This document shows, in pieces, positions 1-41,237 of a stretch of DNA of 41,237 bases (positions are counted from its first letter, which is position 1; every line of letters begins with the position of its first letter). A program made the translations under genes and the position numbers. Under the pieces are notes generated by a model. That model searched no databases. It was not told the origin of the DNA and was given only the letters and a program-made list of their open reading frames with translations. Location of the stretch: the NCBI GenBank assembly GCA_945865395.1, contig CAMBDT010000002.1, forward strand, positions 1-41,237, given 5' to 3'. This stretch comes from Acidimicrobium ferrooxidans DSM 10331. GTDB lineage: Bacteria > Actinomycetota > Acidimicrobiia > Acidimicrobiales > Ilumatobacteraceae.

Positions 1-635
1 CCCATCGAGGCGATACCCGGATTGAGCACTTGGGCCAACAGCGCGGCATGTCGCGACTCTTGTTGACCGATTCGAATTGCGTCGGCGCGCAATTTCGGAT
101 CAGAAATTAGTTCGACAACACCTTGATAAGTCTGTGCTGCAAGATTCTCGAGGGCGTGGGCGAGTGCGACGACATCAATGCCGACATTTGGGTTTTTGTC
201 GTCGGTGATCAACGCCAACGCCGGAGTGATGTATAGATCGTTGATGCGCACATTTGCGCAGCGATGTTCTTTGCCGCCCAACGCACGAACCAAACTATTT
301 ACGGCGTCCGCGTGGGCTTGGTGATCATCACGAAATCGTTTGGCAATTTCGGTTGCACCAGCCAGGTCGCCGGTGAACACGCCAAGACCGAGCGCCGCCG
401 TATACGTATCTATTGCGTTGTATTCAAGGGATGCTGCCGTGCGCAAAAGTACTTCATCCGTAACTTCGGCCTCCGCCAATGCGGTAGTAGATGGCGCTTC
501 GCCAAGACGCGCGATTGCGCCGTCATCAACAACGCCTGCTTGTTTGCCGCATGCAGCCAAAACCAGACCTGAAGCCAGTGACAAGCCGCTGATGCGCAAC
601 AATTCGCGACGACTGAGTTTATTTAGTTGGTTCAT
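1..635 (-). CDS. Ferritin-like domain protein with Tat/lipoprotein signal, partial (runs off the left edge)
   Basis: Reverse-strand translation is open from ATG at 635 to the window edge: MNQLNKLSRRELLRISGLSLASGLVLAACGKQAG... (SRRELLR Tat-like motif, LAAC lipobox), then ferritin-like helices (SLEYNAIDTYTAAL, HQAHADAVNSL, HALENLAAQTYQGV, ESRHAALLAQVL). Absent from the ORF track because the stop lies outside the window. Confidence 0.82.
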   Translation of the reverse strand, partial: MNQLNKLSRRELLRISGLSLASGLVLAACGKQAGVVDDGAIARLGEAPSTTALAEAEVTDEVLLRTAASLEYNAIDTYTAALGLGVFTGDLAGATEIAKRFRDDHQAHADAVNSLVRALGGKEHRCANVRINDLYITPALALITDDKNPNVGIDVVALAHALENLAAQTYQGVVELISDPKLRADAIRIGQQESRHAALLAQVLNPGIASM

Positions 636-1090
636 TGTGTCACCAACGACTGCGCCGTGTTTTCAAGTGCAAGATCTAAATTTGTAGAGATGCGTGTGGC
701 GAGCATCGCTGCATGTCGTGCCTCGACTGTGGTGATTGAGGCGAGCAGCGCCGCATTTTTGGCAGATGCAAGTTTTTCGATGATCGCCGTGTGAGTCGCG
801 ATTGCGGTGTTTTCGAGTTCGAGCAGTGTCGCCCAAAAATTGTTTGCATCTGACAGCAACGCAAAAAATTTGGTGTATGCCTCGTTGTTGCGCTCGGTTG
901 CAGCACGCTTGCCGAGCACACCATTGAGGGTTTGCTCATAAGCGGCATGGTGACTGTGCATCAATGCGAGCAGCCCCTGTTCATCGTCAGACTTCGATTT
1001 TCGCGAAAGGGCGCTTGCATAAATATCGCGTGCGGCCAGTTCGAGTGCCTGGGCGGCAACGAGAAGGTTGATGTCGTTGTCTGAAAGCAT
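632..1090 (-). CDS. Ferritin-like domain protein
   Basis: 152-aa ORF with four-helix ferritin-like pattern (AQALELAARDIYASAL, HSHHAAYEQTL, LLELENTAIATHTAIIE, TTVEARHAAMLA). Its stop overlaps the next gene's ATG (ATGA). Confidence 0.75.
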   Translation of the reverse strand: MLSDNDINLLVAAQALELAARDIYASALSRKSKSDDEQGLLALMHSHHAAYEQTLNGVLGKRAATERNNEAYTKFFALLSDANNFWATLLELENTAIATHTAIIEKLASAKNAALLASITTVEARHAAMLATRISTNLDLALENTAQSLVTQ

Positions 1091-1109
1091 TTGATAAATC
1101 TAGACGAAT

Positions 1110-2573
1110 TTAGAAGTCGAGACTCGACAGCGCGGGGATCCAATTGCGTGCGCGAGAAACTGCCTCGTGCCATTGTGCACGATCGAGTCGGTCGGTGGGG
1201 CTGACGATTTTTGCCGGAGTCCATGTGCTCGTTGCTTGCTCGAGCGATGACCAGAAATTAACTGCAACGCCCGCCAAAAATGCCGCACCGAGCGTCGTGG
1301 CTTCGGTAACTGGTGAAACCTCGATATCTAGCCCAGTTGCATTGGCCAGCGCCTGCACAAAAGTTGGGTTGCGACTCATGCCGCCGTCGATGCGAATCGA
1401 GTTGACCTCGAGTTGCGTCGCGGCCACAACCGACTCGACCATGTCGGCGCCGCGGTGAGCGATGCCTTCTAAAACGGCGCGAACAACATGGTTGCGAGAC
1501 GTGCCACGTGTGATGCCGAGCAAAGTGCCGCGCGCCCCGTAATCCCAATTCGGGGTGCCCAAACCAAAAAGTGCGGGCACAAATACGACGCCCGCACTAT
1601 CGGAAACTTGAGCGGCAAGTTCGTGAGTTTCTTCGGGCGAGTTGACCAATTGCATATCATCTCGAAGCCAATCAATGTTCGTGCCAGCAGCAAGCATTAT
1701 CGCCTCAGACGCCCAATGTGTTTGTGTTGCATCTCGATAGGCGACAATCGGGTAGGTGCCGTGTTCATTGCGCGCAAACTTTGTCGGGCTTTGCTGACCG
1801 GTGAAAGTGTTGAGCATGCCACCAGTGCCGAATGTAATTTTCGTTGCGCCGCTTGTGATGCAAGCCTGACCAATTAATGATGATTGCTGATCGCCGATTA
1901 GCGCCGCAATCGGTGGCGAACCAGGCAGTGCAGTGGCGTTGCCGATAACACCAGTTGAAGCAACGATCTTTGGCAGTGTGTTGATGTCGACACCCAGCAG
2001 TTCGCAAAGTCGCGGTGACCATGACGACGCGTTAAGTTCGCATAGACCGGTAACTGCCGCGTTGCTTGAATCGGTCGTGTGTAGTTGATTGTTTGAAAGC
2101 ACGGCCGAGATAAACGAGTCGACGGTGCCGATGCGAACATCGCGAACGTCAATTTTGTTCGCGTCAATGTAATGCCGCAACATCCACGCTGCTTTTGTTG
2201 CCGTCTGATTTGGCGCGAGTTTGATGTTGTGTTCGGCCGCGGCCGTCATGCATTCGCCGACTGTACGCAGATCTTGCCAACCCAATGCAGGGCCAAAAGG
2301 TTTGCCGGTTGACTTGCTCCAGATCACGGTCGACGCTCGCTGATTGGTGATGCCGACACTGACGATCTTGTCTGACGCTCGTGCCTGTTCGATTGTCTTT
2401 AAACAGACTCGCAATACCGAGTCGGCCATTTGTTGTGCATCGAACTCGACCATTCCGGGCGCTGGAGTATTCGGTCGACAAGCTTCGTAGTTTAAAAAGT
2501 GCAGCGAGCCGTCATGTCGCACAACTGCGGCGCGCAAGCCACTCGTGCCAATGTCAATGACCAGAACGCTCAA
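1110..2573 (-). CDS. FGGY-family carbohydrate kinase (glycerol kinase-like)
   Basis: MSVLVIDIGTSGLRAAVVRHDG..., GITNQRAS, GDQQSSLIGQ, GGMSRNPTFVQALANATG; GGGAGG upstream of the TTG start. Confidence 0.88.
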   Translation of the reverse strand: MSVLVIDIGTSGLRAAVVRHDGSLHFLNYEACRPNTPAPGMVEFDAQQMADSVLRVCLKTIEQARASDKIVSVGITNQRASTVIWSKSTGKPFGPALGWQDLRTVGECMTAAAEHNIKLAPNQTATKAAWMLRHYIDANKIDVRDVRIGTVDSFISAVLSNNQLHTTDSSNAAVTGLCELNASSWSPRLCELLGVDINTLPKIVASTGVIGNATALPGSPPIAALIGDQQSSLIGQACITSGATKITFGTGGMLNTFTGQQSPTKFARNEHGTYPIVAYRDATQTHWASEAIMLAAGTNIDWLRDDMQLVNSPEETHELAAQVSDSAGVVFVPALFGLGTPNWDYGARGTLLGITRGTSRNHVVRAVLEGIAHRGADMVESVVAATQLEVNSIRIDGGMSRNPTFVQALANATGLDIEVSPVTEATTLGAAFLAGVAVNFWSSLEQATSTWTPAKIVSPTDRLDRAQWHEAVSRARNWIPALSSLDF

Positions 2574-2602
2574 AGTTCAACCTCCCGTATTTAATCGCTT
2601 GC

Positions 2603-4105
2603 TTAAATTTTGTATTCGCCGCGCTTAGAGGCGATGCCGAACTTGCCGGGGTTCAAAATGTCTTGTGGGTCAAGAACATTTTTTATCGATGTCAAAATGC
2701 CGTGAGCCGAGCCGAGCGCTTGCTTTATATATTTGGCGCGGTTGATGCCGACCCCGTGGTGGTGTGTGAGATTCGCGCCTGCTTGCAGGGCCGAATTCTG
2801 TGCAGCATCCCAAATCTGTGAATAGGCGAGTTCGATTGAGGCAAGTTCTTTGTCTAGCGGTTCGGCAACGAAAGTGAAATAGATGCAAGCACCGTCTGAA
2901 TAACTGTGCGAAATATGGCAAGTTGCGCTGCGTGCGCCGGTCACTTGCATGATCGAAGATTTCACCGCATCGGCAACTTGGTTTACGCGTGACCAAGCAA
3001 CGGCAACTTCCATCGTGTCGATGACAAAGCCCTTCTTCGAAAGAATTTGCAATCCGCTTGTGTCGTTGCGATGGCTAAGCCAGTTGTCTACGAGTTTGGC
3101 GTCGGCAACTTCGCCACGATTTTCAAGCGCTGCCTGACTGACTATTTTTAGTGTCGCGTCAACCAAAATTTCAACGCCTTCATCGAGAACCAACAGCGTG
3201 CAGGTCGTGCCATCGCCACCGTGACTGCGCTTGCTCTCGCGTTCGTCATAAAGTCTCAACACAGCAGGCGTAGCGCCCTGCCTAATCGCAGTGCGCATTG
3301 TTTCGACTGCAGCAGCGAAATTTGCGAATCGAAACGCAGTTTTTCTTGTGCATGTAGGCAGTGGATGCGCGCGCAACCAAACTTTGGTGATGATGCCTAG
3401 CGTGCCTTCGCTACCGATGAACAGCGATGTTAAATTCGGCCCCGCGGCACCCGCGGGTTCTGTGCCGGTCAGAATAATCGAACCATCGGCGAGCACGACC
3501 TCGAGGCCGGCAACCATGTCGTCGATTTTTCCGTAGCGAGTTGAGAACTGACCTGCGCCACGCGAACCAATCCATCCGCCGACAGTAGAAATATCAAAAG
3601 ACTGCGGAAAGTGCCCGACTGTGAGTTCGTATTTAGCATTGATTTCGTTTTCTAGATCTGGCCCAAATGTGCCGGGCAGCACTTCAATCAGACCAGAGAG
3701 TTGATCAACGCTGACGACGCCGTGCAGATCTGTCGTGTCGATTACGACACCAGAAAAAAGTGGCACCGCCGCACCGCACACGCCAGAACGACCGCCTGAC
3801 ACTGTGACGGGCACCGAGTGTTCTGCGCAAAGCGAAACAACTTCACTGACTTGTCTGGTTGAAGTCGGTCGACAGACAGCGCTTGGTCGTCGCGTCGTCA
3901 TACCGTTCAATGACCAATGCATCGCCAATGGCCACCAGTCGCGCGCATGTTCGACGAGGTCGCTTGTCGAAGTTGAACTTGGGCAAACTTTGCTCAGCGA
4001 GCTCAAGAACTCAGGTGATAACTCTGTGGCGACTGTTTTAATTCGATCGGTGAGATCATCAACCGCCTTAGCAAACTCAATCGGCGATGTCGGCTTGATC
4101 GTCAT
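2603..4105 (-). CDS. FAD-linked oxidase, alkyldihydroxyacetonephosphate synthase (AGPS)-like
   Basis: FAD_binding_4/GlcD-type motifs (VSGGRSGVCGA, GSEGTLGIIT) and an AGPS-like C-terminal HHHGVG (LTHHHGVGINRAKYIKQALG); ends VLDPQDILNPGKFG. Confidence 0.85.
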   Translation of the reverse strand: MTIKPTSPIEFAKAVDDLTDRIKTVATELSPEFLSSLSKVCPSSTSTSDLVEHARDWWPLAMHWSLNGMTTRRPSAVCRPTSTRQVSEVVSLCAEHSVPVTVSGGRSGVCGAAVPLFSGVVIDTTDLHGVVSVDQLSGLIEVLPGTFGPDLENEINAKYELTVGHFPQSFDISTVGGWIGSRGAGQFSTRYGKIDDMVAGLEVVLADGSIILTGTEPAGAAGPNLTSLFIGSEGTLGIITKVWLRAHPLPTCTRKTAFRFANFAAAVETMRTAIRQGATPAVLRLYDERESKRSHGGDGTTCTLLVLDEGVEILVDATLKIVSQAALENRGEVADAKLVDNWLSHRNDTSGLQILSKKGFVIDTMEVAVAWSRVNQVADAVKSSIMQVTGARSATCHISHSYSDGACIYFTFVAEPLDKELASIELAYSQIWDAAQNSALQAGANLTHHHGVGINRAKYIKQALGSAHGILTSIKNVLDPQDILNPGKFGIASKRGEYKI

Positions 4106-4108
4106 GAA

Positions 4109-5764
4109 TTATTGCAATGCGAGCGCCGCGTGGTCTTCATCTGCACACGAATCACAGTAACTCAGAACCTGATTGTTGATCTCTTGCTCGCTCCAGCCGA
4201 GATATGGCGCGATGAGTTCGGCGACAATTCGGGCGCTGGCCACGCTCGCGCGTCGGTTGATGATTCTGGCTCGTGTGCGTCGCGAAAGAATGTCGTCAAG
4301 AGTTCGGGCCATTTCGTGCTGCACCGCAAAAACAGCCTCGGCTCGCAAATATGGCAGGCCGGCAATCAAAGGTTCGCCCAGACTTGTGTTTTGATCAATC
4401 ATCGCGGTGAGAATTTCTGCTTCGCGCCCGAAACGGTCACGAAGATGTATTGCGTTTTTATCCTTCAGTTTTGGCGCACTGTTATCAGCACCAATCAACT
4501 TGAGGCTCTTGGTCTTACATCGTGCCGAAGTGCCGAGAGTTTCAAGAACTTGGTCGACCGTGTCTTGTGCCATTTTGCGGTAAGTCGTAAGTTTGCCGCC
4601 GGCGATCGTGATCACACCAGACTGCGACTTCGAAACTTTGTGACGTCGTGACAAGTCGGCCGTTCGCGAACTGATCTTTTCGCCACTCACGCTTTTAACT
4701 AGTGGTCGCAACCCTGACCACACCGCGGTCACATCATCGGCGGTCACATTAGTAGTCACGGCAGCATTAAGCGCCTTGAGCACATAATTGATATCAACGC
4801 TGGTGCACTGCGGGTCGTCAATCGAGCCTTGATAGTCGGTATCTGTCGTACCTATATATGTGTATTGATAGGTGCCGTCGTAGTTCGAAATCCATGGCAC
4901 CAAAAACAAACTGCGTTTATCGCCCGGCACCGGAATAACGACGGCGATGTCGTTGCGAACGAGTTTCCATGGCACTGTCAAGTGCACGCCCTTCGCGGGG
5001 CGAATCGATTCGGGGTTTTTGCCTGCATCGGTTGTCATCACTTCGTCAGACCAAACACCAGCGGCGTTGACGACAACTCGCGCGTTGACGGTGAAAGCGT
5101 CGCGATCATGAGGTTTGACGATCGCGCCAGATGCACGGCCTTGCTCGTCGTGCAGAATTTTATCGACCTGCGTGTAATTCAGAACCGAAGCGCCGTGATT
5201 TTCAGCCGTGCGGGCGAGTGCGATGCAAACTCTTGCGTCGTCGGCCATCGCATCAAAATATAAATAGGCCGAGCCAATTCGTTTGCGATCCATCGTCGGT
5301 AAGTGAGCGAAGGCTTTGTCGGCTTTGAGTCGACGATGAAATTTGCCGATTCGCCAACCACCGGTCAGGTCATACATCCATAAAGCAGTGCCAAGTGCGC
5401 GAGCGATTTTGCGTGACACAACGCCATCGCGCTTCAAAATCGGAATCATGAATGGCAGCGTTTGCACCAAGTGTGGTGCGTTGCGCTTGAGTCGGTGTCG
5501 TTCGTGCAGTGCCTCGTAGACGAGTGCGACTTCACCTTGTTGTAAATATCTGACTCCACCGTGAATCAGCTTGCTGCTTTTCGAGGATGTACCCGACGCG
5601 AAGTCGTCGCGCTCGACAAGCGCAACTTTTAACCCGCGGGTGGCTGCGTCAACGGCGACGCCGAGGCCAGTGATGCCACCGCCGATAACCAACACATCAA
5701 ATTGCTGCTGCTGCAATTGGTCTAGGGCGCGACGACGCTGGGCGACGACATCAATATCAGGCAT
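4109..5764 (-). CDS. glpD: Glycerol-3-phosphate dehydrogenase (FAD-dependent)
   Basis: VLVIGGGITGLGVAVDAATRGLKVALVERDDFASGTSSKSSKLIHGGVRYLQQGEVALVYEALHER; typical GlpD length and C-terminal domain. Confidence 0.95.
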   Translation of the reverse strand: MPDIDVVAQRRRALDQLQQQQFDVLVIGGGITGLGVAVDAATRGLKVALVERDDFASGTSSKSSKLIHGGVRYLQQGEVALVYEALHERHRLKRNAPHLVQTLPFMIPILKRDGVVSRKIARALGTALWMYDLTGGWRIGKFHRRLKADKAFAHLPTMDRKRIGSAYLYFDAMADDARVCIALARTAENHGASVLNYTQVDKILHDEQGRASGAIVKPHDRDAFTVNARVVVNAAGVWSDEVMTTDAGKNPESIRPAKGVHLTVPWKLVRNDIAVVIPVPGDKRSLFLVPWISNYDGTYQYTYIGTTDTDYQGSIDDPQCTSVDINYVLKALNAAVTTNVTADDVTAVWSGLRPLVKSVSGEKISSRTADLSRRHKVSKSQSGVITIAGGKLTTYRKMAQDTVDQVLETLGTSARCKTKSLKLIGADNSAPKLKDKNAIHLRDRFGREAEILTAMIDQNTSLGEPLIAGLPYLRAEAVFAVQHEMARTLDDILSRRTRARIINRRASVASARIVAELIAPYLGWSEQEINNQVLSYCDSCADEDHAALALQ

Positions 5765-5887
5765 TGTTTTAGCCTAAACGAGCAATGCAATTTTGTTCGG
5801 CTCGTGGTGGTCGCAAATCGTTTGTACAACCTGACGAAGTAGCCAAAGTCACATTGATTGTTAGTTAGCAAGACTTGCAAATTAGAA

Positions 5888-5906
5888 TTGAAACGACTAG
5901 TTTCAA
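5888..5906. promoter_or_regulatory. Near-perfect 9-1-9 inverted repeat, candidate Fur-family operator
   Basis: TTGAAACGACTAGTTTCAA: dyad with one mismatched pair. It adjoins a TANNNT -10-like TAGAAT (5883-5888) and lies just upstream of a likely fur start at GTG 5911. Confidence 0.55.
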
Positions 5907-5910
5907 AGGC

Positions 5911-6375
5911 GTGCATTCGCCAACTGAATTAGCCCAAATATTTCGCGAAAAGCAGCTGAAGCTCACCCCCCAGCGGCAGCTGCTTTTCGGTCTATTGCAT
6001 GAAAACAATGCCCATCCGTCGGCCGAGAACCTGTTCGAAGTTGCCAGCAAGCAAATGCCCGGCATTTCGTTGCGCACGGTTTATCAGACATTGGGCGAAC
6101 TTGCCGAAATGGGCGAGTTGCAGTTGGTTGACGTGGGCGATGGCGCAAAACGTTTCGACCCAAACATGGGCGAACATCATCACTTTGTTTGCGAATCGTG
6201 CGGGTCAATTCACGATGTCGAGATCTCATCCACACCAAAAATTCGCGGCGAAGGTGCTGGCTACGAAGTCAATGAAGTAGGCGTCGTGTTTCACGGCAAG
6301 TGCACTCGGTGCAGTGCAGCAACCAAGAGATCTCCTGGTCATCAGGCGAAAAAGCAAGTAGCAAGAACCAAGTAA
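5911..6375 (+). CDS. Fur-family metal-responsive regulator (Fur/PerR/Zur type)
   Basis: LTPQRQLLFGLLHENNAHPSAENLFEVASKQMPGISLRTVYQTLGELAEMG, EHHHFVCESCGSIHDV, CTRCSA. The ORF track starts at TTG 5875; GTG 5911 is in frame and preferred because a putative -10 and dyad lie between the two. Confidence 0.92.
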   Translation: MHSPTELAQIFREKQLKLTPQRQLLFGLLHENNAHPSAENLFEVASKQMPGISLRTVYQTLGELAEMGELQLVDVGDGAKRFDPNMGEHHHFVCESCGSIHDVEISSTPKIRGEGAGYEVNEVGVVFHGKCTRCSAATKRSPGHQAKKQVARTK

Positions 6376-6423
6376 GTGCAATTCAAGAAATAAACAACAA
6401 CCAAAATAGAAACGGAGAAAATC

Positions 6424-6843
6424 ATGGCCAAGCTAAATGGCACAAAAACACATGAGAATCTCAAGCACGCGTTTGCCGGCGAGAGCCAAGCAAATCGTCG
6501 ATACTTGTGGTTCGCACAGAAGGCAGACATCGAGGGTTACCCAGACGCAGCGGCATTGTTCCGATCTGTTGCTGAAGGCGAAACCGGTCACGCACACGGT
6601 CATCTCGACTATCTCGCAGAAGTTGGCGACCCAGCTTCAGGTGAGCCAATCGGCGAGACCGCAGACAACTTCAAAGCATCAGTTGCTGGTGAAACATATG
6701 AGTACACGCAGATGTATCCAGGTTTTTCCAAGACTGCACGCGAAGAAGGCTTCACAGAAATCGCCGACTGGTTCGAAACTCTTGCGCGAGCAGAGAAGAG
6801 CCACGCTGGTCGATTCGGTGAGGGTCTTAAGGCACTCGGTTAA
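6424..6843 (+). CDS. Rubrerythrin, ferritin-like diiron domain only (no C-terminal rubredoxin domain)
   Basis: [59 protein letters not shown] ... [17 protein letters not shown] upstream. Confidence 0.93.
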
Positions 6844-6885
6844 GCAAGTAGCAGTTAGTTAAGAAGTAAGAGCAATTATTTCGTG

Positions 6886-6917
6886 TTGGTGTCACAGGCT
6901 CAGGCTTGTGGCACCAA
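6886..6917 (+). terminator. Strong stem-loop between rubrerythrin and the Fe-S protein gene (terminator/attenuator-like)
   Basis: TTGGTGTCACAGGCTCAGGCTTGTGGCACCAA: about 13 contiguous pairs (with GU), 6-nt loop. The T-run (cttttt) begins only after about 10 nt, so it is not a textbook intrinsic terminator. Confidence 0.45.
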
Positions 6918-6980
6918 CAGCGAGATCTTTTTCAATTTCAGATTTTTGTTTCAACATGTCGGCACGAGAGATTTTAGTTA

Positions 6981-8288
6981 ATGACAATTACATATGACCC
7001 GCTAAACCCTGTTTATTTAAACGAAGCCGACACTCGCGAAGAGTTGACTCGGGTCTACGACCTTTGCCATGGCTGTCGGTTGTGTTTCAAGTTTTGTCCG
7101 AGCTTTCCGACGCTATTCAGTTATATCGATCAACACGAAGATCAAGATGCCGGCAAGATGACTATCGCGCAACAAGACCATGTTGCCGACGAGTGTTTTC
7201 AGTGCAAGCTTTGTTACGTCAATTGTCCGTATACACCGGGTCAACACGAATGGGCGCTTGACTTTCCGCGATTGATGTTGCGAGTTGATTCGATGCGCCG
7301 CGCCAACGGCCACGTGTCGGTGCGCAATAAAGTGACGACTGCAATGCTCGGTCGCACAGATGCGTTGGGCATGGCGGCAACTTCTTCTGGACCAATTGCC
7401 AACATGGTGATGGGCGCGAAAACTGGTTCAATTGTGCGCAAACTCGTCGAAAAAACTGCAGGCGTGTCTAGCGTCAGATTGTTGCCGGCTTTTGCTCGTC
7501 AACGTTTTTCGACTTGGTTCAATCGCCGGCCCAAAGCGGTAATCGAAAAGTTGCAGGGCAAAGTCACCGTCTATCCGACCTGTCTTGTCGAATATCAAGA
7601 ACCAAAAATTGGCCACGCACTGGTCAATGTTTACGAGCGCAATGGCATCGAGTGCAGTCTCAGTGACGCAGGTTGTTGCGGTGCGCCGTTCTTGCACAGC
7701 GGTGACATGGCTCAGTTCACAAAGGTTGCCGTCAAAAATGTAGCAACGCTGGCAGCAGAAGTGCGCAAAGGCACCGACATCGTCGTGCCGCAACCAACAT
7801 GTGGTTATGTCTTGAAAAAAGATTATCTCGACTATGTCGGTGGACCAGACGCAAAACTCGTTGCCGAGCACACATACGATGCAGCCGAATATCTGATGAA
7901 GGTTCACAAGACTGAAGGCTCTTCGCTCGATATAAATTTTGTCGGCGAAGTGCCCGAGTCTGTTACTTATCACACGCCGTGTCACTTGCGCGCGCAGAAC
8001 ATCGGTTTGAAGAGTCGCGATCTAATGAAACTGACCGGCACAAAGATAAAACTTGTGCAGCAATGTTCGGGTATCGACGGCATGTGGGGATTGCGTGCAG
8101 AAAACGCCGAACTCTCGTTGCCGATCGCCGCAAAACTCGGTGAGATGGTGCGCGAAGCCGCTTCAGAAGTTGTGGCGGGCGACTGTCACCTTGCAAATAC
8201 TGCAATTACAGAACAAACAGGCGAGACACCGCTTCATCCACTTGAAGTTGTGGCTCGCGCCTACGGAATCAAACCAGAAAGAAAATAA
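6981..8288 (+). CDS. Fe-S oxidoreductase, GlpC / heterodisulfide reductase HdrD-like (CCG domains)
   Basis: Two ferredoxin-type clusters CHGCRLCFKFCP and CFQCKLCYVNCP; CCG-type motifs DAGCCGAPFLHSGD and QQCSGIDGMWG. Confidence 0.88.
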   Translation: MTITYDPLNPVYLNEADTREELTRVYDLCHGCRLCFKFCPSFPTLFSYIDQHEDQDAGKMTIAQQDHVADECFQCKLCYVNCPYTPGQHEWALDFPRLMLRVDSMRRANGHVSVRNKVTTAMLGRTDALGMAATSSGPIANMVMGAKTGSIVRKLVEKTAGVSSVRLLPAFARQRFSTWFNRRPKAVIEKLQGKVTVYPTCLVEYQEPKIGHALVNVYERNGIECSLSDAGCCGAPFLHSGDMAQFTKVAVKNVATLAAEVRKGTDIVVPQPTCGYVLKKDYLDYVGGPDAKLVAEHTYDAAEYLMKVHKTEGSSLDINFVGEVPESVTYHTPCHLRAQNIGLKSRDLMKLTGTKIKLVQQCSGIDGMWGLRAENAELSLPIAAKLGEMVREAASEVVAGDCHLANTAITEQTGETPLHPLEVVARAYGIKPERK

Positions 8289-8290
8289 CT

Positions 8291-8914
8291 ATGACAACTA
8301 TGACAACAATGACCCAAACAAACAGCAACCGAAAATTAGTGCTCAGCGATATTTTAGAGCAACGCGCTTACGAACGAATTCGCGAGACACGTCGCGCTGA
8401 AGTCATCGAACTGAAGCGTCGCCGTCGAATTGCGCTCGGCACGATCGTCACAGTGATGTTCGAAAATCGTGCGACGATGCAGTCTCAAATTCAAGAGATG
8501 TTGCGAGTCGAGCGAGTCGTCAGCGATGAGGGTGTGCTCGAAGAGTTGAAGGCCTATAACCCTTTGATCCCAGAGGCGGGTCAACTATGCGCAACAGTGT
8601 TTATCGAACTGGTCACCGACGACCAGATGCGCGAATGGTTGACAAAACTTGTCGACATCGAAAAGTCGATCGTGATCAAATTGGCCAATGGCGAAGTCGT
8701 GAAATCTATTGTCGATGAGGCGCATGCCGAACAATTGACGCGCGAGACCGTGACAGCTGCAGTGCATTACATCCGCTTTGAATTCACACCTCAACAGGTC
8801 GAAGAGTTCGCAAAAGGCGATGTGCAGATTGTCTCGACTTTGTCGAATTATCTCGAAGTAGTTCAACTCGCTGACTTCACTGTGGCCGAATTGCTCACAG
8901 ATTTGCGCGACTAA
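8291..8914 (+). CDS. DUF3501 family protein
   Basis: Sequence pattern (SDILEQRAYERIRETRRAEVIELKRRRRIALGTIVTVMFENRATMQSQIQEMLRVER) and placement directly after a rubrerythrin / GlpC-like pair, the usual DUF3501 context. Confidence 0.8.
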   Translation: MTTMTTMTQTNSNRKLVLSDILEQRAYERIRETRRAEVIELKRRRRIALGTIVTVMFENRATMQSQIQEMLRVERVVSDEGVLEELKAYNPLIPEAGQLCATVFIELVTDDQMREWLTKLVDIEKSIVIKLANGEVVKSIVDEAHAEQLTRETVTAAVHYIRFEFTPQQVEEFAKGDVQIVSTLSNYLEVVQLADFTVAELLTDLRD

Positions 8915-8973
8915 AAACTCACTCGCGAACCCCAGCAGTCGCTGCGACGAATAGAGACACGCAAAATAGCCGA

Positions 8974-9004
8974 TTGGCGCGGTGTTACACCCAAGTTCTA
9001 GTCT
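8974..9004 (+). promoter_or_regulatory. Candidate whiB promoter containing a GGTGT-T-ACACC dyad
   Basis: TTGGCG (8974) - 19 nt - TAGTCT (8999-9004); dyad GGTGTTACACC at 8981-8991 in the spacer. Confidence 0.35.
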
Positions 9005-9031
9005 GTGCGCGACGAGAACAAGGGGGTTCGC

Positions 9032-9268
9032 GTGCCTGAAATCGATTTAAGTTGGCGCAGCAGCGGTGCCTGCCAAGGTCTCGACCCCCAGATTTTCTAC
9101 CCAGACAACGAAGAAAACTGCAGCCAGGCAAAATCAGTCTGTAGTGAGTGCAAAGTGCGCATAGCGTGTTTGACGTATGCGCTTGACAGTCGTGAAAAGC
9201 AAGGCGTTTGGGGTGGCACATCTGCCCGTGAACGCCGCAAGTTGTTGCGTACTCGCCGCACCGCTTAA
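9032..9268 (+). CDS. WhiB-family Fe-S transcriptional regulator
   Basis: WRSSGACQGLDPQIFYP...C..CSECKVRIACLTYAL...GVWGGTSARERR: four conserved Cys and the GVWGG turn. SD AAGGGGG precedes GTG 9032 (ORF track starts at GTG 9005). Confidence 0.93.
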   Translation: MPEIDLSWRSSGACQGLDPQIFYPDNEENCSQAKSVCSECKVRIACLTYALDSREKQGVWGGTSARERRKLLRTRRTA

Positions 9269-9280
9269 GAGACTTTTCAG

Positions 9281-10345
9281 ATGAGCGAGATCGAGGTTGC
9301 TGGTTCTTGGCCGCAAGTTATCTCGCAACTTCTGGCTGGCAAAGATTTAAGCGCGAGCCATGCTGGCGCGGCGATGCGCTCGGTGCTTTCGGGTGAGGCG
9401 ACACCGTCGCAGATAACTGCATTCATCGTCGCACTTCGCGCCAAAGGTGAAACTGAAATCGAACTCGAGGGCATGTTGGCCGAGGTTCGTCGCGCCGCCG
9501 AGCGCGTCTTCTTGCCAGACGAAATTGCGCAACGCGCACTAGACATCGTCGGCACTGGCGGCGATCACAGTCACTCGGTAAACGTTTCGACGATGGCGGG
9601 TCTCGTTGTGGCGGGTGCGAAGATTCCGGTTTGCAAACACGGCAGTCGCGCGTCGTCGTCAAAGAGTGGTGCCGCCGATGTACTCGAGGCGCTCGGCGTA
9701 GCGATCGAATTAGACGGCGTCGGCGTGACCAAGTGCGTCGAAGAAACTGGTTTTGGTTTTTGTTTCGCCCAGAGGTTTCATCCGGCCTTCAGATTTACAG
9801 GGCCGTCGCGTCGCGAAATCGGCGTGCCGACTGTTTTTAACTTGCTCGGGCCAATGGCCAACCCTGCGCCAATTTCTTACATGGTCGTCGGTGTCGGTGA
9901 CCCGGCGGCTGCCAATGTGATGGCCAAGGCGTTAGCTACACGTGGCGTGAAGCGTGCTTGGGTCGTGCACGGACACGGCTCAATGGACGAACTTTCGCTC
10001 AGCGGCCCATGTCCCGTGGTTGAAGTGAACTCCGGAAAAATGCGTGAATTCGAAATTAACGCAACTTCACTCGGGCTTGAGCATGCCGATGTCGCAGCAG
10101 TGCGTGGTGGCTCGCCGAAAGATAACGCCAAGATTTTTCGCGATCTGTTAGACGGTAAACAAGGCGCAGTCAGAAATATTGTCGCGCTCAATGCTGCTGC
10201 GGGCATTGTCGTCGCCGGCAAAGCCGACGACATGCGTCAAGGTCTCGAAATTGCATTCGACTCAATTGATTCTGGCGCGGCACGAGATGTTCTCGATGAG
10301 TTAATTCGAGTCAGTGTTGATGCTGCCAAACAGATGGCACAATAA
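9281..10345 (+). CDS. trpD: Anthranilate phosphoribosyltransferase
   Basis: DIVGTGGDHSHSVNVSTMAGLVVAGAKIPVCKHGSRASSSKSGAADVLEALG, GVPTVFNLLGPMANPA, VHGHGSMDELS. Confidence 0.95.
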   Translation: MSEIEVAGSWPQVISQLLAGKDLSASHAGAAMRSVLSGEATPSQITAFIVALRAKGETEIELEGMLAEVRRAAERVFLPDEIAQRALDIVGTGGDHSHSVNVSTMAGLVVAGAKIPVCKHGSRASSSKSGAADVLEALGVAIELDGVGVTKCVEETGFGFCFAQRFHPAFRFTGPSRREIGVPTVFNLLGPMANPAPISYMVVGVGDPAAANVMAKALATRGVKRAWVVHGHGSMDELSLSGPCPVVEVNSGKMREFEINATSLGLEHADVAAVRGGSPKDNAKIFRDLLDGKQGAVRNIVALNAAAGIVVAGKADDMRQGLEIAFDSIDSGAARDVLDELIRVSVDAAKQMAQ

Positions 10346-10350
10346 AAGCC

Positions 10351-11205
10351 ATGAGTGTCAATCAAAAACCAGTTGCTGTTCGCGTGCCCGCGAGTTCGGC
10401 AAACCTTGGCCCTGGTTTTGATGTCTTGGGGTTGGCACTTGACTTGCATCTCGAAGCGGGGTTCGGCAATGCTCCCGCTGAATCGAACGACGCCGATGAA
10501 AATCATCCGCTAACAGTCGCGTTTCGTCATTGCGGTGGCACGCAAGATTTGTGGGTGCGTTCACAAATGCCGATGGGCAAGGGTTTGGGTTTTAGTGGCG
10601 CTGCACGAGTTGCAGGTTGCATTTTGGCTCATGCCGAAAAACACGGTGCAGGTGAAAAAGAATTCGACGAAGCCAAACTCGAAATCTTGCGCATTGCCAG
10701 CGAACTTGAAGGTCATCCCGACAACGCCGCGGCGTCGATGTTCGGCGGCTTTGTCGCCAGCGTCGATGGTTTCGTTGTACGCATACCTACACCGCTCGAT
10801 CCGGCGATTATCGTTTGGGTGCCTCAGCGTCAGCTAACTTCGACCAAAGAATCACGGACAAAATTGCCAGCGAACATTAAGTTCGAAGACGCAGTTTTCA
10901 ATGTCGGGCGCACTGCGCTTTTGGTTGCGGCACTGGCTGCAGGCGACATTCGTGCGTTATCGATTGCGACCGGAGACCGTCTGCACCAAGATTTGCGATT
11001 CACCAAAGCGCCTGAGTCAAAATTGGCGCTTCAAGCCGCCGTCAATGCTGGTGCGTGGTGCGCCTGGTTGTCTGGTTCGGGGCCAACGATTGCGGCGATG
11101 GTTGATCACGGTTCTGCGCAACGAATTGACGAGGCGTTACCAGCCAACGGTGCAAAAATGGTTTTAGGTGTTGCGCCACAAGGGGCTGAACTTTTCGCAA
11201 TCTAA
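10351..11205 (+). CDS. thrB: Homoserine kinase (GHMP family)
   Basis: VRVPASSANLGPGFDVLGLALDL, GLGFSGAARVAGC, ELEGHPDNAAASMFGG, WLSGSGPTIAAM. Confidence 0.93.
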   Translation: MSVNQKPVAVRVPASSANLGPGFDVLGLALDLHLEAGFGNAPAESNDADENHPLTVAFRHCGGTQDLWVRSQMPMGKGLGFSGAARVAGCILAHAEKHGAGEKEFDEAKLEILRIASELEGHPDNAAASMFGGFVASVDGFVVRIPTPLDPAIIVWVPQRQLTSTKESRTKLPANIKFEDAVFNVGRTALLVAALAAGDIRALSIATGDRLHQDLRFTKAPESKLALQAAVNAGAWCAWLSGSGPTIAAMVDHGSAQRIDEALPANGAKMVLGVAPQGAELFAI

Positions 11206-11229
11206 CTGTGCAACACGCTTCGGGCAATG

Positions 11230-11255
11230 TTGTTGATGTAAAGCAACATCAACAA
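11230..11255 (+). other. 10-bp perfect stem-loop in the thrB / small Cys-rich gene intergenic region
   Basis: TTGTTGATGT-AAAGCA-ACATCAACAA; no U-tract follows. Confidence 0.5.
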
Positions 11256-11279
11256 GACCCAAGTCAAGGAGCAAAGTTC

Positions 11280-11537
11280 GTGCAAGATTTCCCCGCAATC
11301 AAAGCAACTAACAACACTGCGTCTGGCAATACCGACTCATTGGTCGATGTTCTATCAATCAGTTGCGACGATTGCGTGATGCGGGCCACTGCAGCCTGTG
11401 ACGATTGTGTCGTCTCGTTTTTCTGCGAAGATTCAGGCGCCCAGGCCGTTGTTTTAGACCTCGAAGAGCAAAGAACTCTGCGAATGCTGGCAAATGCCGG
11501 TTTAGTGCCTACGCTTCGGCATCGTGCAGTTAGCTGA
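11280..11537 (+). CDS. Small conserved-type Cys-rich protein (CDDCVM...CDDCVVSFFC)
   Basis: AAGGAG (11266-11271) 8 nt before GTG 11280; Cys motifs CDDCVMRATAACDDCVVSFFCED. ORF track extends upstream to 11208. Confidence 0.7.
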   Translation: MQDFPAIKATNNTASGNTDSLVDVLSISCDDCVMRATAACDDCVVSFFCEDSGAQAVVLDLEEQRTLRMLANAGLVPTLRHRAVS

Positions 11538-12672
11538 CGAATCAGGTTCAACCCACAACTCAAGTTATACATCCCAACTTTTGAGTCTTGGTCGCAAGGC
11601 GGGGCTCGCTGAAGTTGGCGTGGCCAGCGCCGAAGTCTTGCATCGCGCACGAGAGGCGATCAATCATCGCAAAGAGCAAGGTCTGCACAACCAAATGCAG
11701 TTCACCTATCGCAACCCAGAGCGCAGCACCGACCCAACCAAGACTTTGCCTTCGGCAAGGTCGGTGATTGTCGGTGCATATTCGTATTCACATTCTTCTT
11801 CGCGAACTCCCGAAAAAGCGAACGAACTTTCGGCGCGAGTCGCCCGATATGTATGGTCTGACTATTACGCGCAGTTGCGCCAGTCGCTCGGTCAAATCGC
11901 GCGTCAACTCGAACTCGATGGTCATCGCGCTGTGGTGCTTGCAGACGACAATGCGATGGTCGATCGTGAAGTTGCATATCAAGCAGGTTTAGGTTGGTTC
12001 GGAAAAAATTCAAACCTGTTGATTTCTGGGGCAGGAAGTTATTTTGTTCTTGGATGCATTATTACGAACGCCGAACTGTCGGTGGCAACTCAGCAGGTCG
12101 AAGATGGCTGCGCGTCTTGTCGGCGATGCCTCGACAACTGCCCAACAAACGCAATAGTTGCACCAGGTGTGATCGATGCCAATAAATGTCTGGCGTGGTT
12201 GTTGCAAAAACCTGGCGTATTTGACCGCAACTACCGCGTTGCCCTCGGCGATCGAATTTACGGTTGCGACGACTGTCAAGAAGTTTGTCCGCCGACAATT
12301 CGGTTCGAGAAAAAATCAAACATTTCGACGGTTGCGATATCGGTTAAGCAACCTACGGCGTGGGTTTCAGTTGCAAAAATTTTGACTAGCGACGATGAAT
12401 CGCTGATCAAAGAGTTTGGCGCTTGGTATCTCGCCAATCGCGACCCAAAATGGTTGCGACGCAACGCCCTGATCATTCTCGGCAATATTGGTGACGCTAA
12501 AGATGCGCTAGTGCTCAAATTGTTGAAGCAATATTTAAGTCATGCAGACCCAGTGCTTCGCGCCCACGCCGTTTGGGCTGCGGCTCGCTTGGGGCTCGAT
12601 CACTTAATTAATAGAGATGACGACGATCAACTTGTGCAAGAAGAATTGCAGTCTTTGCCAAGCGTAAAGTGA
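11524..12672 (+). CDS. queG: Epoxyqueuosine reductase (QueG-like) with C-terminal HEAT-like repeats
   Basis: REVAYQAGLGWFGKNSNLLI, [4Fe-4S] motifs CASCRRCLDNCPTNAI and CDDCQEVCP; C-terminal NPKWLRRNALIILGNIGD-type repeat region. Confidence 0.88.
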   Translation: MQLADESGSTHNSSYTSQLLSLGRKAGLAEVGVASAEVLHRAREAINHRKEQGLHNQMQFTYRNPERSTDPTKTLPSARSVIVGAYSYSHSSSRTPEKANELSARVARYVWSDYYAQLRQSLGQIARQLELDGHRAVVLADDNAMVDREVAYQAGLGWFGKNSNLLISGAGSYFVLGCIITNAELSVATQQVEDGCASCRRCLDNCPTNAIVAPGVIDANKCLAWLLQKPGVFDRNYRVALGDRIYGCDDCQEVCPPTIRFEKKSNISTVAISVKQPTAWVSVAKILTSDDESLIKEFGAWYLANRDPKWLRRNALIILGNIGDAKDALVLKLLKQYLSHADPVLRAHAVWAAARLGLDHLINRDDDDQLVQEELQSLPSVK

Positions 12673-12678
12673 ATAGCC

Positions 12679-13806
12679 ATGAAACATCTTTTGGTCACAA
12701 ATGATTTTCCGCCAAAAATTGGTGGCATTCAAAATCTGCTTTTTGAGTGGTGGCGACGATTGCCACCCGAAAGTTTTGCAGTTTTGACCAGCCCATACTC
12801 GGGCAGCAAAACATTCGACGCGGCGCAAGATTTTGAAATTCGTCGCACCCGTGAGCCGGTTTTATTGCCACATCCGCTATTGGTTCGCAAGATCAACAAA
12901 ATGGCGGCAGAGGTTGGTGCTGATCTTGTTGTTTTAGATCCTGCATTGCCACTCGGTTTAGTTGGGCCGCATTTAAGTTTGCCTTACGCAGTTGTTTTGC
13001 ACGGCGCCGAGATAACAGTGCCTGGGCGACTACCTGTTGCCTCGCGATTGCTGAAGAGAGTTTTAAATGGCGCTGAAATTATTATTGCGTCAGGCAGTTA
13101 TCCGGCGGCAGAGGCGTCACGTGTTTGTGTCTCTGCTGACAAAGTTAAAATCATTACGCCAGGTGTAGATACCCAGAGATTCAAAGTTCTAACGCCCGAA
13201 CAAAAGATCGAAGCACGCAATCGATTCGGCGTCGCCGACGACGCAGAACTGATCGTTGGCGTCAGCCGACTAGTGCCGCGCAAAGGGTTTGATGTGTTGA
13301 TTCGCGCCGTTGCACATCTTGCGACCGAGCATCCCAAATTGCGGTTGATCATTGGCGGCGAGGGTCGTGATCGTGCGCGACTCGAGAGAATTGCGCGCGA
13401 GTTGCGATCGCCGACTACTTTTTTGGGGCGAGTTACCGAAGATGACTTGCCGAAACTTTATGGCTGTGCTGACGTCAACGCAATGTTGTGTCGTAGGCGA
13501 TGGATGGGTCTCGAGCAAGAGGGCTTCGGCATCGTGTTCGCCGAAGCTGCAGCATGTGGCGTGCCGCAGATCGCCGGTCGAAGCGGTGGGGCTGCCGACG
13601 CGGTCGAACACACGAAAACAGGTTTGATCGTTGAAAATCCAACACGAGTCGATGATGTCGTCTCGGCTTTGCGGGGGCTGCTTACCGACAAGCCGCAGCG
13701 CGTGCAAATGGGGCAGGCTTCGCGACTGCGTGCCGAGAACCTGTTCGACTACGACAAACTTGCCCTAGATCTGGGGCAATTATTGGGCGTTGACCAGTCG
13801 TTATAG
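12679..13806 (+). CDS. GT4 glycosyltransferase, PimB-like (phosphatidyl-myo-inositol mannosyltransferase family)
   Basis: LLVTNDFPPKIGGIQNLLFEWWRRLP, VLHGAEITVPGRLP, GVSRLVPRKGFDVLIRAV, EQEGFGIVFAEAAACGVPQIAGRSGGAADAV. Confidence 0.85.
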   Translation: MKHLLVTNDFPPKIGGIQNLLFEWWRRLPPESFAVLTSPYSGSKTFDAAQDFEIRRTREPVLLPHPLLVRKINKMAAEVGADLVVLDPALPLGLVGPHLSLPYAVVLHGAEITVPGRLPVASRLLKRVLNGAEIIIASGSYPAAEASRVCVSADKVKIITPGVDTQRFKVLTPEQKIEARNRFGVADDAELIVGVSRLVPRKGFDVLIRAVAHLATEHPKLRLIIGGEGRDRARLERIARELRSPTTFLGRVTEDDLPKLYGCADVNAMLCRRRWMGLEQEGFGIVFAEAAACGVPQIAGRSGGAADAVEHTKTGLIVENPTRVDDVVSALRGLLTDKPQRVQMGQASRLRAENLFDYDKLALDLGQLLGVDQSL

Positions 13807-13837
13807 AAAGTTCGCAAAATAGTGGTTTAATATATGT

Positions 13838-14269
13838 GTGGTTGATTCAGCATTTGAAACAGAAGTAATCGCTGCCTCTGCCGACAAGTGTTTTGGTGTC
13901 GCGATTGACGTCGAGCGATATCCAGAATGGGCGCCAGATATCAAAGAGGCCGTTGTGCGCGAGCGAGATTCGCAAAATCGCCCAGTGCTAGTCGAATATC
14001 GCGCTTCCGCTTTGGGTCGCAGCACCCACTACACCCTTAAGTACGACTACGCCAATGCGCCACAGCAGATCACTTGGCACCTCTCGCAAGGTGACATCAT
14101 GCGGTCAATTGATGGTTCATATGAGTTCGAGCAATCAGATGCGAATACGAAAGTTACTTATTCGCTGTCGGTTGAGTTGATTGTGCCACTTCCCGGTTTC
14201 ATTAAGCGCAGGGCTGAAGGTCGCATTTTGCACACACTGAAAGAACTAAAGGTTCGCTGCGAGTCGTGA
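13838..14269 (+). CDS. SRPBCC-family protein (polyketide cyclase/START-like)
   Basis: FETEVIAASADKCFGVAIDVERYPEWAPDIKEAVV... and a C-terminal amphipathic helix; GTGA overlap with the next gene. Confidence 0.82.
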   Translation: MVDSAFETEVIAASADKCFGVAIDVERYPEWAPDIKEAVVRERDSQNRPVLVEYRASALGRSTHYTLKYDYANAPQQITWHLSQGDIMRSIDGSYEFEQSDANTKVTYSLSVELIVPLPGFIKRRAEGRILHTLKELKVRCES

Positions 14270-15126
14270 CCGCTGTTGCCGGCATTGATGTCGGCGGAAC
14301 TAAGTGTCTTGGGGTGTTGTTCGAGGGCGGACAAATTGTTGGCACTGTTCGTCGCCCGACGCCTCACGCTGATGAGCTTGTAGCAACACTCGTAGAAATC
14401 GCCCGTGAACTTGGCGACTATAAATCTTTGGGCATTGGTGTGCCTGGCTTGATTACACCCCAAGGCGTAGTACGCGAGTCGCCCAATTTAACTGGCGCTA
14501 TCGAACTTGATTTGCGCACGCGACTAGAAAAAGAATTGGGTCACCCAATCGATGTCGAAAATGATGCGACATGTGCGGCGCATTCAGAGTGGAAGTTTGG
14601 TGCTGGTCGCGGGGCGACCGACATGTGGTTAGTCACTTTGGGCACTGGCATCGGCGGCGGTTTTGTATCTGGTTCAAAATTGCAACGGGGTAGTCACGGT
14701 TTTGCGGGAGAGATCGGACATATGGTCGTCGAGTCGCAGGGCATCTTGTGTCCGTGTGGTCAACGCGGTTGCTGGGAGCGTTACGCATCGGGTTCGGGTT
14801 TGGCGACTATTGCCGGCGGTGAACGTGGCGAAGATGTCATCGCCCGCGCGGTTGCTGGTGACAAGCAGGCGCTTGGCTACCTAGATGTTTTTGGTCGTTG
14901 GGTCGCGGTTGGTTTGGTCAATCTGACAAACATTACCGACCCGAATGTGATCGTCATCGGTGGTGGCATGGCTGAAGCAGCCGACACTTTGATGCCGTAT
15001 ATAAAAAAATGGTTCAAAGAATTGCTCTACGCCCCTGATAATCGTGATCATCCAGATTTGCGTGTGGCGCAACTCGGCGAACATGCAGGCGCAATTGGCG
15101 CGGCGCTTTTGGGTGCGGGTGTTTAG
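14266..15126 (+). CDS. ROK-family glucokinase-like sugar kinase
   Basis: GIDVGGTKCLGVL, NDATCAAHSEWKFGAGRG, GTGIGGGFVSG, GxCPCGQRGCWERYASG. Confidence 0.9.
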   Translation: MTAVAGIDVGGTKCLGVLFEGGQIVGTVRRPTPHADELVATLVEIARELGDYKSLGIGVPGLITPQGVVRESPNLTGAIELDLRTRLEKELGHPIDVENDATCAAHSEWKFGAGRGATDMWLVTLGTGIGGGFVSGSKLQRGSHGFAGEIGHMVVESQGILCPCGQRGCWERYASGSGLATIAGGERGEDVIARAVAGDKQALGYLDVFGRWVAVGLVNLTNITDPNVIVIGGGMAEAADTLMPYIKKWFKELLYAPDNRDHPDLRVAQLGEHAGAIGAALLGAGV

Positions 15127-16577
15127 TTAATCCAATTCATCGAGCGCTGAATCGCCGTTTGCCAAGCCTCGTAGCCGAGAGCGACAGATTTTGGTTCAAA
15201 CTTTTGATCGAGTTGCCACGCTGCTGAAATCTCATCGGTCGAGCTCCAGACTTTTTCGCATAGCCCGGCCAAGAAGGCGGCGCCCATCGCGGTTGTTTCG
15301 AGTTGTTTGGGTCGCAGCACCGTGCAATTCAAATGATCGGCTTGAAGTTGAAGCATAAAGTCAACAACTGCGGCACCGCCATCAACTCGAAGGTCTTTGA
15401 TTTCTACGCCAGAAGCCGCGCTCATTGACTCGACGACGTCGCGAGTTTGAAAAACTATTGACTCGATTGTTGCACGAGCGATGTGAGCGCGGGTCGTGCC
15501 ACGAGTGATGCCAAAAATTGAACCTCGTGCGTATGGGTCCCACCACGGGCTGCCAAGACCTGCGAATGCTGGCACCAAAACAACGCCACCAGAATCTGCG
15601 ACCGACTGGGCAAGAGGGCCGATCTCTCTGGCGTGATCAATAATGTTTAGACCGTCACGCAGCCACTGAATTGCCGCGCCGGTTACAAAAATTGCGCCTT
15701 CCAGGGCGTACACGGGTTTTTGCGATTCAATCTGCCAAGCAACGGTTGTCAAGATGCCATTTTGTGGCTCAGGACACTTTGTGCCGACATTCATCAGCAC
15801 AAAACTGCCGGTGCCATATGTATTTTTTGTGGCGCCTGTCGTAAAACAAGCCTGACCGAAAAGCGCGGCTTGCTGGTCACCAGCGACGCCAGAAATCGGA
15901 ATTGAGTCGGGTAATGCACCGTGTTTAACTGTCAAACCGAATCTGCTGCTCGATGGCAAAACAGTCGGCAGGTTTTTTATCGGCACGTTCAGCAGTTCGC
16001 AGAGTTCTTCGCTCCAGCACATTTTGTTGATATTGAACAACATCGTGCGACTTGCGTTCGTTACATCAGTTACGAACGATTTGTGACCCGACAGTTTGAA
16101 GATAAGCCACGCGTCAATAGTGCCGAGGCATAAATCATCATCGACTTTTATTTCACGATTTCTAATCAACCACTCGAATTTGGTGCCCGAGAAATATGGG
16201 TCAAGTACCAGACCAGTTTGCTGTCGAACCGTTGTCAGATGATTGGTGAGTTGCTCGCAACGGTCAGCGGTACGCCGATCTTGCCAGACAATCGCCGAGC
16301 CATATGGCGCGCCAGATTTACGACTCCAGGCGACGACAGTTTCGCGTTGGTTCGTTATGCCGATCGCCGAGATTGGCTCGCTCAACTGACCGATCACTTC
16401 TTGCAACGTGACCAGCACTGCTTGCCAAATTTCTTCGGCATCGTGCTCGACCCAACCAGGCCGTGGAAAGAATTGCGTGAACTCGCGATATGAACTTAAT
16501 TCAGATGGTCCAGACGCACGAACGACCCGAGATCGAACACCAGTTGTGCCGGCGTCGATCGCAATTACAACACCCAT
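15123..16577 (-). CDS. glpK: Glycerol kinase
   Basis: AIDAGTTGVRSRVVR, FPRPGWVEHDAEEIW, GITNQRETVVAWSRKSG, YGTGSFVLMN, GLGSPWWDPYARGSIFGITRGT, VDGGAAVVDFMLQLQADHL. Confidence 0.94.
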   Translation of the reverse strand: MGVVIAIDAGTTGVRSRVVRASGPSELSSYREFTQFFPRPGWVEHDAEEIWQAVLVTLQEVIGQLSEPISAIGITNQRETVVAWSRKSGAPYGSAIVWQDRRTADRCEQLTNHLTTVRQQTGLVLDPYFSGTKFEWLIRNREIKVDDDLCLGTIDAWLIFKLSGHKSFVTDVTNASRTMLFNINKMCWSEELCELLNVPIKNLPTVLPSSSRFGLTVKHGALPDSIPISGVAGDQQAALFGQACFTTGATKNTYGTGSFVLMNVGTKCPEPQNGILTTVAWQIESQKPVYALEGAIFVTGAAIQWLRDGLNIIDHAREIGPLAQSVADSGGVVLVPAFAGLGSPWWDPYARGSIFGITRGTTRAHIARATIESIVFQTRDVVESMSAASGVEIKDLRVDGGAAVVDFMLQLQADHLNCTVLRPKQLETTAMGAAFLAGLCEKVWSSTDEISAAWQLDQKFEPKSVALGYEAWQTAIQRSMNWIN

Positions 16578-16588
16578 TTAACGAAACC

Positions 16589-17398
16589 CTAATCTGTCGA
16601 AGAACTTGAGATCACTAGTTGACTGAGCTGACTGAAAATATCTGGGCAGGTGACCATAAATTCTTTGGGTGAAGATTTGCCGCCAGAAAAATTGCCAGAC
16701 TTCGCGCCAGATTCAACCGCGATTAGTTCAGCCGCTGCGATATCCCACTGGTGCAAATTTTCTTCGAAGTATGCATCGAGTCGGCCGCAAGCCACAAAAC
16801 AGATGTCGATACTCGCTGCGCCGAAGCGCCGAATGTCGCGAACCTGATGAATAAATTTCGCCACGCGCTTCGACTGAATTGTTCGCTGTTCGGGCGAATA
16901 GCTAAAGCCGGTGCAAACGAGCGCTTTCGAAACGTCGCTAGTCGTGTTGCAAAAAATCTGGTTGTTGTTCAAGAACGCACCCTGCCCGCGAACGGCATGA
17001 AACATTTCATCAAGTGCGGCGATATAAACCGCACCAACTAATGGGCCGTTCTCATCGCTGACACCAATTGAGACGCTCCAACCTGGCAGGGCATACAGAA
17101 AATTCGTCGTACCATCAATCGGATCGATGCACCAAGTGATGCCGCTCGTGCCTGAGATTGAGGCGCCTTCTTCGCCGACGATCGCATCTTTTGGTCGACG
17201 ACTGCGAATTTCGCCAACGATATATTTTTCGGTGGCACGATCAAATTCGGTGACCATATCGGTGCTCGTGCTTTTAGTTTCAACTTGAGTCAGACCAGCA
17301 AGACGGCCCGCCAGGGCATTCTTTCCACCGGTCATGGCAAGTGTCTTGCAAATTTCTAGAAGTTCGTTCGCTAATTGCGGATCATTGGTTTTGCTCAC
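16589..17398 (-). CDS. Inositol monophosphatase family protein
   Basis: VGEEGASISGTSGITWCIDPIDGTTNFLYALPGWSVSIGV; C-terminal QWDIAAAELIAVESG. Confidence 0.92.
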   Translation of the reverse strand: MSKTNDPQLANELLEICKTLAMTGGKNALAGRLAGLTQVETKSTSTDMVTEFDRATEKYIVGEIRSRRPKDAIVGEEGASISGTSGITWCIDPIDGTTNFLYALPGWSVSIGVSDENGPLVGAVYIAALDEMFHAVRGQGAFLNNNQIFCNTTSDVSKALVCTGFSYSPEQRTIQSKRVAKFIHQVRDIRRFGAASIDICFVACGRLDAYFEENLHQWDIAAAELIAVESGAKSGNFSGGKSSPKEFMVTCPDIFSQLSQLVISSSSTD

Positions 17399-17658
17399 TT
17401 ACGATCCTCAAGTTCTTTCCATTCTCCTGTTGCACGCAAGACCAAAACGGCGACCACGCCCATGCCAAAGGCACCAGTAACAGCGCCGATAATTAAACCA
17501 ATCGAGTTTGGAACATCGCAGTCACCTTGGCATTGCAAATCGACGAGTGTGAACCCAATCAACGCTCCGGCGACACCCGCAACAATTATCGAAACGAAAG
17601 CGACCACGCGAGCCAAAACAGATGGCAGGGCCGACAACCGACGGTCTTGTTGATTCAT
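17395..17658 (-). CDS. Small two-TM membrane protein
   Basis: Two hydrophobic segments (VVAFVSIIVAGVAGALIGFTLV, IGLIIGAVTGAFGMGVVAVLVL); 4-nt overlap with the IMPase start. Confidence 0.65.
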   Translation of the reverse strand: MNQQDRRLSALPSVLARVVAFVSIIVAGVAGALIGFTLVDLQCQGDCDVPNSIGLIIGAVTGAFGMGVVAVLVLRATGEWKELEDRK

Positions 17659-17688
17659 GGGTATGAGTTTATGACTAGCGTCTGAATC

Positions 17689-18966
17689 GTGGAGATTTCA
17701 CGACCTGCAACCGTTAAAACGATTCTGCATGTCGATATGGACATGTTTTATGTCGCCGTTGAACTGCGTCGAAATCCGCAATTGCGCGGTCTGCCGGTAG
17801 TCGTTGGTGGCGACGGGTCGCGCGGTGTAGTGGCGGCTGCTTCATATGAGGCTCGTAGGTTCGGAGTGTTCTCGGCAATGTCCTCGGCTCAGGCCAAAAG
17901 ACTTTGTCCGCAAGCAATTTTTCTGCCTGGCGATCACGATCTTTACTCGCAAGTAAGTGCCGAAGTGTTCGAAGTGTTTCATACGATCACGCCGCTAGTC
18001 GAAGGGCTATCTCTGGACGAAGCATTTCTTGATGTCACTGGTGCGCGTCGCCTGTTGGGTGAAGGCACAAAAATAGCCGAAGAGATTCGAGTTCGAGTTA
18101 AGCAGGCGACTCAATTGACATGCAGTGTCGGGGTCGCACCGAATAAGTTTCTGGCGAAACTTGCGTCTGTCTTTGCAAAACCGCGGGCGAATCGCGATGG
18201 GATTGAACCAGGGCACGGTGTTTATGAAGTGCAGTTTGGTCGTGAACTTGAATTTCTTCACCCACTGGCAGTCGAGTCGCTGTGGGGGGTTGGCCCTGTG
18301 ACGCTCGAAAAGCTTGCGGCGCTGTCAATCAAGACGGTAGGTGATGTCGCCAAGTTTGATCGCAAGATCTTGCTCACAGTACTTGGCAATTCTCTTGGTG
18401 AACACTTGTTCGAACTTTCACAAGGCATCGACGACAGATCGGTCGAGCCAGATCGTGATGCAAAATCAATTGGCCACGAAGAGACTTTTTCAACAGACAT
18501 CAAAGATCTTGCTGTTGCTCAGGTGCAATTGTTGCGACTTGCTGACGCCGTTTCGGCGCGATGCCGAAATGCAGGTGTCGGCGCAAGGACGATTTCGTTG
18601 AAGATCAAGTTTGCAGATTTTCAAGTCATAACTCGCGCGGCAAGTGTCGAGTTTCCGGTTGTGACTACGCAGGCGATGATGCGTCTTGTCGAGCCATTAT
18701 TGCGAGAAATCGACATCTCTGGAGGTGTTCGACTTCTGGGCATTAGCGCGCGAAATCTGGTCGAGCCCGAGATGCAACTAAGTCTGTTTGATAATGCGTC
18801 CGAGAAATCAACAGCAAATGAACTTGACGCTGCATGGAGTTCGACGACATCGGCGATTGATGGCATCCGTGACAAATTTGGCGACGCGGCGATCAAACCG
18901 GCAAGTGCATTAAGTCATAAGCGCAAACCGGGCTCGTCTAAATGGGGGCCAAGCGACCCCAACTAG
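17689..18966 (+). CDS. dinB: DNA polymerase IV (Y family)
   Basis: ILHVDMDMFYVAVELRRNPQLRGLPVVVGGDGSRGVVAAASYEARRFGVFSAM, SLDEAFLDVTGA, CSVGVAPNKFLAKLAS. Confidence 0.95.
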   Translation: MEISRPATVKTILHVDMDMFYVAVELRRNPQLRGLPVVVGGDGSRGVVAAASYEARRFGVFSAMSSAQAKRLCPQAIFLPGDHDLYSQVSAEVFEVFHTITPLVEGLSLDEAFLDVTGARRLLGEGTKIAEEIRVRVKQATQLTCSVGVAPNKFLAKLASVFAKPRANRDGIEPGHGVYEVQFGRELEFLHPLAVESLWGVGPVTLEKLAALSIKTVGDVAKFDRKILLTVLGNSLGEHLFELSQGIDDRSVEPDRDAKSIGHEETFSTDIKDLAVAQVQLLRLADAVSARCRNAGVGARTISLKIKFADFQVITRAASVEFPVVTTQAMMRLVEPLLREIDISGGVRLLGISARNLVEPEMQLSLFDNASEKSTANELDAAWSSTTSAIDGIRDKFGDAAIKPASALSHKRKPGSSKWGPSDPN

Positions 18967-18984
18967 CAAGAAATTTCTCTTGCG

Positions 18985-19039
18985 AAGTGCCTACACTCGT
19001 GAGAAGATATAGCACGCAATACTCTCATCGGAGGCACTT
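18985..19039 (+). promoter_or_regulatory. Possible SD-sequestering stem upstream of the DUF3040 gene
   Basis: AAGTGCCT (18985-18992) is perfectly complementary to AGGCACTT (19032-19039), which contains part of the SD (CGGAGG) and the first base of the TTG start; inner TGAGA/TCTCA pairing. Confidence 0.35.
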
Positions 19040-19392
19040 TGCCATTATCAGATAACGAACAACAGATTCTTCGCCAGATTGAGCAAGATCTCAAAACTGA
19101 CGAGAAATTCGCACAGGCCGTTTCTTCAAAAGGTCTGTATCGTCATTCGGCGCGCACAGCATGGTGGGCAGGTGTCGGCATCGTTGCCTCTCTTGGTTTG
19201 ACAATCGTTGGTCTTCAGTTTCATTTTCTTTTGGCGTTCGCGGGGTTCTTGGCGATGTTGGGTTGTGCACTAATCGTCGAGCGTCAATTGCGGGCAATGT
19301 CGAAGGTCGGTCTTCGAGATGTTGCTGAGTCATTGCGGGCTCAACGCGCCAACGCGCAGCGTATGCGCGAAAAATTCACGCGCGAGCGGTAA
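19039..19392 (+). CDS. DUF3040 family membrane protein
   Basis: MPLSDNEQQILRQIEQDLKTDEKFAQAV...; two TM segments; SD CGGAGG before TTG. Confidence 0.85.
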   Translation: MPLSDNEQQILRQIEQDLKTDEKFAQAVSSKGLYRHSARTAWWAGVGIVASLGLTIVGLQFHFLLAFAGFLAMLGCALIVERQLRAMSKVGLRDVAESLRAQRANAQRMREKFTRER

Positions 19393-19401
19393 AGAGTTCG
19401 C

Positions 19402-20262
19402 GTGAGCAAGCGCGGCTATCTTGCAGTTGACATCGGTGGCACCAAACTTTCTGTCGGAGTCGTTTCGTTAACAGGCGAAGTTTTATCGCACGGTCGAGCG
19501 TTGACACCACAAGTCAATGTCTGGCAAGCACTGCAAGATCTGATTAAATCGCAAGTCGCCGAATCAAGTGTTGACTTAGTGGCTTGTGGTGTTGGGTGTG
19601 GTGGGCCGATTTCGCCGCTCGGCGAACTGGTTTCGACGTTGCACATCCCCGAGTGGCGCGACTTTCCATTGCGTGCAAAGTTGCAACACTTATTACAGAT
19701 GCCCGTATATATAGACGGCGACGCCAAAGCTTTGGTGCAAGGCGAAGTTTGGTGTGGCGCGGTGGTTGGTCAAACAGACGTGATCGGCATGGTTGTTTCA
19801 ACAGGCGTAGGTGGCGGAATCATTTCGCAGGGAAAAGTTCTAGACGGGCGAAGTGGCAACGCCGGACACATCGGTCATGTGATCGTCGTGCCCGACGGCA
19901 GATTGTGTGCCTGTGGTTCGCGCGGTTGTCTCGAGGCACATGCTTCTGGTCGATCGATTGAAGCGATAACCGGCAAACCTTCGGCGCAAGCGAGTGCGCA
20001 AGTCATCGCCGAAACGGGCCGGCTTGTGGCTCGAGCTTTGGTCAGTGTCGGGGCCGCAGTCGATTTGCGCAGTGCGGTTATTGCCGGTTCGGTTGCCTTT
20101 GGCTTTGGCAAACCATTTTTTGACTCAGTGCAAAACGAGTTGGATCGTTCGGCAAAAATCGGCTTTGTTCAGGGTTTCACTGTTTGCCCTGCGGGACTTG
20201 GCCCGCTTTCGCCGCTCGTTGGGGCAGCAGCAGTGGCTCGCAATCTAGGCTGTGAAACATGA
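19402..20262 (+). CDS. ROK-family sugar kinase (second paralogue)
   Basis: LAVDIGGTKLSVGVV, STGVGGGIISQGKVLDGRSGNAGHIGHV, CACGSRGCLEAHASG. Confidence 0.9.
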   Translation: MSKRGYLAVDIGGTKLSVGVVSLTGEVLSHGRALTPQVNVWQALQDLIKSQVAESSVDLVACGVGCGGPISPLGELVSTLHIPEWRDFPLRAKLQHLLQMPVYIDGDAKALVQGEVWCGAVVGQTDVIGMVVSTGVGGGIISQGKVLDGRSGNAGHIGHVIVVPDGRLCACGSRGCLEAHASGRSIEAITGKPSAQASAQVIAETGRLVARALVSVGAAVDLRSAVIAGSVAFGFGKPFFDSVQNELDRSAKIGFVQGFTVCPAGLGPLSPLVGAAAVARNLGCET

Positions 20263-21479
20263 AACCCGTCTATGAACTTCAAGCCGAAGAGTACCGCGAA
20301 AAGGTTCAAGCATTTTTGGCGGAAAAACTTCCATCAAATTGGCAGGGCATCGGCTCAATGGAAGGCAAGGCAGTCGAAGAGTTTGTTGCTCAGTGGCGAA
20401 ACACTTTGGCGACGAGTCCATATCTCGCGCCTGGTTGGCCCGTTGAATACGGCGGTGGTGGTCTTTCAGCGCTCGAACAAGTAATCGTCGCCGAAGAGTT
20501 TGCGCGCGCCGGTGTGCCGACTGGTTCTTTCAACGACACATTCGGCATTCAGATGCTCGGCAACACTTTGTTGATTTGGGGCACCGAAGAACAAAAGCGC
20601 CATTACTTGCCAAGAATTATCTCGGGTCAAGATGTTTGGTGCCAGGGTTACAGCGAGCCAAACGCCGGCTCAGACCTCGGCAATGTTGCTTTGAAGGCAA
20701 CTCTCGACGGTGACCAATTCATTTTGAATGGGCAAAAGATTTGGACATCAGCTGGGCAGTATGCAACTCATATTTTTACTCTCGCGCGCACCAACCCAGA
20801 TGCGCCGAAGCACAAAGGTATTTCGTTCATGTTGGTTGATATGCGTCAACCAGGCATCGAAGTTCGACCGATCAAGATGCTTTCGGGTGAGAGCGAATTC
20901 AACGAAGTGTTTTATACAGATGCGACATGTCCGAAAGACAACATCGTCGGTGGGCTGAACAATGGCTGGGCAGTGGCGATGTCGTTGCTCGGCTACGAAC
21001 GCGGTGAGGCAGCGGCGACACTTTCAATCAAGTATCAAGCCGAAATCGAGCGATTGATCGAATTGGCCCAAGAACGCGGTGTAGCCAACGACCCACGAAT
21101 TCGTCAGCGCCTAAGTGATTGTTATGGCAAAGTTCAAATCATGAAATATCTCGGCTTGCGCACGCTGACAAAATTTGTCGCCGGTCATCATCCCGGGCCG
21201 GACGGTGCAATCTCGAAACTTTATTGGAGCGAGTATCACAAGACGGTCACCGAATTGGCAATGGATATCCTCGGCGCCGACGGTTTGGTGCCCGTGGGTC
21301 GCAAACCGATGACGACTTTTCAGACTGACGAGGCAGGTGCGAAGAACAGCACGATGAGTTGGGCGATGACTTTTTTGAATGCTCGCGCTGGCACGATCTA
21401 CGCAGGCTCTTCGCAAGTGCAGCGCAATATCATTGGCGAGATGGTGCTTGGGCTACCCAAAGAGCCAAAACCTAACTGA
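20259..21479 (+). CDS. Acyl-CoA dehydrogenase
   Basis: YLAPGWPVEYGGGGLSALEQVIVAEEFARAG, WCQGYSEPNAGSDLGNVALKA, GQKIWTSAG, RAGTIYAGSSQVQRNIIGEMVLGLP. Confidence 0.95.
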   Translation: MKPVYELQAEEYREKVQAFLAEKLPSNWQGIGSMEGKAVEEFVAQWRNTLATSPYLAPGWPVEYGGGGLSALEQVIVAEEFARAGVPTGSFNDTFGIQMLGNTLLIWGTEEQKRHYLPRIISGQDVWCQGYSEPNAGSDLGNVALKATLDGDQFILNGQKIWTSAGQYATHIFTLARTNPDAPKHKGISFMLVDMRQPGIEVRPIKMLSGESEFNEVFYTDATCPKDNIVGGLNNGWAVAMSLLGYERGEAAATLSIKYQAEIERLIELAQERGVANDPRIRQRLSDCYGKVQIMKYLGLRTLTKFVAGHHPGPDGAISKLYWSEYHKTVTELAMDILGADGLVPVGRKPMTTFQTDEAGAKNSTMSWAMTFLNARAGTIYAGSSQVQRNIIGEMVLGLPKEPKPN

Positions 21480-21482
21480 CTC

Positions 21483-21740
21483 ATGGCGACACTTTCGACC
21501 ATGAAATCTGGTGCGTCGATTGTCTGCGCAGTTGCAAAGCGCCCGCAACTTTGGACTGTCGCTGCGACTCAACTATTTCGTCTCGCTCCGCGAAGTTGGT
21601 GGCGGCGGTCGCCGTTCTTGCCGATACCGAACAAACATTATTTGAGGTTTCGCACGCAAACTCAATATGGCGGCGATGCACATCAAATTGAAGTCAAAGA
21701 TGTTCTCAGTTACTTAAACTGGCTTCGAGATCTTCGATGA
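21483..21740 (+). CDS. Small conserved-type hypothetical protein
   Basis: 85-aa ORF (RPQLWTVAATQLFRLAPRSWWRRSPFLPIPNKHYLRFRTQTQYGGD...) overlapping the HNH gene start by 4 nt. Confidence 0.65.
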   Translation: MATLSTMKSGASIVCAVAKRPQLWTVAATQLFRLAPRSWWRRSPFLPIPNKHYLRFRTQTQYGGDAHQIEVKDVLSYLNWLRDLR

Positions 21741-22234
21741 GAAGCGCACTTGTCTTGAATGCCACATTTGAACCGCTGTCGATTGTGCCTGCGCGACGAG
21801 CAATTTGTTTGGTGCTGTCAGACAAAGCCGAAATCATCGAAGAAGATGGCACACAGATTAGAGCAGAAACTTTTGTCATGCCCGGGCCTTTAGTTATCAG
21901 GCTGCGCTATGTCGTCAAGGTGCCGTATCACCGACGCACAGCAATGTCGAGACGCGCAATTTTTGCTCGCGATAATCACCGTTGCCAATATTGTGGTGCG
22001 CACGCCGACAGCATCGATCATGTGATGCCGCGTTCTCGTGGCGGCATGCACGTCTGGGAGAACGTCACCGCTGCGTGCCGAGGTTGCAATCTGAAAAAGC
22101 GAGATCGAACCCCGCAAGAAGCAGGCATGGCTCTTGCTAATCAGCCTCATACGCCTCGTGAACTCGCATGGGTGACGGTTTCTGTGGGGCGAGTGCCCGA
22201 AGAGTGGAAGCAATACTTGGCGTTCGCCTCTTAA
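21737..22234 (+). CDS. HNH endonuclease
   Basis: RRAIFARDNHRCQYCGAHADSIDHVMPRSRGGMHVWENVTAACRGCNLKKRDRTP. Confidence 0.93.
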   Translation: MRSALVLNATFEPLSIVPARRAICLVLSDKAEIIEEDGTQIRAETFVMPGPLVIRLRYVVKVPYHRRTAMSRRAIFARDNHRCQYCGAHADSIDHVMPRSRGGMHVWENVTAACRGCNLKKRDRTPQEAGMALANQPHTPRELAWVTVSVGRVPEEWKQYLAFAS

Positions 22235-22240
22235 TCTTGG

Positions 22241-22933
22241 ATGAGTGAATGGCGGTTTAATCATCTGCGAGATTCTGCAGAATCCATTCACGGTCGTGAA
22301 CTGCCGGCAGAGCGCGCAATCTGGCGTGCCTCAATTATCGAGTCGGCTGTCGTATTGGGCTCGAAACAAAACCTAGACATCGTTAATCAAGCCGCTTGCC
22401 AACGAGACGGCATTGCAGCCGTGCGACGACGAAGTGGCGGCGGGGTTGTCGTATTGAATGCCGATGCGCATTTATGGATCGATTTTGTGGTGCCGCGTGA
22501 CGACGAACTTTGGCGAGACGATGTCGGCGAATCAATGTGGTGGGTGGGTGAACTTTGGGCAGATGCTTTGGCAAAATGCGAAATCGCAGACCGCGATCAA
22601 CTGCGTGTGCATCGTGGCGGTCTCGAGCGATCAACGCTCTCTGACTTGATTTGTTTTGGTGGGCTCGGCCCAGGCGAGGTCACTTTGCACGGTCAGAAAC
22701 TCGTCGGCATCTCGCAGCGTCGCACTCGTGAGATGGCCCGTTTTCAATGTGTCGTGCACCAGCGCTGGTCGCCAAATCTTTATCGAGAATATTTGCTGTT
22801 TGACAAAATTGAACAGCACGTAAGTAGCCGATCAATCTCGCTTGACGCCGAGATTTCGAATATTGCCGTCGCCGAGGTGTCTGGTTTGAACCAGATCGCC
22901 GAAGCGATAGTCGAACTCGCTTCGTTTATTTAG
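22241..22933 (+). CDS. Lipoate-protein ligase A family (BPL/LplA-like) protein
   Basis: VRRRSGGGVVVLNADAHLWIDFVVP, GLGPGEVTLHGQKLVGISQRRTREMARFQCVVH. Confidence 0.8.
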   Translation: MSEWRFNHLRDSAESIHGRELPAERAIWRASIIESAVVLGSKQNLDIVNQAACQRDGIAAVRRRSGGGVVVLNADAHLWIDFVVPRDDELWRDDVGESMWWVGELWADALAKCEIADRDQLRVHRGGLERSTLSDLICFGGLGPGEVTLHGQKLVGISQRRTREMARFQCVVHQRWSPNLYREYLLFDKIEQHVSSRSISLDAEISNIAVAEVSGLNQIAEAIVELASFI

Positions 22934-22970
22934 TCGCTGAACCCGGCGTCTAACCCGTTAATCAACAGTG

Positions 22971-22990
22971 ATTTTTGGCTGCCCAAAAAT
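22971..22990. other. AT-rich stem-loop downstream of the LplA-like gene
   Basis: ATTTTTGG-CTGC-CCAAAAAT, 8 bp; no following U-tract. Confidence 0.4.
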
Positions 22991-23001
22991 ATCCAAAAAA
23001 A

Positions 23002-23051
23002 GTGGGGAAAAGTGGTGAAAGGTGTTTGACAGTGGGGGTTAGTGGGGATAT
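23002..23051 (+). promoter_or_regulatory. Five 10-nt-phased GTGG-type repeats: candidate MraZ binding array
   Basis: GTGGGGAAAA GTGGTGAAAG GTGTTTGACA GTGGGGGTTA GTGGGGATAT starting at 23002, 23012, 23022, 23032, 23042; matches the known MraZ TGGGN-N5 direct-repeat architecture (middle copy degenerate). Confidence 0.8.
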
Positions 23052-23054
23052 AGT
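23026..23054 (+). promoter_or_regulatory. Sigma70-type promoter for mraZ (Pmra)
   Basis: TTGACA (23026-23031), 17-nt spacer, TATAGT (23049-23054). Confidence 0.85.
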
Positions 23055-23124
23055 CATTGTTGGGTATTAGGGGGAGCTCTAAAACCCAGTAACTAATGGG
23101 GTTTTGGGACAAGGCGGAGGAACA

Positions 23125-23538
23125 GTGTTTGTAGGTGCGCATGAGCGGCAGTTGGACCCAAAGGGTCGCATCGCCCTGCCCGCCACCTTTCGACCAAAAT
23201 TTGAACCTAAATGTTATTTGGCGCTTGGCCGAGATAAGTGCGTTGATGTCTTAACAACTGAGACTTTCTTGGCAGTCGCCAACGATGTTATGGAAAAAGT
23301 CCGTCGCGGCGAAATGGATCGCAAAGAACAGCGAGCGTTGTCGTCGAACATGGTCGAAGTATCCGTTGATGCACAAGGTCGCATCAATGTGGACGAAAAA
23401 TTGCGTCAATACGCGGGCCTCGAACTGAATTCGCGCGTGATTGTCAGCGGTTCGTTCGATCGGGTTGAAATTTGGGATCCAGAGCGCCACCAGCGCATCA
23501 GCGACTCTGGCACGCAAGAACTAGCCGGCACCGAGTAG
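23125..23538 (+). CDS. mraZ: Division/cell wall cluster transcriptional regulator MraZ
   Basis: VFVGAHERQLDPKGRIALPATFRPKF...YLALGRDKCVDVL..., second SpoVT/AbrB-like half VSVDAQGRINVDEKLRQYAGLE. SD AAGGCGGAGG precedes GTG 23125 (ORF track starts at TTG 23104, upstream of the SD). Confidence 0.95.
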   Translation: MFVGAHERQLDPKGRIALPATFRPKFEPKCYLALGRDKCVDVLTTETFLAVANDVMEKVRRGEMDRKEQRALSSNMVEVSVDAQGRINVDEKLRQYAGLELNSRVIVSGSFDRVEIWDPERHQRISDSGTQELAGTE

Positions 23539-23540
23539 AG

Positions 23541-23717
23541 CGAAAGGGGGCCAAGCAACAAACTTTTCGCAACTGTCACAAGTTGCACGAGTTTCGCTTA
23601 TCAGCAGTCTCCCGGTTAACAAGATGGATAGCCCCCAACTCCGCCCGCTTTCCATCTCGCTATCCGGGGAGAAATCCCGGAGGCACCGTTGGCCGGGGGG
23701 CTGCTGATAAGCGAGGC
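23541..23717 (+). ncRNA. Structured leader RNA between mraZ and rsmH (position of the actinobacterial mraW RNA motif; family identity not confirmed)
   Basis: 26-bp closing stem CGCTTATCAGCAGTCTCCCGGTTAAC (23595-23620) / GTTGGCCGGGGGGCTGCTGATAAGCG (23688-23713, GU allowed); inner hairpin CCGGG-GAGAAAT-CCCGG (23664-23680); upstream hairpin GCAACT-GTCACA-AGTTGC (23569-23586). Confidence 0.75.
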
Positions 23718-23753
23718 CTCAAGTAGTGACGGTTTGCAAGTTGCGCAATATAT

Positions 23754-24728
23754 ATGACAAATCAAAATTCACACGTCAGTTCGCATCTGCCAGTAATGAT
23801 CGATGAAATCGTTGAGTGCTTCGCTTCGGTGCCAGAAGGCGTCGTCGTTGATGCAACATTTGGTCTCGGCGGTCATGCCGTGGCGATACTCAATGCTTAT
23901 CCGAACTTGCAAATCCTCGGACTTGATCAAGACGCCGATGCGATTGCCAATGCCGAAAGACTGATCGCCGAAGACCCAAGTATCCAAGGGCGTCTCACAG
24001 TTCGTCGTGTGAGATTCGATTCGCTCGATGAAGTTCTCGAAGAACTTTCGATTAGTCAGATTTCGGGTGCATTGTTTGACTTGGGTGTTTCTTCGCCGCA
24101 GTTAGATATTGCTGAACGAGGTTTTTCATATCGTCACGAAGGTCCTCTCGACATGCGCATGGATCAGCGCAGTCAACTGAGTGCTGCTGAAGTCGTCAAT
24201 AATTATGACGAGTCAGAACTTTCAAGACTGATTGCCGAAAACGCCGATGAGAAGTTTGCTCGTCGAATTGCCAAGGCAATCGTGGCTGCTCGACCGATTG
24301 CCACAACCACGCAGCTTGCAGAAGTGGTAGTCGCGGCAATTCCCGCGCCGGCACGTCGCACTGGCGGGCATCCAGCCAAGCGAACTTTTCAAGCGATTCG
24401 AATTGAAGTCAACAAAGAACTCGAGATTCTCGAGCGTGCATTGCAGATCGCTATCGACGCGACAAAGACCGCCGGTCGAGTCGCCGTGTTGACATATCAC
24501 TCAGGTGAAAATCGCATTGTCAAGCGCGTGTTCTCTGATTCTGAGCGTGATGCAAACGAATTGACCCATGCATCGCCGTATGTTCATGAATCACAATCGG
24601 GTGTGCGCCGCACTCGTCGCGTTCGAGCACCAAAGTATCCGTCAAGCAAAGAGCAGACGCTTAATCGCCGGGCTAAATCAGCACGACTGCGTGTAATCGA
24701 AAAAACTCTTGTCGGGGTTGGTAACTAA
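23754..24728 (+). CDS. rsmH: 16S rRNA (cytosine(1402)-N(4))-methyltransferase RsmH (MraW)
   Basis: HLPVMIDEIVECFASVPEGVVVDATFGLGGHAVAIL, LFDLGVSSPQLDIAERGFSYRHEGPLDMRMD, KRTFQAIRIEVNKEL, VLTYHSGENRIVKRVF. Confidence 0.97.
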   Translation: MTNQNSHVSSHLPVMIDEIVECFASVPEGVVVDATFGLGGHAVAILNAYPNLQILGLDQDADAIANAERLIAEDPSIQGRLTVRRVRFDSLDEVLEELSISQISGALFDLGVSSPQLDIAERGFSYRHEGPLDMRMDQRSQLSAAEVVNNYDESELSRLIAENADEKFARRIAKAIVAARPIATTTQLAEVVVAAIPAPARRTGGHPAKRTFQAIRIEVNKELEILERALQIAIDATKTAGRVAVLTYHSGENRIVKRVFSDSERDANELTHASPYVHESQSGVRRTRRVRAPKYPSSKEQTLNRRAKSARLRVIEKTLVGVGN

Positions 24729-25265
24729 ATGGCAACTGCAGTGGCAACACGACCAGCCCCAGTTCGACTTCGTCGACCAGCTGGTTCGGTAGTTCGACCA
24801 GTTCGCAATTCTCAGGGTCGTGCGCACACGAATTCGCAAGAGCAATTTGAACCAGGTGAACGCCCAGATCTGCGAGTTGTCGAAACCGTTCAAGTTAGAA
24901 AGTTCTCGATCGTGACGACTGCGCTCATTGGCATCGCCACAGTGTTGACTTTGATCGTTGTCTTTCAAACTGTCATTGCCGAACAACAATTGCGTCTAGA
25001 CAAAGTCACCACAGATGTTCGACTTGCTCGTTTTCACTATGACGAACTTCGCCAGCAACGCGCCGAACTTCGGGCGCCCGATTATTTGCGCGAGCAGGCG
25101 ATGATGCTCGGAATGTCGCAGGGACTATCGGCACAATTTGAAGAGATTCCCGCTGATGTAGTGGCGAGTGTTATTGCTGCCACCGGCGGTATGGATAAAG
25201 AGATTTTGAATCCACCGATGCTCGAAGATTTGGTTTCAAAAACAATAAAGAGCGTGATGCCATGA
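24729..25265 (+). CDS. ftsL: FtsL-like septum formation initiator protein
   Basis: Single TM (FSIVTTALIGIATVLTLIVVFQTVI) followed by a coiled-coil-like segment; position between rsmH and ftsI. Confidence 0.8.
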   Translation: MATAVATRPAPVRLRRPAGSVVRPVRNSQGRAHTNSQEQFEPGERPDLRVVETVQVRKFSIVTTALIGIATVLTLIVVFQTVIAEQQLRLDKVTTDVRLARFHYDELRQQRAELRAPDYLREQAMMLGMSQGLSAQFEEIPADVVASVIAATGGMDKEILNPPMLEDLVSKTIKSVMP

Positions 25266-27196
25266 GCACAATAGCTGGCCGAGACAACACCGGTTCTCGA
25301 TCACGTGGTCAATCACGGGGTCAATCACGTGGTGGGCGACACATTGATGCAAACCGTGTGCGCAACTCTGAGATTTCATATCGAGCGTGGTCAGTAACTG
25401 CAAATAGTAGAGACTTTTTTACAAAAGACCTGCGCGGTGGCAACATGCACAAGCGCATTGTCTCGATGTTCATGGTTGTCGCAATTTTGCTCTCGCTGCT
25501 TGGCGTGCGAGTCGCACTTTTGCAAACAATTTGGGCCAGCGACTATCGCGAGGCGAGTGTTTCGCAACGAACCCGCGTGCAGGTTATTCGCGCCGAGCGA
25601 GGCTCGATCCTTGATCGCAGCGGTAGAGAGTTGGCGCTTCCCGTGCCAACTCGAACTGTTTTTGCTGATCCTCGTTCTGTGGTTGACCCGGTTGGTGTGG
25701 CGCGTGTGGTTGCTGGTGTATTGCAGCTTGACCCGCAAGCCGAAGTTGATCTGGCGACCAAGTTGCAAAATAAGGCGTCAAGTTTTGTTTACATTGCCCG
25801 TCAGGCCGACAAAGAAGTTGCTGATGCGATTTTGGCGCTCGGGTTGAAGGGTGTTTCTTCATATCGTGAGACGGGTCGCGCACTTTCGAGCGCAAGTCTG
25901 CAGGCTGTTGTCGGTCGTACCGATATTGATGGCGTTGGTATCTCGGGCCTTGAGCTGAAGTATCACGATTTGCTTACTGGGGTAGATGGCCGAATCGTCA
26001 GAGAAGTAAATAGCAGTGGCAAATCAATTGCTGCGGGTGCAGGTGAAGTGCTCGAACCACAGTCTGGTGGTCAACTGACAACGACTATTGATCGCACGAT
26101 TCAGTTTCAAGTTGACGGCATTCTCAAACAACAAGTCGAGCGACTTGCCGCTCGTGGCGGCACTGCAATCGTGATGGACACGAAAACTGGTGAGATTTAT
26201 GCGATGTCGAATATACGTCGCAACGAAGACGGAAGTTACTCGAGCCAATCTGGCAACTTCTCTTCAGTCGAAGCAAATGAACCAGGCTCTGTTGCCAAAG
26301 TTTTCAGTATTGCTGCGGCAATCAACGAAGGTTCGGTAAACACTGGTTCAACATTTAGCGTCCCTGGTTATCAAGTATTCGACAAAGACACCGATTGGGA
26401 GTACAAAGTTACTGATGCGTATCCGCACGGTCTTGAAGAGATGTCGGTTCGCAAGATATTCGTCGACTCTTCAAACCTTGGTACGGTGCTTGTCTCGCGA
26501 ACGCTCGACACGAAGAAGAACCACGATTATCTAAAACTGTTTGGCTTTGGTACTAAGACTGCTGTTGAATATCCGGGTGAATCCCGTGGGTCGTTGCGAC
26601 CTGCATCAAAGTGGCAAGGCACCGAGAAAATTACATTTGCTTACGGTTATGGATACACATCAACTGCGCTGCAACTCGCCGCAGCGGTAAATACAGTTGC
26701 CAATAAAGGTGTATATGTCGCGCCTAAGTTGGTGCTCAAGACAACCGACAAAAACGGCGTAGTGACCGCGTCTCCTGAATCGCCAACCCACCAGGTGATT
26801 TCAGAGTCAACCGCACAGACCATGGCTTCGCTAATGACCGATGTGGTTTGCTACGGCACCGGCACTCTTGCAAAACTGCCCGGTTTAAGTGTCGCCGGCA
26901 AGACCGGTACGGCTTATAAGTTGCAAGAAAACGGCACATATATGAACGACGAAGGTGCACGAACCTACTTTGCATCCTTCGTTGGCTTTCTGCCGGCAAA
27001 TAATCCACGCATGACCGTACTTGTTTCAATTGACGAGCCAGATCCGTATTCTCGAGACCGATTCGGTGGCACCGCTGCCGCGCCTGTATTTGCACGCATT
27101 GGTCAGGTGTTGGTAAACGAGTTGAACATCCGCCCCGAGGGTGACGACATGGGTTGTGTAGGTTCGCGCCCGGCAGAACTTGGACCGAGCCACTGA
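25262..27196 (+). CDS. ftsI: Class B penicillin-binding protein / FtsI (PBP3-like)
   Basis: N-terminal TM; RGSILDRSGRELALPV; catalytic SVAK (EPGSVAKVFS), SSN, AGKTGTAYK; ATGA overlap with ftsL. Confidence 0.94.
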   Translation: MSTIAGRDNTGSRSRGQSRGQSRGGRHIDANRVRNSEISYRAWSVTANSRDFFTKDLRGGNMHKRIVSMFMVVAILLSLLGVRVALLQTIWASDYREASVSQRTRVQVIRAERGSILDRSGRELALPVPTRTVFADPRSVVDPVGVARVVAGVLQLDPQAEVDLATKLQNKASSFVYIARQADKEVADAILALGLKGVSSYRETGRALSSASLQAVVGRTDIDGVGISGLELKYHDLLTGVDGRIVREVNSSGKSIAAGAGEVLEPQSGGQLTTTIDRTIQFQVDGILKQQVERLAARGGTAIVMDTKTGEIYAMSNIRRNEDGSYSSQSGNFSSVEANEPGSVAKVFSIAAAINEGSVNTGSTFSVPGYQVFDKDTDWEYKVTDAYPHGLEEMSVRKIFVDSSNLGTVLVSRTLDTKKNHDYLKLFGFGTKTAVEYPGESRGSLRPASKWQGTEKITFAYGYGYTSTALQLAAAVNTVANKGVYVAPKLVLKTTDKNGVVTASPESPTHQVISESTAQTMASLMTDVVCYGTGTLAKLPGLSVAGKTGTAYKLQENGTYMNDEGARTYFASFVGFLPANNPRMTVLVSIDEPDPYSRDRFGGTAAAPVFARIGQVLVNELNIRPEGDDMGCVGSRPAELGPSH

Positions 27197-27197
27197 G

Positions 27198-28646
27198 ATG
27201 TCGGTCAGAGTGGAACGCCAGTTAGATGAATTGCTGGCAAGTACATCCGAAGTCACCGTCACTCAAATAATCGGTAGTGCAGAAAAAAAAGTTTCAAACA
27301 TTACTCACGACTCGTCAAAAGTTTCTAGTGGATCAATATTTTGTTGCGTTGTCGGTGAAAATGTTGACGGTCACAATTTCGCCAAAGTTGCAGCAGCCAA
27401 TGGCGCAGTCGCACTGCTTGTTGAGCGTCGGGTTGAAACTGATATCACACAGGTTGTCGTCGCTGATGTGCGCTCAGCGATGGGGTTTCTTGCCGCCGAA
27501 TTGTTTGATCGTCCGAGCCAAAAACTCAATGTCGTCGGCATAACTGGAACAAACGGCAAAACGACTACGGCACATTTGTTGGCGGCGATTTTGCATCAAC
27601 ACGGCTGGTCGACATCGGTTATCGGCACATTGACGGGCGCCCGCACAACGCCTGAGTCAACAGACTTGCAGCGACTCTTGGCTGAAGAACTAGATCGTGG
27701 TTGCCAAGCAGTTGTGATGGAAGTTTCGTCGCATGCGCTTACTTTGCGACGCGTTGAAGGCACATCGTTCAAGGCGACAGTCTTCACAAATCTCGGTCAA
27801 GACCATTTAGATTTTCACAAATCAACCGAAGAATATTTCAAGGCCAAAGCAAGGCTGTTCACGAAACAGTTCACGAAGATGTGCATCATCAATCGCGATG
27901 ACGTTCACGGTTCTTTGTTGATTGATGCACTTTCGAATGACAGAGACATGCATTGTGAATCTTTTGGCATCGACGATGCACGAGATATTCATGCGGAGGC
28001 ATCAAAAGTCTCATTTACTTGGCATGACAAACGATTCGAGATAAATACAGGCGGAGAATTCAATTTAATGAACGCGCTAGCTGCCGCGACTGCAGCAGCC
28101 AAACTTGGTGTCACTTTTGGCGACATCTGCAAAGGTTTGGCTGCTGCAAGCGCAGTTCCGGGAAGATTTGAAACTGTAAGTGCCGGCCAGAATTTTTCTG
28201 TCGTTGTCGACTATGCACATACGCCTGAGGCACTGCAGAATGTATTGATCGCTGCGCGACAAATTGTTGGCAAGAACGACAAAGTGATTCTCGTGTTTGG
28301 GTGTGGTGGCGGTCGTGACCAGTTGAAGCGACCTAAGATGGGGTCGGTTGCATTGAAGTTTGCAGACTTGGTTTACATCACCTCAGATAATCCTCGCCAT
28401 GAAGATGCCCAAACAATCGCCGACGAAATTTTACAAGGGGCTTCTAAAGACTTGAATGATTCAAAAAAAGTGATGATTGATTTAGATCGTCGCCACGCGA
28501 TTGCCGCGGCATTCGCATCAGCAAAACCAGGGGACATCGTGATCATTGCGGGCAAAGGCCACGAGGCAACTCAAACGATTGGCGCCTACGAACTGCCCTT
28601 TAGCGATGCCGAAGTTTCTCGCGAACTTTTGAAGGCCTCGCTGTGA
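27198..28646 (+). CDS. murE: UDP-N-acetylmuramyl-tripeptide synthetase
   Basis: GITGTNGKTTTAHLLAAIL, EVSSHALTLRRVEGTSFKATVFTNLGQDHLDFH, VVVDYAHTPEAL, TSDNPRHEDA. ATG 27198 preferred over TTG 27180. Confidence 0.95.
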   Translation: MSVRVERQLDELLASTSEVTVTQIIGSAEKKVSNITHDSSKVSSGSIFCCVVGENVDGHNFAKVAAANGAVALLVERRVETDITQVVVADVRSAMGFLAAELFDRPSQKLNVVGITGTNGKTTTAHLLAAILHQHGWSTSVIGTLTGARTTPESTDLQRLLAEELDRGCQAVVMEVSSHALTLRRVEGTSFKATVFTNLGQDHLDFHKSTEEYFKAKARLFTKQFTKMCIINRDDVHGSLLIDALSNDRDMHCESFGIDDARDIHAEASKVSFTWHDKRFEINTGGEFNLMNALAAATAAAKLGVTFGDICKGLAAASAVPGRFETVSAGQNFSVVVDYAHTPEALQNVLIAARQIVGKNDKVILVFGCGGGRDQLKRPKMGSVALKFADLVYITSDNPRHEDAQTIADEILQGASKDLNDSKKVMIDLDRRHAIAAAFASAKPGDIVIIAGKGHEATQTIGAYELPFSDAEVSRELLKASL

Positions 28647-29707
28647 TCGCAATTTTGACAGCCGCTGCAGTAGCGATGATTGCTTCGCTAATTGGCACTC
28701 GAGTTTTGATCGCGGTGTTCAAACGCCTCGGCAAAGGTCAACCAATTCTCGGGGCTGAAGACCGTGGACCTGTTCAACACATGAAAAAGCAAGGCACGCC
28801 GACAATGGGTGGAATTGCAATTTTGTTTTCGGCGGCGCTTGGTTGGTTTGTAGCGCACTTTAGGGACGGCTTGCCATTTTCTGACCAGTCGATGATCATC
28901 TGGGCGGCAGTTTTTGTCTTGGGCTTCGTCGGCTTTCTGGATGACTTTCTCAAAGTTCAGCGCCAGCACAATCGCGGGTTGTTCTGGAAGAAAAAGGGTT
29001 ACATCACCTTTGCTATTTGCATCGCCTTGACCTGGTGGTTGACGGCGGCGACAGGCGTGAGCGAAACCCTTTCGTTCACCCGCGCCGATTTGCCGGGCAT
29101 CACTTTTACTTGGCCACTATTTGTCATCTGGACTGCGTTGATGGTTTGGGGCACTTCCAATGCCGTTAATGTCACAGACGGCCTTGACGGTTTAGCCGCG
29201 GGTTCTGCGTCGTTTGGTTTCATCGCCTTCACCGTTATCGCATACTGGGCTTTTCGAAATCCAGAGTTTTATGGCGATGTGGTGAACCCACTTGATCTTG
29301 CAGTGCTCGCTGCATCGTTGGCTGGTGCTTGCGGTGGTTTTCTTTGGTGGAATGCCGCGCCGGCGCGAATTTTTATGGGCGATGTCGGTGCGCTCGGGCT
29401 TGGCACCGCACTCGGTCTGCTTGCAGTCACCACCAACACTCACTTGTTGTTGCCGATTATCTGTGGCATCAATGTGATCGAAGCAGGTTCGGTGGCGGTG
29501 CAGATGGGTGTGTTCAAAGCGTCAGGGCGAAAAAAGCGTTTGTTTAAAAACTCGCCGATTCATCATCACTTCGAACAAAGTGGCTGGCCAGAGACAACAG
29601 TGATCATTCGTTTTTGGATTATCTCTGCGATCTGTGTCTCAACTGCCGTGGCCATGTTCATTGCCGACTTCACTAATTTGCAAAGTCTTTCCGAAATGCG
29701 GCGCTGA
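28643..29707 (+). CDS. mraY: Phospho-N-acetylmuramoyl-pentapeptide-transferase
   Basis: GPVQHMKKQGTPTMGGIAILFSA, FLDDFLKVQRQHNRGL, NAVNVTDGLDGLAAG, FKNSPIHHHFEQSGWPE. Confidence 0.97.
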   Translation: MIAILTAAAVAMIASLIGTRVLIAVFKRLGKGQPILGAEDRGPVQHMKKQGTPTMGGIAILFSAALGWFVAHFRDGLPFSDQSMIIWAAVFVLGFVGFLDDFLKVQRQHNRGLFWKKKGYITFAICIALTWWLTAATGVSETLSFTRADLPGITFTWPLFVIWTALMVWGTSNAVNVTDGLDGLAAGSASFGFIAFTVIAYWAFRNPEFYGDVVNPLDLAVLAASLAGACGGFLWWNAAPARIFMGDVGALGLGTALGLLAVTTNTHLLLPIICGINVIEAGSVAVQMGVFKASGRKKRLFKNSPIHHHFEQSGWPETTVIIRFWIISAICVSTAVAMFIADFTNLQSLSEMRR

Positions 29708-29709
29708 CA

Positions 29710-31059
29710 ATGACTACCACTCTTGTTTATGGTCTGGCTATCGCAGGGCAAGCAGTGGCTACTGAACTTGTTTCGCGCGATGAAAAAGTCATTCTTGTCG
29801 ACGATCTGCAAACTGATAGCAACTCAGAATTCGCGCGCAACCTTAAGAGCAAGATTTCGTACAAACCGACTGTTTCTGAACTCAGCGATCTACTGCAACA
29901 ATCTGACCGCGTGGTGCCGTCACCAGGCATCGCTGAGAGTCATCAGTTATTTGAATCGTCACGAAAGCTTCATAAGCCAGTGATGTCAGAAATCGAACTC
30001 GCTTACCAATTTGAACAGCAGTCGTCATCATCACGACCGATGGTCGCAGTAACCGGTACAGATGGTAAAACCACGACGACTTTGATGGCTGCCGCAATGT
30101 TGAATGCTGCTGGTCTTAGGTCATCGGCCGTGGGCAACACCGAAACGCCGTTGATCGCTGCATTGCGAAGCGACGCGCAGGCGTTCGCCGTCGAGTGTTC
30201 AAGTTTTCGTTTGGCGCTTACTCATACTTTTCGTGCCAAAGCATCGGTCTGGTTAAATCTCGCGCCTGATCATTTAGATTGGCATTCGTCGCTTGACACA
30301 TATGCGGCGGCAAAAGCAAAAATGTGGGCTCACTTGTTGCCCTCAGATGTTGCAGTCGTGCCTGTGCGCGACGAGTCGATCACAAAATTTGCCACCAAAT
30401 CTGGTGCTCGCGTCGTCAGTTTCGGCCAAGATACGGGCGACTATCACGTCAAAAACGGCATGTTGACTTGCCCAGAGGGTGAGATTTTGCATAGCAGTGA
30501 AATGGCGCGAAGTCTGCCGCACGATGTGACCAATGCTTTGGCTGCTGCGGCGATCACTATCGAATCTGGTCTTGCTAACCGCGGTCAAGTTGCACAAGCT
30601 TTGCGAAGCTTCGTCAACGCACCGCATCGAATTGAGTTCGTCGCCGAAAATGCCGGAGTGCGATGGTTCAACGACTCAAAGGCAACTAGTCCGCATGCGA
30701 CGAGTGTCGCGTTGAAGTCGTTTAAATCGATTGTGCTAATCGCCGGTGGCAAGAACAAAGGTTTAGATCTCACCCAAATGGCAAACAATTCAGAAAGTAT
30801 CAAGGCTGTCGTCGCGATCGGCAACGCTGCCCAAGAAATCGCAGCAGCATTTACTGGCGTTTGCGAAGTTCGTCTGGCAGATTCAATGCATGATGCGGTC
30901 AGATGTGCCGATCAACTCGCCACAGCAGGCGATGTTGTGCTGCTTTCACCTGGTTGCACGAGTTACGACTGGTACAAGAATTATGGCGAGCGGGGTAATG
31001 ATTTCAAGAATGAAGTCAATGCATTGATCAACACCAAACAAGAAAAAAACAGAAAATAG
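29710..31059 (+). CDS. murD: UDP-N-acetylmuramoylalanine--D-glutamate ligase
   Basis: VTGTDGKTTTTLMAAAML, LNLAPDHLDWHSSLDTYAAAKAKM, PHRIEFVAENAGVRWFNDSKATSPHA, LLSPGCTSYDWYKNYGERGNDF. Confidence 0.96.
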   Translation: MTTTLVYGLAIAGQAVATELVSRDEKVILVDDLQTDSNSEFARNLKSKISYKPTVSELSDLLQQSDRVVPSPGIAESHQLFESSRKLHKPVMSEIELAYQFEQQSSSSRPMVAVTGTDGKTTTTLMAAAMLNAAGLRSSAVGNTETPLIAALRSDAQAFAVECSSFRLALTHTFRAKASVWLNLAPDHLDWHSSLDTYAAAKAKMWAHLLPSDVAVVPVRDESITKFATKSGARVVSFGQDTGDYHVKNGMLTCPEGEILHSSEMARSLPHDVTNALAAAAITIESGLANRGQVAQALRSFVNAPHRIEFVAENAGVRWFNDSKATSPHATSVALKSFKSIVLIAGGKNKGLDLTQMANNSESIKAVVAIGNAAQEIAAAFTGVCEVRLADSMHDAVRCADQLATAGDVVLLSPGCTSYDWYKNYGERGNDFKNEVNALINTKQEKNRK

Positions 31060-31066
31060 AGGAATC

Positions 31067-32281
31067 ATGAGCACAGCAACCACAACTTCAAGTTCAACAA
31101 CACGGTCAAATCGCACGATGACTCTGGCTCAGCGTCGTCGCGCTGTTCTTGATCGTGGCGGTTTGCTATCTTCGCGTCGTATTGCGCAGAAACCTGCCAA
31201 CACGACGTTCTTCATGATTTTTTTCACGGTGCTCACACTGGTGACATTTGGTCTCGTAATGGTGATGTCGTCGTCTTCGATCGTCGCATTGAATCGTGGC
31301 ATGTCGCCCTGGACGATGTTCTTCAAGCAGTTGATGTGGGCATCAGTGGGCGGATTAGGGATGGCATTTTTCTTTCGCTTTCCATATTCGTTGATGCGTC
31401 AGTTTGTGTTTCCTGTTTTGATTTTTGCTTTCGGTTTGATGTTCTTGCCATTCGCACCGAACATTGGCGTCAGTACCAACGGCGCCAGAGCATGGGTGGC
31501 GATCGGGCCCATTGGTTTTCAGCCATCTGAATTTTTGAAGCTGGCACTCTTGGTCTATTGCGCAAACTTGCTGGGGCGACGTCAAAAAGAAGTCACTGAT
31601 GTCAATCGCACAACACGACCAGTTGTTGTTGCTTGGCTGGCATCTGTATTTCTGTGCCTGATACAGCGCGACCTCGGCGGCGCCATTGTTATGACTTGCA
31701 TCGTTTTGGCAGTGATGTGCATGGCGGGTATTCCGATGCGAATTGTTAACGCAATTGCAGGTTCGAGCGTTGTGGCAGCATTATTTTTTACGCTAATCAC
31801 ATCGTCGCGTCGAAATCGTTGGACAGCATTCTTGAACTTGGATGAGACCAAAGGTTCGTTTGGTTATCAAGTTTGGCAATCGATACTTTCAATTTCGAAC
31901 GGTGGCATTTCTGGTGTCGGTGTCGGCGCAGGCACAGGCAAGTGGGGCTATGTACCACTAGCGCACAGCGACTTTATTTTTTCGACGATCGCCGAAGAGA
32001 TGGGATTAATTGGTGTAACAGTTGTGATTGGGGGTTTCTTGACGCTCGTATTATTCGGTCTGCGTGCAGCATTGGGCGCCGAAGAAAGATTCGGCGCACT
32101 TCTCGCAGGCGGCGTCACGATGTGGTTCGCAATCCAAGCAATCATCAACATCGGTGGAGTCACCGGTTCGATGCCCGTGACTGGTTTAACACTGCCGCTT
32201 ATTTCATACGGCGGAAGCTCGCTATTGGTGTGCATGTCGGCAGCAGGGCTGTTGATGAACGTCGCGCGTAATATGAAGTGA
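31067..32281 (+). CDS. ftsW: FtsW lipid II polymerase / SEDS protein
   Basis: NGARAWVAIGPIGFQPSEFLKLALLVYCANLL, HSDFIFSTIAEEMGLIG, LTLPLISYGGSSLLV; multi-TM. Confidence 0.95.
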   Translation: MSTATTTSSSTTRSNRTMTLAQRRRAVLDRGGLLSSRRIAQKPANTTFFMIFFTVLTLVTFGLVMVMSSSSIVALNRGMSPWTMFFKQLMWASVGGLGMAFFFRFPYSLMRQFVFPVLIFAFGLMFLPFAPNIGVSTNGARAWVAIGPIGFQPSEFLKLALLVYCANLLGRRQKEVTDVNRTTRPVVVAWLASVFLCLIQRDLGGAIVMTCIVLAVMCMAGIPMRIVNAIAGSSVVAALFFTLITSSRRNRWTAFLNLDETKGSFGYQVWQSILSISNGGISGVGVGAGTGKWGYVPLAHSDFIFSTIAEEMGLIGVTVVIGGFLTLVLFGLRAALGAEERFGALLAGGVTMWFAIQAIINIGGVTGSMPVTGLTLPLISYGGSSLLVCMSAAGLLMNVARNMK

Positions 32282-32304
32282 GCAATCTTCACAAGTAGAA
32301 CCTC

Positions 32305-34842
32305 TTGACCGTCACCAGCCACCCTGTCTTTGCCGTCATCACCGGCGGGGGAACCAGTGGCCATGTAATTCCAGCACTCGCAATCGCAGAGTTGTTGCAA
32401 GATTCAGGCGTCAATAAAGATCAACTTCATTTCGTCGGATCAACCAACGGCATCGAAACAACTCTCGTGCCAAGTGCGGGCATTTCGCTCTCGTTGCTGA
32501 CCGTACAAGGTTTTCGCCGCGGCTTGTCGGCTAGCGCCATTCAACATAACATTCGAACTCTTAAAGTCTTGCAAAACGCCACGCAACACGCCGAGAAATT
32601 ATTGGCGGCTTTGCAACCAGCGGTCGTCATTTCGGTCGGCGGTTATGTGAGCGTGCCGGCAACTCGCGCGGCAAAGAAATTGAACATACCCGTGGTGACT
32701 GTTTCTTATGACCGACAACCAGGTTTGGCGACAAGACTTCAAGCGCGAAGTGCTGCGGCGAGCGCAGTGGCGTATCTGCCGTCGCAATTGAAAAATGCGA
32801 CACTCACAGGTGCGCCGGTACGCCGAGTGTTACGAAATCTGGATGTGACTTCTACGCGAGCCCAGGCACGAGAGCGGTTGTCGGTGCCGAGCGATCGAAA
32901 AGTCATTTGCATCACGGGTGGGTCACTGGGTTCGGCAAAACTTAATGTCATCGCACGAACGATCGTCGAAAGTAATCAACAACGCAGCGACCTTTGCATA
33001 GTTCATTTGACCGGCCAGCGATATTCAAACGATGACCTGCCGGTGATCAATGACGATGCAAAAATCATTTACAAACGACTTGAGTCAACCGTGGCGATGC
33101 AAGATGTCTATAGCGCTTCTGATCTGGTCGTTGCTCGTGCGGGTGCGAGCACGGTAGCCGAAGTATCGACAATTGGCGTCGCCAGCGTTCTCGTACCATG
33201 GCGTGGCGCGGCCGAAGATCATCAAACCGCAAATGCAAATTGGCTCGGTGACTGTGGTGGCGCAATTGTTGTCGATGAAAAGACAATTACTAACGCACAA
33301 ATGGCGAACCAAGTTATTGCTTTGGTTGATGATCAAACCAAACTTGAACTTCTTGCGTCAGCCGCGCGCAAGGCAGGCACACAACATCGCGAAACGACAC
33401 TCGCTAGTTTGATCTTGAGTGTTGTATCTCAGAAAAATGCGGCTCTGGATCTTCGAAAACCGCAACGAATACATATCGTGGGCGTTGGCGGTCCTGGTAT
33501 GTCGGCAGTTGCAACGGTGCTGGCCGAGATGGGACATCAAGTTTCAGGCAGTGACATTCGGCAGTCAGATTTGATTGCACGACTCACAGATATTGGCGTC
33601 AAGATCAATATCGGGCACGACCCAGAAGCTGTTCGAGGTTGCGACTTTGTTACTGGTTCGCCCGCGATCGCAGCGCCAAACATCGAATATCAGCAAGCAA
33701 GAAAACTGGGCATTCAAGTTTTGTCGCGTGCCGAGACGCTGGCCGGCATTTGTCAATGCGCCACAAGTATTGGTGTCGCGGGCACGCACGGCAAGACAAC
33801 AACTTCGTCGATTTTGACAACTATTTTGCTTGGCGCTGACAAGAAACCGAGTTATCTGATTGGTGGAGATGTCGTTTCGTTTAAGCGTGGTGCAGCATGG
33901 ACCAATGGCGACTTATTCGTTGTCGAAGCCGACGAAAGTGACGGCACACATTCACAGTTGCCACTCGCTGCGACTATCTTGACGAATGTCGATATCGACC
34001 ATCTAGATCACTTCAAGACTCAAGCAGCAATCGAACAGAGTTTTTTCGACTACGTCGGCAATATCTCCGGACCGCGTGTTCTGTGTCTAGACGACCCTGT
34101 CTGCGCATCAATCGCCCATGCACACAAGTCGATCACTTATTCGGTCAATGATCGTTCATCGGCTGATTTTGTCGCTTCCGAAATTCATTTCAAAGATGCG
34201 GGTGCATCATTTAAGGTATTTCGAAATCTCAATAACCAAAGAGTTGAACTTGGTCATGTCAATTTGCCACTACGCGGCATGCACAATGTCAGCAATGCGC
34301 TCGGCGCAATCGCTATGTCGATGCAGTTTGGTGTTCGGTTTGATCAAGCCGCTGAAGCATTAAGCAGATTCGGTGGGGTGGCTCGGCGTTTCGATGTCCA
34401 AGGTGTCGATAGTGGCGCAACATTCGTCGATGACTATGCCCACCTGCCCAATGAGATTGCCGCGGTGCTTTCGGGTGTGCGAGACGAGTCAGACAAATGG
34501 TCTCGTGTCGTCGCGGTGTTTCAGCCCAACAGGTTTAATCGCATGTCTGAGATTTCACATCTATATGCCGACGCGTTTGTCGCCGCCGATCTAGTCGTAG
34601 TGACTGACATCTATTCTTCTGGCACGCAACCAATCGCCGGCGTGACAGGTCAACTCGTTGTCGACGCAGTTCTTAAATCGCACCCCGAATCTCATGTCGT
34701 GTATCAACCAAACCGCGCATATCTCGTAGAGTTCTTGGCAGATGAGATTAAATCTGGCGACCTATGCATCTCGATGGGTTGTGGCGACATCGCCACATTG
34801 CCCCGTGAAGTGATTTCGCTTCGACAAGGTAAATCAAGTTGA
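32305..34842 (+). CDS. murG-murC: MurG-MurC fusion: lipid II synthase (residues ~1-380) + UDP-N-acetylmuramate--L-alanine ligase (residues ~385-845)
   Basis: MurG: ITGGGTSGHVIPALAIAELL, VSVGGYVSVPA, TGGSLGSAKLN, ARAGASTVAEVSTIGVASVLVPWRGAAEDHQTANA. MurC: RIHIVGVGGPGMSAVATVLAEMGHQVSGSD, GVAGTHGKTTTSSILTTIL, VEADESDGTH, LTNVDIDHLDHF, FVDDYAHLPNEI. Single open 845-codon frame. Confidence 0.95.
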   Translation: MTVTSHPVFAVITGGGTSGHVIPALAIAELLQDSGVNKDQLHFVGSTNGIETTLVPSAGISLSLLTVQGFRRGLSASAIQHNIRTLKVLQNATQHAEKLLAALQPAVVISVGGYVSVPATRAAKKLNIPVVTVSYDRQPGLATRLQARSAAASAVAYLPSQLKNATLTGAPVRRVLRNLDVTSTRAQARERLSVPSDRKVICITGGSLGSAKLNVIARTIVESNQQRSDLCIVHLTGQRYSNDDLPVINDDAKIIYKRLESTVAMQDVYSASDLVVARAGASTVAEVSTIGVASVLVPWRGAAEDHQTANANWLGDCGGAIVVDEKTITNAQMANQVIALVDDQTKLELLASAARKAGTQHRETTLASLILSVVSQKNAALDLRKPQRIHIVGVGGPGMSAVATVLAEMGHQVSGSDIRQSDLIARLTDIGVKINIGHDPEAVRGCDFVTGSPAIAAPNIEYQQARKLGIQVLSRAETLAGICQCATSIGVAGTHGKTTTSSILTTILLGADKKPSYLIGGDVVSFKRGAAWTNGDLFVVEADESDGTHSQLPLAATILTNVDIDHLDHFKTQAAIEQSFFDYVGNISGPRVLCLDDPVCASIAHAHKSITYSVNDRSSADFVASEIHFKDAGASFKVFRNLNNQRVELGHVNLPLRGMHNVSNALGAIAMSMQFGVRFDQAAEALSRFGGVARRFDVQGVDSGATFVDDYAHLPNEIAAVLSGVRDESDKWSRVVAVFQPNRFNRMSEISHLYADAFVAADLVVVTDIYSSGTQPIAGVTGQLVVDAVLKSHPESHVVYQPNRAYLVEFLADEIKSGDLCISMGCGDIATLPREVISLRQGKSS

Positions 34843-36944
34843 TTTCAGAATTTGCACATCCAAGCGAAAAAGATTTGAACCGGTTCGCAGCTTTGCTGGG
34901 CGATCGCATCACTAGAGACGAACCAATCGGCCCATATACGACGTATCGGGTTGGCGGGTCTGCATCGCTGTTCATGCGCGCAATGAGTGTCGACGATTTA
35001 CACGCCGCATCGCGAGCATTGGCAAAAGTAAGAATCCCAGTCTTAATGCTCGGTCGTGGCAGCAATATGTTGATCAGCAAGAGCGGCTTTCGCGGTTTGG
35101 CGATCGCATTAGGACCATTCGCCGAACAAATTAGTCTTCCGAGCACTTCTCAAGATCCAATTCTTTTGGTGGGCGCAATGGCGTCGTTACCAGTTGTAGC
35201 CCGTCAAAGTGTCGCTGCCGGTCTGCGCGGTTTCGAATGGGCAGTTGGCGTACCGGGTTCGATTGGTGGGGCCGTTCGAATGAACGCCGGTGGTCACGGC
35301 TCGGACATGATTGCGTCTTTGTTGAGTGTGCGACTGTTTCATCTTGACAGAGGTATTGAAGCCAATGTTTCGGCCGCAAATTTGGGTTTGCGATTTCGTG
35401 GTTCTGATTTGAACGATCAACACATTGTTGTTGCGGCGACTTTACGACTTTCATGGGGCGACAAAGTCGAAGGTGAATCGCGATTAGCCGAAATTGTTAA
35501 ATGGCGGCGCGAAAATCAGCCGGGTGGTCAAAATGCTGGTTCGGTTTTCGTCAACCCAGTTTCGGGTGCCGCGTCGGCCGGTGCCTTAATTGATGGTCTC
35601 GGTTTGCGCGGTTATCGCATCGGTACTGCTGTGGTTTCTGAAAAGCACGCGAATTTCATTCAAGCCGACGAAGACGGTGATGCCGACGATGTCGTCGAGT
35701 TGATGACATTCATTCGCCAACGCGTGACTGAGTCGCACGGCATAGATCTTCGCAGCGAAATTCGCTTGGTTGGTTTTTCGTCGGCTGTTTCTGACGAAGC
35801 AGGTGCGCTTCATCAAACTGAGACCTCGCGCAACACGCAACTTGAATCTGCATTTGGCTCGGCAAACAACACCGACTTGTCGATTCCGGTGCCATCTTTT
35901 GCCGAACAACTTTCAGATGAAGTCTTGGCAGAACTTAAAGATGCCTTTGAAGGTGACGCAACACCCACTGGCAATTTGCGAGTCGTGCAGCCGAATGACT
36001 TTGCAAAATCGCCTGACAAAATAAATGATGATTCTTCCGCAACGACGAACACTTCGCTAACACTCAAAACAAATAATGGCCGAATTGTCATCGTCGATGA
36101 AGATCTTCGATTACCTGTCGACTCTGACCATCCGATTGATGAGTTGACAAGTTCTGTCAATGTTGCTCCAACTTCTGACCCGAGCAACATCATTCGTGAT
36201 TCACGCCTCGAAGATCGACGCAAGGATGTCATCAGAAGTCTTGCGTCAAACCGCCGTAGGTTGTTGGTCGCCGCTGGTTCTGTGATTGGCGCGGTGGCTT
36301 TGGTGCTTATCGTTCTAGCGTCACCGATAATCGGCGTGCGCAAGATCGAAATTGAAGGCGCTAAATATGTCAGTGCTGACTTGTTGATCGCCGTAGAAAA
36401 GTCTTTGGACGGTAAATCAATTTTGACTGTCAATACGCGAGCCGCCGAGCGGCGACTTGAAGGAGACCCGTGGGTTGAGTCTGTGCGGATCAAATCATTC
36501 TTTCCGTCAAGACTTGTCATCGAGATTGTCGAGCGCAAGCCTGTGGCTTTCTATATCGGTGTAGATAACCGTTCGCGAGTCGTTGATCCGCAAGGTCGTG
36601 TTTTGGCTGTTGAAACTGGTCAACCAACTCAGTATCTGCAGATCACAGGGGTTGGGCCAAACCTCGCGCCGGGCGCAAGCGCCGGCACGGTATATAAAGC
36701 CGCGGCTCAACTCGCAGCGGGGTTGCCAGATGAATTGAGTGAGCGAGTCTTGAATGTCGGTGTGGGTGGCCCAAATCAATTAGTCATGACCCTGCGCACG
36801 GGTACCCTGATCAATTTTGGACCTCCGGTTGATCTGCAGAATAAGTTGATTTCGTTGCTCGTGTTGTTGCGGCGACAAGATGCGAAGCAAATAATCTCAA
36901 TCGACTTAACCGACCCACAAACACCAACTGTAAAGTCGAAGTAG
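34839..36944 (+). CDS. murB-ftsQ: MurB-FtsQ fusion: UDP-N-acetylenolpyruvoylglucosamine reductase (~1-315) + ~155-aa linker + TM + POTRA/FtsQ domain
   Basis: MurB: YTTYRVGGSASLFM, LMLGRGSNMLISKSGFRG, GLRGFEWAVGVPGSIGGAVRMNAGGHGSD, WRRENQPGGQNAGSVFVNP, LIDGLGLRGYRIGTAVVSEKHANFI. FtsQ: TM RRLLVAAGSVIGAVALVLIVLASPIIGVRKIEIEGAKYVSADLL, POTRA, FPSRLVIEIVERKPVAFYI, ISIDLTDPQTPTVK. Starts at TTG overlapping the murC TGA (TTGA). Confidence 0.93.
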   Translation: MISEFAHPSEKDLNRFAALLGDRITRDEPIGPYTTYRVGGSASLFMRAMSVDDLHAASRALAKVRIPVLMLGRGSNMLISKSGFRGLAIALGPFAEQISLPSTSQDPILLVGAMASLPVVARQSVAAGLRGFEWAVGVPGSIGGAVRMNAGGHGSDMIASLLSVRLFHLDRGIEANVSAANLGLRFRGSDLNDQHIVVAATLRLSWGDKVEGESRLAEIVKWRRENQPGGQNAGSVFVNPVSGAASAGALIDGLGLRGYRIGTAVVSEKHANFIQADEDGDADDVVELMTFIRQRVTESHGIDLRSEIRLVGFSSAVSDEAGALHQTETSRNTQLESAFGSANNTDLSIPVPSFAEQLSDEVLAELKDAFEGDATPTGNLRVVQPNDFAKSPDKINDDSSATTNTSLTLKTNNGRIVIVDEDLRLPVDSDHPIDELTSSVNVAPTSDPSNIIRDSRLEDRRKDVIRSLASNRRRLLVAAGSVIGAVALVLIVLASPIIGVRKIEIEGAKYVSADLLIAVEKSLDGKSILTVNTRAAERRLEGDPWVESVRIKSFFPSRLVIEIVERKPVAFYIGVDNRSRVVDPQGRVLAVETGQPTQYLQITGVGPNLAPGASAGTVYKAAAQLAAGLPDELSERVLNVGVGGPNQLVMTLRTGTLINFGPPVDLQNKLISLLVLLRRQDAKQIISIDLTDPQTPTVKSK

Positions 36945-37067
36945 AGACTTTCTCTCAACTCGTCTGAACGTCGAGGTGATGTTTGGTGCTGAGGTGTTGG
37001 TGTGGCAGAATATCTGCACTCACAACAAGTGAGCACAACAAGCGCAAGCAGCGGGGGTTAATCCTAA

Positions 37068-38186
37068 ATGGTCGGTCAACCACAAAATTATTTGGCAGTT
37101 ATCAAAGTCATCGGTGTCGGCGGTGGCGGTGTGAACGCCATCAATCGCATGATGGAGTCAGGCATGCGTGGCGTCGAATTCGTGGCGATCAATACCGACG
37201 CACAAGCACTTTTGTTGAGCGATGCGAGTGTCAAGATTGACATCGGTCGTGAATTAACCCGTGGTCTCGGCGCTGGTGCCGACCCAGAAGTTGGTCGCGA
37301 AGCCGCAGAACAACATCGCGATGAAATTCAAGAAGTAGTCGCAGGCGCCGACATGGTTTTCATTACTGCTGGTGAAGGTGGTGGCACAGGCACAGGTGCC
37401 GCACCGGTGATTGCTGAGATCGCCAAGGCCGAAGGTGCTTTGACGGTCGCGATTGTTACGCGACCGTTTGCATTTGAGGGTCGTCGTCGTTCGGTGCAGG
37501 CCGATGCAGGCATTGCTGCGCTTAAAGAAAAAGTAGACACGCTTGTCGTTATTCCAAACGAGCGATTGCTGGCAATTTCAACCGACAAGACGAGCATGCT
37601 GGATGCTTTCAAAAAAGCTGACGAAGTTTTGGTCCAAGGCGTTTCAGGCATCACAGGGTTGATCACCACACCGGGTTTGATTAATACAGACTTTGCTGAC
37701 GTCAAAACCGTGTTGGCAAATGCCGGCACTGCATTGATGGGTACTGGTGCTGCAAGCGGTGACAATCGAGCAGTCTTGGCTGCAAACGCCGCGATCAATT
37801 CGCCTTTGCTCGAGGCTTCGCTCGAGGGTGCACGAGGCATTGTCGTGAACATCACCGGACCATCAGATGTGGGCTTGTTTGAAGTGACCAACGCGATGGA
37901 GATCGTGCGAGGTGTGGCACATCAAGATGCAAACATCATTCATGGTTTGGTTATTGATGACGATGTCAACGATGAAGTTCGCGTGACGGTAGTAGCAGCA
38001 GGTTTCGAACGCTGGGACAGTGCGGCGCAACGCACCGCCACCCGCGGTGATGGTCGAAGCACAGCAACATCTGGCACGGTTCGCCCCGACTCGAAGGGCG
38101 GACGGTTGAAAGATTTGTTCGGCGGCACATCTGATCCACTAAGTGGTGCCGATGATGACGACGATCTTCCTTCATTTCTGAAATAA
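37068..38186 (+). CDS. ftsZ: Cell division protein FtsZ
   Basis: [57 protein letters not shown]-terminal peptide [11 protein letters not shown]. Confidence 0.98.
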
Positions 38187-38207
38187 AGTTTGCATGTCGG
38201 TGGCGAC

Positions 38208-38879
38208 ATGACGGCAGTTGATGCATCGCAAGTTGGGTTGCGCGTCGCGCAAATTCGTCAGCGCATAGTCGCGGCTGGCGGCAGCGAAGTAAAACTCATC
38301 GCCGTCACAAAGACTTTTGATGTCGCGGCGATAGTTGCGGCGTTTGATGCAGGTTGCGATGGTGTCGGTGAGAATTATGCCCAAGAGCTGATTGCCAAGG
38401 TGCGCGAACTGCCAATCACAAAGCGGTTGCCGGTGCACTTCATCGGTCGGCTACAAACCAACAAAGTTAAGTTGATCGCCGAGATGGTTGATGTTTGGCA
38501 AACCGTTGATCGCCCCGAGTTGATCAACGAAATCGCCAAGCGCTGCGTCAAACAAAACACGGATGTCAAGCCACAAATTCTGTTACAGGTCAACGCCACT
38601 GGTGAGTCTGAAAAGGGGGGTTGTTTACCAGGCGAAGTCGACAAACTTCTCGATCTCGCCACAACAAAGGGTCTCGACGTGTTAGGTCTAATGACAATCG
38701 GGCCCACGAATAACGAGCCACAACAAGCGCGCCTGGCGTTTCGAACTACGCGCAAACTTGCCGATAATTTCGGCCTAAAGCAATGCAGCATGGGCATGAC
38801 TGGTGATCTTGAAATTGCCATCGCCGAAGGCGCGACAATGATTCGTGTCGGCTCGGCACTTTTTGGGCCTCGCGACTAG
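38208..38879 (+). CDS. yggS: YggS-family PLP homeostasis protein
   Basis: LIAVTKTFDVAAIVAAFDAGCDGVGENYAQEL, HFIGRLQTNKVKLI, GLMTIGP, CSMGMTGDLEIAIAEGATMIRVGSALFG. ATG 38208 preferred over TTG 38190. Confidence 0.93.
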   Translation: MTAVDASQVGLRVAQIRQRIVAAGGSEVKLIAVTKTFDVAAIVAAFDAGCDGVGENYAQELIAKVRELPITKRLPVHFIGRLQTNKVKLIAEMVDVWQTVDRPELINEIAKRCVKQNTDVKPQILLQVNATGESEKGGCLPGEVDKLLDLATTKGLDVLGLMTIGPTNNEPQQARLAFRTTRKLADNFGLKQCSMGMTGDLEIAIAEGATMIRVGSALFGPRD

Positions 38880-38923
38880 TCAGAGTCCGTATTTAGAGCC
38901 GAATTCTGAACTATCCTTTAAAT

Positions 38924-39454
38924 ATGTCAATGTTTCGCCGAGCAATGGATTACTTGGGTTTGGGGCCAGACGAGGCCTATGACGATTACGACGAATCAGT
39001 TGCAGTTGAACGCGATCGTCGCATGCCGAGTCGCGGTCGTCAGCGAGCAGAAACTTACGACGAAAAAGATGCAGGTTACGACGATTACGACGATCGAGCG
39101 AATGTTGAGTCGCATTCAAGGGGCATGCGTACGCAACAGGCTCAACATGATTCAGGTGTGACTGTTCGACCAGTTGCGGGGCGTCGCACAGAAGCAGTTG
39201 CTCGTCCGGTGTTGCCGGCTAGTGACCCCGTCACGATTCGTCCGACAAGTTACGAAGATGCAAAAGATATTGCCGATCGCTTCAAAGAAGGCAACCCAGT
39301 GATCATCAATGTGCAATCAACCGACCCGAAGACAATGCGTCGAATCATCGATTTTGCGAGTGGTGTTTGCTACGCCAATAACGGCACCATGGAGAAAATG
39401 AGCAATGGTGTTTTTATGATGAAGCCTTTTGGCGCACGCATCACGCGCGGTTAG
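38924..39454 (+). CDS. sepF: Cell division protein SepF
   Basis: MSMFRRAMDYLGLGPDEAYDDYDE..., RPTSYEDAKDIADRFKEGNPVIINVQSTDPKTMRRIIDFASGVCYANNGTMEKMSNGVFMM. Confidence 0.95.
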   Translation: MSMFRRAMDYLGLGPDEAYDDYDESVAVERDRRMPSRGRQRAETYDEKDAGYDDYDDRANVESHSRGMRTQQAQHDSGVTVRPVAGRRTEAVARPVLPASDPVTIRPTSYEDAKDIADRFKEGNPVIINVQSTDPKTMRRIIDFASGVCYANNGTMEKMSNGVFMMKPFGARITRG

Positions 39455-39473
39455 CGCAGATTGGGTTTCACAA

Positions 39474-39725
39474 ATGACAGGCATTCTTTGCAGTCTCGTT
39501 CAGATATTTATCTACATGATCATTGTTCGCGTGGTCTTGTCATGGTTTCCATCTACTAGCGGCGGGGTAGTCGCGCAAGTTTCGTACTTCGTTGGCAGAT
39601 TCACCGAACCAGTTCTTGAATGGGTTCGCCGAATCATGCCGCGCACGGGCGCTCTCGATTTATCACCGCTAATCGTCTTGTTATTTTTACAGATCGTTGT
39701 GCAGCGCATGATTCTGAAGTGTTAA
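39474..39725 (+). CDS. YggT family membrane protein
   Basis: ILCSLVQIFIYMIIVRVVLSWFPSTSGGVVAQVSYFVGRFTEPVLEWVRRIMPRTGALDLSPLIVLLFLQIV; ATG 39474 within the longer ORF. Confidence 0.9.
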   Translation: MTGILCSLVQIFIYMIIVRVVLSWFPSTSGGVVAQVSYFVGRFTEPVLEWVRRIMPRTGALDLSPLIVLLFLQIVVQRMILKC

Positions 39726-39732
39726 ATAACTC

Positions 39733-41237
39733 GTGTCTTACCCGCAGGTAGAACCACAGCCAAACTTTCCATCGCTTGAGAATCAAGTTCTCGAATATTG
39801 GAAGACCGACGAGACTTTCGCTGCTTCGATAGAAATGCGCGACGCCGGAAAGAACGGCGAAAATGAGTACGTTTTTTACGACGGTCCACCATTTGCCAAT
39901 GGCTTGCCCCACTATGGTCACTTGCTCACTGGTTTCGTCAAAGATGCGGTGCCCCGTTATCGAACGATGCGCGGTCAAAGAGTCGAGCGTCGATTCGGTT
40001 GGGACTGTCATGGTCTACCGGCCGAAGCCGAAGCCGAGCGTCAACTCGGCATCTCTGGTCGCCAAGCCGTAACTGATTTTGGCATCGACAAATTCAACGA
40101 CTATTGCCGCACCTCGGTGTTGCAATACACAAGCGACTGGGAGCGCTATGTAACTCGTCAAGCGCGATGGGTTGATTTTGAAAATGATTACAAGACGCTT
40201 GACACGCCATACATGGAGAGCGTGATGTGGGCATTTAAAACTCTCTGGGACAAGGGTTTGATTTATGAAGGTTTCAGAGTCTTGCCATATTCATGGGCAC
40301 TTGAAACTCCGCTTTCGAACACCGAAACACGAATGGATGATGCATACAAGCAGGTTCAAGACCCGGCGCTGACCGTTGGTTTTGAACTCTCGTCGGGTGA
40401 ACTTTTGTTGGCATGGACAACCACCCCTTGGACTCTGCCGTCAAACTTGGCATTGGCAGTCGCACCTGATGTCGATTATGTCGTGATCGAGCACGGCGGT
40501 CGCAAACTGATTATCGCTGCCGAGAGACTGTCGGCTTACGAGCGAGAATTCGCCGAACCAAAAATCATTGAGACAATTTCTGGTTCGCAGTTAGTTGGTC
40601 GCACATACAAACCGTTGTTTAATTATTTTGCCGATCAACCAGGTGCGTTTCGGGTGATCGCCGGTGATTTCGTCACAACTGAAGATGGTACGGGCGTCGT
40701 GCACTTGGCACCTGGTTTTGGCGAAGACGACCAGCGAGTTTGTCAAGATGCGGGCATCGAATTAGTTGTGCCCGTCGACTCTCGTGGACGTTTCACCAGT
40801 GAGGTTTCTGATTTTGAAGGACAGTTAGTTTTCGACGCCAATCCGGCGATTATTCGAGTGCTCAAAGAACGCGGTGTCGTGTTTCGACACGAGACCTATG
40901 ATCACGCCTACCCCCATTGTTGGCGCACCGGAAAACCACTGATTTATAAAGCAGTTGGCTCATGGTTCGTCAAGGTCACGGCAATTCGCGATCGCATGGT
41001 CGAGCTCAACGAGCAGGTTCGCTGGGTGCCAGACCATCTGCAGCACGGAAGTTTCGGCAAGTGGCTCGAGAATGCGCGCGACTGGACGATTAGTCGCAAT
41101 CGATTCTGGGGTTCGCCAATACCGGTGTGGCGAAGTGACGACCCAAATTATCCACGCATCGATGTTTACGGCAGTCTCGAAGAATTGCGCCGTGATTTCG
41201 GTGTCGATATTCAAGAATTGCATCGACCGACTATTGA
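39733..41237 (+). CDS. ileS: Isoleucyl-tRNA synthetase, partial (runs off the right edge)
   Basis: Translation open from GTG 39733 to the window end: [18 protein letters not shown]..., [47 protein letters not shown]. Absent from the ORF track because the stop lies outside. Confidence 0.95.

Follow-up and report, generated by a model that had tools for sequence, protein, structure and literature searches.

The murG-murC open reading frame lies in a dcw cluster

The window, the whole stretch of 41,237 nucleotides analyzed here, derives from a small-genome freshwater actinobacterial genus (Acidimicrobiia, Ilumatobacteraceae) and contains a dcw cluster, in which ftsI, murE, mraY, murD and ftsW are located upstream of a long open reading frame (ORF) and a murB-ftsQ ORF and ftsZ downstream. 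The long ORF (32305..34842, forward strand) starts with TTG, ends with the stop codon at 34840-34842 and encodes 845 amino acids without internal stops. Of the flanking genes identified by Pfam and NCBIfam, ftsW (31067..32281, forward strand) is a separate gene, and ftsZ (37068..38186, forward strand) lies at the downstream end of the cluster. Most members of the genus share the position of this TTG start, which is not preceded by a clear Shine-Dalgarno sequence.

A preliminary description had proposed that this ORF is a fusion of MurG and MurC, and Pfam and NCBIfam indeed place both enzymes in one frame. The MurG part (residues 1-370, 32305..33414, forward strand) contains Glyco_transf_28 (residues 11-152) and Glyco_tran_28_C (residues 200-354), and the MurC part (residues 388-845, 33466..34839, forward strand) contains the three Mur ligase domains, Mur_ligase (residues 388-483), Mur_ligase_M (residues 491-671) and Mur_ligase_C (residues 694-827). 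The combination of glycosyltransferase 28 and Mur ligase domains that had been suggested as a check is thus present in a single protein, with all five matches above the Pfam cut-off. The NCBIfam murC model (TIGR01082) matches residues 388-836 over model positions 1-448 of 449, at 409.8 bits against a cut-off of 335.1. The murG model (TIGR01133) matches residues 11-370 at full length (model positions 9-353 of 353); its score of 231.1 bits is slightly under the cut-off of 250.25, and it is still the best family. The two NCBIfam matches are separated by a linker some 17 residues long (371-387, 33415..33465, forward strand), as short as the preliminary description had claimed and free of ATG and GTG codons. 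Solved structures in the PDB match the MurG part or the MurC part separately, and none of these matches spans both.

It is also evident that no second copy of either gene was detected in the source genome. A search of this metagenome-assembled genome (1.29 Mb, 88% complete, 135 contigs) returned one MurG match and one MurC above the family cut-off, namely the fused ORF. No stand-alone murG or murC was detected, with the limit that the assemblies of the genus are all incomplete metagenomes, in which an extra copy could be missed.

Both parts retain most motifs of their families

The MurG part retains the motifs GGGTSGH, GGSLGS, RAGAST.AE and H.Q..NA, and, of the active site, the G-loop with H20, R278-E286, and H306, Q307 and N310 are kept. 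Its HEQN motif, however, reads SYDR (residues 131-136, 32695-32712). SYDR or near variants are found in nearly all examined Ilumatobacteraceae loci, fused and unfused alike, and HEQN-like residues persist in a number of further families in the order and the phylum. The idea that SYDR resulted from the fusion was rejected because unfused relatives in the family carry it too. In four loci from outside the family (L056, L106, L153 and L156), yet other residues are found at the HEQN site (INVDA, VNVDS, VELDA and INIDA). In the MurC part, the P-loop GTHGKTT and the motifs EADESD, NVDIDH, HNV.NA and RRF are present, and two motifs are variant, DDYAHLP for DDYGHHP and QPNR for QPHR.

An AlphaFold2 model of the fusion, built from 22 fused relatives, has a mean pLDDT of 86.6, with lower values at residues 371-380, and a pTM of 0.58. 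Its best matches by fold comparison in the PDB are MurC and MurG structures. With a pTM of only 0.58, no fixed mutual orientation of the two parts is predicted, so that the model depicts two confidently folded parts placed without confidence relative to each other. As judged from the sequence, the ORF very probably encodes one bifunctional protein, in which the MurG glycosyltransferase and the MurC ligase would both be active on either side of a short linker. The points against this reading are the MurG score below the NCBIfam cut-off, the SYDR motif, the two variant MurC motifs and the chance of a missed extra copy in the incomplete assemblies.

The reading frame is continuous across the junction

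All 28 examined genomes of the genus have a frame that is open across the MurG-MurC junction. In one of them the end of MurG contains a stretch of N (G001), and in another the frame is broken later, within MurC (G018). Three genomes flagged "1 TGA" (G019, G023 and G024) were considered as cases of split murG and murC, and this was rejected, as a single stop-to-stop frame covers both enzymes in each. An artificial merger of two separate genes by sequencing or assembly might be suspected in a source that is a metagenome assembly of 135 contigs. However, the same open junction is found in genomes from different projects, including Baikal-G1, LBMAG acIV epi.bin5 and UBA8923, and on the strength of all 28 genomes we reject a frameshift or assembly artefact, the probability of which we consider negligible.

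The divergence of the junction points in the same direction. Measured between two conserved motifs, HR in MurG and RIH in MurC, the junction segment has a length of 24, 25, 26, 30 or 43 codons and is always in frame, so several length changes have preserved the frame. When close pairs are pooled, pN/pS amounts to 0.32 for this segment, compared with 0.23 for the preceding 60 codons and 0.13 for the following 60, and the differences between close relatives in the junction fall mostly at third positions. These results show that the segment evolves as translated sequence, in a frame under purifying selection.

A continuous ORF might still yield MurC alone as well, if translation also began inside it (at codon 369, 371 or 392) or if proteases cleaved the linker, which looks flexible in the predicted model. 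The distribution of start codons agrees with the preliminary description: near the junction, TTG is read in frame at codons 369 and 371, and GTG does not appear in frame before codon 392, which falls within the IVGVGG motif. The two TTGs would offer a start for a separate MurC in the source ORF. Yet neither is preceded by a Shine-Dalgarno-like site, the candidate starts are not conserved in the genus, and initiation at codon 392 would cut into the nucleotide-binding strand of MurC. In one locus (L021), the 30 codons preceding the MurC motif contain no ATG, GTG or TTG at all. Across the genus, we found neither a conserved start codon ahead of MurC nor a convincing Shine-Dalgarno sequence near the junction. 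We consider it improbable that MurC is also made alone. The frame kept in 28 genomes, the coding-like divergence and the lack of a MurC start that is conserved or preceded by a Shine-Dalgarno sequence together make a sequencing frameshift or independent translation of MurC appear very unlikely.

The fusion is conserved in the genus and recurs in the phylum

We then mapped the fusion on a phylogeny computed with FastTree from the concatenated MurG and MurC sequences of 119 loci, which is built from the proteins in question and is not an independent species tree. The fused proteins of the genus form one clade (support 1.0), and murG and murC are separate in the clade that is sister to it (the pair of clades has support 0.992), so that the phylogenetic mapping proposed in the preliminary description yields one supported fused clade with an unfused sister. 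The metagenome assemblies behind five loci (L038, L043, L046, L048 and L109) are titled Bifidobacterium breve or Ferrithrix thermotolerans; their dcw clusters clearly belong to this freshwater family, and the titles look wrong. The most likely origin of the fusion is in the ancestor of the genus, in which the adjacent genes murG and murC would have lost their boundary via loss of the stop codon and/or a small indel.

Outside the genus, separate murG and murC are the rule among the Actinomycetota genomes covered by our survey. The preliminary description had named such homologous loci, together with a frameshift at this junction, as grounds against a fusion; the former are indeed common, whereas no sign of a frameshift was found at this locus. 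MurG-MurC frames also occur in part of g18 (G041, G108 and G140), in part of g41 (G119; L051-L053), and in G185, G384, G312 and G716. In g18 and g41, two related genera, these frames also include MurB, so that MurG, MurC and MurB share one stop-to-stop frame of 1164-1301 amino acids (L051, L052, L053, L111, L118 and L123). Other members of g18 have MurC fused with MurB, with one or two in-frame stops between MurG and this fusion. Among 299 sampled genomes of the order, matches that span both enzymes without interruption are rare outside the family (G384, G312 and G1009, the last known from the match alone).

The fusion could also be real but neutral, in which case a stop codon was lost in a compact operon without harm and without any spatial or metabolic coupling. 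Neighboring operon genes often lie in one frame, and murG and murC are repeatedly adjacent in the same frame in the phylum with a single stop between them, so that one mutation could fuse them. The sporadic recurrence of such fusions, the poorly conserved linker sequence, the small genomes of the genus (assembled size 1.0-2.2 Mb) and the fact that MurG and MurC are not consecutive enzymes also favor neutrality. On the other hand, no reversal is visible in the genus even though protein identity among its fused members goes down to about 61%, and MurB is added to MurG-MurC in two related genera. We regard neutrality as a serious rival, with slightly less than an even chance of being correct; it accepts a real fusion and disputes only the importance of the tether, so that the probabilities of neutrality and of a bifunctional protein are not exclusive.

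MurB and FtsQ are fused in the same operon

The retention of a second fusion in this operon also speaks against neutrality. The MurB-FtsQ ORF (34839..36944, forward strand, 701 amino acids) overlaps the murG-murC ORF by 4 bases and consists of MurB (about residues 20-313, with MurB_C at residues 215-311), a linker of about 140 residues, a hydrophobic segment and an FtsQ POTRA domain (POTRA_1, residues 500-566). No ATG and no start preceded by a Shine-Dalgarno sequence was found in the linker of about 140 amino acids in the source ORF. The fusion of MurB and FtsQ is shared by the sister clade and, wherever the retrieved DNA includes both parts, by the whole genus. Of the 49 loci in which MurB and FtsQ are fused, 41 carry a motif of the type IVIVDEDL...APTS in the long linker, and the motif is absent from all 80 loci with separate genes, in counts that include duplicates from the same genome. 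In this ORF, a precursor enzyme of the cytoplasm is thus attached to a membrane protein of the divisome at its cytoplasmic tail. The MurB-FtsQ fusion may merit more attention than the MurG-MurC fusion.

Comparison with known fusions

A fusion of murG and murC as a kind is already known. The Figure 3 legend of a 2016 review lists one in Cellulomonas gilvus, and the same review lists an ftsW/murG fusion in Kribbella flavida (PMC4929429); a 2019 paper likewise mentions that MurG/MurC fusions exist and that the two steps are not consecutive (PMC6420597). As far as the description in the review goes, the same two adjacent dcw genes are fused in C. gilvus, which is also an actinobacterium but of a distant lineage of the phylum, whereas the fusion described here is fixed across a genus and recurrent.

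Other fusions share some of these features. MurB/C of Verrucomicrobium spinosum has been characterized and complements murB and murC mutants of Escherichia coli (PMC4803751). Like MurG-MurC, it joins MurC to another precursor enzyme and is conserved across a lineage, but its partner, MurB, catalyzes the consecutive step, and the triple fusions reported here join MurG to these two enzymes. Bordetella pertussis has a MurE-MurF fusion with MurG as a scaffold (PMC6420597), which is also a bifunctional Mur polypeptide and favors a role of MurG in keeping Mur ligases assembled; in contrast to our case, MurE and MurF are consecutive and MurG binds their fusion non-covalently. In Chlamydia trachomatis, according to a citation in PMC4803751, MurC is fused to Ddl. 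This fusion resembles MurG-MurC in that the partner of MurC is not the enzyme of the next step, and differs in that this partner is Ddl, whose activity depends on the fusion. What appears to be new here is the extent. In the open-licence literature we found no earlier report of genus-wide conservation and recurrence of the MurG-MurC fusion, nor any report of MurG-MurC-MurB fusions or of fusions such as the adjoining MurB-FtsQ.

Possible function of the tether

MurB makes UDP-MurNAc, which MurC, the first Mur ligase, consumes in the cytoplasm by adding L-Ala. MurG is a peripheral membrane enzyme that adds GlcNAc to lipid I and is the last glycosyltransferase before lipid II. The roles given to MurC and MurG in the preliminary description are thus correct. 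Because MurD, MurE, MurF and MraY act between MurC and MurG, direct substrate channeling is not expected, and each domain most likely performs its own usual reaction independently.

If the fusion does more, the tether might carry MurC to the membrane or to a MurG scaffold, and one polypeptide would fix the expression of MurG and MurC at 1:1. We judge the chances that the fusion has a tethering function to be about even, and a putative membrane tethering of MurC via MurG is plausible. With MurG a peripheral membrane protein, both ends of the pathway might be placed at the membrane, as had been proposed. A wider suggestion, which we regard as doubtful, is that MurG-MurC and MurB-FtsQ, by tethering MurC and MurB to membrane-associated proteins of lipid II synthesis and cell division, together covalently localize early cytoplasmic precursor synthesis at the membrane or the divisome.

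It is a long-standing question whether the cytoplasmic Mur enzymes form a membrane-bound complex scaffolded by MurG. The matter bears on Mur inhibitors, which, in the argument put forward in PMC6420597 and PMC4929429, are often active in vitro and not in cells. A lineage with a covalent association of MurG and MurC beside MurB-FtsQ would offer natural constructs with which the question of a Mur complex can be tested.
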